DNA of 64,000 bases. Origin: Anaerolineae bacterium. GTDB lineage: Bacteria; Chloroflexota; Anaerolineae; Caldilineales; Caldilineaceae. Of this stretch, positions 1 to 64,000 are shown one piece after another. The stretch covers positions 124,001-188,000 of the forward strand of contig JAUIHI010000009.1 in NCBI GenBank assembly GCA_030432295.1, read 5' to 3'. The notes under the pieces were generated by a model. It ran no database searches and was not told the DNA's origin. It was given only the letters and a program-made list of their open reading frames with translations. Positions within the stretch are counted from its first letter, which is position 1. Every line of letters starts with the position of its first letter. The translations under genes and the position numbers were made by a program.

Positions 1-417
1 CAATTGACCAGCGAACCGGCTGACTTCACGCCGAATCAGCCACCCCCCGCGGTGGCCCCGACCGAAGGCGCGGCCCGAGGCGGCTATCTGGCCGCGCTTG
101 CCCGCTGTGGCAATTGTCACACCCCGCGCACCGAAACCGGTGGCTTCAACAACGATCTTTTCCTGGCTGGCGCGCCCTATCAGGACACAGTGGCCCCCAA
201 TCTGACGCCGGATGAGGCGACCGGGTTGACCTGGACTGAGCAGGAGATTGCCGATTTCCTGGGGACGGGTATCTATTCCGATGGACTGGAAGCCCACGCC
301 GGGATGAAAGGCACAGTCGATCGGGGCCTGGGCAAGCTGACAGAAGCGGATCGGCTGGCGATTGCCGCCTTCCTGAAGACACTGTCACCGATTCAAAACG
401 CACCGGCAGCCCAATAG
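1..417 (+). CDS. c-type cytochrome domain protein, 5' end outside window
   Basis: This is the C-terminal part of a periplasmic electron-carrier cytochrome. The frame is open to the first base, so the true start lies upstream. A single haem-binding motif CGNCH is visible (about residues 35-39 of the visible part), and a later HAGMK stretch offers a Met as possible axial ligand. The spacing and the closing helix (LTEADRLAIAAFLKTL) match class I cytochrome c domains of the kind found as subunits of dehydrogenases. The partner enzyme would be upstream and cannot be identified here. The family call is firm, the specific role is not. A hairpin terminator follows about 50 bases after the stop. Confidence 0.8.
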   Translation, partial: QLTSEPADFTPNQPPPAVAPTEGAARGGYLAALARCGNCHTPRTETGGFNNDLFLAGAPYQDTVAPNLTPDEATGLTWTEQEIADFLGTGIYSDGLEAHAGMKGTVDRGLGKLTEADRLAIAAFLKTLSPIQNAPAAQ

Positions 418-465
418 GTCTGCTTGCCAGAAAGACTCTGGCAGAAAAATCATAGCGAGAAGAAA

Positions 466-491
466 GGGGGCGAATCATCCGATTCGCCCCC
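466..491 (+). terminator. hairpin terminator after the cytochrome gene
   Basis: Two perfect 11-base arms (GGGGGCGAATC and GATTCGCCCCC) face each other over a 4-base loop. Only a short TT follows, so this is a strong GC hairpin but not a textbook U-tract terminator. Confidence 0.55.
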
Positions 492-537
492 TTGACGTGG
501 TTCATCTGGGCAGTTCGGCATCTTTACAAACCGGTAC

Positions 538-605
538 GAGGAGTAGGCACGCCCACGTGCCGGTCGCAGTCGAGTCACAGCCGCACGTGGGCGTGCTCAC
601 TCCTC
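538..605. repeat. inverted repeat, about 23-base arms
   Basis: The arms are GAGGAGTAGGCACGCCCACG plus TGC and its near-perfect complement, separated by a 22-base loop. It occupies the space between the cytochrome gene and the next promoter. It has the general two-arm design of the other repeats in this window but no clear 7-nt word. The rest of the 418-776 gap holds a weak promoter candidate (TTGCGC at 699, TACACT at 723, 18-base spacer). Confidence 0.7.
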
Positions 606-776
606 TCGGTGTGCCTACCCCTATCAAATTGTAAATATCGTTCAATGGCAAAATGAATCACGCCGCCCCCTTTCTTCGTCCGGTGGGTAAAAAAGAGCTT
701 GCGCCCTTGCAGACCTTTCGAGTACACTTGACAATCATTACCGCTTCCCATTTTTGCCACCACCGGAGGAACTCCA

Positions 777-3317
777 ATGCAGCCGGTTTCGCCCCACTTC
801 ACCCCTATCGATCTGACCGACGCCTACAACTGGGACCGGGAACTGCTCCCCAGCACCCAGGAAACACCAGCCGGTCACGGGCCGCTGCGGGGCAGTCAGT
901 CCTTCAGCGGTATTCCCTTTGCACTGGCCCAGGAAGGCGCGCAGGAGAATGTACTCTGGCTCGACGCTTCGGAGGCCGCTATTCCTCTCCACGACAGCCG
1001 CGCCACTTGGCTGATCTTTCTCCACGCAGCCGAGGACAAGCCCACCAACTATCGGCGGGACTTTGCCGACAGCGATGTGGACGGCAACGAACTGGGCGAT
1101 CACGTGGCGGATTATATTCTGGAATATGCCGACGGCAGCATCCACGAGACGCCCATCCTGCGCCGTTTTGCCATCCAGCAGGGCCGCATCCGCTGGGGAG
1201 CCAGCCCCTTTCTGGCTGTTCCTGCCCTGCCCAATCTGGTCATCCCCACCGGGGCAGAGGACGCAGCCCTGGGCCGTCCGGCCCGACCCTATGGCCGGGG
1301 CGAAACCCGTGTGGCCGCGGGCCGGGACCGGATAGCCGAGAAGCTCTGGCTCTACGCCTTGCCCAACCCCCACCCGGACAAGCCCATCCGCCGGTTGATT
1401 CTGACACCGGTCCAAGAGCGGGCTGTCGTCTATGCAATCACAGCGAGCCAACTGGACGAGCATCCCCTGCGCCCCGGCCTGCGTCGCAAAGTACGGGTGA
1501 CACTGCCGCCGGACGTAAACCTCAACGCGCTGGGCGAATGTGAGGAACTGTCCATCGATCTGGGCACAGTTATCTCGGCGCGGGCCGTCCTGGAGTATGA
1601 CCACATGGCCTGGCTGAGTGGGGAAGCGGTGGACGTGCAACCCCAGCGCTCAGAGCGGGAGATCGTCGTGGAATACTCGGCCCATCCCGCAGCTCGGCTG
1701 CACATCGGCACAGAGACAGTCTACGATCTGGCCGCGCTGCCGGAAGAGGGAATCGTCGAAGTCCCGCCCGCTTATCGCCCGGTCAACCTGCGGGTGGTGG
1801 AAAAGGGCAGCGGGCGACAGGTGGCTGTGCGCATCCACTTGCACGGCAGCCACGGCGAATATCTGCCGCCCAGGGGCCGCCATCGCAAAGTCAACGCCCA
1901 CTGGTTCGAGGACAACTACGGCGAGTTCGTCAACGGGCGCAACCAGTACAGTTACATCGACGGCCACTGCGAAGTGGACCTGCCCATCGGCGAGGTCTAC
2001 GTGGAGATCACCAAAGGCTACGAGTGTACGCCCATCCGCACAAAAGTTGTCGTCGGCCCAGAGACCGCCGAACTGACCTTTGAGCTGGAGCGGGTGTTGG
2101 ATTGGCGGGAGAAGGGCTGGGTCACAGCCGACACCCACGTCCATTTTCTCAGCCCCAGCACAGCGCTGCTAGAAGGCCAGGCCGAAGACGTTCACGTCGT
2201 CAATCTGCTCGCCAGCCAGTGGGGCGAGATGTACAGCAACGTCAGCGACTTCGACGGCAGAACGACGCTGGGGGCAAAAGAGTTCGGCGGGGACGGGGAG
2301 TTTCTGGTGCGGGTGGGCACGGAAAACCGGATGCAGGTTCTGGGCCACATCTCCCTGCTCGGCTACAGCGGCCAGATGATCCACCCCCTCTGCACCGGCG
2401 GCCCGTCGGAGTCCGCGCTGGGCGACGCGCAGGAGGTGGTGATGGCCGAGTGGGCGCAGCGCTGCATCGAGCAGGGCGGGCTGGTGGTTATGCCCCACGC
2501 GCCCAATCCCCAGTTGGAGCGGGCCGCGGATATTGTGCTGGGGCTGGTCAACGCCATCGAACTGATGACCTTCAACCCCCACGACGCCCAACTCAATCCC
2601 TATGGCATCGCCGACTGGTATCGCTATCAGAATCTGGGCTATCAGGTCCCGCTGGTGGGCGGCTCGGACAAAATGGCCGCGGCGTCCCTGCTGGGCGGGG
2701 TGCGCACCTACGCCCATCTGGGCGGGCGGGAATTCTCCTATGAGAATTGGATGGCCGCGGTGCGGGCGGGCAACACTTTTGCCACCGTTGGCCCGTTGGC
2801 CGAATTGCTGGTGGAAGGGGTCGCGCCCGGTGGCCAGGTGCGGCTGCCGGCTTCCGGCGGCGACATCAGTATCACCTGGCGGGTGGAGTCCACACGGGTT
2901 CCCATCGAAGAGGTGGAAGTGATTGTGGGCGGCCTGGTGGTGGATCAGGTGAAAGTCGGTGGGAATCTGGCAGCGGAGGGGAGTATCCGAATGCCAGCCA
3001 CCAATTCTACGTGGGTGGCCCTGCGCGTGCGGGGCAGCTATAGCGGCAAGCCGGGCGAGATAGCCGCGCATACCAGTGCCGTGCAGGTACTGGTGGGGGA
3101 TCAGCCCCTTTTCAATGAGACCGATGCCGACGCGGTGCTCTCCCAAATTGAGGGGTCAATGGCCTATCTGAACGTCCTCGCGCCCCGGCCCGCCGACGCC
3201 TCCCGTCTGCGCCAGATGCGAGCCACCCTGGAAGGAGCGCACAACCGGCTCCACCAGCGGATGCACCAGCACGGGGTTTATCACAAACACACGCCGTTGC
3301 ACAAGCATCGGGAATGA
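777..3317 (+). CDS. CehA/McbA family metallohydrolase (PHP-like domain)
   Basis: This is an 846-residue predicted metal-dependent hydrolase. The N-terminal half (to about residue 440) looks like beta-rich accessory domains. The PHP-type metal-binding region begins at ADTHVHF (His454 and His456) and continues with MPHAPNP and VGGSDKM, the expected later ligands. Founding members CehA and McbA hydrolyse carbamate or amide compounds, but most relatives have unknown substrates, so the substrate here is open. The tail is His-rich (HQRMHQHGVYHKH), possibly metal-binding. The start is fixed by a GGAGGA ribosome site 6-7 bases upstream. No signal peptide is evident, so it is probably cytoplasmic. The next gene is a Gfo/Idh oxidoreductase on the same strand. 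Confidence 0.75.
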   Translation: MQPVSPHFTPIDLTDAYNWDRELLPSTQETPAGHGPLRGSQSFSGIPFALAQEGAQENVLWLDASEAAIPLHDSRATWLIFLHAAEDKPTNYRRDFADSDVDGNELGDHVADYILEYADGSIHETPILRRFAIQQGRIRWGASPFLAVPALPNLVIPTGAEDAALGRPARPYGRGETRVAAGRDRIAEKLWLYALPNPHPDKPIRRLILTPVQERAVVYAITASQLDEHPLRPGLRRKVRVTLPPDVNLNALGECEELSIDLGTVISARAVLEYDHMAWLSGEAVDVQPQRSEREIVVEYSAHPAARLHIGTETVYDLAALPEEGIVEVPPAYRPVNLRVVEKGSGRQVAVRIHLHGSHGEYLPPRGRHRKVNAHWFEDNYGEFVNGRNQYSYIDGHCEVDLPIGEVYVEITKGYECTPIRTKVVVGPETAELTFELERVLDWREKGWVTADTHVHFLSPSTALLEGQAEDVHVVNLLASQWGEMYSNVSDFDGRTTLGAKEFGGDGEFLVRVGTENRMQVLGHISLLGYSGQMIHPLCTGGPSESALGDAQEVVMAEWAQRCIEQGGLVVMPHAPNPQLERAADIVLGLVNAIELMTFNPHDAQLNPYGIADWYRYQNLGYQVPLVGGSDKMAAASLLGGVRTYAHLGGREFSYENWMAAVRAGNTFATVGPLAELLVEGVAPGGQVRLPASGGDISITWRVESTRVPIEEVEVIVGGLVVDQVKVGGNLAAEGSIRMPATNSTWVALRVRGSYSGKPGEIAAHTSAVQVLVGDQPLFNETDADAVLSQIEGSMAYLNVLAPRPADASRLRQMRATLEGAHNRLHQRMHQHGVYHKHTPLHKHRE

Positions 3318-3453
3318 CTCAGGCCGGAGATGTCACAGCAACCGCGCATTGATCCTAAAAGTGAAATGCACCCGCTCTTTTTGTGGTTTGAACAATTATC
3401 GAATTGGGTTCATACTATAGGGAATGGTATTCAGACACAAGCTGGAGCAGGTG

Positions 3454-4452
3454 ATGACCCCTATACGAATGGCCCAATACGCAACCAAACACGGACACGC
3501 CACAGGCAAACTGCTGTCGATGTTGACCAATCCCGATGTGGAGGTCGTCGGCGTCTATGAGCCGGACCCGGAACAACGCGCACGAATGCAGGCGACGGGC
3601 AGTCTGCTGCGCAATGTCCACTGGTTTGAGGACAAAGCAGAGATGTTGGATGACCCTTCGATTGTGGCGATTGCCTCCGAAGGGCTGAACAGTGAAAGCC
3701 TGGAACAGACCGCTGAGATTGTTGCCGCGGGCAAGCACGTCTGGTATGACAAACCCGCGGGCCAGGACTGGCCCCGCTGGCAGGCGGTGATGGCCGATGC
3801 CCAGGCCCAGAAATTGTATGTGCAGATGGGCTATATGCTGCGCTATCACAACGGCTTCCGGCGCATTGCCAACTGGGCAAAATCCGGTCTGCTCGGCGAC
3901 ATCTTTTCTGTGCGCGCCCACATGTCCACGTGGATCAGCGAAGCCCAGCGGGAAGTGATCAGCGAGCACAAAGCGGGGATATTCTACGATCTGGCTGGCC
4001 ATATGCTGGATCAGGTGGTCTGGCTGCTGGGGCGGCCCACCCGCACCACTGGCTTTTTCCACAACCACGCGGGGATTGTGCCCGCCTTCGCCGACAATAC
4101 GCTGGGTGTGCTGGAATACGACAAAGCCATTGCTTTTGTGGACATTGCCGCGATGGAACCCCGGCCAATGGCCCGTCGCTTTGAAGTCTACGGCAGCAAA
4201 GGCAGCGCGATTCTGCTCGAACCCTTCGAGCCGGGCCACGCCATCCGTCTCTGTCTGGAAGAGGCCGACGGCGGCTATCGCCAGGGAGAGCAGCGCATCC
4301 CCATCTCGGCCCAGAGCCGCCAGGAACTCTACGACCGGGAGTTGGAAGCCTTTGTGGCGGTTCTATCGGGCAAGCAACAGCCAGACCGCCCGACTAGCCA
4401 CGAACTGCTGGTGCAGGAGACACTGCTGCGGACGACGGGGCATATTTCCTAG
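3454..4452 (+). CDS. Gfo/Idh/MocA family oxidoreductase
   Basis: This is a 332-residue NAD(P)-dependent dehydrogenase of the glucose-fructose oxidoreductase family, acting on sugars, inositols or related polyols. The N-terminal half is Rossmann-like. The usual EKP signature appears as YDKPAG, and the C-terminal half is the alpha/beta substrate domain. I chose the ATG at 3454 because GGAG lies 6 bases before it and the fold starts directly after; an ATG at 3424 would add ten unlikely residues. A promoter-like pair (TTGAAC at 3388, CATACT at 3411, 17-base gap) lies just upstream. The substrate cannot be read from sequence. It may work with the upstream metallohydrolase. Confidence 0.82.
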   Translation: MTPIRMAQYATKHGHATGKLLSMLTNPDVEVVGVYEPDPEQRARMQATGSLLRNVHWFEDKAEMLDDPSIVAIASEGLNSESLEQTAEIVAAGKHVWYDKPAGQDWPRWQAVMADAQAQKLYVQMGYMLRYHNGFRRIANWAKSGLLGDIFSVRAHMSTWISEAQREVISEHKAGIFYDLAGHMLDQVVWLLGRPTRTTGFFHNHAGIVPAFADNTLGVLEYDKAIAFVDIAAMEPRPMARRFEVYGSKGSAILLEPFEPGHAIRLCLEEADGGYRQGEQRIPISAQSRQELYDRELEAFVAVLSGKQQPDRPTSHELLVQETLLRTTGHIS

Positions 4453-4458
4453 GGTTAT

Positions 4459-4504
4459 ACGTCGTGCGTAGTACGTAAACTGGTACACGCACTGCGCACG
4501 ACGT
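4459..4504. repeat. inverted repeat between oxidoreductase and tRNA
   Basis: The arms ACGTCGTGCGTAGTACGT and ACGCACTGCGCACGACGT pair at 16 of 18 positions around a short AAACTGGTAC core. The left arm contains approximate 7-nt units (GTCGTGC, GTAGTAC). It begins 7 bases after the stop of the oxidoreductase gene. Confidence 0.65.
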
Positions 4505-4574
4505 CAGAAACCGTCGGGTTATGTGCGTCAAGTTACGTGGCCTTTTTCGTGCAGATTTGCAGATTCCTGGCAAT

Positions 4575-4603
4575 TTGCCAGACAGCCGCTGGCGTGCTAT
4601 ACT
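4575..4603 (+). promoter_or_regulatory. sigma-70-type promoter of tRNA-Pro
   Basis: TTGCCA (4575-4580) and TATACT (4598-4603) are separated by exactly 17 bases. Transcription would start near 4610, a few bases before the mature tRNA. This is one of the clearest promoters in the window. Confidence 0.7.
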
Positions 4604-4615
4604 TGCATCCATTGT

Positions 4616-4693
<78 letters not shown>

Positions 4694-4791
4694 CGCAGGT
4701 ACAAGCAGTTTTTCGCAATATTTGCCACTTCGGTGGGGTGCCGTCGGTAGGATTTTCACTGCGACGGCATTTTTATTGCAAAAAGAGAAAG

Positions 4792-4825
4792 AGAAGTTCG
4801 ACTTCTCAGAAGAAGTCGAACTTCT
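4792..4825. repeat. AGAAGTTCGACTT hairpin, copy 1 of 4
   Basis: Perfect 15-base arms (AGAAGTTCGACTTCT and its complement) enclose a 4-base loop. Nearly the same hairpin occurs at 12673, 24535 and 37455. It lies in the gap between the tRNA and the histidine kinase. Confidence 0.75.
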
Positions 4826-4855
4826 ACAAGACGGCAACGACGCCACTTGCGATTA

Positions 4856-4884
4856 AGCCAATGGCACACGCCATTGGCTTTTTT
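4856..4884 (+). terminator. intrinsic terminator
   Basis: AGCCAATGGC and GCCATTGGCT form a perfect 10-base stem with a 4-base loop, followed directly by TTTTT. It would end transcripts from the tRNA promoter before the histidine kinase gene starts at 4908. Confidence 0.75.
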
Positions 4885-4907
4885 ATGGGAAGACGACGAA
4901 GACTTCT

Positions 4908-6470
4908 ATGGACGCCCGCATTGAACACGCCCCCCAGTTGACCGAGCGCGATGTGGCCCTGCTGCATCGGGTGGTGGAGGGGCTTCCCCTGACTGCGGAT
5001 GTGAGCCGCGCCGATGTACTCCTCTTTTGCCGGTGGGATGCCGAGCAATTGCTCGTCGGCTTTCATGCCGCGCCCCGCTCCATCTCTTCCATTTATGTCA
5101 GCGACGCCACAGGACGCATCTACGCGGATGAAGATCATCCGCTGGTTGTGCGTGCCCTGCTTTCCGACCGGGCAGGGACCCAGGCGCGCCAGGTGCTGAG
5201 CAGTGGCGCGCCTGTGATCCAGCAGGTCTACCCCATCCACAACGCAGCCAATCGGGTGATCGCCGCGCTGCTGATCGAAACCAATATGATAGAGTCGGAA
5301 CGCCAGCGCCGCCGGGACAAAAATTTCCGCCGGGCTGTAGGCTGGCTGCAGGGGATGGCTGTGCGGGGTGAGATCGAAATCCCCGAACCGGTCAGCCGTT
5401 TTGAATCTCTGGACGGCATTTACGTCGTGGATGAGCGCTCCCACATCTCCTATATGAGCGGCATAGCCACCAACCTTTTCCGCACGATTGGGCTGGCGAC
5501 AGATATGCGGGGCCAGCACGTCTCTGCCCTGGAAGGCGACGACGCCCAGTTGGTGGACAACGCAATGCAGGCCAATCGCTGCGTGGAGATGCGTCGGGAG
5601 AGCGAGGATGGCCGGGTCTGGGTGCGCACGGTGCTGCCCCTGCGTGCGCCGCCCACAAGCTGGCAACGTACTCGCCGCACAATCGACCGCCGTCTGCCCT
5701 GGCGACAGGCAGCCGCGCTGGAAACTGTGCCCCAGGTGGACGGCGCGCTGGTGATGGTTCATAACCGCACCGAGGCGGTGCAGACAGAGCGGGAACTCAA
5801 CGTCAAATCCGCGATGATCCAGGAAGTGCATCACCGGGTCAAGAACAATTTGCAGACAATTGCGGCCATTTTGCGCATCCAGGCCCGGCGCTGTGAGAGC
5901 GACGAGGCCCGCCAGCATCTGGGCGATGCAGTCAACCGCATTCTGAGTATGTCGGTGATCCACGAATATCTGAGCCAGGACGAGCAGCGCGCCATCAACA
6001 TCCGGGACCTCTGTCTGCGCATCAGCGGCCAGGCCCAGCAGGTGGCCGTCAACCCCAACCAACAGGTGCATATTGATGTGACCGGCCCCAACATCCGTCT
6101 GCCCGCGGGCCAGGCCACCGCGGCCGCGCTGGTGGTGAACGAACTGCTGCTCAATGCTATTGAGCACGGCTTGCAGGGGCGCAGCCAGGGCAATGTGCTG
6201 ATCCAACTGGAAGACCTGGGCGACCGGGTGCATCTGCTGGTGGAGGACGACGGCCTGGGCCTGCCTGCGGATTTTCAGCCCACCCAAAGCCGCAGCCTGG
6301 GCTTGCAGATTATCAACACCCTCGTCACCGACGATCTGAAGGGGCAGCTAGCCTTTGAAACTGCAAAAACCGCGACAGATGGGGAAGAATCGGAAGACGA
6401 CTGCCGGGGGACGCGGGTGATCGTCACTTTTCCTAAGCGCTCGGCCATGGCCGAGCCGTCGGTGAGTTAA
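4908..6470 (+). CDS. sensor histidine kinase, PdtaS-like (HisKA_2 type)
   Basis: This is a 520-residue soluble sensor kinase. No membrane segment is visible. The N-terminal 280 residues form a GAF/PAS-like sensory region of the H_kinase_N type. The phosphoacceptor region EVHHRVKNNLQ (His308/His309) is the HisKA_2 form, followed by the ATPase domain with N box NELLLNAIEHG (about residue 410) and G1 box EDDGLGLP (about 445). This architecture is that of PdtaS and EutW kinases, which phosphorylate ANTAR-type response regulators. Such a regulator is the next gene, 130 bases downstream, so the pairing is well supported. The ligand sensed is unknown. Confidence 0.87.
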   Translation: MDARIEHAPQLTERDVALLHRVVEGLPLTADVSRADVLLFCRWDAEQLLVGFHAAPRSISSIYVSDATGRIYADEDHPLVVRALLSDRAGTQARQVLSSGAPVIQQVYPIHNAANRVIAALLIETNMIESERQRRRDKNFRRAVGWLQGMAVRGEIEIPEPVSRFESLDGIYVVDERSHISYMSGIATNLFRTIGLATDMRGQHVSALEGDDAQLVDNAMQANRCVEMRRESEDGRVWVRTVLPLRAPPTSWQRTRRTIDRRLPWRQAAALETVPQVDGALVMVHNRTEAVQTERELNVKSAMIQEVHHRVKNNLQTIAAILRIQARRCESDEARQHLGDAVNRILSMSVIHEYLSQDEQRAINIRDLCLRISGQAQQVAVNPNQQVHIDVTGPNIRLPAGQATAAALVVNELLLNAIEHGLQGRSQGNVLIQLEDLGDRVHLLVEDDGLGLPADFQPTQSRSLGLQIINTLVTDDLKGQLAFETAKTATDGEESEDDCRGTRVIVTFPKRSAMAEPSVS

Positions 6471-6601
6471 GCCCACATACACCAACTGACACACAATTTC
6501 TATTGTCTCCCTATTGCGTGTGGTAAAATACCTCCCGGATTGGACAATAGGGACCTGCGGTGCAAGAAGGAATCTGCAGAGAATAGTTGAGGAGAGAAAC
6601 C

Positions 6602-7186
6602 GTGGAGCGTACACGAATTGTCATTGCTGACGACGAATCACTGATTCGTATGGACCTGCGGGAGATGCTTACCAACCTGGGTTATCTGGTGGTGGGCGAC
6701 GTGGGGGATGGGCGCAGCGCGGTCAATCTGGCCAAAGAACTGCGGCCTGATATTGTGATTATGGACATCAAAATGCCGGATATGGATGGCATCGAAGCGG
6801 CTCGCATCCTGACCGAAGAGCGCATCGCGCCTGTGCTGCTCTTGAGCGCCTACAGCCAGCAGGAATTGGTGACCAAAGCCAGGGAAGCAGGCGTGGCTGG
6901 CTATCTGGTCAAGCCCTTCCGGGAGAGCGACCTGACCCCGGCCATCGAAGTCGCGCTCTCCCGCTTTACCGAATTTCGCACCCTGGAACGGGAAGTGGGC
7001 GATCTGCGCGAGACCCTGGAAACCCGCAAAATTGTCGAACGGGCCAAGGGTATTCTGATGGAGAGCCAAAGCCTCAACGAGGCCGAAGCTTTCCGGCGCA
7101 TCCAGAAGATGAGTATGAACAATCGCAAGCCCATGCGCACGGTGGCCGAAGCGATTATCCTGGCCCACCAGGTCGGCGAGCATTGA
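6602..7186 (+). CDS. ANTAR domain response regulator, PdtaR-like
   Basis: This is a 194-residue two-component regulator. The receiver domain has the acidic pair at Asp10/Asp11, phosphoacceptor Asp55 (VIMDIKMPD) and the later Lys (VKPF). The C-terminal ANTAR domain (about residues 125-185, ERAKGILME ... AF.RIQ) binds RNA hairpins and acts as an antiterminator, so its targets are nascent transcripts. The GTG at 6602 is chosen because GAGGAGA ends 6 bases before it; the TTG at 6587 lies upstream of that site. A TAAAAT box at 6524 suggests its own promoter, with a poor -35. It is the cognate partner of the kinase just upstream. Confidence 0.9.
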   Translation: MERTRIVIADDESLIRMDLREMLTNLGYLVVGDVGDGRSAVNLAKELRPDIVIMDIKMPDMDGIEAARILTEERIAPVLLLSAYSQQELVTKAREAGVAGYLVKPFRESDLTPAIEVALSRFTEFRTLEREVGDLRETLETRKIVERAKGILMESQSLNEAEAFRRIQKMSMNNRKPMRTVAEAIILAHQVGEH

Positions 7187-7197
7187 TCTGGAATTAG

Positions 7198-7275
7198 GAC
7201 GCTGATTGCGCTGAAAAAGATGATTTACGCAGATTTTATCAGCGCAGATCAATTGTTTCAGCGAAATCAGCGTCC
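7198..7275. repeat. inverted repeat downstream of the response regulator
   Basis: GGACGCTGATTGCGCTGAAA is matched at the other end by TTTCAGCGAAATCAGCGTCC, with further CGCAGAT-like units between. It starts 12 bases after the regulator stop and fills most of the gap to the glycosyltransferase. Confidence 0.7.
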
Positions 7276-7313
7276 GCTTTGCGCCCCTATCCGTGACTGA
7301 GCGGGAACGCTGA

Positions 7314-8054
7314 ATGAAACTCTCTGTGATTATGCCGGTCTACAATGAGCTTGCCACCCTGGAAGAGATTGTGCGTCGGGTGCAGGCGGTGGATTTGACC
7401 GTCAACAGCGATGGCTCGAATCCGATTATCGGTGAGCCAGTTGCCCTGGAACGGGAGATCGTCATTGTGGACGACGGCTCCACCGACGGCACCCGGGAGA
7501 TTCTGGATCGTTGGCAGACCGACGCCCACCCCGACATCCGCATCATTTTCCACGTGAACAACGGCGGCAAAGGCGCGGCCCTGCGCACGGGCTTTGAAGC
7601 CGCCACCGGCGATCTGCTGGTCATCCAGGACGCGGATTTGGAGTATGACCCCAGGGATTACATCAAACTGCTGGAGCCGATTCTGGAAGGGCGCACGTCG
7701 GTTGTCTACGGCAGCCGCTTTCTGGGCGGTCCCCGCTCCGCCATGAGCCTGGCCCACACCATCGGTAACAAAGGGGTCACACTCCTGACCAATCTGCTCT
7801 ACGGCACGATTCTCAGCGACATGGAAACCTGCTACAAATGTTTCCGCCGGGATGCGATCGCGGGGATGCCTCTGCGCAGCAAGCGTTTTGAGATCGAGCC
7901 GGAACTGACTGCCAAAATCCTCAAACGGGGCCATTCTATCTTCGAAGTCCCCATCAGCTACAATGGCCGGGAATTTCACGAAGGCAAAAAGCTCACCTGG
8001 CGGGATGGCTTCAGCGCCATCGCCACGCTGATCAAATACCGCTTCGTGGACTGA
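7314..8054 (+). CDS. family 2 glycosyltransferase (polyprenyl-phosphate sugar transferase type)
   Basis: This is a 246-residue GT-A glycosyltransferase related to dolichol-phosphate-mannose synthase. It shows the nucleotide-sugar motifs DDGSTDGT and QDADLEYDP, and it has no C-terminal membrane segments. Such enzymes load a sugar onto a polyprenyl phosphate at the inner face of the membrane. The next two genes are membrane proteins of the GT39-like and YfhO types, which would use the lipid-linked sugar on the outer face. The stop overlaps the next start by one base (TGATG), indicating translational coupling. The sugar donor is not predictable. Confidence 0.85.
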   Translation: MKLSVIMPVYNELATLEEIVRRVQAVDLTVNSDGSNPIIGEPVALEREIVIVDDGSTDGTREILDRWQTDAHPDIRIIFHVNNGGKGAALRTGFEAATGDLLVIQDADLEYDPRDYIKLLEPILEGRTSVVYGSRFLGGPRSAMSLAHTIGNKGVTLLTNLLYGTILSDMETCYKCFRRDAIAGMPLRSKRFEIEPELTAKILKRGHSIFEVPISYNGREFHEGKKLTWRDGFSAIATLIKYRFVD

Positions 8055-9799
8055 TGGAAGGCCACGTCTCCCCCCGCCCATTCCCTCTCGTTTTCTCCCC
8101 CGCCACCTTTGCCGGGGCGCAAGCCATTCTATTAACTTTGGCAAAACGGCTGGCTCTGCCCGTGCTCTGCCTGGGTGGATTTGCGCTGCGTCTGCATCTG
8201 CTCAGCGCCTGGCCCTTGCGGGAAGACGAGGCGATGTACAGCGTCTGGGCGCTCCATCTGTGGCGGGTCGATCCCTGGGCGCTCACCCTCTGGCCGGACA
8301 AACCGCCCCTTTTCCTCTGGCTGCTGGGGGGAACCTTCCAGCTTTTTGGCCCATCCGAGGCCGCAGCCCGGCTGCTCAATATCGCCGCCGACACATTGAC
8401 AATCGGCGTTGTGGCCGCTACGGGTCGTGTTCTGTGGAATCGCCGGGCCGGTATCTTCGCCGGGCTGGCCTATGCCCTCAGCCCCTTCGCCCTCAGCTTC
8501 GCACCTACCGCCTACACCGACCCGACTCTCGTCCTGTGGGGAATGCTCGCCCTCTACGCCAGCCTCACCCGTCGCTCCCTCTGGGCCGGACTTTTCCTGG
8601 CCGCGGCCATCGCCACCAAACAGCAGGGGCTTCTCTACGCGCCGCTGATTGTGGGCGTGCTTCTTTTAGCCACAAAGACACAAAGAGACGAAGAAGAAAA
8701 AGGCAAAAGGCAAAAGGGGAAGGCAAAAGTGTCGGCGCACCACTCCAGCCATTCGTTATTCACAATTCGCTATTCACCCCTTCGACAGGCTCAGGACAGC
8801 GCATTCGCTATTTTCCTTCTCGGCTTCGTCCTCCTCACCCTCCCCGTCCTCCTCTGGGACGCGTCCCGCTGGGCCGTGGCGCCTTCGCCCTGGGATTTAA
8901 GCGTGCGAAACTATGCCCCGCTCGCCCTGCTTCCGCCAGAAAATTGGTTACCCCGCCTGGCCCAATGGGCGAGTGTAGCGTGGAATCTGGCCGGTAGCTG
9001 GTGGGTGGTTGGGTATTGGATATTGGGTATTGGATATTGGGTGGGGACGAGACGACGCCCAATATTCAATATCCAATATCCAATACCGATCATTCTCATC
9101 TGGTCAGTTGGTTTCGTCGTTTCACACATCACCACCAGCGTCCAAATCTGGGATCGCTATCTGCTGCCCCTGGCCCCTGTGCTGGCGCTCTTTGTCGGGT
9201 GGATTGGGTTGCGCTCCACTTCCCATAGCAGGCGTCGGTTTCAACCGATGCTGGGTTGGTTCGCCGCGGCCATTCTGCCCCTTCTCCTGCTGCCCCCCGC
9301 GCTCACCGCAGCCCGCGGCGGCCTGCCCGTGGGCGCAGATCACGGCGACTACGCGGGGCTGAACGAGAGTGTCGCCTGGCTGCGCGCCAATGCGCCGGTG
9401 GATGCTATCATCTATCACCGGGACGTGAGCTGGCAGTTGCGCTTTGCCTTTTTCGCGGCCACACCCGACCAGCCCGACGCGTCTGAATTTGAGTTGCGCT
9501 GGTTTCCCAACGCGGTCTATCTGGCAGACAACGGGGCCAAAAGCCCGGAACGCCGCAAATTTCTCGTCGAACCCACCTGGGCTGCCGTCGATTCCGCGGC
9601 CCAGCGCCTGCAACAGCGGGCCATCGGCTGGCAAGAACGCCTGCGTGCCGGAAACTTCACCCTCTACGAACTGACCAGCCCGCCCTCTGCCCTCTGCGAC
9701 TGGTGTTTGTGCGTAGAAGCGACAACGGCCACATTCCCCGACTGGTTCGCCAAACCAGCATCTCAGCATCTCAGCATCCCGTCAGGAACGCTGCCATGA
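8054..9799 (+). CDS. GT39/ArnT-like membrane glycosyltransferase with two in-frame repeat insertions
   Basis: This is a 581-residue polytopic membrane protein. After the first membrane segment comes REDEAMYSVWAL, an acidic loop typical of PMT/ArnT-like GT-C transferases that move sugars from lipid carriers to targets outside the membrane. About ten hydrophobic segments follow, then a soluble C-terminal domain. Two stretches do not look like native protein: residues about 206-254 (highly charged, Lys/Glu/Gln-rich) and about 320-345 (GYWILGIGYW ... NIQYPIP). Both are translated DNA repeats that stay in frame. The stop overlaps the next start (ATGA). Confidence 0.75.
   Translation: MEGHVSPRPFPLVFSPATFAGAQAILLTLAKRLALPVLCLGGFALRLHLLSAWPLREDEAMYSVWALHLWRVDPWALTLWPDKPPLFLWLLGGTFQLFGPSEAAARLLNIAADTLTIGVVAATGRVLWNRRAGIFAGLAYALSPFALSFAPTAYTDPTLVLWGMLALYASLTRRSLWAGLFLAAAIATKQQGLLYAPLIVGVLLLATKTQRDEEEKGKRQKGKAKVSAHHSSHSLFTIRYSPLRQAQDSAFAIFLLGFVLLTLPVLLWDASRWAVAPSPWDLSVRNYAPLALLPPENWLPRLAQWASVAWNLAGSWWVVGYWILGIGYWVGTRRRPIFNIQYPIPIILIWSVGFVVSHITTSVQIWDRYLLPLAPVLALFVGWIGLRSTSHSRRRFQPMLGWFAAAILPLLLLPPALTAARGGLPVGADHGDYAGLNESVAWLRANAPVDAIIYHRDVSWQLRFAFFAATPDQPDASEFELRWFPNAVYLADNGAKSPERRKFLVEPTWAAVDSAAQRLQQRAIGWQERLRAGNFTLYELTSPPSALCDWCLCVEATTATFPDWFAKPASQHLSIPSGTLP
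8671..8816. repeat. repeat mosaic inside the GT39-like gene
   Basis: The stretch joins CACAAAG units, AGGCAAA units (7-nt period), ATTCGTTATTCACAATTCGC-type units and a CTTCGACAGGCTCAGGACAG word. It adds roughly 48 low-complexity residues to the encoded protein with no stop or frameshift. Confidence 0.7.
9008..9087. repeat. TATTGGG-type 7-nt inverted repeat inside the GT39-like gene
   Basis: A left array of TATTGGG/TATTGGA words (9012-9041) faces the reverse-complement array (9058-9087), matching at 27 of 30 bases, over a GACGAGACGACG core. It is read through in frame as GYWILGIGYW and NIQYPIP. Related copies lie at 10448, 11008, 22443, 42685 and 43473. Confidence 0.9.
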
Positions 9800-12669
9800 C
9801 CACCCACCACCGCGCCCGCACCTTTCGCGCCCACGCGTCCGCCGCCCTCCTCCTGGCCGTCTTTGTGCTGCTGCTTTTTGCCCGCCTGCTCTTTACAGAC
9901 CGGGTGCTGGCTAGCGGGGATATCCTGCACTATTTCTACCCCTACCGGGACTACGCGGCCGCGGCCCTGCGGGACGGCCGCATCCCCCTCTGGAATCCGT
10001 ACATTTTCGGCGGCGCACCCTTTCTCGCCAATCCGCAAGCCGCGGTGCTCTATCCCCTGCACTGGCCGCTGAGTTGGCTGCCTGTGACCGCACAAATCTA
10101 TTGGAGCGCGGCCCTCCACGCCTGGATTCTGGCTCTGGGCGGCTATGCGCTGATGCGGCGGCTGGGAAGCGGCTGGCTGGCGGGTGTGGTCACTGGGCTG
10201 GTACTGGCGGGCAGCGGCTTCTACGGCGGGATGCTCGGTCACCTCAACCAGATGAACGGCGCGGCCTGGCTGCCGTGGCTTCTTTGGGTGGTGACTGGAG
10301 ACGAGGGACGGCAGACCGCAGACCGCGCAATTCGCAATTCGCAACTCGCGATTCGCACCAGCCTTTTTGCACTGTTCGTTTGTCTGTCGCTGCTGGCTGG
10401 GCATACACAAACCGCCTACATCAATCTGTTCGGCGTCGGCGTAATCGGCATTGGGTATTGGATATTGGATATTGGGCGGCGACAACGACACTTCTCAATA
10501 TCCAATATCCAATACCTACTACCCTTCCTCCTCATCTACGGCATCGGAACCGGCCTTGCTCTCCTCCTCTCCGCCGTGCAACTGCTGCCTACGCTGGAAC
10601 TGAGCGGGCTTGGGCTGCGCAGCGGTGGACTGAGCTATCAGGAAGTGACCAGCTTCAGTCTGCGCCCGTTGCTGCTGGCGTGGACGCTGCTGCCATCCTA
10701 CGGTCTGCGGGATTTGAGCGTTGTCTTCGGCACACTGGGCTATACCGAATTCGTGGCTTCGATTGGAACGGTCGGCCTGCTGCTGGCCGCGCTCGGTCTG
10801 TGGAAGGGGCGGGGCAGCGATGGCTGGAACAGGCGCGTCTGGTGGATGGGCGTCGGCTTTGCCGTGCTGGGCCTCTTCCTGGCTTTGGGTCGCTGGAACC
10901 CGGCCTACTATCTGCTCTACAAATTCGTCCCCGGCTTCGATCTCTTCCGCACCCCCGCTCGCTGGATGATGCTCTATACCCTCGGCGTGGCGATTCTGGC
11001 GGGTGAGGGTATTGGGTATTGGGTATTGGGTATTTCGCGCCGTCAACGTCACTTCTCAATATCTAATATCCAATACCCAATACCGGCCCTTTTCACTCTC
11101 GCAGTCATTATTCTCCTCTCCGCCGATCTCCTCCTCTCGGCCCTTTCCCTCCCCCATACCCATCCCACCGCGCCCCAGGCCGTCTCCGACGTGCGCACCG
11201 CGCCGGCCCATCTGCTCACCGACGGGGAGCGGGTTTTGCACCCCGCCGCGATGGGACGCTTTCTGAGTATGAGCACCATCACTTTTGACCCCGGCGATAT
11301 GGCCGACTGGCGACGCATTTTTCGCGAGAGCGATCCGCCCCAACTGGACGAGGCCGCTTTCCGTGAATTTGTCATCGCCCTCAAAGCCCAGGAGATTCTG
11401 GCCCCCAACCTGCCCCTGCTCTGGCGCATCCCCGCAGCGGACGGCTTCGACGGCGGCGTCCTGCCCCTGGACCGCTACAACCGTTTTCTGGAGCTGTTCA
11501 TCCCGCCGGACCAGCTCGTGCCCGATGGCCGTCTGCGCGAACAGGTGAAGCGCATCCCGCCCGCGGCCCTGCTCGACCTGATGGACATTCGCTACGTCAT
11601 CACCGACAAAGTGCAGGACCTCTGGTTCGAGGGCGTCTACTACGACCGGCAGATCGGCGCACAATTAAGCGCAGATCTGCTCCCTCCTCCAGAGTGGGGG
11701 AGGGCTGGGGTGGGGGTTTCAGTTGCAGTTGACAGACCTTTTGAAGCCACAGAAATTCGGGTGATCGGTGCGCTGGTTGGGGACTCCGCGGCGCTGGCAG
11801 GGCTGGCCGACAAAGCGCTGCCGCTGGTTTCGGTGACGGCATACGCGGGGGGGCAGACGATCCCTTTACACGCCATCACCGGCGGCGGTGGCGCGGGTGC
11901 TGACTTTGCCGACAGCCGGTTGGACACTCCGCTGGCTGGCTCCGCTGGCGCAACCGTCGCCTTCCGGGATGTGGACGGCGGCCAGCAGGAGTATCTGGCC
12001 CGGCTTCCTCTGGCAGCGCCGACGACGCCTGAGTCGCTCCATTTTTCGCTTCTGTCGGACGCACCGCCGGGAGTGACGGTCACAATTCAGGCAGTAACCC
12101 TCTACGACGAGCGCACGGATACTTTCATCCCGCTTCTGCCCAGCGACCGGGGCGACTTCCGGCTGGTGCATAGCGGGGATGTGAAAATTTACGAGCGAAT
12201 GGATGGGCCGGGGCGGGTTTCGCTGGTTACTTCGGCTCTGGCCGCGGCGGAGCCGGACGACGCGCTGGCCGATTTACAAACAGGCCAACAGACGGTTGTA
12301 GAAGCGGCCCCGGCAATAGTGGCCGGGTGGGGGTTGACCGGTGGCACACCCGGCACAGCCCAACTCACTGCCTACGCGCCAGAGCGAATCGCCGTTGCAA
12401 CAGAAAGCGATAGTCCCGCGCTGCTTGTCCTGCGCGATGCCTTCTATCCGGGCTGGAACGCGACTATCGACGGCGCGCCTGCCGAAATCTACCCGGTAGA
12501 CGTTCTCTTCCGCGGTGTGGCCCTGCCTGCCGGGGCGCACGAAGTACTCTTCTTCTACGCTCCACCGGCCTGGCGCTGGGGTCGCATTCTGAGCGGTGGG
12601 GGAATTGTATTCTGGCTGATACTTCTGGGCTGGGGCTGGTCACGACGGCGCGCGGTGGCTGTGGTATAA
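9796..12669 (+). CDS. YfhO family membrane protein with several in-frame repeats
   Basis: This is a 957-residue integral membrane protein of the YfhO family, whose members help glycosylate surface polymers such as teichoic acids. The N-terminal region (IPLWNPYIFGGAPFLANPQ) is the family hallmark. About a dozen membrane helices are followed by a large extracytoplasmic beta-rich domain from about residue 500. I start it at the ATG at 9796, whose ATGA overlaps the stop of the previous gene. Four DNA-repeat stretches are translated: about 10301-10358, 10448-10517, 11008-11084 and 11681-11728. Two of them encode almost the same peptide (IGYW-L-I-RRQRHFSISNIQY). They fall in loops between hydrophobic segments, so the protein may still fold. 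Confidence 0.8.
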   Translation: MTTHHRARTFRAHASAALLLAVFVLLLFARLLFTDRVLASGDILHYFYPYRDYAAAALRDGRIPLWNPYIFGGAPFLANPQAAVLYPLHWPLSWLPVTAQIYWSAALHAWILALGGYALMRRLGSGWLAGVVTGLVLAGSGFYGGMLGHLNQMNGAAWLPWLLWVVTGDEGRQTADRAIRNSQLAIRTSLFALFVCLSLLAGHTQTAYINLFGVGVIGIGYWILDIGRRQRHFSISNIQYLLPFLLIYGIGTGLALLLSAVQLLPTLELSGLGLRSGGLSYQEVTSFSLRPLLLAWTLLPSYGLRDLSVVFGTLGYTEFVASIGTVGLLLAALGLWKGRGSDGWNRRVWWMGVGFAVLGLFLALGRWNPAYYLLYKFVPGFDLFRTPARWMMLYTLGVAILAGEGIGYWVLGISRRQRHFSISNIQYPIPALFTLAVIILLSADLLLSALSLPHTHPTAPQAVSDVRTAPAHLLTDGERVLHPAAMGRFLSMSTITFDPGDMADWRRIFRESDPPQLDEAAFREFVIALKAQEILAPNLPLLWRIPAADGFDGGVLPLDRYNRFLELFIPPDQLVPDGRLREQVKRIPPAALLDLMDIRYVITDKVQDLWFEGVYYDRQIGAQLSADLLPPPEWGRAGVGVSVAVDRPFEATEIRVIGALVGDSAALAGLADKALPLVSVTAYAGGQTIPLHAITGGGGAGADFADSRLDTPLAGSAGATVAFRDVDGGQQEYLARLPLAAPTTPESLHFSLLSDAPPGVTVTIQAVTLYDERTDTFIPLLPSDRGDFRLVHSGDVKIYERMDGPGRVSLVTSALAAAEPDDALADLQTGQQTVVEAAPAIVAGWGLTGGTPGTAQLTAYAPERIAVATESDSPALLVLRDAFYPGWNATIDGAPAEIYPVDVLFRGVALPAGAHEVLFFYAPPAWRWGRILSGGGIVFWLILLGWGWSRRRAVAVV
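10301..10358. repeat. GCAATTC-type 7-nt array inside yfhO-like gene
   Basis: GCAGACC words are followed by GCAATTC, GCAATTC, GCAACTC, GCGATTC. The array is translated as AIRNSQLAIR in a loop. The complementary word family occurs between genes at 53308-53380. Confidence 0.8.
10448..10517. repeat. TATTGGA-type 7-nt inverted repeat inside yfhO-like gene
   Basis: The left array (10454-10476) and right array (10496-10516) are complementary. The core reads CGGCGACAACGACACTTCT and is close to the core of the next copy at 11008. Confidence 0.9.
11008..11084. repeat. TATTGGG-type 7-nt inverted repeat inside yfhO-like gene, second copy
   Basis: Three to four TATTGGG words at 11009-11034 face the complementary array at 11057-11084. 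The core GCCGTCAACGTCACTTCT differs from the copy at 10448 by a few bases. The reading frame is kept. Confidence 0.9.
11681..11728. repeat. GGGGGAGGGCTGGGGTGGGG-type short inverted repeat inside yfhO-like gene
   Basis: CTCCCTCCTCCAGAGTGGGG is followed by GGAGGGCTGGGGTGGGGG, giving a short purine/pyrimidine inverted repeat. It translates to LLPPPEWGRAGVGVS. It resembles a common intergenic repeat word of Chloroflexota, from memory only. Confidence 0.5.
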
Positions 12670-12670
12670 T
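12662..12670 (+). promoter_or_regulatory. extended -10 promoter candidate before the AmaP-like gene
   Basis: TGGTATAAT carries the extended -10 TG and a perfect TATAAT. No good -35 is seen 17 bases upstream. The stop codon of the YfhO gene lies within it. Confidence 0.4.
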
Positions 12671-12672
12671 CG

Positions 12673-12705
12673 AGAGGTTCGACTTTTCCGAAAAGTCGAA
12701 CCTCT
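12673..12705. repeat. AGAGGTTCGACTTTT hairpin, copy 2 of 4
   Basis: Perfect 15-base arms with a CCG loop. A CTCTTTTT tract follows at about 12708-12715, so on the plus strand it can also act as a terminator for the glycan operon. The same hairpin family is at 4792, 24535 and 37455. Confidence 0.75.
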
Positions 12706-12732
12706 GACTCTTTTTGGCAAGCAGGAGGCGTT

Positions 12733-13299
12733 GTGATCAACCTTTTTAATCGGGTGGTCGCGGTGGTGGTTTGGCTGGCGCTGCTGGCGGGGATCATCTA
12801 TTTGGCGGTTGCCCCTCTGGGCGTACTCAGTGGCGTAACCGCGCGCACCAGCGCCTTTTCCGAACAGTTGGGCCTGTGGCAGACTGCCAGCCCGACCAAT
12901 TTTCTGATCGGTCAAATTGCAGTGGGATTGGCCGCGCTTCTGCTTTTTGGAACCCTGCTCTGGGTGGAGCTTTGGCCCAAACGTCGCCGGGGCGTGCGGG
13001 TGCTTACCAGCGAAGGCGGCTCTGTGGAACTGGATACCCAAAGCATCGCCCGCCGTCTGGTCTGGCATCTGGACCAACTGGCCGAAGTGATTACCGTCAT
13101 CCCCGAAGTCAAGGCCCGGGGCAGCGCGGTGGACATTCAACTGGAGATTGAGACGGCCCCGGAGATCGATGTGCCGATGAAGACCGACGAAGTGGTGGAA
13201 GTAACCAGAGATATTATCGAGCAGGAGTTGGGGTTGAAGCTGGGCAAGCTGGACGTGCGTATGCGCCACGCGCCCTTCGACGAGGAGTGGGCGGCCTAG
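12733..13299 (+). CDS. AmaP-like alkaline shock response membrane anchor protein
   Basis: This is a 188-residue protein with two N-terminal membrane helices (about residues 7-30 and 56-78) and a small cytoplasmic alpha/beta domain, as in AmaP, the membrane anchor of the Asp23/Gls24 envelope-stress protein. The GTG start at 12733 follows AGGAGG by about 5 bases. No Asp23/Gls24 gene lies nearby, so its partner is elsewhere or it works alone. scpB starts 3 bases after the stop, so the two are co-transcribed. The family call rests on layout and on the RVLTSEGGSVEL ... IA-RL pattern. Confidence 0.7.
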   Translation: MINLFNRVVAVVVWLALLAGIIYLAVAPLGVLSGVTARTSAFSEQLGLWQTASPTNFLIGQIAVGLAALLLFGTLLWVELWPKRRRGVRVLTSEGGSVELDTQSIARRLVWHLDQLAEVITVIPEVKARGSAVDIQLEIETAPEIDVPMKTDEVVEVTRDIIEQELGLKLGKLDVRMRHAPFDEEWAA

Positions 13300-13302
13300 C
13301 CT

Positions 13303-14223
13303 GTGGAACAACGACAGCCGACAACTTTGTGGACAGAGGCCCGGCGTCTTTTGGGATTCTTTCGCAGCCTCTTTGCCCGGCTCTTTCCCGTCACCGAAAA
13401 AGTGCCTTTGCAGCCGACGCCCCCGCCTTCTACCAGCCCAGCCGCCTCCCAGGAGAGGACAGCTTTTGTGACTTCCAGCGAGCCTTTGCAGCCGACGCCC
13501 CCATCCGTCAATGGACAATCCCACCAGCCGATTGCATCGCCAGAAGAGCCACTTCTGGTCGATGAAGATGCGCGGGTAGAGGAAACCGACGAGGTGGAGC
13601 CGGATGCGTTGGACGGGGAGGAAATGGATTCAGCCGAAGTCTCTGGAGTAGATGCGGGGAAAGAAGCCGAGCTTCCCCTGCTCTCCACGCTGGAAAGTCT
13701 GCTCTTTGTGGCCGACGAGCCGGTGGAGCCGTCCCGGCTGGCCCAAGCATTGCGCCGTCCTGTGGCTGAGGTGAACGCGGCCCTGGCCCAGCTACGCGCC
13801 GAATACGAAAGTCACAACCGGGGCGTGCGCGTGCAGGAACGCAACGGCAAAGTCCAGTTGGTGACGAATCCCGCGGCTGCCCAGGCTGTGGAGGATTTTC
13901 TCAGCCTGGACCTGACCACCAAACTCAGCGGCCCGGCCCTGGAAACCCTGGCTATCATCGCCTATCGCCAACCCGTCACCCGTGTGCAGATCGAAGCCGT
14001 GCGTGGGGTGGACTGTTCGGGAATGGTGCGCAAGTTGGAGCAGCAGGGGCTGGTGGAGGAAGTGGGGCGTCTGGAAACACCGGGGCGACCGATTCTCTAC
14101 GGCGTCACCGATCTCTTTTTACAGCACTTCGGCCTGACCCATCTGGAGGAGTTGCCCGCCCTGCCGGAGTTGGACGCGGACTCCTTGCGGGCGGTGATGG
14201 CGCTGGCGGAGGATGAAGAGTAA
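13303..14223 (+). CDS. scpB: SMC-Scp complex subunit ScpB with long N-terminal extension
   Basis: ScpB forms the condensin-like SMC-ScpA-ScpB complex that organises and segregates chromosomes. The conserved double winged-helix region begins at about residue 126 ([24 protein letters not shown]) and includes [22 protein letters not shown] and the C-terminal FGL-HLEELP. The first 125 residues are Pro/Ser/Glu-rich and contain a duplicated LQPTPP segment. This extension is unusual, since ScpB is normally about 190-220 residues. A shorter start at ATG 13624 is possible, but the GTG 3 bases after the AmaP stop fits coupling better. scpA is not in the window. Confidence 0.88.
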
Positions 14224-14261
14224 ACAGTATAGGATACTGATAACTGTTCACTGCTTACTCC
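14219..14261. repeat. short inverted repeat between convergent genes
   Basis: GAGTAAACAGT pairs with ACTGCTTACTC at 10 of 11 bases. The left arm contains the scpB stop codon and the right arm overlaps the end of the convergent hydrolase gene, so one element closes both genes. Confidence 0.6.
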
Positions 14262-15117
14262 GCACAACCGGTTCGCCCTTCGCCAACTCCACCCCCGGAT
14301 CAAAAACTTCGTTGTAGCGCCTACACGCCCGGATCAGATTCCCCGCGGAGAAGTGACCGCCCGTCCAGAAACGAATTGACGGTTCGCCGCCGCACAGCCG
14401 CCGGATGATTTCGTCGTCGGGCATTCCCAGCGCGTCCAGATGGGCCACGTCCCGGCAGAGGGTGAGAAGCTGGCCGATTTTGCCGTGGAGTTCGGGCAGG
14501 GGTGTGCGGCGCACGTGGCCGCTGCCGGGGAAGAGTCGCTCCGGGTGCAGGGCGGCCAGCCCGCGCAGGCTGCTGATCGTCCCGAACATCTCGAATTCGG
14601 ACGACCAGGCCCGGTCTCGCCCACCGATGAAGGCGTCCCCGCTGAAGAGCCAGCGCTGCTTCGGCTCGAAAAAGGCGATGTGATCCCGGCTGTGGCCCGG
14701 CGTCTCCACCACACGCAACGAGAAACTGTCGGTCTGGACCCGTAGACCCAACGGCTCGACGGTAGAAACCGCTTTGGGCGCGCCCCACAACAGCCGCCGG
14801 TAGAGTTGCTGGCCCAGGCGCTGGGGTTCGGTGATGGTGGGGATTGTGGCTTCGGCAGCCCGGATCGTCGCCTGGGGAAAGCGGCGGTGAAGGGTGTGCA
14901 GACCGCCGATGTGGTCCTCGTGGCTGTGGGTGACGACGATCTGCTCCACGCCCAACTGCTCGACAATCTGCACCAGTTCATCGGCCAGACAGGGCGGCCC
15001 GCTGTCAATCAGCAGTCCGTCCAGCCAATAGGCCGCGGTCCAATAGAGCGGGCGACCCAGAAGGGTGCGGGCCATACGGATTGCAGTGACGGAGCCGTGG
15101 GATTGGAGATCGATCAT
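14248..15117 (-). CDS. MBL-fold metallo-hydrolase
   Basis: This is a 289-residue metallo-beta-lactamase-fold hydrolase. The zinc motif THSHEDHIGG is present, followed by the later ligands in ETPGHSRDH and FSGDAF. This arrangement is that of the glyoxalase II/LACTB2-like group, which acts on thioesters or nucleic acids. The substrate is not predictable. I chose the ATG at 15117; a TTG at 15129 would add four residues. The gene is convergent with scpB. Confidence 0.82.
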   Translation of the reverse strand: MIDLQSHGSVTAIRMARTLLGRPLYWTAAYWLDGLLIDSGPPCLADELVQIVEQLGVEQIVVTHSHEDHIGGLHTLHRRFPQATIRAAEATIPTITEPQRLGQQLYRRLLWGAPKAVSTVEPLGLRVQTDSFSLRVVETPGHSRDHIAFFEPKQRWLFSGDAFIGGRDRAWSSEFEMFGTISSLRGLAALHPERLFPGSGHVRRTPLPELHGKIGQLLTLCRDVAHLDALGMPDDEIIRRLCGGEPSIRFWTGGHFSAGNLIRACRRYNEVFDPGVELAKGEPVVRSKQ

Positions 15118-15154
15118 TTGCGGAGCCAATACAGAAAATATACAAAAACCACAG

Positions 15155-15220
15155 ATGCTGGGTGATGCGTACTGCGTGAGAACTTTCGGGCGATCTCACG
15201 CAGGACGCATCACCCAGCAT
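15155..15220. repeat. 26-base-arm inverted repeat covering the thioesterase stop
   Basis: ATGCTGGGTGATGCGTACTG plus CGTGAG pairs with its complement at 25 of 26 bases around a 14-base core. The TGCGTAC/TGCGTGA words have a 7-nt period. The right arm supplies the last two codons and the TGA stop of the thioesterase gene. Confidence 0.85.
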
Positions 15221-15635
15221 TTCTCACACTTCCCGTCAGTTCCTCCACCACCCACGCCGGTATGCGTGTCATCGCGCCGCTGTTGTCCACACAGATGTGG
15301 CTGGTGCTGCCGGTGGCGCAGAGGACGCCGGTGGCGCTGTTGACCACTTCGTAGGAAAATTCCACCTGACGACTGCGCAGGCTGACCAGCCGGGTGATCA
15401 CCTGCACCGGATCGCCAAAGCGGATGGCTGTGCGGTAGCGGCATTGGACGTCGGTCACTGCGAAGTTGTAGCCTTCGTTGGAAATCTGGGCATAGGGTGT
15501 CCCCGCCGCGTCCATCCACGCCACCCGCCCGGCCTCGAACCAGACGATATAGCTGGCGTGATGGACCACGCCCATCAGGTCCGTCTCGGCAAAGCGGACG
15601 GTCAGGTCGAGAATGTGCGAAAAAGTCGTTTTCAT
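15210..15635 (-). CDS. acyl-CoA thioesterase, 4HBT/YbgC family
   Basis: This is a 141-residue hotdog-fold thioesterase. The active-site pattern FAETDLMGVVHHASYIVWFE, with its catalytic Asp, is that of the YbgC/FadM group, which hydrolyses acyl-CoA thioesters. The ribosome site is weak. The C-terminal residues NAG and the stop codon come from the inverted repeat at 15155, so the original end of the protein may have been changed. It is followed on the same strand by the MBL-fold gene. Confidence 0.85.
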   Translation of the reverse strand: MKTTFSHILDLTVRFAETDLMGVVHHASYIVWFEAGRVAWMDAAGTPYAQISNEGYNFAVTDVQCRYRTAIRFGDPVQVITRLVSLRSRQVEFSYEVVNSATGVLCATGSTSHICVDNSGAMTRIPAWVVEELTGSVRNAG

Positions 15636-15679
15636 TGAAACATCGATCTGTGAAATATTCAGCGAACCCGGCGATTGGG

Positions 15680-15761
15680 AGACGACAGACTGCAGACGAC
15701 AGACGAACGAAACGCGTGTTCAGGTTCAACCCGTTCGTCTTTCGTCCGCCGTCCGCCGTCA
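15680..15761. repeat. CAGACGA-type 7-nt inverted repeat
   Basis: GACGACAGACTGCAGACGAC and further CAGACGA words are matched by TTCGTCTTTCGTCCGCCGTC on the other side, around a CGCGTGTTCAGG core. It lies just upstream of the thioesterase start and ends 10 bases from the stop of the lipoamide dehydrogenase gene. The 23308 repeat uses similar words. Confidence 0.8.
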
Positions 15762-15770
15762 TTTCCCCAA

Positions 15771-17204
15771 TTACATATGAATTGGGTGACCCTCGACCGC
15801 GTGAGCCGCTTCCATCAACACCTCGCCCAGTGTCGGGTGGGCGTGGACGTTACGGGCAATCTCTGCCGGGGTGATCTCCATCATCTGGGCCAGGCTGATC
15901 TCCGGCAGCAGTTCGGTGGCGTCGGGTCCGACGATATGCGCGCCCAGAATTTCGCCATATTTGGCATCGGAGATGAGCTTGACAAAGCCAGTCCGCGCCC
16001 CCAATGCCTGGGCTTTGCCGTTGGGCATAAAGGGGAATTTGCCCACTTTGATGTCGTGGCCTTCGGCTTTGGCCTGTGCTTCGGTCAAGCCCATACTGGC
16101 AACCTGGGGCTGGCAATAGGTGCAGCGGGGCAGGAAGCGGTAGCGCTCGGCGGGGATGGGCATTGTCTCCACCCCGGCGATAGTCTCTGCGGCCACAATG
16201 CCCTGGGCGCTGGCTACGTGGGCCAGGGCCAGCTTGCCCGTACAGTCGCCGATGGCGAAGATGTGCGCCACATTCGTGCGCATCACCTCATCGATCCCCA
16301 CAAAGCCCCGCTTGTCCGTGTCTACGCCCGTGGCATGCAGGCCCAGTTTGTCGGTGTTGGGACGAATGCCGATCGCCATCAGCACTTTGTCGGCTTCAAT
16401 CGTCTCCGTCTCGCCGCTCTTCACATTCTTGACGGTGACAGTCACGCCCGCGTCGGTCTTCTCCACCTGCTCCGTGCGCGTGCCGGTCAGCAGACGAATG
16501 CCTGCTTTTTTGAAGCTCTTTTCGACTTCAGCACAGACCTCCGCATCTTCCAGGGGCAGAACGGTCTCCATCATCTCCACAATCGTCACGTCCACGCCAT
16601 AGGTATTGTAGACGTAGCTGAATTCCATCCCAATCGCGCCGGAGCCGACGACGACTAACTTTTTGGGCAGATTCTCCAGCACCAGCGCGTCCCGGTATTG
16701 GATCACCCGATCCCCGTCGATCTCCACGCCGGGCAAGGAGGCCGCCCGCGCGCCCGTGGCCAGAATGATATTGGCCGCGCTGACCGTGCGCTCTTCTTTG
16801 ACTTCAGCGTATTCTGAGCCACCGACGCGGATGCTGTGGGAATTCACAAAGACGCCGTGGCCGTTGATGACGTCGATTTTATTCTTCTTCATCAGAAAAG
16901 CTACGCCTTTGGTCTGGCGGTCTACAATCCCCCGGCTGCGGGAGACGGCTTTGCTGAAATCGACGGTCAGGTTTTCAAAGCCGAAACCGAAATCCGCGGC
17001 ATCGTGCAAAGTTTCCAGCACCTCTGCGTTGTGGATCAGCGCTTTGGTAGGAATGCATCCCCAGTTCAGGCAGACGCCGCCCAGATTTTCCCGCTCCACC
17101 ACTGCGGTCTTCAGCCCCAATTGGGCCGCCCGGATTGCCGCCACATAGCCCCCCGGTCCACCGCCGAGAACGAGAACGTCGTAGTCGTAATTGTGTGTTG
17201 CCAC
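15771..17204 (-). CDS. lpdA: dihydrolipoyl dehydrogenase (E3)
   Basis: This is a 477-residue FAD-dependent disulfide oxidoreductase that re-oxidises dihydrolipoamide in 2-oxo-acid dehydrogenase complexes, passing electrons to NAD+. It has the FAD Rossmann motif GGGPGGYVAAIRA, the redox pair in GGVCLNWGCIPTKAL, the NAD motif VVGSGAIGMEFSYV and the C-terminal His-Glu dyad region HAHPTLGEVL. The GTG start at 17204 follows an AGGAGG site. The E2 gene lies upstream on the same strand, separated by a repeat-filled gap of about 190 bases. It probably serves both E2 enzymes of this window and the glycine cleavage system. Confidence 0.95.
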   Translation of the reverse strand: MATHNYDYDVLVLGGGPGGYVAAIRAAQLGLKTAVVERENLGGVCLNWGCIPTKALIHNAEVLETLHDAADFGFGFENLTVDFSKAVSRSRGIVDRQTKGVAFLMKKNKIDVINGHGVFVNSHSIRVGGSEYAEVKEERTVSAANIILATGARAASLPGVEIDGDRVIQYRDALVLENLPKKLVVVGSGAIGMEFSYVYNTYGVDVTIVEMMETVLPLEDAEVCAEVEKSFKKAGIRLLTGTRTEQVEKTDAGVTVTVKNVKSGETETIEADKVLMAIGIRPNTDKLGLHATGVDTDKRGFVGIDEVMRTNVAHIFAIGDCTGKLALAHVASAQGIVAAETIAGVETMPIPAERYRFLPRCTYCQPQVASMGLTEAQAKAEGHDIKVGKFPFMPNGKAQALGARTGFVKLISDAKYGEILGAHIVGPDATELLPEISLAQMMEITPAEIARNVHAHPTLGEVLMEAAHAVEGHPIHM

Positions 17205-17212
17205 TTGTGCCT

Positions 17213-17387
17213 CCTATTGCGTACTGCGTACTGCGTATTGCGTAGGTAGTGACGTCGACGGCACGATTGGGAGATGGCGGGATGTGAGAAAAGCCACTGA
17301 CGAATATTCTGGCAACATCACTACACGCCAACCCGCAAAAAGCACCTGATCAACACTACTTACGCAATACGCAGCACGCAATACATC
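17213..17387. repeat. GCGTACT-type 7-nt inverted repeat
   Basis: The left array TATTGCGTACTGCGTACTGC (from 17215) is answered by ACGCAATACGCAGCACGCAA (from 17362), with an unrelated core of about 115 bases. It fills the gap between the E2 and E3 genes. Confidence 0.8.
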
Positions 17388-17396
17388 TGCGAATAA

Positions 17397-18647
17397 TTAT
17401 CCCCAATTTTCCAACACTTGCACTACTCTCCCCACAAATCCATCCGCCTCTGCGCCGTCGAGAATCCGGTGATCGAAGGAGAAGCTGAGATAACACATCG
17501 GGCGGATGACGATAGCGTCGTCGGCGCTGGGCAGCAGGGGGTGCCCGCCGCTGCGCACGACGGGCCGTTTTTCAATTTTGCCGATGCCCAGAATCCCCGC
17601 CTGGGGCTGGTTGATGATGGGCGTGCCCAGCAGACTGCCGCTGACGCCGTGATTTGTGACGGTAAATGTGCCGCCCTGCAGCTCGTCCGGGCTGAGTTTG
17701 TTGGCCCGTGCCCGCTCGGCCAGGTCATTGACAGCCCGGCTCAGGCCTGCCAGATTCAGTTCGTCTGCGTCCCGGATGACGGGGACGAGCAGCCCATCGG
17801 GGACGGCGACAGCAATCCCCACGTGGATGCGCGGATGCAACAACAATCCCTCGGCGGTGAAGGAACTGTTCACCTGGGGATTGGCCCGCAATGCCTCGGC
17901 CACAGCGGCCACAAAATAGGGGGTGAAAGTCAGGTCGATGCCTTTGGCCGCGTACGCCGCTTTGTGGGCCTCCCGATGGCGCACCACCGCCGTCATATCC
18001 GCCTCGAAAAGTGCCATCACATGCGGGCTGGTACGCACGCTGCGCTCCATATGCTCGGCGATGGCCCGGCGCATGGGAGTCAGGGATTGGAGAGTGGGGA
18101 CTGGGGACTGGGGGGAGGGCGTCGTCTTCCCAGTCTCCAATCCCTTGTCCCCAGTCCCCAAAAAGTTCTCTACATCCTTCTTCGTCACCCGCCCGTGCAA
18201 CCCCGTGCCGGTGATGCTGTCCAAGTCCAGGCTGTGTTCCGCGGCCATCCGCGCCACGACAGGGCTGACGAACTCCCGGCCCGTGGGTTTGGGGATTGGG
18301 GATTGGGGATTGGGGATTGGAGATTGGGGATTGGGGACTGGGGACTGCTCACTGGTCACTGGGGACTGTTCAGTGCCCACTGACGGCTGTTCAGTGACCA
18401 CTGCCTCACCCGGCGCGCCGATATAGCCGATGACTGTACCGACCCGTACGGTCTGCCCTTCGCTGGCGGTAATCTGTAGGAGCGTACCCGCCGCGGGCGC
18501 GGGGATTTCTGTGTCGATTTTGTCCGTGCTGATCTCCAGCACAATCTCCTGGCGTTCCACCCGTTCGCCGGGCTGCTTCAACCAGCGGGAGACGGTTCCT
18601 TCCACAACCGTTTCGCCCAGTTGGGGCATTTTGATGGGGGTGGGCAT
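17397..18647 (-). CDS. dihydrolipoamide acyltransferase (E2) with repeat-derived linkers
   Basis: This is the 416-residue core of a 2-oxo-acid dehydrogenase complex and transfers acyl groups from lipoamide to CoA. Domains in order: lipoyl domain (Lys43 in STDKIDTEI), linker about 83-123, E3-binding domain 126-163 (SPVVARMAAEHSLDL ... GRVTKKDVENFL), linker 164-190, catalytic domain to the end with SFDHRILDGA. The DHR-x-x-DG form replaces the usual HHR, as in many E2s. Both linkers are translated 7-nt DNA repeats (PNPQSPI cycles). The ATG at 18647 has AAGGA 8 bases upstream. No E1 gene is adjacent; a second E2 with E1 subunits is at 25518-28843. Confidence 0.9.
   Translation of the reverse strand: MPTPIKMPQLGETVVEGTVSRWLKQPGERVERQEIVLEISTDKIDTEIPAPAAGTLLQITASEGQTVRVGTVIGYIGAPGEAVVTEQPSVGTEQSPVTSEQSPVPNPQSPIPNPQSPIPKPTGREFVSPVVARMAAEHSLDLDSITGTGLHGRVTKKDVENFLGTGDKGLETGKTTPSPQSPVPTLQSLTPMRRAIAEHMERSVRTSPHVMALFEADMTAVVRHREAHKAAYAAKGIDLTFTPYFVAAVAEALRANPQVNSSFTAEGLLLHPRIHVGIAVAVPDGLLVPVIRDADELNLAGLSRAVNDLAERARANKLSPDELQGGTFTVTNHGVSGSLLGTPIINQPQAGILGIGKIEKRPVVRSGGHPLLPSADDAIVIRPMCYLSFSFDHRILDGAEADGFVGRVVQVLENWG
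18083..18161. repeat. GGGGACT-type 7-nt inverted repeat encoding E2 linker 2
   Basis: GGGGACTGGGGACTGGGG and CCAGTCTCCAATCCC plus TCCCCAGTCCCC face each other around GGGCGTCGTC. It is read in frame as the segment between the E3-binding and catalytic domains (about residues 164-190). Confidence 0.85.
18290..18401. repeat. GGGGATT-type 7-nt array encoding E2 linker 1
   Basis: Six to seven GGGGATT words run into GGGGACT and CACTGGT words and a GGGGACTGTTCAGTG stretch. On the coding strand this reads TEQSPV, SEQSPV, PNPQSPI, PNPQSPI, i.e. a 7-residue cycle of the kind expected from a 7-nt word. Confidence 0.9.
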
Positions 18648-18689
18648 GGGGTGTGTCCTTTTGCTTCTTCCGTCAATATTTGGTCGAAG

Positions 18690-18720
18690 AAACGTGAGAT
18701 CACCGATTGCGCTCACGTTT
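18690..18720. repeat. AAACGTGAG inverted repeat upstream of E2
   Basis: AAACGTGAG and CTCACGTTT enclose a 13-base loop, and CACGTTTTGC continues the word. The word AACGTGAGATCA is shared with the perfect palindrome at 63082. Confidence 0.6.
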
Positions 18721-18750
18721 CACGTTTTGCAGGCTTCAATTGATTCTACT

Positions 18751-19698
18751 TCAGTTGCTGCTGACTCTCGTCATTCGTTCCCCCAACGTCGGCTCCGCCA
18801 TCTCGCCCGTATAGTAGAGATAGCGCTTGTCCGCCACTGTGGAGAAACCGCTATGCTGGCCATCCGGTGTCATGGCGACGATATTCATATACTGGCCGAC
18901 CCGGGGCTGCAACTGTTCGATCTCGGCCAGACACTCCTGGCCCGCTTCGTCCAGGCCCATCCCCATTTTCAGATAGAGAATGAGACTGCGCGCGGTGGAG
19001 ACCCGGATCGCCAGTTCGCCACTGCCCGTACAGGCCACCGCACCGTAGCGGTTGTCGCAATAGTTGCCCGCACCGATAATCGGCGAATCCCCCACCCGGC
19101 CCGGATATTTCCAGGCCAGGCCGCTGGTGCTGACCGCCGAGGCCAAATCGCCGTGGACATCCCGCACTAGATAATTGACAGTGCCGTGGGGAACCCGATC
19201 CTCCAGGTGCAGGGGAATGGTCAGTCGGCTGACCAGATGACACAGTTCGTCGCTGGTGAGTTCCACGCCCTTTTCCACAAAGCGTTCCCGCCAGCGCTCC
19301 AGCGAAGCCAGGGTGCGCTGATCCGCGGGCTTCTGCCCCAACTCCGCGGCCAGCCGTTCCGCGCCCCGGCCCGTCAGCAGTACGTGGGGCAGTTCTTCCA
19401 TGACTGCCCGGGCCAGACTGATGACATTGCCGTACTCCTGAACACCGGCCACCGCGCCGGTTTCCAGGGTGCGTCCATTCATCAGACTGGCGTCGAGTTC
19501 CACTTGCCCCAATAGATTGGGCAGACCGCTGAAGCCGACCGAATGTTCCTCCGGATCGTCTTCAGTCACCCGCGCGGCCAGCTCCGCGGCGTCGATGGCC
19601 GCGCCGCCCCGGCGCAGGAGTTCCATTGCGGCGACCGCGCCAGCCCGGCCATTTTCCGAGGCGACGATGACGGGGGCGACGTGAGAATTGGTGGGCAT
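18751..19698 (-). CDS. glycosylasparaginase-like Ntn hydrolase (isoaspartyl peptidase/L-asparaginase family)
   Basis: This is a 315-residue N-terminal-nucleophile hydrolase expected to cleave itself and then hydrolyse asparagine-linked or isoaspartyl substrates. The presumed nucleophile is Thr173 in HGTVN, where classical members have HDTVG/HDTIG. The downstream substrate loop GDSPIIGAGNYCDN and the ACTGSGE stretch are well kept. The Asp-to-Gly change before the nucleophile suggests a subfamily with altered processing or substrate. The ATG at 19698 has GGGGA upstream. It lies between the E2 gene and a NifU-N gene, with no clear shared role. Confidence 0.8.
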   Translation of the reverse strand: MPTNSHVAPVIVASENGRAGAVAAMELLRRGGAAIDAAELAARVTEDDPEEHSVGFSGLPNLLGQVELDASLMNGRTLETGAVAGVQEYGNVISLARAVMEELPHVLLTGRGAERLAAELGQKPADQRTLASLERWRERFVEKGVELTSDELCHLVSRLTIPLHLEDRVPHGTVNYLVRDVHGDLASAVSTSGLAWKYPGRVGDSPIIGAGNYCDNRYGAVACTGSGELAIRVSTARSLILYLKMGMGLDEAGQECLAEIEQLQPRVGQYMNIVAMTPDGQHSGFSTVADKRYLYYTGEMAEPTLGERMTRVSSN

Positions 19699-19722
19699 TG
19701 GGATCTTCCCCGTGGGGAGGGA

Positions 19723-19776
19723 ATGATGGGATGATGAGATAATGAACACTACGCCATTATCTCATCATCCCATCAT
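19723..19776. repeat. perfect 22-base-arm inverted repeat covering the NifU-N stop
   Basis: ATGATGGGATGATGAGATAA plus TG (19723-19744) is exactly complementary to 19755-19776. The units approximate GATGATGG/GATGATGA. The right arm contains the TGA stop of the NifU-N gene. Confidence 0.9.
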
Positions 19777-20039
19777 CCGGCCTCCAAAAATTCTTCGATA
19801 ATCGTTTGTACATTCCCATCCACTTCTTCCCACGCCGCCTCTGCCACTTTGTTCACAGTGACAAAATCCTGCACCAGAAAGACGTTATAGACATTTTCCA
19901 GAGCAAAAAGACGGGCTGCCAGTGGGTGGGCGGCTGCTTCCTCCGCTGTGGACGCGTTGAGCGGTCCGGTGAAATGCAGCCCGACAGCAGTGTATTTGTG
20001 GGCGTTTGGGTTGGGTGTCGGCTGAATCTGTATTGACAT
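19773..20039 (-). CDS. NifU N-terminal (Nfu_N) domain protein
   Basis: This is an 88-residue protein consisting only of a Nfu/NifU N-terminal domain (IQPTPNPNAHKYTA ... ENVYNVFLVQDFVTVNK ... WEEV). In larger proteins this domain is joined to the CxxC Fe-S scaffold domain, which is absent here. It may assist Fe-S carrier proteins. The ATG at 20039 begins the conserved sequence; a longer upstream frame has no family support. The stop codon lies in the repeat at 19723. Confidence 0.82.
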   Translation of the reverse strand: MSIQIQPTPNPNAHKYTAVGLHFTGPLNASTAEEAAAHPLAARLFALENVYNVFLVQDFVTVNKVAEAAWEEVDGNVQTIIEEFLEAG

Positions 20040-20106
20040 ACAGTCAAGTATAGCAGGGAGCGGCAAAGGGTTCAAAAGGGCGTGCGTAGATAGGGCAGAG
20101 TCTTTT

Positions 20107-20177
20107 TGCAAAGACGGATGCAAAGAAGCACGGATAGGGGATAAAGCCATCCATCTTTCTTTGCATCCGTCTTTGCA
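20107..20177. repeat. GCAAAGA-type inverted repeat
   Basis: TGCAAAGACGGATGCAAAGA pairs with TCTTTGCATCCGTCTTTGCA, around a core of about 30 bases (CACGGATAGGGG ... CATCCATC). It sits in the gap between the PhyH gene and the NifU-N gene; the rest of that gap shows nothing else. Confidence 0.85.
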
Positions 20178-20220
20178 GGTTCTTCTCGAATTCTGGCTAC
20201 GGCGCTGTGCAAGCCAATCC

Positions 20221-21189
20221 CTACGCACAGACCGGATTCTCTGCGTTCCAGCGGTTGAATTTGTCCATCTCAATCGACGCCAGATGATCTCGCGCGTTCT
20301 GCCATAGATTGTGCCAGGCCGCGGGGTCCCGCAGTTCTGTCTCCGGGTGCTGGCGGCTGCGGGCCACAAAGCCAGGAAAGGCCGGGCGTCCGGTGGCGTG
20401 GCCGATGGGATTGTAGCGGAGGTCAAAGCTCCAGCGCACTTCGTCGCTGCTGTTGGAGAAGGAGGCGTGGACCGTCAGCTTGTGCATAAAGAGGGCGTCG
20501 CCCCGTTCCATTGGCATCGCCACTGCTTTGCTGCCCCCCAGCAGTTTGCCGGGAATGCCCAGGCCGATATTTGTCGGGCAGTGGTCGATCAGTCCTTTGC
20601 GGTGGCTGCCCGGCCAAACCGACAGGCAGCCGTGCTTGACAGTGGCCCGGGTCAACGGAAACCAGACGGTCAGGATGTTCGAGTTGTCGGCTTCGGGCAG
20701 AACGACGCCGTTGTCCTGGTGGACCGGCGTTTTGCCCAACTGTACTCGCCCCTCTTCGTTCTTGGGCGTCAACCGTTCCGGCGGTTTCATCCGCACGTGC
20801 TGGACAGGATTCGAGTAGATTTCCGGGCCGATCAGCGACTCCACCGCGTCCAGCAGCCGTTCGTTGCGCAGGGCAGAAAAGACCGCCGGACCCGCCCAGA
20901 AAGGGGTATCCGGCTGGACATTGGCCTGGGGCAGGGAGAAGTCGAAATACTGGGCGTGGACCTTCCCGCTTTCCTGATAGACGCGGATCAGCCGTTCGCC
21001 GAAGGGCAAATCTTCGTGGGTGCTGCTGATCTCGCCTGCGGCATACAACTCCCCGGCCAAGTGGTCCAGCACGCCCTTATACTCCTCAATAATCGGGTCC
21101 AGGTCCTCTTCCGGGTCGAAGAGTCCCCGCACCAGCAAATAACCCTCTTCCTCAAATTGTGCGATCTGCTCGCTGGTCAGTGATCCCAT
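20221..21189 (-). CDS. phytanoyl-CoA dioxygenase (PhyH) family protein
   Basis: This is a 322-residue predicted Fe(II)/2-oxoglutarate oxygenase. The metal triad appears as the H-x-D in KTPVHQDNG and the distal His in FMHKLTVHASF, with an Arg for 2-oxoglutarate in EVRWSFDLRYN. PhyH-family enzymes hydroxylate small organic acids and natural products, and the substrate is not predictable. The start has a strong AGGAGG site. It is the last gene of the long minus-strand catabolic set and follows a Gfo/Idh gene, so it may act on the same compound class. Confidence 0.85.
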   Translation of the reverse strand: MGSLTSEQIAQFEEEGYLLVRGLFDPEEDLDPIIEEYKGVLDHLAGELYAAGEISSTHEDLPFGERLIRVYQESGKVHAQYFDFSLPQANVQPDTPFWAGPAVFSALRNERLLDAVESLIGPEIYSNPVQHVRMKPPERLTPKNEEGRVQLGKTPVHQDNGVVLPEADNSNILTVWFPLTRATVKHGCLSVWPGSHRKGLIDHCPTNIGLGIPGKLLGGSKAVAMPMERGDALFMHKLTVHASFSNSSDEVRWSFDLRYNPIGHATGRPAFPGFVARSRQHPETELRDPAAWHNLWQNARDHLASIEMDKFNRWNAENPVCA

Positions 21190-21206
21190 CGGTTGTTCCT
21201 CCTTTG

Positions 21207-21285
21207 ATAGTTGATTTGTTGGCTGGTTGATTAGTTGAATGGAGCCGACTCACAATACCCAATCAACTAATCAACCAATCAACCA
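21207..21285. repeat. GTTGATT-type 7-nt inverted repeat
   Basis: GTTGATTTGTTGGCTGGTTG and further words face AATCAACTAATCAACCAATC. The right end abuts the stop of the Gfo/Idh gene within two bases. This word contains TGA in one orientation and would not be tolerated in coding sequence that way. Confidence 0.85.
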
Positions 21286-21287
21286 CC

Positions 21288-22409
21288 TTAATTCGCCGTA
21301 TCCGCACCCATATTTTCGCCCCGCAGCAGGAAGGCCCGGATGTCGTAGCGGCCTGGGCGGATAGGTTCCAGATGGCCCGACTCCACCATCAGGTCCAGGG
21401 GATTGAGCCGGGTCTGCACGGGCATCACAACTTTTTCGTGCATCCGCGCCGATTCGTAGACCGCGTGGATCATCTGGAGTGCTTTGAAGCCATTTTCACC
21501 CCGGCCCCGGTGGGTGTCTGTCTTACCTTCCACCCAATCGGCCAGTTCGTCGGCTTGACCAGCGCCCCCTTCCAGCCACTCGAAGCGATTGCCCTGTTCG
21601 GCCACTTTGAAGAACTTGCCATCCGGCGCGTGGCGTTGCCACTGACCGCCGGTGTTGGCGTTCATCAGTTGCAGGTCTTCGGTAGTCATATTGATCATCC
21701 CGGCTGTGCCAAAGATGAGCGCGCCCTGGAAGTAATTGGGAATCAGATCGCTGAGGATCAGGGCGCGGGGGCCGCTGGCAAATTGGAAGACGGCCATGGC
21801 GGCGTCTTCGATGCGGGTGTTGCGTTCGTACTGGTCGGTCTTGCGCTCGATATTGCCCATCACCCACGTACATTCCGGGTCGTCCAGCAGATAGCGGTAC
21901 ATATCCGTCTGGTGGGAGCTGTAGTTGGGCAGCCCCGCGCCGCCAAAGCTCTGGATCAGATGCACGTCACCAATCGCGCCCTCGGCGATCAGATTCTTGG
22001 CCAGGGTGTAGGCGGGCAGGAAGCGTCGCTGGTGGGCAATCGCCAGCTTCACGCCGTTGCGCTGGCAGGCGATGAGCATCTGCTCTGCGTTCCCGATCGT
22101 GTCCGCCATCGGCTTCTCGCACAGAATTGCCTTCGGGCTGTAGGCAGCCGCGGCGATTGTCCAGGGCGCGTGGCCGCCGTGCCAGACGCAGATGGAGACC
22201 ACATCCGGGCGCTCCTTCTCCATCATTTCCCGGGCGTCGGTGTAGTGGTTGGGGGTGATGCTGTGGCGCTCGTTCTTCTCGGCCATCGCCGCCGGGTTGA
22301 CGTCGGCCAGGGCGACGATTTCATAGCGCCCCGAGTTCAAATAACCGGAAATGTGGTTGTTGGCAATGCCGCCGCAGCCAATCACTGCGGCGCGTAGTTT
22401 GTCGGCCAT
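21288..22409 (-). CDS. Gfo/Idh/MocA family oxidoreductase
   Basis: This is a 373-residue sugar or polyol dehydrogenase. The Rossmann start VIGCGGIANNHISGY is followed by the conserved CEKPMAD motif and a catalytic-type His region (NYSSHQTDMYRYL). The family oxidises or epimerises inositol, glucosides and related sugars using NAD(P). It starts with ATG after AAGGA. It lies between an SDR and a PhyH oxygenase in the minus-strand catabolic set. It shares only family-level likeness with the gene at 3454. Confidence 0.87.
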   Translation of the reverse strand: MADKLRAAVIGCGGIANNHISGYLNSGRYEIVALADVNPAAMAEKNERHSITPNHYTDAREMMEKERPDVVSICVWHGGHAPWTIAAAAYSPKAILCEKPMADTIGNAEQMLIACQRNGVKLAIAHQRRFLPAYTLAKNLIAEGAIGDVHLIQSFGGAGLPNYSSHQTDMYRYLLDDPECTWVMGNIERKTDQYERNTRIEDAAMAVFQFASGPRALILSDLIPNYFQGALIFGTAGMINMTTEDLQLMNANTGGQWQRHAPDGKFFKVAEQGNRFEWLEGGAGQADELADWVEGKTDTHRGRGENGFKALQMIHAVYESARMHEKVVMPVQTRLNPLDLMVESGHLEPIRPGRYDIRAFLLRGENMGADTAN

Positions 22410-22442
22410 TTTTGGTTTTTCCTTCTCTCTTTAGGGGGAGAA

Positions 22443-22522
22443 AGATATTGGGTATTAGGTATTGGGCAGTGTCACGGTGAGTCATTGCCGACAAATATCT
22501 AATACCCAATATCCAATATCTT
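22443..22522. repeat. TATTGGG-type 7-nt inverted repeat, intergenic
   Basis: AGATATTGGGTATTAGGTAT and ATATCTAATACCCAATATCC face each other over a 30-base core. It begins exactly at the stop codon of the SDR gene and lies in the leader of the Gfo/Idh gene. It is an intergenic relative of the copies inside 8054-12669. Confidence 0.9.
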
Positions 22523-23288
22523 ATACTGCTGTAAATCCGCCATCCACGCACAACACCTGCCCGGTCACCATCCGCGCCGCGGGGGAGGCCAGGTAGACGA
22601 CTGCGCCTGCGATCTCCTCTGGCTCGGCGATGCGGCCCATTGGCACTTTCTCCAGGTTTTTGGCAAAGGCCGGGTTCTTCACCGCTTCTTCCAGCAGAGG
22701 GGTGCGGGTGAAGGTGGGGGCGACCGCGTTGACCGTAATTTTGTTCAGCGCCCACTCCGCGGCCAGGGATCGGGTCATATTGCCCACCGCGCCTTTGGCC
22801 GACGCGTAGATAGCGCGCAGAGGGCCGCCCACCACACCGGCCTGGCTGCTAATTGTAATGATGCTGCCCTCGATATCGCGTTCGATCATCGAACGGGCCA
22901 CACCGGTGGCGATGAAGAATGCGCCTTTGAAGTTCACGTCGGAGATGTAATCGAACTCATCTTCCGTATAGTCCAGGGCCGGTTTGGGGCTGTTGTAGCC
23001 CGCGTTGCTCACCAGCACATCGATGCGGCCGTACTCGTCCAGCACCGCCTGTACAAAAGTATTGATGCTGGCGACTTTAGAGACGTCCAGCGGAAAAGCA
23101 ACCGCCTTCACTCCCAGTTTGCGGCAGTCGGCAGCCGTCGCCTCACACTCGGCCACTGTGCGGCTGCCCAAGGCCAGGTCCGCGCCGAACTGGGCGCAAC
23201 TTTCAGCAATCGACTTGCCAATCCCCCGCCCCGCGCCGGTGACGATGACGACTTTGCCGGATAGATCAAAACTGACTTGCTTTGTCAT
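22521..23288 (-). CDS. SDR family oxidoreductase
   Basis: This is a 255-residue classical short-chain dehydrogenase/reductase. It has the cofactor motif TGAGRGIGKS, NAGY after the fourth strand, the active-site Ser in TISSQAG and the YASAK catalytic pair (Tyr/Lys). The C-terminal GQVLCVDGGF is typical of FabG/gluconate-5-dehydrogenase-like enzymes. AAGGA precedes the ATG. It is probably a sugar or polyol dehydrogenase of this catabolic set. Confidence 0.87.
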   Translation of the reverse strand: MTKQVSFDLSGKVVIVTGAGRGIGKSIAESCAQFGADLALGSRTVAECEATAADCRKLGVKAVAFPLDVSKVASINTFVQAVLDEYGRIDVLVSNAGYNSPKPALDYTEDEFDYISDVNFKGAFFIATGVARSMIERDIEGSIITISSQAGVVGGPLRAIYASAKGAVGNMTRSLAAEWALNKITVNAVAPTFTRTPLLEEAVKNPAFAKNLEKVPMGRIAEPEEIAGAVVYLASPAARMVTGQVLCVDGGFTAV

Positions 23289-23307
23289 AAAAGTATCCTT
23301 CTCGTGT

Positions 23308-23380
23308 GGGACGACGGACGGCAGACGATGGACGAACGAATTGCGGCCTGGTTCGTCTTTCGTCCATCGTCCGTCGTCGA
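23308..23380. repeat. CGACGGA-type 7-nt inverted repeat
   Basis: ACGACGGACGGCAGACGATG plus GACGAAC is matched by GTTCGTCTTTCGTCCATCGT plus CCGTCGTC. The core is GAATTGCGGCCTG. It lies about 4 bases from the stop of the M24 peptidase gene. Confidence 0.85.
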
Positions 23381-23383
23381 TTT

Positions 23384-24514
23384 TTACGGTAAACTTTTGT
23401 CGTGTCCGCTCAGTATCTCCACCCCCGTCTCCGTCACCAGCAGTCCATCTTCCAGGCGCACGCTTGTCACACCGGGGAAGTAGATGCCCGGTTCCAGCAT
23501 CAGCACCATCCCCGGCTGGATGATCTCCTCGTTGTAGGGGACGATGCGGGCAGCTTCGTGGCCGGTGAGACCGATGCCGTGGCCCGTGTGGTGGGGATAG
23601 ACTTTGTAGCCGCCCTTCGCCATAAAGTCCCGCACTTTCTGGTCGATCTCCTTGGCCACCGCGCCCGGTTTGATGAGGGAGATGGCGTAAGCCAGGGCTT
23701 CCTCGACAAATTTGTGCAGTGTCACCTGTTGGGCCGTCGGTTCACCCGCGTAATAGGTGGCGCAACTGTCGGTCCAGTAGCCGTTGTGGATGACGCTCAG
23801 GTCGAGAATAAACGAATCGTTGGCGCGGATTTCCAGATCACCGGGCGGGCCACCGATGTTGTTGGTGGGCCGATGGCCGACGATACAGTCGTTGCCCAAT
23901 TGCATCCGCTTGCCCGCGGCCTGCTCCACCGCGCTCTGCACGGCTGTCCAAACGTCGATTTCCCGCGCGCCCGCCTGCACCGCAGCCCGCCCCGCCACGT
24001 GGCCAATGTCAGTCAGATGGAAGCCCTCGCGGATGGTGGCGATCTCTTCGGCGGTCTTCACCGCGCGCAGGGGTTCCAGCCAGCCGTCGATGGGGGTCAG
24101 GTCATAGCCGCCGGGGAGCAGACGACGCATGGCCCACCAGAGATTCAGGGAAAGACTCTGGGTCTCGATGCCGATGACATCCGTATCTTCCAGACCGGAT
24201 TCGGCCACTTCGGCCAGCAGCCGGGCCAGCTTGCCCGCTTTGTCAATGGGCTGCTGAATCGTATAGCCCAAATAGTCCCGGACTTTGCAGCCCTTCTGCG
24301 TGCCAAAGGAGGCCGCCTGGGCAGCAAAGCCATCCTCCACCAGAAGGGTGAAGTCGCCCTGTTCGTACCAGAGCAGGGCCGGATTCTCCGCTGAGCCGCC
24401 GGGCACATCCAGCCCGGTGAGCCAGCGCACGCTGAGGGGGCTGGCAAAGAGTGCGTGTTCGATGCCGTCCTGGGCCAGACGGCGAGCGGCGCGTGCCCGT
24501 TGTTCGCTGTGCAT
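23384..24514 (-). CDS. M24 family metallopeptidase (Xaa-Pro aminopeptidase-like)
   Basis: This is a 376-residue pita-bread-fold protein. The N-terminal creatinase-like domain (to about residue 150) is followed by the catalytic domain with metal ligands in LDLSVIHNGYWTDS (two Asp), HTGHGIGLTGHE (His), LEPGIY (Glu) and VRLEDGLLV (Glu). All five ligands appear present, so it should be an active dipeptidase or Xaa-Pro peptidase, or a related C-N hydrolase. AGGAG precedes the ATG. Within this sugar-oriented set it may act on a substrate released by the transported compound. Confidence 0.87.
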   Translation of the reverse strand: MHSEQRARAARRLAQDGIEHALFASPLSVRWLTGLDVPGGSAENPALLWYEQGDFTLLVEDGFAAQAASFGTQKGCKVRDYLGYTIQQPIDKAGKLARLLAEVAESGLEDTDVIGIETQSLSLNLWWAMRRLLPGGYDLTPIDGWLEPLRAVKTAEEIATIREGFHLTDIGHVAGRAAVQAGAREIDVWTAVQSAVEQAAGKRMQLGNDCIVGHRPTNNIGGPPGDLEIRANDSFILDLSVIHNGYWTDSCATYYAGEPTAQQVTLHKFVEEALAYAISLIKPGAVAKEIDQKVRDFMAKGGYKVYPHHTGHGIGLTGHEAARIVPYNEEIIQPGMVLMLEPGIYFPGVTSVRLEDGLLVTETGVEILSGHDKSLP

Positions 24515-24534
24515 AGGCGTCTCCTGTGGGGGCC

Positions 24535-24568
24535 AGAAGTTCGACTTTTCAGAAAAAGTCGAACTTCT
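24535..24568. repeat. AGAAGTTCGACTTTT hairpin, copy 3 of 4
   Basis: 15-base perfect arms (24535-24549 and 24554-24568) enclose CAGA. It starts one base beyond the stop codon of the isomerase gene on the minus strand. Other copies are at 4792, 12673 and 37455. Confidence 0.8.
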
Positions 24569-24569
24569 T

Positions 24570-25412
24570 TTATTTCCGTTGAATCCCAGCCTTTACAAAA
24601 GCCGGGGCGATCACATCATACGCAGTGGCCGCAGTCTCCAGGGGATCGTAGCTCGCCCGGCGCTGCACCTGAAAACTGATCTCCACCGAGACAACACCTG
24701 TGTAGCCGCCCTGCTGCATCGCCTCCAGATAGGCCACGTAATCGAACTCGCCTTCGCCGGGAATCAGATATTCGTAGTTGGGCGTGCGGCCCCGCTCGTC
24801 TTTGACGTGGGTGTGGGCGGTGTAGGGGAGCATCTTCGCCACCGATTCTTCGATGGGGATGCCCATCACATTGAAGTGGCTGATGTCGAAGTTGACCCGG
24901 ATGGCCGGGGAGTTTATCTGGTCCAGCACCTCCGCCATCAAATCCGGGGTTTCGATGGCCGCGCCGATGTGGGGTTCCAGCGCGACGACGACGCCCCGAC
25001 TGGCCGCGTGTTCGGCAATGGCCCCGGCCCGGTCGATGACTTCGGCCATGCGTGCGGGCAGTTCGCCCGGTTGCCCGCCCACGCCGCTGATGACCACCGG
25101 CGGCTTGTCCCCCTGCGTCCACTCGACCGCCAGATCAATTGTCTCTTTGATAGCGGCCAGATGTCCGGCCCAGATGGCCGGGTCCGGCTCCAGCATAGCC
25201 GTGTAATAGTTGACCGCGGAGAGGGTCAGCCCGTGACTTTTGATCAGGCCGGGAATGCGCCGCCGCTCGGCTGCATTCATCTTTGCCAGGGCCGTGGAGA
25301 AACGGGGCAGGACGACGATCTCCACCGCGTCGTAGCCCAACCCGGCCAGATGGGGAACAGAGACATCAATCGGCACATCGGGCATCGCCCACAACGAATA
25401 GCCAAGCAGCAT
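24570..25412 (-). CDS. sugar phosphate isomerase/epimerase family protein (xylose isomerase-like TIM barrel)
   Basis: This is a 280-residue AP-endonuclease-2-type TIM barrel. Conserved stretches include ALEPHIG, VNFDISHFNVMG and HTHVKDERG, with the Glu, Asp and His residues that bind the metal in this family. Members epimerise or dehydrate sugars and inosose. The ATG at 25412 has AAAGGA upstream. It sits between the E2 gene and the M24 peptidase on the minus strand and most likely feeds the same catabolic route. Confidence 0.83.
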   Translation of the reverse strand: MLLGYSLWAMPDVPIDVSVPHLAGLGYDAVEIVVLPRFSTALAKMNAAERRRIPGLIKSHGLTLSAVNYYTAMLEPDPAIWAGHLAAIKETIDLAVEWTQGDKPPVVISGVGGQPGELPARMAEVIDRAGAIAEHAASRGVVVALEPHIGAAIETPDLMAEVLDQINSPAIRVNFDISHFNVMGIPIEESVAKMLPYTAHTHVKDERGRTPNYEYLIPGEGEFDYVAYLEAMQQGGYTGVVSVEISFQVQRRASYDPLETAATAYDVIAPAFVKAGIQRK

Positions 25413-25427
25413 AGGGATTCCTTTACA

Positions 25428-25514
25428 GAGGATAGAACGCGGATGACGCGGATTAGGCGGATAGCAACGGATTTATCAGCGCTAATCCGTCCTTTCCGCG
25501 TCATCCGCGTTCTA
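25428..25514. repeat. CGCGGAT-type inverted repeat
   Basis: AGAACGCGGATGACGCGGAT is mirrored by ATCCGTCCTTTCCGCGTCAT plus CCGCGTTCT. It fills the gap between the E2 stop (3 bases away) and the isomerase start. Confidence 0.85.
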
Positions 25515-25517
25515 TTT

Positions 25518-26852
25518 TTATTCCAGCGCCCGCAGAGGGTCTTCGATCAGCCCGGCCAGCTCGTCCAGGAAGCGTGCCGCGCGTGCGCCATCCACCACCC
25601 GGTGATCGCAGGAGAGGGTGAGGGTCAGCATCGGACGCACGGCTGGCTGGCCGTCCACCGCCACCACCCGGTCGGCGATCTTTCCGACAGCCAAAATCGC
25701 GGCCTGGGGCGGGTTGACAATCGCGTTGAAGGCGTCCACGCCGAACATTCCCAGATTGCTGATGGTGAATGTGCCGCCGCTCAGGTCGGTCATCGCCAGC
25801 TTGCCCGACTGGGCACGTTCCACCAGCCCGATCCGCTGGGCTGCGATCTCCCGCAGCCCCAGCCCTTCGGCGTTGTGCAGCACCGGAACCAGCAGCCCGT
25901 CGTCCACCGCCACGGCCAGGCCGAGATTGACTGACGGGTTACCGACGATCTTCCCGTTTATCCAACTGGCGTTGACCCGGGGGTGGCGGGACAGGGCCAC
26001 CGCTGTCACCTTTACCAGCAGGTCGCTGACGGTAATTTTCACATCCGAACGAGCCAGCGCCTGGGTACGCCAAACCTGCAACGCTCCCGCGTCCACCTCC
26101 CGCACCAGATAGAAGTGGGGGACGCTCGTCCAGCTTTCGGTCAGCCGCTGGGCCATCACCTGCCAGCCTCGGGACATCGGAATTTCTGCGCCTGCGGCTT
26201 GCGCGGCAACGGTTGTGGGCAGGGGTTGTACCACCGCCGCGGGCTGCCAGGCTTCTACATCCGCGGCCAGCACAGCGCCGTCGGGTCCACTGCCGTTGAT
26301 GGTGGAAAGTTCCACGCCCTTTTCCTCGGCCAGCCGCCGGGCTTTGGGCGAAGCGAGGACTTTCCCCGGTGCAGCCGCGGACTGCTGGCTTTCCAGATAG
26401 GCTGCCACATCCTCTTTCTGGATGCGCCCGCCTTTAGCGGGAATCGCGGCCAGATCGACGCCATGTTCCGCGGCCATGCGCGCCGCGACCGGACTGACAG
26501 TGACAGCCCCACTTCCGCTGGGCGGCTGGGGCGAGGGGGCTGCTTTCTCCTGGGGCGGCGGCGCGGATTCAACCGGGGCCTTTTTGCTGACTTTGGCAGC
26601 GGGAACCGATTCCCCCTCGGCCAGAATGTACGCAATCACCTGGCCCACGGGTACGTCGTCGCCAGCTTTGGCAAGCACGCCAGCCAGCACACCGCTGGCT
26701 GTGGCCACAATTGTCTCATCCACTTTGTCAGTGGCGACTTCCATCAGCGGCTCACCGGCCTTGACGGTCGCCCCTTCCTCTACAAACCAGCGCAGTAGTT
26801 CGCCGGTTTCCTGGGCCATCCCCAGGGCGGGCATAATGACTTCTTTGGCCAT
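25518..26852 (-). CDS. dihydrolipoamide acyltransferase (E2), two E3-binding domains
   Basis: This is the 444-residue E2 core of a 2-oxo-acid (acetoin/pyruvate/branched-chain type) dehydrogenase. It has a lipoyl domain (Lys43 in ATDKVDETI), an Ala/Pro/Ser linker, a first E3-binding domain (about 119-153, SPVAARMAAEHGVDL), a second similar domain (about 167-200, SPKARRLAEEKGVEL), then the catalytic domain with SCDHRVVDGA. Two such domains in one chain are less common. The start at 26852 follows GGGAGA and comes one base after the E1 beta stop, so E1 alpha, E1 beta and E2 form one operon. Its linkers are not repeat-derived, unlike the E2 at 17397. Confidence 0.92.
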   Translation of the reverse strand: MAKEVIMPALGMAQETGELLRWFVEEGATVKAGEPLMEVATDKVDETIVATASGVLAGVLAKAGDDVPVGQVIAYILAEGESVPAAKVSKKAPVESAPPPQEKAAPSPQPPSGSGAVTVSPVAARMAAEHGVDLAAIPAKGGRIQKEDVAAYLESQQSAAAPGKVLASPKARRLAEEKGVELSTINGSGPDGAVLAADVEAWQPAAVVQPLPTTVAAQAAGAEIPMSRGWQVMAQRLTESWTSVPHFYLVREVDAGALQVWRTQALARSDVKITVSDLLVKVTAVALSRHPRVNASWINGKIVGNPSVNLGLAVAVDDGLLVPVLHNAEGLGLREIAAQRIGLVERAQSGKLAMTDLSGGTFTISNLGMFGVDAFNAIVNPPQAAILAVGKIADRVVAVDGQPAVRPMLTLTLSCDHRVVDGARAARFLDELAGLIEDPLRALE

Positions 26853-26853
26853 T

Positions 26854-27882
26854 TTAGTTTCTCCCACACAACATTTTTGCCATCTCCACCACCTGCTCCG
26901 CGGTGGGGATCGTGCGATCCTCCAGCGCGGGGGAGAAAGGGATCGGCACGTGCATCGCGCCCATGCGCTTGACCGGCGCGTCCAGCCAATAGAAGGCCCC
27001 GTCGGCGATGACCGACGCCATCTCACCGGTGACGCCGTATTCCTGATAGCCTTCGTCGATGACGATTACCCGGCTGGTCTTCTTGGCCGAGGCGATGAGT
27101 GTTTCGGCGTCCAAGGGGGCAGTCGTGCGCGGGTCCACCACTTCGGCGCTGATGCCGATCTCCGCCAGCTTCTCGGCTGCGGACAGCGCCACATAGACCA
27201 TCGAACTGGTCGCCACAAGTGTGATGTCCTCGCCCGTGCGCTTCACTTCGGCCACGCCCAGGGGAATAATATAGTCTTCTTCCGGGACCGGCCCTTTGAT
27301 CGGGTAAGACAGTTTGTCCTCGTAGATCACTACGGGGTTCTCGTCACGAATGGCCGCCTTCATCAGCCCTTTGGCGTCGTAGGGGGTGGCGGGGATGGCA
27401 ACTTTCAGCCCCGGCACGTGGCTGAGCCAGGCGTGGAGGGATTGGCTGTGCTGGGCCGCGGAGCGCCGGGACGCGCCCATTGTGGTGCGCAGAACCATCG
27501 GCACTTTCAGCTTGCCACCGGACATATAGTGGATTTTGGCGGCCTGATTGACCATCTGGTCCATCACCAGCGTCGTAAAGTCGCCAAACATAATATCCAC
27601 AATCGGGCGCATGCCAGTCATCGCCGCGCCCACGCCTATGCCGGCGATGCCCGCTTCGGAGATGGGCGAGTCGATGATACGCTCCGGCCCGAATTCATCG
27701 ACCAGGCCGAGCAAAACTTTGAAGGGTGTGCCCGCCTCGGCCACATCTTCGCCGACGACGAAAATGAGTGGGTCCCGGCGCATCTCTTCGGCAATGGCCT
27801 CGTTGATGGCCTGGCCGAAGGTGAGCTGGCGTACACCCGGCGCGGCGACTGAGTGGCTAATCGTTGGGTTAGGCGAAGACAT
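26854..27882 (-). CDS. 2-oxo-acid dehydrogenase E1 component, beta subunit
   Basis: This is a 342-residue transketolase-type beta subunit that binds thiamine diphosphate with E1 alpha and passes the acyl group to lipoamide. The conserved INEAIAEEM ... VVGEDVA start, GAAMTGMRPIVDIMFGDF and PVVIYEDKLSYPIKGPVPEEDY are typical of acetoin/pyruvate E1 beta. Its ATG overlaps the end of E1 alpha by 14 bases and its stop is one base before the E2 ATG, so translation is coupled. Exact 2-oxo substrate unknown. Confidence 0.92.
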   Translation of the reverse strand: MSSPNPTISHSVAAPGVRQLTFGQAINEAIAEEMRRDPLIFVVGEDVAEAGTPFKVLLGLVDEFGPERIIDSPISEAGIAGIGVGAAMTGMRPIVDIMFGDFTTLVMDQMVNQAAKIHYMSGGKLKVPMVLRTTMGASRRSAAQHSQSLHAWLSHVPGLKVAIPATPYDAKGLMKAAIRDENPVVIYEDKLSYPIKGPVPEEDYIIPLGVAEVKRTGEDITLVATSSMVYVALSAAEKLAEIGISAEVVDPRTTAPLDAETLIASAKKTSRVIVIDEGYQEYGVTGEMASVIADGAFYWLDAPVKRMGAMHVPIPFSPALEDRTIPTAEQVVEMAKMLCGRN

Positions 27883-28843
27883 GGCTGGTCACCTCATCGG
27901 GGCTGGGGTAGGGGGCATTGAGGGCGAAATCGACCGCGGCCTGGACATCGCCAGTGACCGTCGCTTCCAGTTGGTCGATGACCTGCTGCTCGACATTGTT
28001 TTCTGTCAGCCAGTCGGCCAGCAGACTCAGGGGGTCCCGCTCGGCCTTCCATTCGGCCTCTTCTTCCGGGCTGCGGTAGTAGGCCCGGTTGATGTCGCCC
28101 ACGTGATGGCCGTGGAAGCGGTAGGTGTGGCAGAGCAGAACGCTGGGACCGTCACCCCGGCGGGCACGGGCCACCAGTTCGGCGGTGGCGGCCATCACCG
28201 CTTTCACATCCTGACCGTCCACTTCCACCGCATGCAGGCCAAATCCTGCGGCACGGGTGAGCACATCGCCCGCGGCGGTCTCGGTGTGGTGGGTGTATTC
28301 GCCGTAGAGGTTATGCTCGACGACATAAATCACCGGCAGTTTCCAGAGCGCGGCCATATTGGCAACTTCGTAGAAGAGGCCCTGGCCCAGCGCGCCGTCG
28401 CCAAAGAAGCAGACGGCCACCTGGCCGCTCTTGCGCATTTTGATGGAGAGGGCCGCGCCGGTCGCGATGCCCGCGCTGCCGCCCACAATCGCGTTGGCGC
28501 CCAGATTGCCGGTTTCCTGGTCGGCGATGTGCATGGAGCCGCCTTTGCCCCGGCAATAGCCCGCCTCTTTGCCCAGCAACTCGGCAAACATCCGGTCCAC
28601 CGCCGCGCCTTTGGCCAGACAGTGGCCGTGGCCCCGGTGGGTGCTGGTGATGTAATCGTCCCGGTTGAGGGCCTCACAGACGCCCACAGCCACGGCCTCT
28701 TCTCCGCTGTAGAGATGGGCCAGGCCAGGCATTTTGGCGCCCAGATAGAGTTCATTCGTCGCGTTCTCGAACGCGCGAATTTTGTACATCTGTTCGTAGA
28801 CGTGGAGCCACTGCTCGGTGTCTACAGGGGGATTTTCTGCCAC
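27869..28843 (-). CDS. 2-oxo-acid dehydrogenase E1 component, alpha subunit
   Basis: This is a 324-residue E1 alpha subunit. It has the thiamine-diphosphate motif GDGALGQGLFYE ... NLYGEYTH, the STHRGHGHCLAKG loop and GKGGSMHI. The phosphorylation-loop equivalent YRFHGHHVGD is present. It resembles AcoA/PdhA of acetoin and pyruvate complexes. The GTG start at 28843 has AGGAG 8 bases before it. It leads the E1 alpha, E1 beta, E2 operon; E3 is supplied from 15771-17204. Confidence 0.92.
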   Translation of the reverse strand: MAENPPVDTEQWLHVYEQMYKIRAFENATNELYLGAKMPGLAHLYSGEEAVAVGVCEALNRDDYITSTHRGHGHCLAKGAAVDRMFAELLGKEAGYCRGKGGSMHIADQETGNLGANAIVGGSAGIATGAALSIKMRKSGQVAVCFFGDGALGQGLFYEVANMAALWKLPVIYVVEHNLYGEYTHHTETAAGDVLTRAAGFGLHAVEVDGQDVKAVMAATAELVARARRGDGPSVLLCHTYRFHGHHVGDINRAYYRSPEEEAEWKAERDPLSLLADWLTENNVEQQVIDQLEATVTGDVQAAVDFALNAPYPSPDEVTSHVFA

Positions 28844-28900
28844 TTCTTTTCTCCTGTTGATTGACGGCGGACGCCAGATGGCGAACCGTATAGGTGACTG

Positions 28901-29839
28901 TTATAGTTGACCAACCGGCATAAAGCCGTGCTGGTCCCGGTGATATTGGGAATCGAAGCGCTGGTTGCTCTTGAACCACTCGTGGCGGCCATCGGTGGCC
29001 TCTTCGTAGACCGCGGCCAACAGCCGTTCCTGCTCCTCGGCGGGCATAGGTGTGAAGCTGCGGGCGATCTCCACGTCCTGCTGCAAGTTTTCCATCGATT
29101 CGATGCCGCAGACGAGGGTACTGACCGGCTGGGAAAGGGTGTAGCGGCGGCACTGCTGTGCGGTCAGGCCGAGTGAAGTGATCATTTGCCCAGCCCCGCC
29201 CAGACTCTTCATGGCAATGACGCCGATACCCCGACGAACCACTTCCGGCAGAAACTCCTTCTGAAAGCTGCGGTAGTGGGCGTCGGGGACGTTGACCGGG
29301 AACTGGCAGGTGTCCCAGGCAAAGTCCTGGTCCAGCATCTTCTGGAGAATGTGGGGAGACTTGTGGCCGGTGAAGCCGATGAAGCGAATTTTGCCTGCCT
29401 GGCGCGCGGCCAGGGCGGATTCGATGGCTCCCTCGGCCCGGAAAATCCATTCGGGGTCGTTGTCGTAGTTGACCTCGTGGAACTGCCAGACATCGATTAC
29501 ATCGGTTTGCAGGCGGCGCAGGCTGTCGTGCAACTGCTCATCCGCGGCCTTGCGATCCCGTGCGCAGACTTTTGTCATCAGCGTCACTTTGTCCCGGCGA
29601 CCTGCGAGCGCGATGCCCATGCGCCGTTCCGATTCCCCGTCGTGATACTCCCAGGCCGTGTCCATAAAGTCCACGCCAGCGTCAATGGCGGCGTGGACCA
29701 GCGCTACCGACCCCTGCTCGTCCAGATGGGGGCGGACGTAATGGCCGCCTCCAAAGCCGATAATCGACACTTTCAAGCCGGTTTTGCCCAACTCACGGAT
29801 GGGCAACCCGGCGCTGTTTCGTTCAATTTCTTGCGTCAT
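28901..29839 (-). CDS. aldo/keto reductase
   Basis: This is a 312-residue (beta/alpha)8 NAD(P)H-dependent reductase. The catalytic Asp and Tyr are in FMDTAWEYHDGESE, the Lys in TKVCARDRK, and the active-site His in VWQFHEVNY. The C-terminal part (GIESMENLQQDVEIA) is typical of the bacterial general aldo/keto reductases. It lies between the E1 operon and an SDR and is probably used for reduction of a keto sugar or aldehyde. A GAAGGAAGA site precedes the ATG. No Fe-S Cys cluster is seen. Confidence 0.88.
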   Translation of the reverse strand: MTQEIERNSAGLPIRELGKTGLKVSIIGFGGGHYVRPHLDEQGSVALVHAAIDAGVDFMDTAWEYHDGESERRMGIALAGRRDKVTLMTKVCARDRKAADEQLHDSLRRLQTDVIDVWQFHEVNYDNDPEWIFRAEGAIESALAARQAGKIRFIGFTGHKSPHILQKMLDQDFAWDTCQFPVNVPDAHYRSFQKEFLPEVVRRGIGVIAMKSLGGAGQMITSLGLTAQQCRRYTLSQPVSTLVCGIESMENLQQDVEIARSFTPMPAEEQERLLAAVYEEATDGRHEWFKSNQRFDSQYHRDQHGFMPVGQL

Positions 29840-29926
29840 TGTTCTTCCTTCGCTGCTGTTTCGATAGTGGCAGTCAGACTCACAACTTCATCCGCACAAT
29901 TTGCAACTCGCCCCTGGCAGCTCACC

Positions 29927-30724
29927 CTACCAGTGCATCACCCAGCCGCCGTCCACACTGAGCACCTGGCCGGTGACATTGCGGGCGTGCTGCGAGGCCA
30001 GATAGGCCGCATACGCGCCGATCTCTTCCGGGTCCACCATCCTGCCCAGGGGAGCCAGACGCTTGATTTTCGTGTCGCACCACTCCTCGTAGGTGGGCCG
30101 CTCGTTTTCGGGCATCCCTGCGGTGGCCAGGGCGTAGACCTTCTGCTGCAAGGGCGTGTGTACCATTCCCGGCGCGATGGCGTTGGCCCGGATGTTGTAG
30201 GGGGCGAAGTCTTTGGCCGCACACTGGGTAAAGTTGACAATCGCCGCCTTGGACGCGCTGTAGGGCGGGTCGGTCTGGGAGCCGGTCAAGCCGGCCACGG
30301 ACGAGAAAAAGAGGAATGTGCCGGTGCGTCGCTCGATCATCGGCGCATAGAAGGCGTGGGCGGTGTTGACCACCCCCTGCACATTGACGGTGTAGACCCG
30401 TGTCCAGTCGCTCGGCTCCAGATTCCAGAAGGGGAAGCCCCCTTTGCCGGAGTCAATGCCGACGGTCACGACGACGTGCGCTACCGGCCCCAGTTCGCTT
30501 TCGATGCGGGCCGCGGCGGCTTGCAGCGCTGGATAGTCGGTCACATCCACCACAACGGGCAGGCTGTCCGGGCCGAGTTCAGCGGCCACTGCGGCCACAT
30601 CCGGGCTGCGATCCACCACCGCCACTTTCGCGCCCTCGGCCGCGAAGGAGTGAGCAATCGCTTTGCCGATGCCATTTGCGCCGCCCACGACGACGGCCAC
30701 TTGGCCGCGTAATCCTAAGTCCAT
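29927..30724 (-). CDS. SDR family oxidoreductase
   Basis: This is a 265-residue short-chain dehydrogenase. The cofactor motif is GGANGIGKAI instead of TGxxxGIG, followed by an NNAG-equivalent VVTVGID, the Ser of FFFSSVAG and the Tyr/Lys pair in PPYSASKAA. The C-terminal GQVLSVDGGWVMHW fits the family. The unusual VVTVG in place of NNAG is a divergence at the fourth strand. ATG 30724 has AAGGAG upstream; a longer frame from 30775 has no family support. Same-strand neighbour of the aldo/keto reductase. Confidence 0.85.
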   Translation of the reverse strand: MDLGLRGQVAVVVGGANGIGKAIAHSFAAEGAKVAVVDRSPDVAAVAAELGPDSLPVVVDVTDYPALQAAAARIESELGPVAHVVVTVGIDSGKGGFPFWNLEPSDWTRVYTVNVQGVVNTAHAFYAPMIERRTGTFLFFSSVAGLTGSQTDPPYSASKAAIVNFTQCAAKDFAPYNIRANAIAPGMVHTPLQQKVYALATAGMPENERPTYEEWCDTKIKRLAPLGRMVDPEEIGAYAAYLASQHARNVTGQVLSVDGGWVMHW

Positions 30725-30750
30725 ACAAAACTCCTTGGGAGAGAAGATTT

Positions 30751-30829
30751 TTAACGCAAAGTCGCAGAGATGCAAAGACGCGGAGGAGTTCTTCCTTTGC
30801 GCCTTTGCTGCTTTGCATCTTTGCGTTAA
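30751..30829. repeat. GCAAAGA-type inverted repeat covering the LLM stop
   Basis: TTAACGCAAAGTCGCAGAGA plus TGCAAAGACGC is mirrored by CTTTGCTGCTTTGCATCTTT plus GCGTTAA. The right arm provides the TAA stop of the LLM oxidoreductase gene. Confidence 0.85.
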
Positions 30830-31863
30830 GTTCTGAACACGGGCGCGATCTCACGCATAAACAATTCCATCCCGTCGTCCTCCGGCGCATCCATAAACCA
30901 GAGCATAAAGTGGCTGACGCCCGCGTCCACATACGCCTGCATCTGCGCGGTGACTTCGTCCGGTGTGCCCAGCAGATAGCCTTTGGTCAGATTCTCCGGC
31001 AGAGTGTCGGTTGCGCCGGAAAGATATGCAGCCAGTTCGGCGGTGGGAGGCGTATTGGGCGCGAGGTCGGCCATTGCCTGCAACTTGCGGCGCAGGCTGG
31101 CCCGGTCTGGCGCGACGAGAATCTGCGTCTCATAGCTGCGGGTGATCTCCGAAAAATCCCGCCCAATCGCAGCGCAGGCCGCTGAGAGTGCCGCCAGTCG
31201 TACTTTCATTTCCGCTAATCCGACGGGCACACTGTTCCATCCCTGGCCCAGCCGGGCGCAGGCGGCGAGAGTGTCTGGGTGGGCCTCGCCAAACCAGATG
31301 GGCGGATGGGGTTGCTGTGCGGGCAGGGGTGTGCAGGTGGCATTTTCCACCCGATAGAATTGGCCTTCAAATGTGACCGGCTCTGCCGATCTCCACAACG
31401 CCAATGCCAATTCCACCCCTTCCACTGTGCGGGCGATGCGCTCAGATGGTTCTTCGGGGTAGGGCAGATTGTAGGCCAAATGCTCGGCCTTGCCAAAGGC
31501 GGGGTCGGCGAAAAAGATATAGCGTCCACCGCTGATTTGGTCCAGGGTCGCCATCATTTTGGCGGCCAGCGCGGGTTGGCGGAAGAAGTGGGCCTGATGG
31601 ATCATTCCCAGCCCGGCCCGGCTGGTGCTGCCTGCCAACGCGGCCAGAGTTGTCCAGCCTTCCAGAATCGCGTTCTCCTGGCCCAGCATCAAATGATCCG
31701 CCACCCACAGATCGTCGAAGCCCAGTTCCTCGGCTCGCTGACCCGTGTGTAGCGTTGTGGCCGCGTCGAGGCGGGGATAGTTGGGTGTGCGGAAGTGGTG
31801 CACACCGGGGGCGGCAAAGATGGGCAGACAGAAACCGAAGCGGATTGCAGACTGGTGTTCCAC
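30826..31863 (-). CDS. LLM class flavin-dependent oxidoreductase
   Basis: This is a 345-residue luciferase-like TIM-barrel flavoenzyme (FMN or F420). The typical start RFGFCLPIF, the ELGFDDLWVADHL strand and RAGLGMIHQAHFFRQPALAAKMMATLD (partly shown) match this class. RIPLR-type substrate loops cannot be assigned. Its catalytic partner is not predictable. It is the first enzyme downstream of the ABC binding protein and may act oxidatively on the imported compound. The stop codon lies in a repeat arm. Confidence 0.82.
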   Translation of the reverse strand: MEHQSAIRFGFCLPIFAAPGVHHFRTPNYPRLDAATTLHTGQRAEELGFDDLWVADHLMLGQENAILEGWTTLAALAGSTSRAGLGMIHQAHFFRQPALAAKMMATLDQISGGRYIFFADPAFGKAEHLAYNLPYPEEPSERIARTVEGVELALALWRSAEPVTFEGQFYRVENATCTPLPAQQPHPPIWFGEAHPDTLAACARLGQGWNSVPVGLAEMKVRLAALSAACAAIGRDFSEITRSYETQILVAPDRASLRRKLQAMADLAPNTPPTAELAAYLSGATDTLPENLTKGYLLGTPDEVTAQMQAYVDAGVSHFMLWFMDAPEDDGMELFMREIAPVFRT

Positions 31864-31888
31864 GGGAAGGGGTGTCCTGTGTCAGTGT

Positions 31889-31938
31889 AGGGCGGAAAGG
31901 TATTCCGCCCGGCGTGGAGCGGAATACCTTTCCGCCCT
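31889..31938. repeat. perfect 20-base-arm inverted repeat
   Basis: AGGGCGGAAAGGTATTCCGC and its exact complement enclose CCGGCGTGGA. It lies 26 bases upstream of the LLM start codon. Confidence 0.85.
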
Positions 31939-31969
31939 ACAGATGGTATCAATTCTACCCGACAAGACA

Positions 31970-32012
31970 ACAGGATGGCAAGGCGACTTTGCGGTCGCGC
32001 TTGCCATCCTGT
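31970..32012. repeat. inverted repeat ACAGGATGGCAAG
   Basis: ACAGGATGGCAAGGCGAC and GTCGCGCTTGCCATCCTGT pair with one bulge around TTTGCG. It is directly beside the previous repeat in a 330-base gap that holds three such elements and no gene. Confidence 0.75.
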
Positions 32013-32045
32013 GATTAAACAACTGCTTTCCCAATCAACTGCGTT

Positions 32046-32190
32046 CTTACGTGGTGCGTGGTGCGTGAACCAGTACCGCCGATCTCCCGAGTTCCGTTTC
32101 ACTTCTCAACAAGAAATCTTGACTCGTCGATTCAGCACCACTACTTCTTTACGCATCACGCACTACGCATCACGCACTACGCATCACGCC
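32046..32190. repeat. GTGCGTG/CATCACG-type 7-nt inverted repeat
   Basis: ACGTGGTGCGTGGTGCGTGA on the left is answered by repeated CATCACG/CACTACG words (32153-32188), with a core of about 90 bases that includes CACTTCTCAACAAG. It ends 3 bases from the stop of the ABC binding-protein gene. Confidence 0.85.
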
Positions 32191-32192
32191 CG

Positions 32193-34385
32193 TCATTCCC
32201 CCGCGTCCGTGAAGAAGAAGGTGGAGGGGCGGCTGATGTTGGGTGTCTGCCCGGCCTGGATGTTGAACTGGCGGGAAGGCAGGTTGCCCATATTGTTCTT
32301 GGCCACACGCACGCCCATAAAGGCGCCAGACTGGCCGACCGTACCGATGGTCCATACTTCGTCGGTGATGATCTTCCAGATTTCCTGGCCGATGGCAATG
32401 CGTTCGTCCGGTGTGGCTTTCAGACCGGTGGAGAACATATCCAGCACCTTCGCCACCGAGCCATCCGGGTCCGGCGCAACGCCAGCCGTGCCTCCGGAGG
32501 AGTACCAGTCGCCGTAGCCGGGGCCTGTGCCCGAAGTGCTATTGATGGGCAAGGCGTGATAGGGGTACAGATAAAGTTCGTCAGTGCCGTCATTTTGCCA
32601 GAGGAACATTTGGAGATCGTTGGAAGCCCGGCGACTTTCTACCAAAGTACGCTCTTGCTCAACTACGTTCACGAAAATACCAATCTTGGCCCAATTTTCC
32701 TTGATCATTTCCGCAATGGCGGTGAACTGGATGAACTGAGCTGCGATGGGGTTCATCTCCAGAATCAGCCGTTCACCGTTGTCGGTGCGCAGACGATAGC
32801 CATCGGCGTCCTTCTCGGTCAGACCGATGGCGTCCAGCATTTCGTTGGCTTTGGCCACGTCCAGGGTGGACCAGAGTTGGCGGTATTCGGGGCCGGGGTT
32901 GAAGGGCGAACTTTCCGCCACTACCGCGGAGCCGGGCTTACCGATGCCCAGGAAGATGACTTCGTTGATGGCATCCCGGTCGATACCCAGTGAGAGCGCT
33001 CGGCGGAAGTCAACATTCTGCAGCCACTTTGCGATTTCGTCGTCGCCCCGGTAGCTCTGGTTGATCTGCATACCTGCATCTGCACCGTGCTGCGCAGGAT
33101 CCAATGCAACTGTGTAGTCGCCAGCCTGCGCATTTTCCAGCAACACAGGCAGGTTGGCCAGCGCAATGTGGCGAGCCTGGTAGTCGTACTCACCGGCGAT
33201 GGCGCGCAGGTTGAGAACATCCAGACTCTCGGCCAGGGTCATGCTGATGCGGTCGATGTAGGGCAGTTGATTGCCGTCTGTGTCCACGCCGAAGTAGTAG
33301 GGGTTGCGCACAAGTACCCAGTTGTCGGTAGTGATGGGCACTTCGGTTTTCCAGGGGGTGATGACAGGCAGGTCTGGGTTACGCTGCCAGGTATTCTTGT
33401 CTTTGAATAGATTCACCCAGTTGTCAAAGCCCTCTGCCGCCACCAGCGCGTCCAGATCTGCCTGGTCCACAAAATCCGGGTGGAACTGCTGCAAGTAATG
33501 GGCCGGAGCCATGCCGCCCATGCTGACGTTGCCATAGATAGCGTTGCCACCAAAGACATTCACCGAACTGCCCAGTACTTCCAGAAAGAGGCTGTTGGCG
33601 AAGGAGAAGCTGAACTTCAGCGTGTAGTCGTCCACGGCTTCCATATTGGCACCCTCATCAATATTGAAAAAGGGCGAGCGCACAGGGACCAGTTCAGCAT
33701 TCTTGTACATATGCTCAAACCAGAACATATAATCGGCGGTGGTCAGGGGCGAACCATCGGACCATTTGGCCCCTTCGCGCAGATGGATGGTGATTTCCGT
33801 GCCGTCTTCGCTGACTTCCCAACTCTTGGCGACGTTGGGGGTCATCTCCGGGAAGCCGTCAGATTTCCAGAAGAGCAGGCGGTCGCCGCCAGCCACGCGC
33901 TGGCCGTTCTGGCCGTCGCCAGGGCCGGTGAAGCCTCGATGCCAGGTGCCGCCATACTTGCCGATTTCATGCACAGGCGCAATCACCAGCACATCGTTGG
34001 CAACGGGCAGGCGGTCGGCCAGGGCAGGCAGTGTGCCCGCTGTCGCCATCTCGGCCAGCATAGGCGCTTCGGCAAAGCTGGTGGGGAAGGCAGCTTCATC
34101 GGTGATGATCTGCGGGCCTTCGATCTCGCCGATGAGCGAGGAGCCGAGAGCTTCTTCTTCGGCAGGTTCTTCAGCCGCTGGTGCAGCCGCCTCTTCAGCG
34201 GCAGGCTCGGCTGTTGCCTCTTCAGCCGCGGGTGCAGCCGCTTCTTCGGCCGCGGGCGCGGCTTCTTCGGCGGCAGGTGCGGGATCACTGCTGCCACAGG
34301 CGGCCAGCACCAGGGCAGCCACGAGGAATAGGGCCAGCAAAAAGGCTTTTGACGAAGCCTTTCCCGGCAGTTTGCGTGCGGTCAT
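32193..34385 (-). CDS. ABC transporter substrate-binding lipoprotein (family 5, peptide/oligosaccharide type)
   Basis: This is a 730-residue solute-binding lipoprotein. The signal peptide ends in the lipobox LAAC, followed by an Ala/Glu-rich spacer (AAPAAEEAAAPAAEEA) typical of Chloroflexota binding proteins. The SBP_bac_5 domain shows WKTEVPITTDNWVLVRNPYY-type and SLGIDRDAIN motifs. Family 5 proteins bind peptides, nickel or oligosaccharides. The ATG at 34385 has AAGGAGG upstream. No permease or ATPase genes are nearby, so it borrows a transporter encoded elsewhere. Downstream of the GntR gene, it is the likely first structural gene of the regulated set. Confidence 0.88.
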   Translation of the reverse strand: MTARKLPGKASSKAFLLALFLVAALVLAACGSSDPAPAAEEAAPAAEEAAAPAAEEATAEPAAEEAAAPAAEEPAEEEALGSSLIGEIEGPQIITDEAAFPTSFAEAPMLAEMATAGTLPALADRLPVANDVLVIAPVHEIGKYGGTWHRGFTGPGDGQNGQRVAGGDRLLFWKSDGFPEMTPNVAKSWEVSEDGTEITIHLREGAKWSDGSPLTTADYMFWFEHMYKNAELVPVRSPFFNIDEGANMEAVDDYTLKFSFSFANSLFLEVLGSSVNVFGGNAIYGNVSMGGMAPAHYLQQFHPDFVDQADLDALVAAEGFDNWVNLFKDKNTWQRNPDLPVITPWKTEVPITTDNWVLVRNPYYFGVDTDGNQLPYIDRISMTLAESLDVLNLRAIAGEYDYQARHIALANLPVLLENAQAGDYTVALDPAQHGADAGMQINQSYRGDDEIAKWLQNVDFRRALSLGIDRDAINEVIFLGIGKPGSAVVAESSPFNPGPEYRQLWSTLDVAKANEMLDAIGLTEKDADGYRLRTDNGERLILEMNPIAAQFIQFTAIAEMIKENWAKIGIFVNVVEQERTLVESRRASNDLQMFLWQNDGTDELYLYPYHALPINSTSGTGPGYGDWYSSGGTAGVAPDPDGSVAKVLDMFSTGLKATPDERIAIGQEIWKIITDEVWTIGTVGQSGAFMGVRVAKNNMGNLPSRQFNIQAGQTPNISRPSTFFFTDAGE

Positions 34386-34530
34386 TGGGGTTCCCTCCTT
34401 GGGGTGTGAATTGTGCCGCTGTGCGGCTTGGACAGAGATATGTGACCGGATATGTGAACTTCGCCAATCCACATCTGTCGTTAGCCCAGAAATGGATTGG
34501 GGTGATGGGCAAAATAACCGTTTGTTGATG

Positions 34531-35226
34531 CTAGTTGGGAGGCAATGGCGTAAAATGCATGCGCAGGGCCTGGCGCGCAGCTTCTATATCTTTGGCACGC
34601 AGGGCCAGGACGATCATCCGATGCTGCATTTCCAATGTGTCCAACCGGCGACCGATGGCGACTTCAGGAGAAAAGATGCGCATCCGGTCAAAGTATTGAT
34701 TGATCAGCGTAGCAAATTTGATGATTACCGGGTTGTGGGTGGCCCGGATCAAATGCAGATGAAATTCCCGATCTTCTCTTAAGACTGCACGGCCGTCGGC
34801 CACACGCCGGGCCATCCGATCCACCAACCCATCCAGCACCGAAAAGTCGTCGTCGGCCAGCCCTTGCACAACCCACTCGACTGCCCCCACTTCCAAAGCG
34901 ATCCGGGCCTGAAACAGTTCGTGCAGGGATGCGTTGAGTTCGTGGATATCATCCGGTGAAGAAAGTGTGTCGGGGCGATTGGTCAGAATCATCCCCACGC
35001 CGACCTGGCGTTGGATCGTCCCCTCTGATTCCAGTTGGGCCAGCGCGCCGCGCACAACTGTCCGACTGACTTCCAGCAGTTCGCTGAATTTCCGTTCCGA
35101 TGGGAGTCGGTCGCCCACCACTACCCCGTTGCGCAGAATATAGCGCACAATTACCTGGTATACTTGATCGGCAAGGGTTTCTCTGGATAGCGGGTTGAGG
35201 AATATTTCGTCTTCAGAAACATTCAT
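34531..35226 (-). CDS. GntR family transcriptional regulator, FadR/FCD subfamily
   Basis: This is a 231-residue repressor. The N-terminal winged helix (LADQVYQVIVRYILRNG, LPSERKFSELLEVSRTVVRGALAQL, split here) is followed by an FCD ligand domain with the metal-binding His/Asp pattern (EDREFHLHLIRATHN ... MQHRMIVLALRAKD). FCD regulators answer organic acids and sugar acids. The ATG at 35226 is preferred; a TTG at 35289 would add 21 residues. A palindrome at 35301-35319 is a plausible operator. It is the first gene of the minus-strand catabolic set and probably controls it. Confidence 0.87.
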   Translation of the reverse strand: MNVSEDEIFLNPLSRETLADQVYQVIVRYILRNGVVVGDRLPSERKFSELLEVSRTVVRGALAQLESEGTIQRQVGVGMILTNRPDTLSSPDDIHELNASLHELFQARIALEVGAVEWVVQGLADDDFSVLDGLVDRMARRVADGRAVLREDREFHLHLIRATHNPVIIKFATLINQYFDRMRIFSPEVAIGRRLDTLEMQHRMIVLALRAKDIEAARQALRMHFTPLPPN

Positions 35227-35300
35227 AACGGGTGGGGAGACGGGTTTTGCTAATTTGCCGCAATGGGTTGATTCAGTAGGGTGGGGCAACCCGGCAAGGC

Positions 35301-35319
35301 TGGTCTATATTGTAGACCA
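35301..35319. promoter_or_regulatory. candidate GntR operator palindrome
   Basis: TGGTCTA and TAGACCA are exact 7-base arms over a TATTG spacer. FadR-type regulators bind short palindromes with a TGGT/ACCA outer frame, and this one is 75 bases upstream of the GntR ATG. A TACAAT box on the minus strand lies inside it, so binding would block the promoter. The remaining 35320-35531 region carries the leader of the L19 gene, where I see no clear promoter. Confidence 0.55.
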
Positions 35320-35531
35320 TTGATAATGGAGCAAATATACCACGCCTTGAATAGGCTGTCAACCGCCGTTTTTGAGCCTTTTAGAGCAAACGGTCCCTTT
35401 CTGAATTTGCCTCACTGCCCAGGTTATGATACCATTTCGTTTTGTGATTATTATCGACTGGTCTGTGCGTGGGCGGTGCGCCTCGGAAGTCAGCCAGTTG
35501 TTCTGAGTCCAACCCAAGAGGCGGTGAACCC

Positions 35532-35894
35532 ATGACCAATGCATTGATGGAATCTTTGAAGCCAGAAGCCAATCCGAACATGCCAGAGATTGATGCAGGC
35601 GACACAGTGCGTGTGCATCAGCGCATCACCGAAGGCCGCAACGAGCGTATTCAGGTCTTCCAGGGCATTGTAATCGCCAAGCACGGCGGTTCCAGCCCCA
35701 GCGCCACCTACACTGTGCGCCGCACCGGAACCCACGGCGTGGGCGTCGAGCGCACATTCCCTCTCTACAGCAAAGCTGTGGAAAAGGTGGAAGTGCTGCG
35801 CAAGGCCAAAGTGCGCCGGGCACAGCTCTACTACCTGCGCGATTTGCAGGGCAAGGCCGCCCGCCTGAAGGAAAAGCGCTTTATCAGCGTGTAG
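35532..35894 (+). CDS. rplS: 50S ribosomal protein L19
   Basis: This is a 120-residue ribosomal protein at the 30S-50S interface. The diagnostic core [43 protein letters not shown] and [13 protein letters not shown] is intact. The ATG at 35532 removes a 21-residue non-conserved lead. The usual neighbours (trmD, rpsP, rimM) are missing, so the gene is isolated. A strong terminator follows directly. Confidence 0.96.
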
Positions 35895-35925
35895 TTTTCT
35901 TCAGCACGAAATGTGTGAAATCAGA

Positions 35926-35952
35926 AGCACCGACAAACCGTCGGTGCTTTTT
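35926..35952 (+). terminator. intrinsic terminator of rplS
   Basis: AGCACCGAC and GTCGGTGCT form a perfect 9-base stem over AAACC, followed by TTTTT. It lies 31 bases after the L19 stop. Confidence 0.85.
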
Positions 35953-36007
35953 GTATTGGGGATCGGATTCCGGGCGAGCCGATTTTTCCTTTGGCACAAA
36001 AAGTCGT

Positions 36008-36805
36008 ATGATATCCCGCATGCACATTCTCCGCCTCTTCGCCGTCTACCTGCGCCTGGGACTCCTGGGCGAAATGGAATACCGGGCCAACTTCTGGATC
36101 AATCTGCTCCAGTCCTTTTTGGAATTGGGCGTGGCTCTGGCCGGGCTGGCGGTCGTTTTCGATCACACGGACACCCTGGGCGGCTGGAAGCCGGAAGAAC
36201 TGCTGGCTCTGGTCGGCGTCTATTTTCTGATCGCGGGGATGATCCGCTCGCTGGTCCAGCCCTCAATGCAACTCTTTATGGAGGATATCCGCAAAGGGAC
36301 GCTCGATTTCAAGCTAACCAAACCGGAAGACGGCCAGTTGCTAGTCAGCATCCAGCGGGTGGAAATCTGGCGGCTGGTGGATGCTGTGGTGGGAGTGGTT
36401 GTGCTGGCCATCGCGCTCTCCCGCATGGGCACGCAGATCGGCCTGGGCGACGCGCTGGCCTTTGGGGTGACACTCATCGCGGGCGCACTGATCGTCTACA
36501 GCTTCTATATGATTCTGGCGACCTGTGCCTTCTGGTTTGTGAAGGTGGAGAACATTCTGAACATTTTCCAGTCGATGTACCAGGCAGGCCGCTGGCCGGT
36601 GACGATCTACCCGCCCTGGCTGCGCTGGATTCTGACGTTTCTGATTCCCGTGGCCTTTGCCACCACTGTGCCTGCATCGGCCTTCACCGGGCGCATCGAA
36701 GCTACCCTTCTGCTGAGCGCAGTCGGTCTGGCTGTACTTCTGCTGATCGCTGCCCGGCTCTTCTGGCGCTACGGGATTCGCTTCTATTCCGGCGCGTCGG
36801 CGTAA
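36008..36805 (+). CDS. ABC-2 type transporter permease
   Basis: This is a permease of about 265 residues with six hydrophobic segments, resembling the ABC2_membrane_6 family (YRANFWINLLQSFLELGV, GTLDFKLTKPEDGQLLVS). These permeases normally come in pairs with an ATPase gene, as exporters. Here neither partner is present, so it is an orphan. Start is uncertain between the ATGs at 36008 and 36020, with no clear ribosome site. A repeat begins a few bases after its stop. Confidence 0.75.
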   Translation: MISRMHILRLFAVYLRLGLLGEMEYRANFWINLLQSFLELGVALAGLAVVFDHTDTLGGWKPEELLALVGVYFLIAGMIRSLVQPSMQLFMEDIRKGTLDFKLTKPEDGQLLVSIQRVEIWRLVDAVVGVVVLAIALSRMGTQIGLGDALAFGVTLIAGALIVYSFYMILATCAFWFVKVENILNIFQSMYQAGRWPVTIYPPWLRWILTFLIPVAFATTVPASAFTGRIEATLLLSAVGLAVLLLIAARLFWRYGIRFYSGASA

Positions 36806-36814
36806 AAAATGATA

Positions 36815-36858
36815 GTGGGATGATGAGATGATGGGGGTACGCGTACCCTCATCATCCC
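36815..36858. repeat. GATGATG-type inverted repeat
   Basis: GATGATGGGGGTAC and GTACCCTCATCATC pair at 13 of 14 bases with CG between. The words are like those at 19723. It begins about 10 bases after the permease stop. Confidence 0.75.
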
Positions 36859-36895
36859 AGCCCAAATCAATCACTCAAACCTGTGAAACAAACTT

Positions 36896-37456
36896 ATGCA
36901 CATTCTCCTCACTTCCGCTGCATCGCCTCTCTCCCAAAGTCTGGTTGACCAGTTGGCGCCAGCCTATTCCTTGCGTCTGACCGAACGGCAAATGATGAAA
37001 TCCGAACACGAATTTGTCCTGGCCGATCTGGGCCACGACGCTTCCACGAACCTGCTGGTGCGGGGGATGGACGCGGTGATCCACGTGGACACAATGCCGA
37101 CAGAGACAGACACGGGCGCGCAGATCGACCAGTCCTCCCGCTGCACGTACAATCTGCTGATGGCCGCGGCAGGGGAAGGGGTGAAACGGGTGGTCTACAT
37201 CAGCACGCTGGAACTGATGGCAGCCTACGACGGCTATCTCTACGACACCCGCTGGCGTCCCCAGCCCACGACTGCGCCGTCAACGCTGACGAAGTTTCTG
37301 GGCGAATCCACCTGCAAAGAGTTCGCCCGCGAGGGCAAAGTGGCTGTGACTGTCTTGCGCCTGGCCGCGGAGGCGTCGCCCGAAAGCATCGTCGGCGCTA
37401 TCGCCGATGCCCTGACCGACGAACAACCCGTCTGGCAGATCGTCCACGTCGAGTAG
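36896..37456 (+). CDS. short NAD(P)-binding epimerase-like protein
   Basis: This is a 186-residue protein with the outline of an extended-SDR Rossmann domain (start MHILLTSAASPLSQSLVDQL, then AVIHVDTMP, NLLMAAAGEGVKRVVYISTLEL). The glycine-rich motif is degenerate (TSAASPLSQ instead of TGxxGxxG), and the usual YxxxK is replaced by a STLTKFLGE stretch. It is about half the length of full epimerases and may have lost the substrate domain. It stands next to a longer epimerase of the same general kind. Function unassigned. Confidence 0.6.
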   Translation: MHILLTSAASPLSQSLVDQLAPAYSLRLTERQMMKSEHEFVLADLGHDASTNLLVRGMDAVIHVDTMPTETDTGAQIDQSSRCTYNLLMAAAGEGVKRVVYISTLELMAAYDGYLYDTRWRPQPTTAPSTLTKFLGESTCKEFAREGKVAVTVLRLAAEASPESIVGAIADALTDEQPVWQIVHVE

Positions 37457-37487
37457 AAGTTCGACTTTTCTAAAAAGTCGAACTTCT
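37455..37487. repeat. AGAAGTTCGACTTTT hairpin, copy 4 of 4
   Basis: 15-base perfect arms (37455-37469 and 37473-37487) over CTA. The first two bases of the arm are the last two of the TAG stop of the gene at 36896. Confidence 0.85.
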
Positions 37488-37534
37488 GAGTCCGCACATT
37501 CTGAAATCTATAGCCAATCCTTTTGGAGTCTTCT

Positions 37535-38269
37535 ATGAACGTTCTCATTCTTGGCGGTGTGGGTATGCTTGGCCCGTATGTGGCCCGCCACCTGGCCCCC
37601 CACCACAACCTGCGCATCACCGACGTGACACCGCCCGCCGATCCCCTGCCCGGCGAATTCCGGCTGGTGGATGCGGGAAATCGGGAGCAGGTGCTGGCCG
37701 CGGCGGAAGGGATGGATGCGATTATCAATCTTTCCGTCCTGCGCCAGGACCGCAAGATCGCCTTCGACGTCAACACTCTGGGCTGCTATCATATGATGGA
37801 AGCCGCTGTCACCCACGGCATCCGCCGGGTGATCAACACCGGCCCCCACTTCACTCTGGCCGGGCGCAGCTACGAGGCTTTCGACTACGACATCGGCCCG
37901 GACATCCCGCCCCAGCCCGGCACAAATCTCTACGCGCTGAGCAAATCTCTGGGCCATCAGATCAGCCGAATCTATGCGGAACAGCACGACATCTTTGTGC
38001 AGATGTATCTCTTCTACAATTTCCGTGACCCTGCGGATGTGCCACCCGGCAGCCGCCACGCGCCTTTTTCCATCTCCTGGGAAAACGCGGCGGAGGTATT
38101 CTCTCTGGGCTTGGAAATTCCCTTCGAGAAGTTGCCATCCCGCTGCGAGGTTTTCAACGTCTTTACTGACATGCCCCACGGCAAATTCAGCAACGAAAAG
38201 GCCAAGCGCATTCTCGGCTTCCAGCCCCGCAACGACATTGCGGGGCTGTGGACGAAGGGAACAGGCTGA
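37535..38269 (+). CDS. NAD-dependent epimerase/dehydratase family protein
   Basis: This is a 244-residue extended-SDR protein. It has the nucleotide motif GGVGMLGPYV, the AIINLSVLRQD strand and the NLYALSKSLG stretch with Tyr and Lys in the YxxxK positions. It could act on nucleotide sugars or other carbonyl compounds. The ATG at 37535 has GGAG 9 bases upstream. It follows the shorter epimerase-like gene and may form a pair with it. Confidence 0.78.
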   Translation: MNVLILGGVGMLGPYVARHLAPHHNLRITDVTPPADPLPGEFRLVDAGNREQVLAAAEGMDAIINLSVLRQDRKIAFDVNTLGCYHMMEAAVTHGIRRVINTGPHFTLAGRSYEAFDYDIGPDIPPQPGTNLYALSKSLGHQISRIYAEQHDIFVQMYLFYNFRDPADVPPGSRHAPFSISWENAAEVFSLGLEIPFEKLPSRCEVFNVFTDMPHGKFSNEKAKRILGFQPRNDIAGLWTKGTG

Positions 38270-38282
38270 TCTTTGTTTTTGT

Positions 38283-38349
38283 AAACACGGATAGGAATGA
38301 ACACAGATAGAAGCGTTACAACTTCTGTGTTCGTTCCTATCCGTGTTTA
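38283..38349. repeat. inverted repeat between convergent genes
   Basis: AAACACGGATAGGAATGAAC plus ACAGA is matched by TCTGTGTTCGTTCCTATCCG plus TGTTT around CGTTACAA. The right end supplies the TAA stop of the convergent enolase-superfamily gene. Confidence 0.85.
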
Positions 38350-39408
38350 TAAACTCTCCCCCAGCATCTTCTCGTTGAGACGTATACCCAAACCCGGTGT
38401 ATCTGTAACCGCCAGATAGCCTTCCACCGCCTGGGGTTCATCCAGCCACAGGCGCTCCTGCCGGGTGCTGCGTTGTCCCGCAACCAGTTCGCCCAAATCG
38501 TCGCACAGCCCCGCGGCGATGATGTGCAGTCCCCAGATTTCCCCGCCCCGATGGGGAACCACCCGCGCGCCGCTCTGCGCTGCCAGTTCAATAATGCGCA
38601 GAGTGGCTGTAATCCCCCCACACCAGGTCACATCCGGCTGCCAAATGTCAAGCGCACCAGTCCGGGCAATCTCCCCAAAACCGTAGTGGGTGAACTCGTG
38701 TTCACCGCCCGCCAGTTGCACAGGCTTGATCCGCGGGCGCATACCGGCCTGCTCGGCCAGATGATCCGGGGTGAGGACATCCTCGAACCAGTACAGATTG
38801 TAGGGGGCCAGACGGCGGGCCATCTCTTCGGTCACTGCGGCATCCCAGGAGAGATAGCAGTCGGCCATCACCAGCGCGTCGTCGCCCAGATGCTGGCGGG
38901 CGGCTGTGGCAGATGCGATGGCTTTGTCGTAGTCAGCGGGGTCGCCTGTCCATCGGTGAGAAAATTTGTGGGCGGTGAAGCCCAATTCCCCGTGCCATTC
39001 CGGGTCGTTGCCTGTGGCGTAGGCCCGCACTTGGGGCCGCGCCAATCCGCCCAGCAGATCGTAGACCGGGCGATCCATCGCCTTGCCCAGCAGATCCCAC
39101 AGGGCCAGGTCCACACCGCTCAGGGCCATCACCCCCACACCCCGCCGTCCGTAGGGGATGGAGGCAAAGTAGAGATCGTCCCAGATGGCGGCGATGTCCT
39201 CCACACTCTCCACTGCGCGCCCGGTCAGCAACTCCCGAAAGTGGCCGTTGACAATCGGCAGACTGGCCTCCCCGCCGCCCCCATAGCCATAGCCGACAAC
39301 GCCTGTGTCGCTTTCCACCCGCACCACAATTTGCCAGAGCCGGGGCCGCCAGCCCCCTAATGTGTGTTGCCAGCGGGGGTAGTGGGCGGATACCTGTGCG
39401 ATTTTCAT
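38347..39408 (-). CDS. enolase-superfamily sugar-acid dehydratase (rhamnonate dehydratase-like)
   Basis: This is a 353-residue mandelate racemase/muconate lactonizing enzyme homologue. Metal ligands appear as Asp in MADCYLSWD, Glu in YWFEDVL and Glu in AGGEHEFTHYGF, with the general base His in VVPHRGGEIWG. GEHEF-THYGF and the ALDIWQPDVTWCGG stretch resemble L-rhamnonate dehydratase. It would dehydrate an aldonic acid to a 2-keto-3-deoxy acid, the substrate type of the aldolase and kinase at 51654-53305. AGGAG precedes the ATG. It is alone on the minus strand here. Confidence 0.83.
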   Translation of the reverse strand: MKIAQVSAHYPRWQHTLGGWRPRLWQIVVRVESDTGVVGYGYGGGGEASLPIVNGHFRELLTGRAVESVEDIAAIWDDLYFASIPYGRRGVGVMALSGVDLALWDLLGKAMDRPVYDLLGGLARPQVRAYATGNDPEWHGELGFTAHKFSHRWTGDPADYDKAIASATAARQHLGDDALVMADCYLSWDAAVTEEMARRLAPYNLYWFEDVLTPDHLAEQAGMRPRIKPVQLAGGEHEFTHYGFGEIARTGALDIWQPDVTWCGGITATLRIIELAAQSGARVVPHRGGEIWGLHIIAAGLCDDLGELVAGQRSTRQERLWLDEPQAVEGYLAVTDTPGLGIRLNEKMLGESL

Positions 39409-39613
39409 TGGCTGCTCCTGAAAAAATTATCCCCGGTGCAAGATGCGGGCCGGGGACGATGGGACAACGGAAATAGAACTGCGTGGGGAAGTATAGCACC
39501 GAAAAATCGTTCGTGCAACGGAATTTTCTACCCTTTTCTGGTGTCAGCCGAAATCCGCATTTCTGTTGTACAATAGACGCCAGTGAATGCACGACGACCC
39601 AAAGGAGCGCCCG

Positions 39614-40234
39614 ATGTCCTCCATGCGCGAAGTAGCCACGCTGACGTATACAGCCGTCACCCAATCTCCTCCCCAGGAATGGCCGCCCCAGGGCCAGTGG
39701 ACCTACGACGACTATGCGCGTCTGCCCAACGACGGCTGGAAGTACGAAGTGATGCGAGGAGAATTGTATATGTCCCCTGCCCCACGACCTATTCATCAGC
39801 GGGTTTCTGGCAATCTGACCTTTGAATTCCAACGCTTCGTGCGTGCAGGTGATTTGGGCCAGATATTGACGGCACCGATTGATGTCATCCTGCCTCGCAA
39901 TTTGGGCACGCCTGTACAACCAGACATCCTCTTCATCCGCAACGACAATCTGGATATTATCGGCGAGACAACCATCGACGGCGTGCCCGATCTGGTCGTC
40001 GAAATTCTCTCCCCTTCCAATTGGGTGGATGACCGCCGCGCCAAATTCGATGTCTATGCAGACGCGGGCATCACGGAGTATTGGATTATCGATCCCCAGA
40101 AGGAGGAAGTGGAGCTATTCACTCTCCGGGACAAACGCTATGAACTCGTGGAAAAATACGGTCTGGGCGAGCGAGTTTCCTTTCAGGTGTTATCGGGTTT
40201 CTCCGTTACTGTTGACGAAATTTTCGCCCAATGA
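39614..40234 (+). CDS. Uma2 family endonuclease-like protein
   Basis: This is a 206-residue PD-(D/E)xK-fold protein of the Uma2 (DUF820) family, common in Cyanobacteria and Chloroflexota. Active-site elements are the Asp in QPDILFIRND, the Glu in LVVEILSPSN and the Lys in RAKFDVYADAG. Its biological role is not established. AAAGGAG lies 7 bases before the ATG. The stop overlaps the next start (ATGA), giving a coupled chain of four genes to 42697. Confidence 0.85.
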   Translation: MSSMREVATLTYTAVTQSPPQEWPPQGQWTYDDYARLPNDGWKYEVMRGELYMSPAPRPIHQRVSGNLTFEFQRFVRAGDLGQILTAPIDVILPRNLGTPVQPDILFIRNDNLDIIGETTIDGVPDLVVEILSPSNWVDDRRAKFDVYADAGITEYWIIDPQKEEVELFTLRDKRYELVEKYGLGERVSFQVLSGFSVTVDEIFAQ

Positions 40235-41067
40235 TCCTCGTCACCGGGGCCGGGGGCAAAACCGGCCAAGCTGTGTTGGACGCATTAGCCGGCCAGGACG
40301 AACCTGTGCGCGCCTGGGTGCGCCGCCCGCAACAGGCCCAGGGGCTGACCTGTGCCGACTGGATCGCCGGGGATATGCGCGACGCGCCCCTGTGGGAAGC
40401 CGCCTGCAAAGGCGTGCGCGCGCTCTACCACATCTGCCCCAACCTGCACACGGAAGAAGTCGCCATTTGCCAACTGGCGCTGGATGCGGCCAGCCGGGCC
40501 GGGGTGGAGTACTTTGTCTACCATTCGGTCCTCCACCCCCAGACCTCCACAATGCCCCACCACTGGCGCAAACTCCAGTGTGAAGAAGCGATCTTCGCCT
40601 CTGGCCTGCCCTTCACAATTCTCCAGCCCTGCGCCTATATGCAGAATGTGCTGGCTTACTGGCCCTCCATTACCGGGCAGGGTATCTATCCGGTTCCCTA
40701 TGCCCTCGACGCCCGCCTCTCTCTGGTCGATCTGCAGGATGTGGCGGCAGCCGCGGCGCGGGTGGTGACCGAAGCAGGCCACGCCGGGGCCATCTACGAA
40801 CTGGCCGGTCCCCAGCCGTTGTCTCAAACCGAAATTGCCGGTCTGTTGGCCGCGGCGCTGGGTAAACCTGTGGCAGCCCAGCGGGTGGAGTGGGACGACT
40901 GGCAGGCCGACGCCCGCCAGCGGGGGATGGGCGACGAGGCCATCGGAACACTCCTGGCGATGTTCCGTTACTACGACCGGCACGGGCTGGTGGGCAACCC
41001 GAATGTGCTGGGTTGGCTGCTAGGCCGTGCGCCGACAACTTTCACCGAATTTGTGAGACGCCAATGA
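40231..41067 (+). CDS. NmrA-like NAD(P)H-binding protein
   Basis: This is a 278-residue atypical SDR. The glycine motif GAGGKTGQAVLDAL is the NmrA/HSCARG form, followed by VRRPQQA and a Rossmann core. NmrA-like proteins either sense the NADP/NADPH state or reduce quinones and similar carbonyls. The YxxxK pair is not evident. Start and stop overlap both neighbours by four bases, so it is translated with Uma2 and the HAD phosphatase. Confidence 0.83.
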   Translation: MILVTGAGGKTGQAVLDALAGQDEPVRAWVRRPQQAQGLTCADWIAGDMRDAPLWEAACKGVRALYHICPNLHTEEVAICQLALDAASRAGVEYFVYHSVLHPQTSTMPHHWRKLQCEEAIFASGLPFTILQPCAYMQNVLAYWPSITGQGIYPVPYALDARLSLVDLQDVAAAAARVVTEAGHAGAIYELAGPQPLSQTEIAGLLAAALGKPVAAQRVEWDDWQADARQRGMGDEAIGTLLAMFRYYDRHGLVGNPNVLGWLLGRAPTTFTEFVRRQ

Positions 41068-41738
41068 TACGCGCTGTCATCTTTGATATGGACGAGACCC
41101 TGCTGGACCGGCAGGGATCACTTCGCCGCTTTGCCGCGGCCCAGCACGCCGCACACCAGAACGCACTGGCCGGACTGTCCGAGTCCGCTTTTGTCAAACG
41201 GTTTATGACCCTCGACAACAACGGCGCGCTCTGGAAAGACGAAGTATACCGCCAAATTCTGGACGAAAACCGCGTCACTGCCATCGACCCACAGACACTG
41301 CTGGACGAGTACATCGCCGACTTTCACATCCACTGCCAGGGCTTCGCTGGGCTGGCCGAAATGGTGGCGCAACTGACCGCAGAGGGCAGACGGCTGGGGC
41401 TGATCACAAACGGCACATTCCCCTTCCAACTGCACAATTTTCGGGCGCTGGGCGTGGCGGAACAGTTCGATGCGGTGCTGGTCTCCGAACAGGAGGGAAT
41501 ACGCAAACCGGACCCGGAAATTTTCCGGAGGGCGTTGACCCGGTTGGGCGTCACCGCCGACGAAGCGGTCTTTGTGGGCGACAACCCGGAAGCCGACATC
41601 CGCGGCGCGCAAAGTGTCGGGATGGGGACAATCTATCGCCCCAATCGCTTCTGGCCCGAATGTGATTTTGCCGATGCGGTATGCGTTGACCTGGCCGATT
41701 TGCCCGCTATTTTGCGCGGTTTCGAGGCCAGCCAGTGA
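41064..41738 (+). CDS. HAD family hydrolase
   Basis: This is a 224-residue phosphatase-like protein. All four HAD motifs are visible: FDMDETLLD (nucleophile Asp), LITNGT, the Lys of IRKPDPEIF and GDNPEADIRGA. The cap is a small helical C1 type. Substrate unknown, probably a sugar or nucleotide phosphate. The ATG overlaps the previous stop, and the GTG of the next gene overlaps this stop by four bases (GTGA). Confidence 0.87.
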   Translation: MIRAVIFDMDETLLDRQGSLRRFAAAQHAAHQNALAGLSESAFVKRFMTLDNNGALWKDEVYRQILDENRVTAIDPQTLLDEYIADFHIHCQGFAGLAEMVAQLTAEGRRLGLITNGTFPFQLHNFRALGVAEQFDAVLVSEQEGIRKPDPEIFRRALTRLGVTADEAVFVGDNPEADIRGAQSVGMGTIYRPNRFWPECDFADAVCVDLADLPAILRGFEASQ

Positions 41739-42697
41739 GTGTGACTGTCTCACCCATCCGCCGGGGATGGCGGCTGATCCAGCCCCTCTTTCTGGTCCTG
41801 GCCCTCTTCTTCATTGCCCTGCTCCTGCGCAGCCAGTGGGGGGAACTCTCCCGCCACACCTGGCGCATCGCCCCTGGATGGCTGGCGCTTTCCGGCCTGT
41901 TGATGCTGGGCGGCTGGTGTGTGGAGGTCTGGCTCTGGCGTTTCGCTCTGGCCCGGCTGGGCGGGGAACTGGCCTACGCCGACGCCCTGCGCATCTGGTT
42001 TGCCAGCATTCTCGTGCGTTATATCCCCGGCAACGTCTGGCAACCCCTGGGAATGACTGTCCTGGCCCGGCAACGGGGCGTGCGGGTGGAGGCTATTGTC
42101 GGGAGCATTGCGCTCTACCAGGCGGTGAACCTGCTCTCTGTCCTGCCGATTGCGGGCGTCTACCTGCTGACCGTCGGCGATTTTGGGCTGTTGCAGCCCT
42201 GGCTGGGCGGGGCTACCGACTGGCTGGTAGCGTTGGCCGGGTTGGGGATCGCCCTCTTTCTGCTGCGCCCCGGCTGGCTGATCGGGCTGCTCAATTGGGC
42301 GTTGACCAAAGCCGGTCGCCCAGCCCTGAATGCAACCCTATCCACCCGCCATCTGCTGGCATTGCTGCTGGTAGCTGTTCTTGCCTGGCTCTGTTGGGGA
42401 GGCTCTTTCGCCGCCATCACATTTGGCCTGACCGCCTACACCGCCAACGAAATGGTTTTGGCTTTGCCCCATCTGCTGGCGGCATTTCCCATCGCCTATG
42501 CGGTGGGCTATCTCAGCTTCATCACCCCCAGCGGGTTGGCCGTGCGCGAGGGTGTGCTCTATCTGCTGCTGGCCCCCCTTCTCGGCGGCGGCCCCACAAC
42601 TGTCGCTGCTCTCGCCATCCGTCTCTGGCAGGTGATTCTCGAAGTCGTTGTGGCGGGCGGAGTCGGTCTGTGGGCGAGAAAGACAGATATTGGATAG
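41735..42697 (+). CDS. lysylphosphatidylglycerol synthase-type transmembrane protein (UPF0104)
   Basis: This is a 320-residue membrane protein with about eight helices, of the family that forms the flippase half of MprF and many lone proteins. Features include VRYIPGNVWQ, EAIVGSIALYQ and LSFITPSGLAVREGVL, a conserved pattern of the family. It probably moves a lipid or glycolipid across the membrane. The C-terminal residues DIG and the stop are formed by a TATTGGA-type repeat. The GTG start overlaps the HAD stop. Confidence 0.82.
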   Translation: MSVTVSPIRRGWRLIQPLFLVLALFFIALLLRSQWGELSRHTWRIAPGWLALSGLLMLGGWCVEVWLWRFALARLGGELAYADALRIWFASILVRYIPGNVWQPLGMTVLARQRGVRVEAIVGSIALYQAVNLLSVLPIAGVYLLTVGDFGLLQPWLGGATDWLVALAGLGIALFLLRPGWLIGLLNWALTKAGRPALNATLSTRHLLALLLVAVLAWLCWGGSFAAITFGLTAYTANEMVLALPHLLAAFPIAYAVGYLSFITPSGLAVREGVLYLLLAPLLGGGPTTVAALAIRLWQVILEVVVAGGVGLWARKTDIG

Positions 42698-42848
42698 TAG
42701 ATATTTGGTTATCGGTATTGGATGCAGAGTTCAGAAATGTTATGCGTGCGAATCCTGGCCATTCGTGCCGCCCCGTCCCCTTCGTTCAGAGCAATTGATG
42801 TGAAGACAAGCCCAGCAACCACACGAGATATCCAATACCCAATACCCC
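42685..42848. repeat. TATTGGA-type inverted repeat spanning a gene boundary
   Basis: AGATATTGGATAGTAGATAT and GGTATTGGATG on the left and GATATCCAATACCCAATACC on the right enclose about 105 bases. The left arm encodes the end of the flippase, and the right arm encodes IQYPIP near the start of the DUF2079 protein. Confidence 0.8.
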
Positions 42849-45457
42849 ATTCCCTCTCCGATCCCTATCGGCTTCTCCTTCTGATCGCCATCCTTCTCTA
42901 TATTTGGATTTTCGCTGGCCTCGCCTTCGCCCAACACGCGGGGATGCGCACCCACAAGGCCGATCTGGGCCAGATGGATCAGGCCATCTGGAACACCAGC
43001 CAGGGCCGTTTTGTGGAGGAGGTGAAGGACGATTTCGTCTCTACCCGGCTGACCGATCACGTGGAGCCGATCTTCGCGCTGATCAGCCCGGTGCTCTGGC
43101 TGTGGGACGACGTGCGGGCGCTCCTGCTCCTGCAAGTGATCGCCGTGGCCCTGGGCGCGCTTCCCCTCTATGCGTTAGCCCTGGAAAAACTGGACCAGCT
43201 ACTCCCTGCGCACCAGCGCGCTCAAATCTGGCATAGGGAACCCCTGCAACAGATGACCCGCCCGCTGGCTCTGGCCGTGGCGTTGGGCTGGCTGCTCTCG
43301 CCCCAACTCCAGTCCGCGGTCCTGACCGAATTCCACGCCATCCCCTTGGCCGCGCCGCTGATCGTCTGGGCTTTCTGGGCCGCGGAGAAAAATCGCTGGC
43401 GACAATTCTTCGTGGCCGCGCTGCTGCTGGCCGCAGTCAAAGAAGAAGCTGCGCTCCTGGCCGCCGGCTTAGGGTTTTGGTGTTGGGTATTGGATGTTTC
43501 GAAGGCGAGACGACGACAATATCCAATACCCAATACCAAATACCTCATCTTCCCCCTCCTCGTCACGGGCTTCTCCCTCGCCTGGTTCTATCTTGCCACT
43601 TTCGTCATCGTCCCCGCCCACGCCGCGCAGGTCTATGGAGCCGCGGAGAGCGCCTATTTTCAGCGTTACGGCGCGCTGGGCAATTCACCGCTGGACATCG
43701 CCAGGAGCTTCTTCACCCAGCCGGGCGTTGTCTGGCAGATCGCCAGCGAACCGGCCCGGACCGCCTATCTCTGGCAACTGCTGGCCGGTTTTGGTCTCTT
43801 TGCCCTACTGGCGCCGGAGATTTTGTTGCTCTGCACGCCCGTCTTCCTCGCCAATCTGCTCAGCGCCTACCCGGCCCAATATTACGGCGAATTCCACTAC
43901 AGCGCGCCGATTGTGCCCTACTTTGCCGTGGCTGGGGTCTATGGGCTGGCCCGGCTCTGGCGCTGGCTGGGCCGCCGTTTTGCCGGGGAATCGGGCAGTT
44001 TCCAGCACCTGCCCGCAGCCAACGCCGGGGTAATGGCGCTGGTTTCAATCTTTACCAACAGCCGTTCCACCCTGCGCCCGTTGCTGGCCTGGGGGCTGGT
44101 GCTCTGGCTGCTCGTCTGGGCGGGAATCGGCTATGCCAACGCGGGCCGGGGACCGGGCGGCGGACGCTACGATCCCACGCCGGTCACTGCCCACCACCGG
44201 CTACTGGACCGTTTCACCAGCCAGATTCCTGCGGACGCGGCTGTCACCGCCACAGCCGCGGTCCACCCCCACCTCAGCCATCGGCGCTACATCTACCAGT
44301 TTCCCTTCGGGCTGGACGCTGCGGTTCCCGCTGAGTGGGCGCTGCTGGATGTGACCAGCAATACGGATATGGCCCCCGGCGATGTCAAGGCGAAAGTCGA
44401 TGAAATGCTGGCAAGCGACTGGGGTGTGGCTGACGGCGCAGACGGTTTTCTCCTCCTCCAGCGCGGCGTAGCGGAGAAGACAATTCCCGGCGCGTTCTTC
44501 AGTTTTGCGCGAGAACTTAACGCAGAGGCGCAGAGACGCAGAGACGCAGAGAAGATCGTCAACGATCCCCCACTTAACAATTCACCATTCACTATTCACC
44601 ATTCACTATTTTCTTTTGGCCCTCTCACTTTCCTCGGCCTGGACTTAACCGATTGGCCCCGCTGGCGACAGACAAAAGTGACGACCCTCTGGCGGGTGGA
44701 GGAGGGCTTCGATGCGAGTGTTGCACCGCTGGTTGAGATTCGTACCCCTTCCGGTGGGATAATCCTCGACAACGCCCAACTCCCCTCGCCTGCGCTGGTC
44801 TGGTATCCCCCGCAAAGTTGGCAGCTGGGTGAAGTCATCCGGCTCGAATCGCTCTGGCTCTTTCTGCCCGGGGAATGGGGCGTAGCTGTGGGGATGACCG
44901 ACGGAACGCCAGCGCTGGCCGGGGCATTCAGCCGCCAGTCCGGTGGCACACTGGCACGGGATGAATTGGGAGAAGCTTTGGCCGAGGGAGAACCAGCTGG
45001 CTGGTTTGCTGGGCCGACAGGCGAACGGCTTTCTGTGACGGCCCGCCTCGACCCATCCGTCCCCGCGGGGCAGGTGGCGAACCTACGCCTGGAATGGGGC
45101 ACAGAGACGCCGGAACTGCTGGCCCGCCATCAGATTTTTGTCCATCTGCGCGGGGCAGAGGGCAACATCGCCCAAAACGACGGCAGCCCCCGCTATTTCG
45201 TCCCTGTCGCGCCCGGTCCGGTGACAGCCGACTGGCGACAGCTTGCCATTCCCACCGACCTGCCGCCGGGCAGCTATCCGGTCGTCATCGGCGTCTACGA
45301 TCCCGCCAACGGGGAGCGGCTGGCCTTTTTTGGCCCGGATGGACAGCCGACCAGCAACGAACTAATTGTCGGCAGTGTACGCGTGCAGCCCCCCCTCGTC
45401 CCGGATCAGGCCTGTGCGCTCATTCCGCTTGCCTGTGCCAGCCAGCCGATTCGCTAA
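42722..45457 (+). CDS. DUF2079 domain membrane protein with in-frame repeats
   Basis: This is a 911-residue membrane protein with a DUF2079 core (KADLGQMDQAIWNTSQGRFV, VEPIFALISP), about ten helices and a large extracytoplasmic C-terminal half. DUF2079 proteins are GT-C-like, with function unproved. The start is uncertain: the first 45 residues before the first helix contain repeat-derived IQYPIP. Two more repeats are read through: 43473-43544 (FWCWVLDV ... QYPIPNTKY) and 44514-44613 (AEAQRRRDAEK ... NNSPFTIHHSL). It follows the flippase directly. Confidence 0.72.
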   Translation: MQSSEMLCVRILAIRAAPSPSFRAIDVKTSPATTRDIQYPIPHSLSDPYRLLLLIAILLYIWIFAGLAFAQHAGMRTHKADLGQMDQAIWNTSQGRFVEEVKDDFVSTRLTDHVEPIFALISPVLWLWDDVRALLLLQVIAVALGALPLYALALEKLDQLLPAHQRAQIWHREPLQQMTRPLALAVALGWLLSPQLQSAVLTEFHAIPLAAPLIVWAFWAAEKNRWRQFFVAALLLAAVKEEAALLAAGLGFWCWVLDVSKARRRQYPIPNTKYLIFPLLVTGFSLAWFYLATFVIVPAHAAQVYGAAESAYFQRYGALGNSPLDIARSFFTQPGVVWQIASEPARTAYLWQLLAGFGLFALLAPEILLLCTPVFLANLLSAYPAQYYGEFHYSAPIVPYFAVAGVYGLARLWRWLGRRFAGESGSFQHLPAANAGVMALVSIFTNSRSTLRPLLAWGLVLWLLVWAGIGYANAGRGPGGGRYDPTPVTAHHRLLDRFTSQIPADAAVTATAAVHPHLSHRRYIYQFPFGLDAAVPAEWALLDVTSNTDMAPGDVKAKVDEMLASDWGVADGADGFLLLQRGVAEKTIPGAFFSFARELNAEAQRRRDAEKIVNDPPLNNSPFTIHHSLFSFGPLTFLGLDLTDWPRWRQTKVTTLWRVEEGFDASVAPLVEIRTPSGGIILDNAQLPSPALVWYPPQSWQLGEVIRLESLWLFLPGEWGVAVGMTDGTPALAGAFSRQSGGTLARDELGEALAEGEPAGWFAGPTGERLSVTARLDPSVPAGQVANLRLEWGTETPELLARHQIFVHLRGAEGNIAQNDGSPRYFVPVAPGPVTADWRQLAIPTDLPPGSYPVVIGVYDPANGERLAFFGPDGQPTSNELIVGSVRVQPPLVPDQACALIPLACASQPIR
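43473..43544. repeat. TATTGGG-type 7-nt inverted repeat inside the DUF2079 gene
   Basis: GGTGTTGGGTATTGGATGTT and CAATATCCAATACCCAATAC face each other over GAAGGCGAGACGACGA. The frame is kept. Same peptide type as in the GT39-like and YfhO genes. Confidence 0.88.
44514..44613. repeat. ACGCAGAG and TTCACCA arrays inside the DUF2079 gene
   Basis: An 8-nt array (CGCAGAGA units) is followed by a 7-nt array of TTCACCA/TTCACTA words. The two encode a charged and then a Ser/His/Thr-rich stretch. The TTCACTA word is stop-free only in the orientation present. Confidence 0.82.
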
Positions 45458-45484
45458 TCCGACTATCCATCGAAGGAGAATCCT

Positions 45485-46531
45485 ATGCACATTACCCAAC
45501 TGACCACACAGATTCGCCGCCAGACGCCTAGCCCCACGCCCAAACGGGACGCCCTGCAATCTCTGCCCGGCTCCGGCAGCGTGCGCGTGGAAATCACCAG
45601 CAACACCGGCGTCACTGGCGTGGGCGAGGCCAGCTTTGGCCGCATTGCTGGGGGACCAGACGCGCTGGCAGCGCTCATCGAACACGAACTGAAGCCACTG
45701 ATTCTGGGCCAAGACCCGGCCTTTGTGCGGGGCCTGCACCAGTCAATGCTGGCCGAAACCGAATATCACGGCAGCCAGGGCTTGGCGACTTTTGGCATTG
45801 CAGCGATAGACACTGCCCTGTGGGATTGCCTGGGCCGGTCCAACGGCGTCCCCTGCTGGCAACTGTGGGGCGGCGTGCATACCCGCGTCCCGGCTTATGC
45901 GATGGTGGGCTGGCTCAACTACGACGACGAGGAGGTCCAGGCCATCTGTCGTCAGGCGGTGGGTCAGGGCTTCCGGGCCGTCAAAATCAAAGTGGGTTTT
46001 CCCACTTTGCAGCAGGACATTCAGCGGGTGGAAGTGGTGCGTCGGGCTGTGGGCGATGAGGTCGGAATTATGGTGGACGCCAACCAATCCCTCACCGCGG
46101 CCGAAGCTGTAGTCCGGGGACGGGCTTTTGAGCGAATGGGCTGCGTCTGGTGGGAGGAACCCATTCCCGCCGACGACATCGACGGCTACGCGGAGCTGAC
46201 CCGTGCCCTGGACATTCCGATTGCCACAGGAGAGAATCTCTACAGCGCGGCCGACTTTGCCCGCTTCCTGCGCCGGGACGCGGTGGATATTGTGCAGCCG
46301 GACCTGCGCCGGGCCGGTGGGCCTACCGCACTGCTGCAGATCGGGTCGATGGCGGCAGCATTCCGTCGCCCCTACGCGTCCCACGGCGGCGGTCCGGTCC
46401 AGCTAAATGTGATGGCCTGTCTGCCCAACGCGCTCTATCTGGAAACCGGGCTGATCCCGCCCGACTCGCCCCTGCGCCTGGAAGAGGGAACGGTGCAGAT
46501 TCCCGACGGGCCGGGCTTCAGTTGGGCCTAA
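45485..46531 (+). CDS. mandelate racemase/muconate lactonizing enzyme family protein
   Basis: This is a 348-residue enolase-superfamily enzyme. The KxK motif (AVKIKVGF), metal ligands Asp in MVDANQS, Glu in WEEPI and Glu in ATGENLY, and the distal His in YASHGGG are all visible. The KxK/His set is that of the mandelate racemase and sugar-acid dehydratase groups. The substrate is probably an aldonic or aldaric acid. GAAGGAGA precedes the ATG. It differs clearly from the dehydratase at 38347. Confidence 0.87.
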   Translation: MHITQLTTQIRRQTPSPTPKRDALQSLPGSGSVRVEITSNTGVTGVGEASFGRIAGGPDALAALIEHELKPLILGQDPAFVRGLHQSMLAETEYHGSQGLATFGIAAIDTALWDCLGRSNGVPCWQLWGGVHTRVPAYAMVGWLNYDDEEVQAICRQAVGQGFRAVKIKVGFPTLQQDIQRVEVVRRAVGDEVGIMVDANQSLTAAEAVVRGRAFERMGCVWWEEPIPADDIDGYAELTRALDIPIATGENLYSAADFARFLRRDAVDIVQPDLRRAGGPTALLQIGSMAAAFRRPYASHGGGPVQLNVMACLPNALYLETGLIPPDSPLRLEEGTVQIPDGPGFSWA

Positions 46532-46543
46532 AGAGTGATTGTT

Positions 46544-46625
46544 CAAAGTCCCCGGCACTTCCGTTGCAAGTGAGCCGTTAGACCACAATTCCACCGTTGT
46601 TGTACGTGAAGTGCCGGGGACTTTG
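46544..46625. repeat. inverted repeat CAAAGTCCCCGGCACTTCC
   Basis: CAAAGTCCCCGGCACTTCCG on the left is matched by ACGTGAAGTGCCGGGGACTT plus TG on the right, around a core of about 30 bases. It fills most of the gap before the deacetylase gene. Confidence 0.85.
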
Positions 46626-46668
46626 GCTTCCTCCCTGAATAGATGGGCCTGAAGAAAGGAAAATCGAG

Positions 46669-47565
46669 ATGACCGACTTTGTGTGGAGTATCGACGACGC
46701 GGGAACCGGCGGCGAGGCGTCGGCAGAGGTCTCCCGGCGCTTTGCCCGCTGGCTGGAAAGCCGTTCTCTGCGTGCCACCTGGCTGGTGGTTCCCAAACCG
46801 GGCGGACAGCCCCTTTCCCCGGAGTGGCTGGATGTGCTGCGTGAGATGCGGGATGCGGGCCACGACCTGCAACTCCACGGGCTGACCCACGGCGACTGCT
46901 TCGAGTTTGGCCCGCCAGCCTGGCCTGCCACCGCCATCAATCCGGCCTTTGTGGATGAGTTTGCCCAGCGCCGGGACGAACTGCTGTCCCGCTACACTGT
47001 GGACAATCTGCGCGCCCGCATGGAAGAGGGGATGGACATCTTTCAGCGGGAATTGGGGATCGATCCGGTGCTCTTTCGTGCGCCCTGCGGAGCCATCTCC
47101 CAGGCGATGTTTGCCGCCCTGGCCGCGGTCGGCATTGGCTACCACTCCTGTCAATACATCAGCGGCACGGGCTACGAGCATCTGCCCCACAACCGCGGCG
47201 ACCTGACGCCGGTCTGGACCGAGGCCATCCCCCACCGCCCCTTCCGCTGGTATGCGGATGTGGTCGAAGCACCGATTCTCAACGAATACACCTGGCGGGG
47301 CGCAGGCGCGCGCAGTGCTGAGTTCATCGAACTGGCCCGGCAGGACGCGGCGCGCGTCGTCACGGAAAGTCCCGTGGCGGTGATTCTGATGCACACCCAC
47401 GGCATTGCCGACGACTTCGGCCACGCCTGCCGTACGGTGGATGCAGTGGTGGAGGAAGCGGCGAGTCTGGGGGATCACCGCTTTACGACGCTGGGCGAAC
47501 TGATCGCCTCCGGCGGGCTGGATGCAGCCGCAACGGTCAGCGGGCCGGATTCGTTGACAATTTGA
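46669..47565 (+). CDS. polysaccharide deacetylase family protein
   Basis: This is a 298-residue NodB-like deacetylase. The catalytic Asp pair is in WSIDDAG, the metal His residues in LQLHGLTHGD, the FRAPCGA strand carries the Arg, and the closing LMHTHG supplies the last His. No signal peptide is seen, so it is probably cytoplasmic and may act on a small N-acetyl sugar. GAAAGGA precedes the ATG. A methyltransferase gene follows within 30 bases. Confidence 0.83.
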   Translation: MTDFVWSIDDAGTGGEASAEVSRRFARWLESRSLRATWLVVPKPGGQPLSPEWLDVLREMRDAGHDLQLHGLTHGDCFEFGPPAWPATAINPAFVDEFAQRRDELLSRYTVDNLRARMEEGMDIFQRELGIDPVLFRAPCGAISQAMFAALAAVGIGYHSCQYISGTGYEHLPHNRGDLTPVWTEAIPHRPFRWYADVVEAPILNEYTWRGAGARSAEFIELARQDAARVVTESPVAVILMHTHGIADDFGHACRTVDAVVEEAASLGDHRFTTLGELIASGGLDAAATVSGPDSLTI

Positions 47566-47591
47566 GGTGTGGGAAGGAAGAGGCGAAGTCT

Positions 47592-48158
47592 ATGCGCGGT
47601 TTCAGCGGACAACGAGAAGGCTGGACAGCCAAAGCCCGTCTGTTGCTCGCTCCGGCCCTGGCCGAGGACGAGAGCGGTGTCTGGGCGGATGTGGGCTGCG
47701 GCGATGGCATCTTCACTTTTCTGCTCTGCGAGATGCTGACGCCGGGCAGCACTGTCTATGCGGTGGATCGGGATCGGCTGGCCCTGGAACGGGTCTCCCA
47801 GCGCAAGGGCACGCTCGCCCTGGCCTGCGAACTGGCAACGCTGCACGCAGACTTCACCCGGCCTCTACGTCTGCCTCCACTGGACGGCATTCTGCTGGCC
47901 AATTCTCTGCATTTTGTGGACAAAAAGCCGCCGGTGCTAAAAGGGTTGGCGAGTCTTCTGAAGCCGGGCGGCAAGCTGGTGGTGGTCGAATACAACACAC
48001 GCCAGGGCAACAGTGCCGTGCCCTTTCCCATCCACGAATCGGATTTTGTCACGCTGGCCGAGGCCGCGGGTCTGGAGGGGGCGCGGATTGCGACCCGCGC
48101 CCCCTCCACTTTTCTGGGGGAGATGTTCACCGGCGTGGCGGTGAAAGGCCGCGCGTAG
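47592..48158 (+). CDS. class I SAM-dependent methyltransferase
   Basis: This is a 188-residue Rossmann methyltransferase. The SAM motif VWADVGCGDGIFTFLL, the acidic strand end TVYAVDRD and the later GILLANSLHFV and LLKPGGKLVVVEY motifs are clear. Substrate unknown. The ATG at 47592 is chosen over a TTG at 47562. The 118-base gap that follows has no gene and only a few loose CCCAATA-like words. Confidence 0.85.
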   Translation: MRGFSGQREGWTAKARLLLAPALAEDESGVWADVGCGDGIFTFLLCEMLTPGSTVYAVDRDRLALERVSQRKGTLALACELATLHADFTRPLRLPPLDGILLANSLHFVDKKPPVLKGLASLLKPGGKLVVVEYNTRQGNSAVPFPIHESDFVTLAEAAGLEGARIATRAPSTFLGEMFTGVAVKGRA

Positions 48159-48276
48159 CGGTTGACCGCGTACACATTCCCCTGCCAACTGTCGAAACTG
48201 CAACGATTCTTTCCATCATTTATGCAGTGCCGTAACCCAATATTCCATACCCTACTCTGACCGAGAAACCCACCCA

Positions 48277-49266
48277 ATGACTCAACTCACCCAACTCGCC
48301 CCTGACATCCACCGGCTATGCCTGCCCCTGCCCTTCGCCTTGGACCACGTGAACTGCTATCTCATCCGTGGCGACCGGGGCTGGACTCTGCTCGACACGG
48401 GGCTGCACACGCCGGAGGGCTGGCAGAGTTGGCTGGCCGCCTTTGCTGAACTGGGCATCCGGCCCGCCGACATCGAGCAGATCGTCCTCACCCACGTCCA
48501 CCCGGACCACTACGGGATGGCAGGCACATTACAGGCGTGGACGGGCAACGCCGTACCGGTACGGATGTCCACAGCCACAGCAGAGGCAGCCGCGGTCATC
48601 TGGCGTTCGCCCGCCGAGGATTGGCTGGACGAGACCAGTGCCTATCTGCGCTGCAACGGACTGGAAGCCTCTTTTCTGGAAAGTGTCCTGCAAAGTATGC
48701 GGGGGATGCGGGCGGCTGTGCGTCCCTATCCAGAGAATGTGGAAACTTTTGCGCCCGGCGATGAAGTGGGGCTGGGCAATCGGCGTATGCAGGCCATCCA
48801 GGCCCAGGGCCACGCCGACGACCAGACGGTATTTTACGATCCGGCGGATCGGTTGATCTTCTGCGGGGATCAGGTGCTCCAACGCATCACCCCCAATGTG
48901 GGGTCCTGGCCGACGACGCCTGCCGGTCCCCTGGGCCGCTTCCTCACCGACCTCTCCCACCTGAGCGGGTTGGACGTGGGTCTGGCCTTGCCCGGCCACC
49001 GGCAGGAGATTACCGACTTTGCGGGACGCATCGACGAACTGCTGGCCCATCACGAAAAGCGGCTGGTCACCATCCGGGAGGCCATCCCCGATGCAGGCGC
49101 AACAACACTGGAGATCACCCGACGGGTCTTTCCTGTGGATCGCTTCAACACCCACGAAGTCCGCTTTGCCGTGGCCGAGACCCTGGCCCATCTGGAGCAT
49201 CTGCTTGAAACCGGCGAGGCCAGCTGGGACGAAAACAGCGCGGGCGTGTGGGTGTTCCGCCGTTAG
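48277..49266 (+). CDS. MBL-fold metallo-hydrolase
   Basis: This is a 329-residue metallo-beta-lactamase-fold protein with the zinc motif THVHPDHYG, a downstream QAQGHADDQT ligand and FCGDQVL. The C-terminal helical extension with LPGHRQEI suggests the lactonase/glyoxalase-II-like group. The ribosome site is weak. It differs in C-terminal layout from the MBL gene at 14248. It stands alone before recO. Confidence 0.82.
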   Translation: MTQLTQLAPDIHRLCLPLPFALDHVNCYLIRGDRGWTLLDTGLHTPEGWQSWLAAFAELGIRPADIEQIVLTHVHPDHYGMAGTLQAWTGNAVPVRMSTATAEAAAVIWRSPAEDWLDETSAYLRCNGLEASFLESVLQSMRGMRAAVRPYPENVETFAPGDEVGLGNRRMQAIQAQGHADDQTVFYDPADRLIFCGDQVLQRITPNVGSWPTTPAGPLGRFLTDLSHLSGLDVGLALPGHRQEITDFAGRIDELLAHHEKRLVTIREAIPDAGATTLEITRRVFPVDRFNTHEVRFAVAETLAHLEHLLETGEASWDENSAGVWVFRR

Positions 49267-49302
49267 TTTCAGCGGACAGCTTTCTCACCCCACCCCGCCG
49301 CG

Positions 49303-49311
49303 TGGTATAAT
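49303..49311 (+). promoter_or_regulatory. extended -10 promoter candidate for recO
   Basis: TGGTATAAT combines an extended TG with a perfect TATAAT, identical to the box at 12662. The -35 region (TCTCAC at 49283) is poor. The recO ATG lies 64 bases downstream. Confidence 0.5.
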
Positions 49312-49374
49312 TCCCCTACAAGATCTGTGTCAATCTGTTCCATCCGTTTTTATCCGTGTACCTCCCTTCCACCT

Positions 49375-50151
49375 ATGGCCGAACGCAGCCGTACCTATCG
49401 CACCCAGGCGGTCATTCTGCGCCGCCGGGACTACGCCGACGCCGACCGCATTCTGACGGTCTATACCCCGCGCTTGGGCAAAGTCGAACTGATCGCCAAA
49501 GGGGTGCGCAAGACCACCAGCCGCAAAGCCGGTCATTTGGAACTTTTCAGCCACGCCAGTCTGCTGGTGGCTCAGGCCCGCACCTGGGGCATTGTCACCG
49601 AAGTGACGACTGTCGAAAGCTTCCTCCACCTGCGCAGCGATCTGGACCGCATCGGCTGGGCGGGCTATGCCTGCGAACTGGTGGACGCTTTTGGCAGCGC
49701 TGAGGACGAAAGCCAGCAGTTGTGGGAGATGCTGCTCTTTGCCCTGCGGGTGCTGGACAGCGGCGAAGAACAGATCGACCTCTTCCTGCGCTGGTTCGAG
49801 TTGCATCTGCTCAGTCTGGTCGGCTTTCAGCCAGAGCTGTTCAATTGTCTGGCCTGTGGGGATGAGTTGCAGGCCGTCACCAATTATTTGAGTCTGGCCG
49901 CGGGGGGTGTATTCTGTCCCCGCTGCGGCGAAGCTGCCGGTGGCACGGAACCGATTGAACCGGGCCTGCTCAAAGTCCTGCGCCACATCCAGCGCAGTTC
50001 GTGGACAGATGTGCGGGCGGTGCAACTGCGTCCCCAGACGATCCAGGCCGTCGAGAGTATTCTCTACCGCTATCTGGTTCTGGTGCTGGAACGCCAGTTG
50101 CGCTCGGTGGATTTTGTGCGCCGGTTGCGCTCGGCACGTAATCATTCATAG
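49375..50151 (+). CDS. recO: DNA repair protein RecO
   Basis: This is a 258-residue recombination mediator that, with RecF and RecR, loads RecA onto SSB-coated single strands. The OB-fold start (YRTQAVILRRRDYADADRI, split) is followed by a helical domain and a zinc finger (NCLACG ... FCPRCG). The ATG at 49375 places the OB-fold immediately after the start. A coupled group (MazG-like, membrane protein) follows after a hairpin repeat. Confidence 0.93.
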   Translation: MAERSRTYRTQAVILRRRDYADADRILTVYTPRLGKVELIAKGVRKTTSRKAGHLELFSHASLLVAQARTWGIVTEVTTVESFLHLRSDLDRIGWAGYACELVDAFGSAEDESQQLWEMLLFALRVLDSGEEQIDLFLRWFELHLLSLVGFQPELFNCLACGDELQAVTNYLSLAAGGVFCPRCGEAAGGTEPIEPGLLKVLRHIQRSSWTDVRAVQLRPQTIQAVESILYRYLVLVLERQLRSVDFVRRLRSARNHS

Positions 50152-50212
50152 GTGCGGTTTCCAACCGCACAATCTCGGAATATTCCCATTTATGCGGTTA
50201 GAAACCGCATCT
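50152..50212. repeat. TGCGGTT palindromes after recO
   Basis: GTGCGGTTTCCAACCGCAC (with one mismatch free stem) and ATGCGGTTAGAAACCGCAT form two adjacent hairpins using the same word. They begin right after the recO stop. Confidence 0.75.
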
Positions 50213-50224
50213 ACGGCACTGGCA

Positions 50225-50620
50225 ATGCACATCAGCGACTACCAAAACTGGGTGGAAAACTGGGACAAAGCCCGCACCTGGGACCGGGTGCTGGTGAGCC
50301 ACACCCTCCTGCACGCGCTGGAAGAACTGGGCGAGGTGAGCAAACTGGTGCAGATGCTGGAAGGCTACCGCCCCCTCGACCCGCCGAACGAAGAAGCCGT
50401 GCGCGATCTGCTGGCTCTGGAACTGAGCGATCTACAAGTGATGCTCTTCAAAATCGCCTACCAGTGTGGGATCGATATGGAAGATGCCCTGCGCCTGGGA
50501 CAGGCTAAAGCCGACGCCCGCTTTCCCGACCCGTCCACCGGTCCCGCCAGTCAGCAAACCTATCGGGCGCGGCTGGATGAGCGGGTGGCCGCGCTGGATT
50601 CCGCACCGGACTCACAATGA
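50225..50620 (+). CDS. MazG-like nucleotide pyrophosphohydrolase
   Basis: This is a 131-residue all-alpha NTP pyrophosphatase-like protein. The metal-binding pattern ExxE ... ExxD is seen as LEELGEVSKL and ALELSDLQV. Such proteins clear non-standard nucleotides. The ATG at 50225 begins the conserved region; an ATG at 50192 lies inside the preceding hairpin. The stop overlaps the next start (ATGA). Confidence 0.78.
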   Translation: MHISDYQNWVENWDKARTWDRVLVSHTLLHALEELGEVSKLVQMLEGYRPLDPPNEEAVRDLLALELSDLQVMLFKIAYQCGIDMEDALRLGQAKADARFPDPSTGPASQQTYRARLDERVAALDSAPDSQ

Positions 50621-51270
50621 AACTGATTCCTCTGGCCCGGGTTGCCGCGTTCAGTCTATTGGTTGTGCTGCTCTACGGGTTGCTGTTGCTGCGTGTCCCC
50701 CTGGCGCTGGAAAGCGGCTGGGATGTGCGGCTGGCCTGGTTGGGGCAAAACGGGCTGGTGTGGATGCTCGGGGGCTGGCTGGCGCTGGCTGGGGTCTTTG
50801 GCTGGATGGTCTTTCTGGTGGCGCTGATGCACGTCTATTCACCGGCTATGCGCGTGGCCACAATGCTGCAAAGCGGGCTGATGCTCCTTTCTGCCGGGCT
50901 GCTCATCGCCGGGGTGACGGTCTGGATGGCGCTGCTGCCGACCGCGGCTGATGGGGAATGGGCCGCCTTCATCGACCGACTGGCCCTGGCTTTCCTGGGC
51001 GGCGGACTCTTTATGGCAGGCGCAACGACCGCCTGGATCACCCTGGATTTGGGCCTGCTGCACAGACTGCCCTGGCCCTGGCTGCTCCCCGGCACACTCG
51101 CCGCGGCGTTGTGGATTCCGTCGCCCTTTCTCCTGCCCGCAGCCCTGCCAGCGCTGCTCGGCCTGGCACTCCTCGCCCTCTGGACCGGCTTCTGGGCCAC
51201 CCGTCCGACACTTCCTCCGGTCTATCAGGAACTGACCAGCGATCTGCTGCGCACGATTCAAAATCGGTAG
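50617..51270 (+). CDS. integral membrane protein of unknown function
   Basis: This is a 217-residue hydrophobic protein with about six membrane segments (first at residues 7-26) and short charged loops. I recognise no family. It is coupled to the MazG-like gene by a four-base overlap, so the two may be used together, but no function can be named. Confidence 0.6.
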   Translation: MKLIPLARVAAFSLLVVLLYGLLLLRVPLALESGWDVRLAWLGQNGLVWMLGGWLALAGVFGWMVFLVALMHVYSPAMRVATMLQSGLMLLSAGLLIAGVTVWMALLPTAADGEWAAFIDRLALAFLGGGLFMAGATTAWITLDLGLLHRLPWPWLLPGTLAAALWIPSPFLLPAALPALLGLALLALWTGFWATRPTLPPVYQELTSDLLRTIQNR

Positions 51271-51520
51271 GACGGACTGCCCGCCCGCACATTCGCGGCC
51301 GCAAAGACAACCCCCGCCTCGGCCAGATCGCCGGAACGAAATTCCCGCCGCATCCACTCAATTGCGCCGCTTTCCGCTCGCCCACAATCCCGCCGACGAC
51401 GACAGCCAGGGGACTTTCCAGATGGATGAGGGTAATTGTCGGCGTAATACCGGGCGTCCCTGCCCAGCGGTCCATGTGGTTCGTTTGGGTTACAGCAGAG
51501 TTGTCCGACTTGTCAAATAC
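51271..51520 (-). pseudogene. possible frameshifted gene remnant
   Basis: This 380-base gap before the aldolase gene holds minus-strand coding-like sequence in two frames. One frame reads GTPGITPTITLIHLESPLAV and VVGGIVGER up to about 51365. A single frame change then gives IEWMRREFRSGDLAEAGVVF and AAANVRAGSPSYR, running to 51271. Together they look like the tail of a decayed gene, overlapping the end of the membrane-protein gene region. I cannot name the family, and the pattern may be chance. Confidence 0.35.
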
Positions 51521-51653
51521 AAAATTGATTGAAACCCTATTCCCACAGCAGATTGTCAAATTCCGCCGCTCGTACTACAATCTTTAGAGGGAGCAACCCA
51601 CCGGCTGCCACCTGTAACTTTCAATTTGCCACTTGCCATCTGCGAGGAGCCAC

Positions 51654-52316
51654 GTGACCGACATACAGACAATCCTAACCATTTTACAGCGGGGCGGCGT
51701 CGTCCCTGTCGTCCGTCTGCCCAGCCTGGAGCAGGCCGTACCGCTGGTGCGGGCACTCCTGGCCGGTGGCATCACCGCCATCGAACCCACAATGACTTCC
51801 CCCGGCGCGCTGGATGTGCTGCCGATTCTCCTGGCCGAGATTCCCGCCTTTGGCGCGGGCGAGGCTGTGCTGGGCATGGGCAGCGTGACCAGCCCGGAGC
51901 AGGCCGCCGCTGCCATCGACGCTGGCGCACACTTTATTGTCGCGCCGGTGCTGGACCTGCCGACTGTCGCCTACTGCGTGGAGCGGGGCGTGCCGGTGAT
52001 GCCCGGCGCGCTCACCCCTTCCGAAATACAGACGGCCTGGAAAGCGGGCGCGTCGGTGGTGAAGGTCTTCCCGGCCCGGGTCTTTGGCCCCGGCTATTTC
52101 AAAGATGTGCTGGCTCCTCTGCCCCATCTGCGCCTGATGCCGACTGGCGGCGTGGACCTCTCCAACGCGACCGATTTTGTGAAGGCAGGCGCGGTGGCTG
52201 TGGGTGTGGGCAGCGCACTGGTGGACAAGAAATTGATCGACGCGGGCGACTGGGCGGAGATTACCCGGCGTTCGGCTGAATATGTCCGTACTGTACACGA
52301 AGCAAGAGGAAAATAA
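51654..52316 (+). CDS. eda: bifunctional KDPG/4-hydroxy-2-oxoglutarate aldolase
   Basis: This is a 220-residue class I aldolase that splits 2-keto-3-deoxy-6-phosphogluconate to pyruvate and glyceraldehyde 3-phosphate. The Schiff-base Lys is in VVKVFPARVFGP, and the phosphate loop LMPTGGVDLSN is present. The usual EVTLRT motif is IEPTMTSP: the Glu is kept, but the Arg is replaced by Thr, as in a subgroup with wider substrate range. GAGGAG lies 5 bases before the GTG at 51654. The stop overlaps the kinase start by one base, forming an eda-kdgK pair. Confidence 0.88.
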   Translation: MTDIQTILTILQRGGVVPVVRLPSLEQAVPLVRALLAGGITAIEPTMTSPGALDVLPILLAEIPAFGAGEAVLGMGSVTSPEQAAAAIDAGAHFIVAPVLDLPTVAYCVERGVPVMPGALTPSEIQTAWKAGASVVKVFPARVFGPGYFKDVLAPLPHLRLMPTGGVDLSNATDFVKAGAVAVGVGSALVDKKLIDAGDWAEITRRSAEYVRTVHEARGK

Positions 52317-53305
52317 TGGCTACCTACGACGTAGTAACTTTGGGCGAAACAATGTTGCGCTTTACCCCTCCCGGTGTCCAGCGCATCGATCAGGCCCCCC
52401 ACTTTGAGTTGGAAGTGGGCGGAACCGAATCCAACACATCCGTCGGGCTGGCCCGGCTGGGGCTGAATGTGGCCTGGCTCTCTCGCTTGCCCGCCAACCC
52501 CCTGGGACGGCGCATTGCCCGCACATTGGCCGGGCAGGGGGTGGACACATCCTACATCGCCTGGTCGGCCACAGACCGGCTGGGGCTCTATTTTATCGAG
52601 TTCGGCGACGGCCCCCGGCCCACGCAGGTGACCTATGACCGGGCTGATTCGGCGATGAGCCGGATGCAGCCGGAGGAGTTGCCTACCGAACTCTTCGAGC
52701 CGGGCCAATCGCGCCATCTGCACCTGACCGGAATTACTGTCGCCATCAGCGAGAGTGCCGCTGCCACGGCCCGACGTGCGGTAGAACTGGCAAAGGCCGC
52801 GGGGATGAGTTTCAGCTTCGATGTGAACTACCGGGCCAAGCTCTGGTCGCCAGCAGAGGCCAAGGCGGGCTGCCACGAATTCGCATCCGCGGCCAATATC
52901 TTTTTCACCCCTGTCCGGGACGCTGAGTCCATCTACGGCGTCTCTGGCGACCCCGACACAGCCCTGGCCGAATTGCAGGCCCAATACCCCCAGGCCACAA
53001 TTATCCTGACATTGGGCGCAGAGGGGGCTATTGGCGCAGAGCCGGGCAAGACGCCCATCAGCCAGTCCGTCTTCCCCGCGGGGACCGTCGGGCGCATCGG
53101 CGGCGGCGACGCCTTTACAGCGGGCGTACTCTACGGCTATCTCAGCGACACAAACCCGGACACCCGTCTGGCAACTGCTCTGCGCTGGGGCGCGGCCGCG
53201 GCGGCCTACAAATATACGATCCCCGGCGATATGCCCCTCTTCGAGAAAGAGGAAGTCGAAGGGCTGCTGCACAGCGGCAATCAGGCCCCTCAGGTGAGGA
53301 GATAG
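52316..53305 (+). CDS. kdgK: 2-keto-3-deoxygluconate kinase (PfkB family)
   Basis: This is a 329-residue ribokinase-fold sugar kinase that phosphorylates KDG at C6. It has LGETMLRFTPP at the start, the GGTESNTSVGLARLG glycine region and the catalytic anion hole IGGGDAFTAGV with the base Asp. Directly after eda, it supports a route from 2-keto-3-deoxygluconate through KDPG to pyruvate, fed by the dehydratases at 38347 and 45485. Relatives that use fructose or other sugars cannot be excluded. Confidence 0.87.
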   Translation: MATYDVVTLGETMLRFTPPGVQRIDQAPHFELEVGGTESNTSVGLARLGLNVAWLSRLPANPLGRRIARTLAGQGVDTSYIAWSATDRLGLYFIEFGDGPRPTQVTYDRADSAMSRMQPEELPTELFEPGQSRHLHLTGITVAISESAAATARRAVELAKAAGMSFSFDVNYRAKLWSPAEAKAGCHEFASAANIFFTPVRDAESIYGVSGDPDTALAELQAQYPQATIILTLGAEGAIGAEPGKTPISQSVFPAGTVGRIGGGDAFTAGVLYGYLSDTNPDTRLATALRWGAAAAAYKYTIPGDMPLFEKEEVEGLLHSGNQAPQVRR

Positions 53306-53307
53306 GC

Positions 53308-53380
53308 GAGTTGCGGGTTGCGAATTGCGAGTTAGGCGGTGCATCCGAGCGCAATTCGCAACCCGCAACTCGTAACCCGC
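53308..53380. repeat. GCGGGTT/GCGAATT 7-nt inverted repeat
   Basis: CGAGTTGCGGGTTGCGAATT plus GCGAGTT is matched by GCAATTCGCAACCCGCAACT. It starts 3 bases after the kinase stop and ends at the next start codon. The word family is the one inside the YfhO gene at 10301. Confidence 0.88.
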
Positions 53381-54445
53381 ATGTCTGACGAAACCCACTA
53401 CCAAATCCTCGGCATCCACCGGCGCGCGCCCATCGAAGTGATCGATGCGGCCTATCAGCGCCTGCAACGGCTGCACCAGGGCGAATATATGCCTGTGCTG
53501 CCGGGGATGGAAGTGGAGGAGACTCCCGCCCAGGCCCAGTGGCGGCGTATCCAACTGGCCTATGACATCCTGAGCAGCCCTATCCACCGGCCCATCTACG
53601 ATGACAAACTGTGGAATGAGGCCCGCCACGCGCCCCCGCCAGCCAAGACCCTATCCGGCAAAAACATTCTGGAACCCCAGGGGGCGTGGCTTTCTTCCCA
53701 GAAACGGGAAGAGGGCTTTCTCTTTTTTCGGATTGGCTGGTCCGCAGATTTTGGCAAAATCCAGGCCCAATTGGAACAGGCCATTCCCGCCGCGGACCGG
53801 CTCTACAGCTCGGAGACCGGCCAATGGCGGCTGGTGGATCGTTACGACGATCTGCTGGCCGAACTCTTCGACAACTTCGAGCGGACCGACCAGCCACCGC
53901 CCAAAGAACTTCCCCGTCCCATCTACCAACGCAAGGAATTCACCCCTACCATCCGCCGCACCTGGCAGCCCTGGACAGGTTGGCCGCTTGTGCTGATTGG
54001 CGGGCTGATTGTGGCGATTGGGGCTACCCTCTTTTTCCCGGCCAACCGCCAGGCCGAGCTTGCGGCCCAGGCCACGGCGACCGCGGTGGTGGCGGCCAAC
54101 GCGGCTCGGGGTTTTGTCAACCAGGGGCCGACGCCCACCTCCACACCTGTACCGGTGAGTGTTGTGCGGGCATCGCTCGTCTATGCCTCGGTCTATCTGC
54201 GCAGCGGTCCCGGAACCGACTTCCCCTCCCTGGCCCTGCTGGACAATCAGCAGGAATACCTGCTGGTGGGCCGCACTATCGACAACACCTGGCTTGTCCT
54301 TTCGGACGGGGAACAGGCGGGCTGGGTCGCTGCCTTTACAGTGACGCCGCTTGGGCCTCTCGACGGGTTGGCGCTCTTTGGCGTGGGAGACGAATTGCCC
54401 GGTTTTGTTCCCACCCCTACGCCGGAACCCGAATCTCTGCAATGA
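53381..54445 (+). CDS. J-domain-like membrane protein with SH3 domain
   Basis: This is a 354-residue protein in three parts. An N-terminal J-like helical domain (THYQILGIHRRAPIEVIDAA, then QWRRIQLAYDILSSPIHRPIYD) lacks the HPD motif needed to stimulate DnaK; HQG stands there. A membrane helix (about 201-220) and an Ala-rich segment follow. The C-terminal bacterial SH3 domain (YLRSGPGTDFP ... WLVLSDGEQAGWVAA) would face outside and may bind cell wall. A PTPTPEPE tail ends the protein. The role is unknown. Confidence 0.75.
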   Translation: MSDETHYQILGIHRRAPIEVIDAAYQRLQRLHQGEYMPVLPGMEVEETPAQAQWRRIQLAYDILSSPIHRPIYDDKLWNEARHAPPPAKTLSGKNILEPQGAWLSSQKREEGFLFFRIGWSADFGKIQAQLEQAIPAADRLYSSETGQWRLVDRYDDLLAELFDNFERTDQPPPKELPRPIYQRKEFTPTIRRTWQPWTGWPLVLIGGLIVAIGATLFFPANRQAELAAQATATAVVAANAARGFVNQGPTPTSTPVPVSVVRASLVYASVYLRSGPGTDFPSLALLDNQQEYLLVGRTIDNTWLVLSDGEQAGWVAAFTVTPLGPLDGLALFGVGDELPGFVPTPTPEPESLQ

Positions 54446-54474
54446 CGTTGTGGTTGGGGAATTGGCTGATTTCG

Positions 54475-54501
54475 TGACTGCTTACACGGGCGTGCTATAA
54501 T
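54475..54501 (+). promoter_or_regulatory. promoter candidate for the cytochrome lipoprotein
   Basis: GTGACT (54475) and TATAAT (54496) are 15 bases apart. The -10 is perfect but the spacing is short. The cytochrome ATG is about 100 bases downstream. Confidence 0.45.
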
Positions 54502-54602
54502 GTCCTTTCCCGTCGGGCATTGCCAGCCGGTACGTTCTATCCAATTCCTTCGTTGCGGCCGTCTGTTTGCCCCAGCCGCGGCGAATCGTGAGGCGTTTTT
54601 GT

Positions 54603-55076
54603 ATGCTGCGTTTGTCTCTTTTGGCGTTGTCGATTGCGCTCTGTTTGGCCGGTTGTCTGCCGGCGGCTGTCGATCCGGCTGGGCTGATGACGAGTGTGGC
54701 CTTTGCGCCTACCGCCATCGCCCGGCTTTCCACACCCAGCGCATTGCACGCTTCGGCGGAGAAACTGGACGAAGGGCTGCGCACCTATCGTAGCCAGTAT
54801 TGCGGTGTCTGCCATCAGTTGACAGTAGGGGGAACCACCGGCCAGTTTGGGCCAAGCCACGACGGCCTGGCCTGGACAGCCCAGCGTCGGCTTCTGGACC
54901 CGGCCTATACGGGCCAGGCCACCACCCCCCACGAATATTTGCGCGAAAGTATTCTGTCACCCGAAGTCTACATTGTGGATGGCTATGCGGATTCGTCCCA
55001 TCACATGCCTTCCTATGCCCATCTGAGCAGTTCCGAGATCGATGCGTTGATCTACCTGATGGAGAATCAGTGGTAA
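54603..55076 (+). CDS. lipoprotein c-type cytochrome
   Basis: This is a 157-residue membrane-anchored cytochrome. The signal peptide ends in lipobox CLAGC with the lipid Cys at residue 18. The haem site is CGVCH (Cys67, Cys70, His71), and SSHHMPSYAHLS provides the Met sixth ligand. The C-terminal helix SSSEIDALIYLMENQW fits class I. It presumably carries electrons at the outer face of the membrane. The next gene, 65 bases on, encodes a secreted protein with a haem-binding-type domain. ATG 54603 is preferred over the earlier 54567. Confidence 0.85.
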   Translation: MLRLSLLALSIALCLAGCLPAAVDPAGLMTSVAFAPTAIARLSTPSALHASAEKLDEGLRTYRSQYCGVCHQLTVGGTTGQFGPSHDGLAWTAQRRLLDPAYTGQATTPHEYLRESILSPEVYIVDGYADSSHHMPSYAHLSSSEIDALIYLMENQW

Positions 55077-55141
55077 GAAAAAACAACGCAAAGTTTGCGT
55101 CCTGTGTGATCGTGTTTTGTCTTTTTAGAGGAGGAGTAAAA

Positions 55142-57088
55142 ATGAAGCTAGAAAATTCGTACAATTGGAATCGCCGATTGGTCATTCTGGCGCTGGTCGT
55201 AGCTCTATCGGTGGTTGGGCTGGTCGGCTCGGCTATGGCCCAGGAAGATGGCAACACAGGGGTCATTGTGGCCGAAGGTTTCAACAGCCCCCAGGGGATT
55301 CTTGTCACCCGCAACGGCAGCCTGTGGGTCATTGATTCAGGCGTGGGCGGTATCAATGAGGCCAGTGCGATGGACCCCAATACGGGTGAAGTGGTGACAG
55401 CCAAAGTGGGCAATACCTCCCGTGTGATGCAGGTGCAGCCCAACGGCACACAGACCGAAATCAGCACATTGCCTTCGGTGGTGGCGGGCACAGATACCAC
55501 CGGCGGCGCACGTCTGGTCATCCTCAATGGCGTACTCTATGCCACCAGCGGCGTCTGGGTGCAGGCAGCGCGGGACGAACCGCTGCCCAATACCGCGTCG
55601 ATTTTGGAAGTGCGCCAGGGCGATGTGAAGGAAATCGCCCAGACCTGGCAGTTGGAAATGGATGAAAACCCGGACGGTTTTGTCGTTGAATCCCACCCAT
55701 TTGGTATGGCTGCGGGACCGGACGGTCTGTTGTATGTGGCCGATGCGGGGGCCAACACGCTGTTGAGTGTGGATCCCGGAACTGGCGCGGTGGAACTGGT
55801 CGCAGTCTTTGATGGCGTCGCCAGCCCGCTGCCCAATCCAGGGCGGGGCGGTGCGTTGGAGTCGGACCCGGTTCCCACCGGTGTCACCTTTGGCGAAGAC
55901 GGAACCATTTATGTGTCGCTCCTGCCCGGCTTCCCCTTCCTGCCCGGCGCATCCAAAGTGGTGACAGTGGACCCGGACAGCGGTGAAGTTGCTGACTTCG
56001 CCACCGGGCTGACAATGCTCACCGACCTGCGCACCGGCCCGGACGGCGAACTCTATGCGGTCCAGTTGGGTGTCTTTACGGATCAGGGGCCTATCCCCGA
56101 CAGCGGCGCTATCCTGCGCATTGGCGAAGGCGAAAGCTCCACTGTGTTGCTCGATGGGCTGGCTTTCCCGACTTCGATTGATTTTGATGCAGACGGCAAC
56201 GGCTATGTGACAGTCAACGGCGTGGGCGCACCGGGCAGCGGGCAGGTGGTGCGCTTCGATGGACTGACCGACTTTGAGGGCGAGCCAATGGGCGCGGCGG
56301 ATGCTTCAGCCCCGTCTACTTCCGCCCGGCCTGTGCCCGTGACGGAAGTAGAGACCCCTGCTGTAGCAGACGAGACAGAAATGGAAGAGCCGGAGAACGG
56401 CTGCGCCAATTTGCCCGCCCACGACAGCCTGACCGAAGTGCTGGCGGCTGTGGTGGAAGGCGCTGACAACGGCGGCTTTGGCTTCCACATGTGGGCCACG
56501 CTGGTGGATCGGGACGGCGTCGTCTGCGCGGTCACTTTCTCCGGCGAGGATCGGGGCGATCAGTGGCCCGGCAGCCGGATTATCTCCGGGCAGAAAGCCA
56601 ATACGGCCAACGCCTTCAGCCTGCCCGGTCTGGCTCTGAGCACCGGCAATCTCTACAGCGCTGTGCAGCCCGGCGGCAGTCTCTTTGGCCTGCAAGAGAG
56701 CAATCCGGTGGATACGTCCGTCGCCTACTTCGGCTCGGCCAGCAACTTTGGCACGGAAAACGACCCGATGATCGGTCTGCGGCTGGGCGGTGTGAATGTC
56801 TTTGGCGGCGGGTTAGCGCTATATGACGCGGACGGCGCGCTGCTGGGTGCGGTCGGTGTCAGCGGGGATAGCTCCTGCACAGACCACATCATCGCCTGGA
56901 AGGTACGGGACGCACTGGGGCTGGACAATGTGCCCGACGGTGTCAGCGCCACGGGCGACGACAATATCGTCTTTGACATCGAAGACGGCGCGAGTGCCAG
57001 CGGTTGGGGCCAGCCTACCTGCGGTCTGGGCGAAGTCGAGATTGCCGCGGATCTGCCCGAATCGTTCCCGGTGGGGGCGAATGAGTAG
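55142..57088 (+). CDS. secreted ScyD/ScyE-like propeller fused to GlcG/HbpS domain
   Basis: This is a 648-residue exported protein. The signal peptide is cut near AMA-QE (residue 33). Residues about 40-400 form NHL-type propeller blades with the ScyD/ScyE pattern (VIVAEGFNSPQGILVTRNG, FGMAAGPDGLLYVADAGAN, split). After an Ala/Glu/Pro linker, the last 225 residues (from about 420) resemble the GlcG/HbpS haem- or cobalamin-binding fold (GFHMWATLVDRDG, SGQKANTANAFSLPGLALST). The fusion is unusual. GGAGGAG precedes the ATG. The neighbouring cytochrome suggests a role at the cell surface with haem or redox, but this is inference. Confidence 0.72.
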   Translation: MKLENSYNWNRRLVILALVVALSVVGLVGSAMAQEDGNTGVIVAEGFNSPQGILVTRNGSLWVIDSGVGGINEASAMDPNTGEVVTAKVGNTSRVMQVQPNGTQTEISTLPSVVAGTDTTGGARLVILNGVLYATSGVWVQAARDEPLPNTASILEVRQGDVKEIAQTWQLEMDENPDGFVVESHPFGMAAGPDGLLYVADAGANTLLSVDPGTGAVELVAVFDGVASPLPNPGRGGALESDPVPTGVTFGEDGTIYVSLLPGFPFLPGASKVVTVDPDSGEVADFATGLTMLTDLRTGPDGELYAVQLGVFTDQGPIPDSGAILRIGEGESSTVLLDGLAFPTSIDFDADGNGYVTVNGVGAPGSGQVVRFDGLTDFEGEPMGAADASAPSTSARPVPVTEVETPAVADETEMEEPENGCANLPAHDSLTEVLAAVVEGADNGGFGFHMWATLVDRDGVVCAVTFSGEDRGDQWPGSRIISGQKANTANAFSLPGLALSTGNLYSAVQPGGSLFGLQESNPVDTSVAYFGSASNFGTENDPMIGLRLGGVNVFGGGLALYDADGALLGAVGVSGDSSCTDHIIAWKVRDALGLDNVPDGVSATGDDNIVFDIEDGASASGWGQPTCGLGEVEIAADLPESFPVGANE

Positions 57089-57116
57089 GTTTTGAGCGAT
57101 TGACAGTTGAGATTTG

Positions 57117-57151
57117 AGAAAGGGGTGTGGCAAATGCCACGCCCCTTTTCT
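57117..57151. terminator. bidirectional terminator
   Basis: AGAAAGGGGTGTGGCA and TGCCACGCCCCTTTTCT pair nearly perfectly around AA. The poly-A left and poly-T right flanks let it end both converging transcripts (55142 plus and 57175 minus). Confidence 0.8.
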
Positions 57152-57174
57152 GTAGGCCAGACGGTCAGCCCGAG

Positions 57175-58614
57175 CTACGGCTGGCTCACCAGTGGCAAAA
57201 AGATGCTATTGGGCGGTTCTATTGCCGGGCGCGGCGTGGGCTGGGGTGTGGCTGTCCCGGTCGGTGTGGGTGGCAGGCTGGTGGGCACATCTGTGCTGGG
57301 GGCCCCCGGCGTCTGCGTTACGGTAGCGGTCGGTGTTTGGCTGGGCATCGCCGTTCGTGTAGCTGTAGCTGTTGCTGTTGCGGTTCCGGTTGGCGTTCCA
57401 GTGGATGTCCAGGTGGGTGATGGGGTTGGCTGACTGTCTGCCACATAGAAAGTTTTTGTGTAGCTGCGTTCGGAAAAATCCACCACAAAAGACCACTGAC
57501 CAACCGGCGCGTTGGCTTCCAAAGTGTAAGACCGATAAATCCAGGCTGTCAGCATCAGGCTGCCCTGCCGGGTGTAGCTCCACTCCCGAAAGAGCGAACC
57601 GTCCGGGCGCAGAATGCGATAGGATGCGGTCAGCCCAGAGGTAAAATGGCGGAAATATGAGGTGAAGTAGACCGGTTCGCCGGGCGCAAAGACCGTCCGC
57701 TCGTGGCTGTTGCCGGGGGACGGACAACCGGGCATCTCTGGGGCAGCATTGCCGGTTGTCAATTTGTTGACGCCTGGCTCCTGATAGGGGAGCTGCTCGG
57801 CCCACCAGGACGCCGCTGTGGTGGCGTTGCAGGCCCCAGCAAAGGGGTCCACCAGTTTTCCGTCCCGGTCGTAGAGTTCAAAATGCAGGTGGGGCGTGGA
57901 GGAGTTCCCCGAACTGCCTACAAGCCCCAACTGCTCCCCACTCGCTACCGATTCCCCCACACCTTTGGCCGTCACCGAGCCATTTTTCAGATGGCCGTAC
58001 CAGGCGGTGGAGCCGTCGTTGTGGCGGATGTAGACCGCATTCCACTGCTGGCCGGTGAAGCCACAACTGCGGTCGTACTGGCCGTCCTGTTTGTAGACGA
58101 CTATCCCAGGCGCGGCAGCCAGCACAGCCACTTCGCTGTTGTCCATTTTGTTCCACTGAAAGGGCGTGAGCAGAATATCCGTCCCTTTGTGGTTATAGCC
58201 GCCGCTGGTGTCATAGCTTGCCACACCGCAGGCGTAGTCCAACACCTGGTCAGGATAAGCGCTGTTGTGGTCCACAAAATTGGCGATGACCGCGTAGTGG
58301 AAGTCGGTCACGCTTTCCCCCTGCACGGGCAAGAGGGGCCAGGCCAGGCGCGGCTCCTCTTGTCCAGCCAAAGGCATCATCCCGGTGGCTTCCAGCCCGG
58401 CCACATTGCGCCGGATGGCCGACCAGATGGCCGCATACTCGGCGTCGGTCAGCTCCGGCTCGACGGGTTGGACACCCTCTGCAACCACATCCACTCCCTC
58501 TGCGTAATGAGGGATCGATGGCGGCTCCTCCGCACTCTGGGCGCGATCTGACAGTAGGGAGAGCATCCCTGCGGCCAGAATTGATAGGAGGACGAACAAA
58601 ACAGTGCGTGTCAT
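57175..58614 (-). CDS. secreted M23 family peptidase with Thr/Pro tail
   Basis: This is a 479-residue exported protein. A signal peptide (about 1-27) is followed by an M23 zinc endopeptidase domain with HxxxD (NHKGTDI) and HLHFE, which would cleave peptide bridges of cell wall or other glycine-rich peptides. A beta-sandwich-like domain (about 300-390) follows. The tail is very Thr/Pro-rich (TPTGTATATATATR) and ends IEPPNSIFLPLVSQP. This closing FLPLV pattern recurs in exported Chloroflexota proteins, from memory, and may be a sorting tag. The ribosome site is weak. Confidence 0.85.
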   Translation of the reverse strand: MTRTVLFVLLSILAAGMLSLLSDRAQSAEEPPSIPHYAEGVDVVAEGVQPVEPELTDAEYAAIWSAIRRNVAGLEATGMMPLAGQEEPRLAWPLLPVQGESVTDFHYAVIANFVDHNSAYPDQVLDYACGVASYDTSGGYNHKGTDILLTPFQWNKMDNSEVAVLAAAPGIVVYKQDGQYDRSCGFTGQQWNAVYIRHNDGSTAWYGHLKNGSVTAKGVGESVASGEQLGLVGSSGNSSTPHLHFELYDRDGKLVDPFAGACNATTAASWWAEQLPYQEPGVNKLTTGNAAPEMPGCPSPGNSHERTVFAPGEPVYFTSYFRHFTSGLTASYRILRPDGSLFREWSYTRQGSLMLTAWIYRSYTLEANAPVGQWSFVVDFSERSYTKTFYVADSQPTPSPTWTSTGTPTGTATATATATRTAMPSQTPTATVTQTPGAPSTDVPTSLPPTPTGTATPQPTPRPAIEPPNSIFLPLVSQP

Positions 58615-58834
58615 CAGGTCATCGGGTCAGCAGGCAAATCGTCAATCACATATCCTCAGTAACCCATTTTTTCTCGGATCCGACAATAGGAGATTTGCGC
58701 ATTAATTCAGCCAAAGGGTCGGTTTCGTGTCATCTGCCGGTCAGCAATCCTTGCGCTACTTGTGGTAGACTGCATCTGTTCTCTCTTTTCAAACCAATCA
58801 TCAGCATCCAAGCCCCAAATAAAAGGAGCAATTT

Positions 58835-59941
58835 ATGAGTACACTTCCCAATCGACGCAATCCCTTTTCTGGCTCACCGATCGTCATTGCTGCGATTGTC
58901 GTCGTCATCGGCTTCTTTCTGCTTGTCTTTGCCGGTCAGTTCTACTACGCCTTCGAGCGGGTGGATGAGCAGGAAGTGGGCGTCAAATTCCAGGGCGGCA
59001 AGATCAAAGATGTGGTCGGCCCCGGTGTCTATTCGGACGTGGGCCTCTATGTGGACCTGCAACGGGTCTCCAGCCAGGGCATCCCCTTCAGCGTGGAGGA
59101 TCAGGAGATTATCACCAAAGACAAGCAGCGTATCGGTCTGGTGGTCAGCGGTGACATCTTCCGGCCCGGCGTCAACAACAAAGACACACTGCGTACCCTC
59201 TGGGCACAGTATCGGGGCATCTACCTCAGCGATGATCTTGCCACTTCCCGTGTGATGGACCTGGCCCGCCAGGCGATGAAAGTCTGTGTAGGTGACCGCA
59301 CCTTTGACGACAATGTGGTGGGCACGGCACGGGATGTGCTGCGCACTTGCATTGACGAGGAGGTCAGCGCACTGGCCAGCAACTTTGGCCTGTCGATTGA
59401 AAATGTGGTTGTGCCCGACATCATTCTCTCTGGCGATGTGCAGATCGCGCTGGATGCGATTGTAGCCAGCCGCCTGGAAACCGAAAAGGCTGCCCAGGAC
59501 ACCCTGCGTGCCCGTGCCCAGGCAGACGCTGAGCAGGCCAAGCAGGAAGGCGAAATTCGTGTGGCCCAGAGCCGGATTCAGGAGCAGGCCCGCCAGGAGA
59601 CGACCCTTGCCCAACTGCAACAGGAGCGGGTGCAGGCCCAGCGGGTGGTGATCGAAGCCGAGAAGAACAACGAGCTCTTTGCCGCCCAGCAGGATTTGGA
59701 GATCAACCGGGCCAAAGCCCAGGCAGCCACCGAACTGGCCAAGGCGGAGATTGCCAGCGAGGCGGCCCTGGCCGAACTCTACAATTCCATGCCTTCCTAT
59801 GTGAGTCTGCTGCTGGCTCGGGCCAATGCCTCTGCGCTCAATGAGACGGACAAAGTGATCTTCGTGCCCGAAGGCACAGCCCCGACAATTGTCCTGCCTG
59901 GCCCCGGCATTGTGCCGACTGTGGACACGGGCGGGCAGTAG
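58835..59941 (+). CDS. SPFH/band 7 (prohibitin-like) membrane protein
   Basis: This is a 368-residue protein with one N-terminal membrane helix (about 16-38), an SPFH domain (VGVKFQGGKIKDVVGPGVYS and later) and a long coiled coil rich in Ala/Gln/Glu (about 215-315) before a short tail. SPFH proteins form large membrane-ring assemblies and affect membrane domains and proteolysis. AAAGGAG lies 7 bases before the ATG. The following 300-base gap has one good promoter and no gene. Confidence 0.88.
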   Translation: MSTLPNRRNPFSGSPIVIAAIVVVIGFFLLVFAGQFYYAFERVDEQEVGVKFQGGKIKDVVGPGVYSDVGLYVDLQRVSSQGIPFSVEDQEIITKDKQRIGLVVSGDIFRPGVNNKDTLRTLWAQYRGIYLSDDLATSRVMDLARQAMKVCVGDRTFDDNVVGTARDVLRTCIDEEVSALASNFGLSIENVVVPDIILSGDVQIALDAIVASRLETEKAAQDTLRARAQADAEQAKQEGEIRVAQSRIQEQARQETTLAQLQQERVQAQRVVIEAEKNNELFAAQQDLEINRAKAQAATELAKAEIASEAALAELYNSMPSYVSLLLARANASALNETDKVIFVPEGTAPTIVLPGPGIVPTVDTGGQ

Positions 59942-60033
59942 TACAGGGCAGATGAGAACATCCGGTTGTTCATCCGGTGCAATGTGAAATGTACGCAGTG
60001 CAGGCGTATTCGTGTAACTGTAGGCTGCTATGC

Positions 60034-60062
60034 TTGACGGGAGCCAATGGGGACGGTATGAT
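60034..60062 (+). promoter_or_regulatory. sigma-70-type promoter
   Basis: TTGACG (60034-60039) and TATGAT (60057-60062) are 17 bases apart. Transcription would begin near 60069, leaving a leader of about 175 bases before the YgfZ gene. It probably drives the 60244-62812 genes. Confidence 0.65.
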
Positions 60063-60243
60063 CTGAATAGACCAGTCGTTTAGGCGTGGCGAACGAGTAA
60101 ATCGTCGATTTGACCTTCCAGGCATCAGCCAGAACTGCTTTCATACTTTCTGAATTTGTGGCTGTTGTCCGGAAGGCTGTCGTTCGTTATTGGGTCGTTA
60201 TTCCTTCGGTTCGACTGAAAATGCCGTTTGGCGGAGAGAAGAT

Positions 60244-61206
60244 ATGCAAACATTAACAGCCTCAATCAACGAACAGGAATATAACGCGCTGATTTCCGGC
60301 GCAGCAGTGCTGGACAGAACAGACACGGGCGTCCTCATTCTGACCGACGCGGATCGGGTGGACTTTTTACAGCGGATGACGACGGCCAATGTGGCAGCGC
60401 TGAGTCCACGGCAGGCCGCGCTGGCGGTGATGACCAGCCCTGTGGCGCGCATCGAATTTGTCTTCACAATTCTCTGCCGTGAGCAGGAACTGTGGCTGCT
60501 GCCCGCGTCAGGGCAGGCCGACCCACTGGCGGGCAAACTGCGCAGCCAGATATTCTTTATGGACAAAGTAAAAGTGGCAAACGCCACTCCGTCCCTGCGT
60601 CGCTTGCGGGTGATGGGGGCGCAGGCGGCTGCCGTTTTGTCGTCAGTAGGAGTCCAATCGCCTGGGACTGATGACACATTCGTGAGCGCTGATGCGGTGA
60701 CGGTTCTGCGCCAGGAGCGCTACGAAGTGCCCGGCTACGAGTTGATTGTGCCAGCGGAAGACGCAGACGATCTGCGCGCCAGACTGCTCGAAGCCGGGGC
60801 GCACTTATCGACAGATCGGGAGACCTACGAAACCCGGCGCATTGAGTTGGGCCGTCCGCTGGTGGGCGCGGAGCTGACCGGTGAGTATACACCCCTGGAA
60901 GCTGGGCTGGCCTGGGCTGTGGCCGACAACAAAGGCTGCTACACTGGCCAGGAGATCATCGCTCGTCAGATCACCTATGACAAAGTGACAAAGACGCTGG
61001 TGGGTCTGCGAAGCGACGCTCCCCTGCCTGTGGGTGCGGATGTAACCGCAGAGGGGCGATCGGTTGGGGTAGTCACGAGCAGCGGTTACAGTCCCGCGCT
61101 GGGCGGCCCGTTGGCGCTGGCAGTGGTCAAGCGGCCTTTCAATACTGAGAATACGACACTGCTGGTCAATAATTCTTCGGCGATAGTCTCCCAATTCCTC
61201 GTTTGA
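60244..61206 (+). CDS. ygfZ: folate-binding protein YgfZ (GcvT-like)
   Basis: This is a 320-residue GcvT-fold protein. YgfZ uses tetrahydrofolate to help assemble or repair Fe-S clusters, including those of lipoyl synthase and MiaB. The signature KGCYTGQEIIARQ is perfect, and the ELTGEYTPLEAGL region precedes it. ATG 60244 follows GGAGAGAAG. A DUF2442 protein and LipM follow, so Fe-S repair and lipoyl transfer share one stretch of DNA. Confidence 0.9.
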   Translation: MQTLTASINEQEYNALISGAAVLDRTDTGVLILTDADRVDFLQRMTTANVAALSPRQAALAVMTSPVARIEFVFTILCREQELWLLPASGQADPLAGKLRSQIFFMDKVKVANATPSLRRLRVMGAQAAAVLSSVGVQSPGTDDTFVSADAVTVLRQERYEVPGYELIVPAEDADDLRARLLEAGAHLSTDRETYETRRIELGRPLVGAELTGEYTPLEAGLAWAVADNKGCYTGQEIIARQITYDKVTKTLVGLRSDAPLPVGADVTAEGRSVGVVTSSGYSPALGGPLALAVVKRPFNTENTTLLVNNSSAIVSQFLV

Positions 61207-61276
61207 AGGAAAGATCGTAGATGTCTACGATTCTGATACTTGTTTGAACAATATGAGGCTGTCCATAGGAATGACA

Positions 61277-61540
61277 ATGAATAGAAAATTTTATGAAGTC
61301 GAAGTGATTGATCCTGGTCAGGACGCTTTGCACCTCTGTATTGATGACCAAGCCTTTTCCATCCCCTGGCGTGACTGCTCTGCCGCGCTGGCCGAAGCGT
61401 CAGCAGTCGAACGGGAGATTGTTGAGATTGCGCCCTCGGGTTATGGGTTGCATTGGCCGTTGCTCGATGAAGACCTGGCGATTGCGCCCTTGGTGACACA
61501 TGCCCAAGCCGCAGGATCATCTGTGCTGGCTGCGCAATGA
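61277..61540 (+). CDS. DUF2442 domain protein
   Basis: This is an 87-residue small protein with the DUF2442 pattern ([12 protein letters not shown] ... IPW ... [15 protein letters not shown]). No function is established for the family. The ATG at 61277 has AGGA 6 bases upstream; starts at 61244, 61253 and 61271 are possible. The stop overlaps the LipM start (ATGA), so the two are coupled. Confidence 0.78.
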
Positions 61541-62379
61541 CCGACTTTTCCACAGCCGTCTGGCGGCTGATTCTCGAAGACGAACCCCGTTCTGGTCCGG
61601 CCAATATGGCCGTGGACGAAGCGCTGGCCGAAGCCGTGGCCGCGGGGGAAAGCCTGCCCACCCTGCGTTTCTACCGTTGGCAGCCCGCCGCGGTGAGTCT
61701 GGGCCGCCACCAGCCTGTGGCCGATGTGGACGATGCAAAGCTCGCCGAGCGTGGCTACGAACTGGTGCGGCGCACAACCGGCGGACGGGCCATCCTGCAC
61801 ACGGACGAGCTGACCTATTCGGTCACTGCCCCCCTGGACGATCCACGCATGGCGGGCGGTGTGATGGATGCCTATCTGCTGATGAGCAATGGGCTGCTGG
61901 CTGGGCTGGAAGGGGTGGGGCTGGCCGCGCAAAAGGCCGCCGGGGATGTGCGGGCTGGACGGGATGTCTCGGCTGTCTGCTTTGAGGTTCCCAGCGCCTA
62001 TGAGATCACAGCAGGCGGGCGCAAGCTGATGGGCAGCGCACAAAGCCGACGCAAGGGCTATGTGCTCCAACACGGCAGCCTGCCCCTGACCGGCGACATC
62101 ACCCGGCTGGTGGATGTGCTGGCCCTGCCGTCAGAGGAGATCGACGCCCTGCGCGCACATCTGGCGGAACGGGCCTGCACCCTGGCCCAGGCGCTACAGG
62201 TATCGGAAGATTCCCCCCAACTGGACTTTCGCACGGTGGCCGGTTGTATGGCCGCAGGATTGGCCGAGACTTTGAACGTGCGCTGGCAGCCCGGCGTCTT
62301 GAGCCCAGGCGAAAATCGCCGGGCCGCGGAGTTATTGCGAACCCGCTATGCGGACCCGGCCTGGACAAACAGTCGATAA
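61537..62379 (+). CDS. octanoyltransferase LipM-like (lipoate/biotin ligase fold)
   Basis: This is a 280-residue protein of the LplA/LipM fold. It has [19 protein letters not shown], the catalytic-type Cys in [13 protein letters not shown] and [14 protein letters not shown] with the substrate Lys. The Cys supports LipM-type octanoyl transfer rather than ATP-dependent ligation. It would lipoylate GcvH and the two E2 lipoyl Lys43 sites of this window. LplA-like ligase activity remains possible. Coupled to DUF2442. Confidence 0.85.
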
Positions 62380-62385
62380 TACAGT

Positions 62386-62523
62386 GAACAGTAAGCAGTT
62401 ATCAGTAGAAAGCCGTTCCCTCTATCTGTCTTTGCAGCGTAGATCGTCCGGTGCAGGCTCCACTAATAACTGGTCACTGTTGACTGATAACTTCCAATCA
62501 ACCAATCAGCCAATCACCCAACC
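62386..62523. repeat. CAGTGAACAGT/ACTGATAACT words between lipM and DUF503
   Basis: ACAGTGAACAGTAAGCAGTT plus ATCAG on the left is answered by CTGGTCACTGTTGACTGATA on the right, then AATCAACCAATCAGCCAATC words follow. The left side begins 7 bases after the LipM stop. Confidence 0.7.
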
Positions 62524-62524
62524 T

Positions 62525-62812
62525 ATGGCAATCGGACTCCTCACAATCGAACTTTACCTGCCCGTCACCAACAGCCTGAAGGAAAAGCGCAGTGTGTTGC
62601 GCCCGCTCATCGCCCGACTGCGCAAGGAATACAACATCTCCATCTGCGAGGCTGACGCCCAGGACCAGTTGAGCCGGGCGGTGGTGGAGGTGGTCTGCGT
62701 CAGTGGCAACCGGGCGCTGGCCCATCGGCTGCTGCAAAATGTGGCCAATCGGGTGGAAAGCTGGCGCATGGATGCCCAGATGATCGACTACAATATCGAG
62801 ATGATCGAGTAG
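62525..62812 (+). CDS. DUF503 (YlxP-like) protein
   Basis: This is a 95-residue protein of the DUF503/YlxP family ([37 protein letters not shown]). YlxP genes often accompany the rbfA/infB cluster, but not here. The ATG at 62525 begins the family directly; a longer upstream frame is spurious. Confidence 0.9.
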
Positions 62813-62841
62813 GCGTCATCCGCATCTGTAATCCTCTGTTT

Positions 62842-63069
62842 GGGTGCAATTCAAGATGGGGGCAGGGGTAGGTTTGCGACGACCGCACCGGGCTAAAGAC
62901 CAATGGGTGTAACCCACAGCTACAGGGCGACGCCGGATAAATCCGGCTTAGAAACGGTTTGTCTGTTCCTCCGAAAGCCCCGTTCAGGGGGCGTAGCTCG
63001 GTAGCCCGGTGTCTTTAGCACCGGGCGGCACAGACGATTCCTGTTCGCCCTAAATCTGAATTGCACCCC
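62842..63069. repeat. nested 228-base inverted repeat
   Basis: The outer arms GGGTGCAATTCAAGAT and ATCTGAATTGCACCCC frame inner pairs such as GCACCGGGCTAAAGACC with GGTGTCTTTAGCACCGGGC. The 362-base gap between DUF503 and lgt holds this and the palindrome at 63082, and no gene. A stretch at 62990 looks like a tRNA D arm but does not fold as a tRNA. Confidence 0.75.
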
Positions 63070-63081
63070 TCTGTTTTCCAA

Positions 63082-63145
63082 AAGAGACGTGAAATGAGAA
63101 ACGTGAGATCAGCGCTGATCTCACGTTTCTCATTTCACGTCTCTT
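63082..63145. repeat. 64-base perfect palindrome
   Basis: All 32 positions of each half (centre 63113/63114, AGC-GCT) are complementary, with no loop. It uses ACGTGAAATGAGAAACGTGA words like the repeat at 18690. It lies 31 bases from the end of the lgt gene. Confidence 0.95.
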
Positions 63146-63175
63146 CACACGGCTTTGACTGACTGCTGGGGGAGC

Positions 63176-64000
63176 CTACGCCTTTGCCCCGTATTTGCTC
63201 AGAACGCGCAAGGAATCGGCGGGATGTTTGCTACTGTCCCAATTGCGATGGCGCAGGAAGAGAATCAGCAGGCTGGCGACGATACTGATGATGGCGATCC
63301 ACTGGGCAGTCGCCAGGGTTCCCATCACCCAGGCGTCCGGGCGGAAGGCTTCCACCCACAGGCGGCCCAGGGGGTAGGCGACAAAGTAGAGGAGCGCACC
63401 ATCGCCCTGGCGCAGTTTGTGGCCGAAATTGCGGATGACCAGATAGAGAACGAAGAACATCAGGATATTCCAACCCGCTTCATAGAAGAATGTGGGGTGA
63501 AAACCGTTGCTCGCATACCAATCCAGGCTGGCCTGGGAGAGATTGCCTGCGCCGCAAAAGCCGATGTCGGCGGGGGTGTTGGGCGGGCGCTGGCAGGGAT
63601 GAGCCGGGTTGATGTGAAAGGCCCAGGCAACATTCGTGGCCGGGCCGTAGAGTTCCTGGTTGACAAAGTTGCCCATACGTCCAATGGCTTGGGCGATGAG
63701 CACATTCGGCCCGATATAGTCCAGATAGTGGAGGAAGTTCAGCTTGTTGCGCCAGGTGTAAACGACGATGGCAATCATTCCGCCGATCAGACCGCCATAG
63801 ATACCCAGCCCCCGAAAGCCCCCATTCCAGAAGTTGATGATCTCAATCGGGTTCTCTTTGTAGAATGACCAGCCCTGGGCGTCTGCCGGGGAGCTGAAGA
63901 CGTGATAGAGGCGTGCGCCGATGATGCCCAGCACCAGAGTCCAGGCCAACAGATTCCAGACGTGGTCTGGGTTTTCTCCGGCCTTTTCCGCGTAGCGAGA
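63176..64000 (-). CDS. lgt: prolipoprotein diacylglyceryl transferase, 5' end outside window
   Basis: Lgt attaches diacylglycerol to the lipobox Cys of prolipoproteins in the inner membrane, e.g. the proteins at 32193 and 54603. The signature GRMGNFVNQELYGPATN is intact, with HPTFFYEAGWNILM and GLGIYGGLIGGM. Several membrane helices are visible. The frame stays open through 64000 (SRYAEKAGENPDHVWNLLAWTL upstream, split), so the N-terminus lies outside the window. The stop lies close to the perfect palindrome. Confidence 0.93.
   Translation of the reverse strand, partial: SRYAEKAGENPDHVWNLLAWTLVLGIIGARLYHVFSSPADAQGWSFYKENPIEIINFWNGGFRGLGIYGGLIGGMIAIVVYTWRNKLNFLHYLDYIGPNVLIAQAIGRMGNFVNQELYGPATNVAWAFHINPAHPCQRPPNTPADIGFCGAGNLSQASLDWYASNGFHPTFFYEAGWNILMFFVLYLVIRNFGHKLRQGDGALLYFVAYPLGRLWVEAFRPDAWVMGTLATAQWIAIISIVASLLILFLRHRNWDSSKHPADSLRVLSKYGAKA

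Follow-up and report, generated by a model that had tools for sequence, protein, structure and literature searches.

Hairpins of tandem heptamer words in membrane protein loops and intergenic gaps of a Chloroflexota genome: arm words change, place and at times core persist

How do three unrelated membrane proteins, encoded within one 64-kb stretch of a Chloroflexota genome (hereafter ‘the window’), come to carry much the same short peptide, read in each case from an inverted DNA repeat? A preliminary description placed TATTGGG/TATTGGA inverted repeats in a GT39-like gene, twice in a YfhO-type gene and in a DUF2079 gene, and took them to be one peptide inserted in frame. The repeats are present at those places (Table 1), the arms of the four coding hairpins being 86–93% complementary, with single-strand DNA folding giving z-scores of -6.3 to -8.8 per site against shuffles. 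All four lie in uninterrupted frames, with the peptides GYWILGIGYW..NIQYPIP in the GT39-like protein, GIGYWILDIG..NIQYLLP and GIGYWVLGIS..NIQYPIP in the YfhO-type protein, and FWCWVLDV..YPIPNTKYLI in the DUF2079 protein; in Pfam searches PMT_2 and DUF2079 score above cut-off, YfhO below its own. To this extent the description stands: the palindromic repeat is dispersed, several membrane proteins read through it, and its period-7 peptide is the same in any frame.

Within the window TATTGGRTATTGGR occurs 13 times, against 0.00 in shuffles. The coding copies keep their arms and mostly lack the paired inner stem, with YfhO loop 2 retaining ACGTCACT; an Rfam search of the window returned tRNA only, and no known RNA family for the hairpins. 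Five features in Table 1 were absent from the preliminary description: the intergenic TATTGGR copy, the half element and the arrays of mixed or other words in each of the three genes. Long GGGATTG/GGGACTG arrays also occupy positions 18083-18403 of the window, inside a gene on the minus strand (17397-18716), where they encode the in-frame peptide QSPIPNPQSPIPNP.

Table 1. Hairpins, word arrays and host genes in the window (positions within the 64-kb stretch)
Feature	Position	Arms	Strand	Basis
GT39-like (PMT_2) membrane protein gene	8054..9799		+	reading frame, Pfam
Second repeat stretch, mixed words, in GT39-like gene	about 8671-8810			
TATTGGR hairpin in GT39-like gene	9012..9087	9012-9041/9058-9087	.	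fold, arm match, orthologue comparison
YfhO-type membrane protein gene	9796..12669		+	
Other-word arrays, GACCGCA then GCAATTC, third YfhO loop	10307..10357		+	
TATTGGR hairpin, YfhO loop 1	10447..10524	10447-10474/10496-10523	.	
TATTGGR hairpin, YfhO loop 2	11008..11084	11008-11034/11058-11084	.	
Hairpin of another word (GCGTATT), ending in GGTAGTGACG core motif	17221..17384		.	
Intergenic TATTGGR hairpin	22442..22522		.	
DUF2079 membrane protein gene	42722..45457		+	
Half element, single arm, near start of DUF2079 frame	42828..42847		-	
TATTGGR hairpin in DUF2079 gene	43471..43545	43471-43498/43518-43545	.	
Other-word array ATTCACC/ATTCACT in DUF2079 gene	44580..44610		+	

The source genome (G000; 6.7 Mb) was compared with relatives labelled G001–G006, G017, G018 and G020, the last being Caldilineaceae ACE_CHL9; two metagenome-assembled genomes, G004 and G006, bear the label Litorilinea aerophila, and G002 is a Chloroflexi genome from groundwater. 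We infer that the window belongs to the genus of the Litorilinea genomes. Detailed analysis covered 1.09 of the 6.7 Mb, about one sixth of the genome, with genes called by a simple hexamer score that missed the GT39 site.

Whatever the frame, a tandem repeat encodes a single cyclic peptide if its unit length is not a multiple of three. The lack of stop codons in these words had been read as design; as it turns out, 50% of heptamer word classes (58% at a GC content of 0.55) are stop-free on both strands, as are 17 of 36 intergenic period-7 hairpin arms, and with half of the classes qualifying, the words seen in genes look like those that a filter has let through. Stop-freeness of the gene-borne words is a filter, not design. 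Neither is the phenomenon confined to three proteins: in-frame period-7 arrays of various words occur in 31 of 793 predicted genes (1.09 Mb, a sample enriched for TATTGG loci), against 6, 7 and 3 genes for periods 6, 8 and 9, and two unselected contigs hold ten genes with period-7 arrays and at most three for any other period. Polytopic proteins make up 9 of the 31 array genes against 51 of the 793 (p 6e-5) in this sample chosen for TATTGG loci; on the two unselected contigs the shares are 2/10 and 36/592 (p 0.12), and we do not retain the enrichment.

Beyond the window, the hairpin pattern matches 50 times in the genome (overlapping matches counted) and TATTGGRTATTGGR occurs 234 times, against none for the reversed pattern. 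Thirty aligned copies give the consensus GnTATTGGGTATTGGATATTTCGTAGnGAnG...CnTCACTACnAAATATCCAATACCCAATAnC, and an inner stem, GTAGTGACG...CGTCACTAC, is often common to copies in the Litorilinea-type genus; the GTAGTGACG motif alone is only threefold enriched in the analysed G000 sequence, and the GT39 and DUF2079 loops contain no close match to the inner-stem consensus. With the stem laid out as 32 pairs, 85.7% of cells across the 30 copies pair, compared with 32–41% in slid controls; 19 of the 32 pairs have changed on both sides, and cells with both sides changed number 67 against 36 ± 4.6 in shuffled alignments, a value reached in 0 of 500 shuffles. The best copies, for example in G002, are close to perfect hairpins. 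Near one contig end (C25, 131-200) some ten TATTGGG units stand in a run.

The preliminary description had proposed a search for the arms across Chloroflexota. TATTGGR arms do appear in many genomes, with loops that are unrelated outside the genus; we accordingly reject a single homologous element across the phylum, the same arm words enclosing other loops in other lineages. In the phylum as a whole such hairpins are rare, a stricter related pattern being found in 1 of 251 genomes. One genome labelled Bacteroidetes likewise has TATTGGR-armed hairpins with unrelated loops.

Where the hairpins sit contradicts the claim that insertion is tolerated anywhere. A census of hairpins with arms of at least 16 nt, at admittedly arbitrary thresholds, over 864 kb (the window plus two contigs) found 204, of which 167 are intergenic, 24 lie across a gene end and 13 (14 if the GT39 site is counted) fall within genes, in DNA that is 89% coding; one 400-kb contig holds 75, against 3 in Markov sequence. 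They form many families, their arms often of period 7 or 8. Word hairpins are found in 19% of gaps that are tandem or convergent but in 6% of those between divergent genes; in tandem gaps the hairpin usually begins no more than 20 nt past the upstream stop codon. Most TATTGGR copies, too, lie between genes, up against a stop codon. Palindromes occur in roughly one in three gaps of at least 20 bp, and at least fifteen further palindromic families are seen in intergenic gaps (e.g. TTGTATACACGGATAGGAAGGAACACGGATA, CGTATCGAAACCAAGCG, AAAGTCCCCGGCACTT, CCTTCCGGGAAGCGGCCA and GTTCGACTTTT), among them examples on contigs C16 and C18 and at window positions 7197-7275, 12670-12719, 25432-25515, 38278-38353 and 50149-50213.

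Turning to the coding sites, an added element of about 75 nt should lengthen a loop by 25 residues. Comparing array-bearing with array-free loops, the two groups being assigned by eye from alignments, we see medians of 25 v 22.5, 36 v 29 and 30.5 v 39.5 residues, that is, differences of +2.5, +7 and -9 (one-sided p 0.27, 0.005 and 0.96). In YfhO, GT39 and DUF2079 orthologues from the genus and from two further genera (G017, G018), heptamer arrays occupy several of the same loops, often spelled with different words (GATTGGG, AAGATTG, GCAATTC, AATTCAC, AAAAGGC); in more distant relatives the array positions hold ordinary loops. On the similar loop lengths and the same-site words of orthologues we reject a clean insertion of the Rickettsia type, and with it both the ‘inserted’ and the ‘same’ peptide of the preliminary description: removing the 75-nt element would not rejoin the flanks cleanly and would instead delete the loop. 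What remains of the likeness to Rickettsia palindromic elements is a palindrome read in frame in several proteins. In an AlphaFold model of YfhO (mean pLDDT 76.5, 19 sequences) both cores fall in low-confidence inter-helix loops; helix ends carry the left arms, and the right arms coincide with the start of the following helix or shortly precede it. To judge from these alignments, loop sequence at the coding sites looks to have been taken over in place, not added to.

The comparison of single sites, judged by eye at a handful of places and between separate species (YfhO identity 69–82% within the genus) with intermediate states absent, shows words changing whilst the place persists. The DUF2079 loop has TATTGGG in G000, GATTGGG in G001 and G004, and GATTGGG together with ATTCGCT in G002; the adjoining RRR loop is nonetheless kept despite the different arm words (ARRR in G000 and G001, GRRR in G004). 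The GT39 loop of G006 carries TATTGGG on its left and AATTCAC on its right, and the same site in G017 has the TGG-rich TGGGTTGGGTTGG. In a YfhO-like gene on contig C27, G004 and G006 keep the right arm of ACGAAATA..CCAATACCC kind, with GATTGGG/GACTGGG on the left. One intergenic gap holds TATTGGG 7-mer hairpins in G000, G002 and G006, and in G001 and G003 8-mer AGATTGGG and AGATTGAG hairpins around GTAGTG; the gap of the window's intergenic TATTGGR hairpin is filled in G005 by a different sequence with ACGCAGC-type words. An automated census of orthologous gaps aligns through inherited hairpins and is uninformative for these.

Cores, too, can outlast their arms. The AGTGRCG motif, taken from the TATTGGR family but chosen after the GATTGGR list had been seen, is present in 5 of 42 GATTGGR hairpins of the genus, few copies in all (shuffle mean 0.24; at least 5 in 0 of 5000), and the family core also occurs with GCGTATT-type arms; another pattern of word switch, GCGTANT, occurred too seldom to be of use. 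The balance of TATTGGR to GATTGGR hairpins (overlapping matches counted) moves from 50/8 in G000 through 25/19 in G002 and 18/21 in G004 to 0/7 in G005 and 0/66 in G017. In G000 the core of YfhO loop 1 matches that of its own loop 2 at 18 of 22 positions (score 14; 4 against loop 1 of G004 or G006), which suggests copying between loops: loop 1 has probably been overwritten by a copy of loop 2.

What process would account for this? We lean, by a little, towards word-array hairpins that are kept by errors of replication and recombination, at sites that tolerate them: past the ends of genes and in inter-helix loops. Observed are the dispersal, the covariation, the bias in position, the different words at one site, the core common to different arm words and one probable copy of a loop onto another; the mutational steps, and the absence of a dedicated enzyme, we infer. 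The unit would be two arms of tandem 7-nt words around a short GC-rich core, dispersed in one genome. Slippage would alter the number of words and spread word variants along an arm; template switching between arms, a documented cause of arm matching (PMC8794818, PMC8604942, PMC7202029) and also of multi-base changes in genes (PMC8794818, PMC8604942), would preserve their complementarity; and ectopic exchange with other arrays would copy cores or swap arms for another word. Hairpins would pile up where little harm is done, just downstream of stop codons, and in loops the left arm (YWVLGIG) may extend a helix, the core make a loop that is short and basic, and the next helix follow on from the right arm (NIQYPIP). 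Against this account, the passage from 7 to 8 in word length at one gap is hard to obtain by slippage alone, and the hairpins there could be independent replacements; it also leaves unexplained the recurrence of the same words, with other loops, in distant lineages.

A more doubtful reading takes the hairpins for a class of element with interchangeable arm words, in which core and site are kept and both arms rewritten (even from period 7 to period 8) by active copying, at gene ends and in coding loops, each genome settling on its own dominant word.

That the family is a non-autonomous, REP- or MITE-like element, moved by a Y1/RAYT or other transposase with in-frame coding copies surviving, we consider unlikely. 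There are many dispersed copies with a common inner stem, presence and absence vary among species of one genus, Y1_Tnp genes are found in 11 of 13 genomes, and for one hairpin of an unrelated word orthologues show the site both occupied and in compact form. Yet a genome with 25 hairpin matches, G002, gave no Y1_Tnp hit (its assembly is 74% complete), and G005, which does give such hits, lacks the hairpin; the strongest Y1_Tnp gene of G000 is split and without an adjoining TATTGGR hairpin, the consensus of 30 copies carries no conserved GTAG or CGTC end, and orthologous coding loops are similar in length with and without arrays. No association with a transposase was found, Y1_Tnp hits bearing no relation to copy number and flanks being checked for one G000 gene and two relatives' genes; lacking that correlation, RAYT mobilisation in particular seems unlikely. 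Among the same-genus species compared, no base-resolved empty site was seen for the TATTGGR family. A Y1_Tnp transposase gene in two pieces about 1 kb apart lies on contig C16 of G000 (406308-407583; L275).

Selection for putative RNA structures at gene 3' ends (protection of the transcript, attenuation or termination), the coding copies being accidental, would be in keeping with the strong covariation, with the bias towards 3' ends and avoidance of divergent gaps, and with different hairpin families filling the same gap in different species; template switching, however, can match arms without selection, promoter avoidance yields the same position bias, and arms also occur in protein loops that have no 3' end. 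We regard this as improbable. It is very improbable, in our estimate, that simple repeats grew independently, by slippage alone, out of TGG-rich coding stretches in permissive loops and have no tie to the intergenic family: relatives are indeed TGG-rich at the GT39 site, as in G017, and neither the GT39 nor the DUF2079 loop is close to the inner-stem consensus, but inverted second arms are present, the core of YfhO loop 2 resembles the family, and one loop seems copied from another. An assembly artefact, named earlier as a possible refutation, is dismissed, since independently assembled genomes agree: their orthologues show identical or related arrays at matching codons.

Several bacterial groups have an excess of heptamer repeats for which an accepted cause is wanting. 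The orthologous loops and gaps described here form site series in which the word has changed and the place, at times also the core, is constant, so that the origin of such arrays becomes testable in near relatives. Heptamer arrays are moreover able to supply loop sequence to membrane proteins, with a warning for annotation: identical peptides in unrelated proteins stem here from DNA words, not from common domains.

Earlier work on cyanobacterial heptamers exists. In the searchable literature, outside which many subscription papers fall, we found neither a description of copies in Chloroflexota nor one of arms changing word about a constant core; heptamer arrays elsewhere are already known, and what appears undescribed is the change of arm word around a kept core in coding loops. 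The G-rich repeats of Nostoc and Xanthomonas, GGGGA(T/C)T and GGGNATC, are period-7, dispersed and mostly intergenic (about a third intragenic in Nostoc), lying between aligned genes and scarce between divergent ones (PMC4692102). By the same marks, genome-wide period-7 arrays with an intergenic bias, the present arrays belong beside them, and GGGGATT itself occurs in this genome; the accessible account differs in reporting few inverted pairs, and describes neither in-place word change nor a shared core (PMC4692102). QSPIPNP, the peptide of the GATTGGG word, is listed for another purpose in a Fischerella aspartate kinase and a Nostoc efflux permease, the heptamer-encoded peptides being reported as gluten-like hits and their repeat origin passing unremarked in the accessible text (PMC8430993). 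TAACTGA repeats of Beggiatoaceae, Cyanobacteria and Bacteroidetes resemble ours as heptamer arrays of disparate lineages, some translated in frame as the 7-residue cycle LSVISYQ, but are direct, almost never inverted, and mostly sit just upstream of start codons (PMC4679880).

Among palindromic systems, Rickettsia palindromic elements are likewise translated in frame in several proteins (PMC3733652), whereas here no insert adds length to the loops and orthologues differ in arm word. REP elements with RAYTs share short palindromes, high copy number and a position near gene ends (PMC3733652), but the consensus here lacks a GTAG/CGTC tag and no Y1_Tnp association was found. The PARCELs, too, are palindromic DNA encoding repeats in membrane-targeted proteins; these, however, are built on a 25-residue tandem motif (PMC2996958), in place of the heptamer words, single hairpin and 7-residue cycles seen in the present family.
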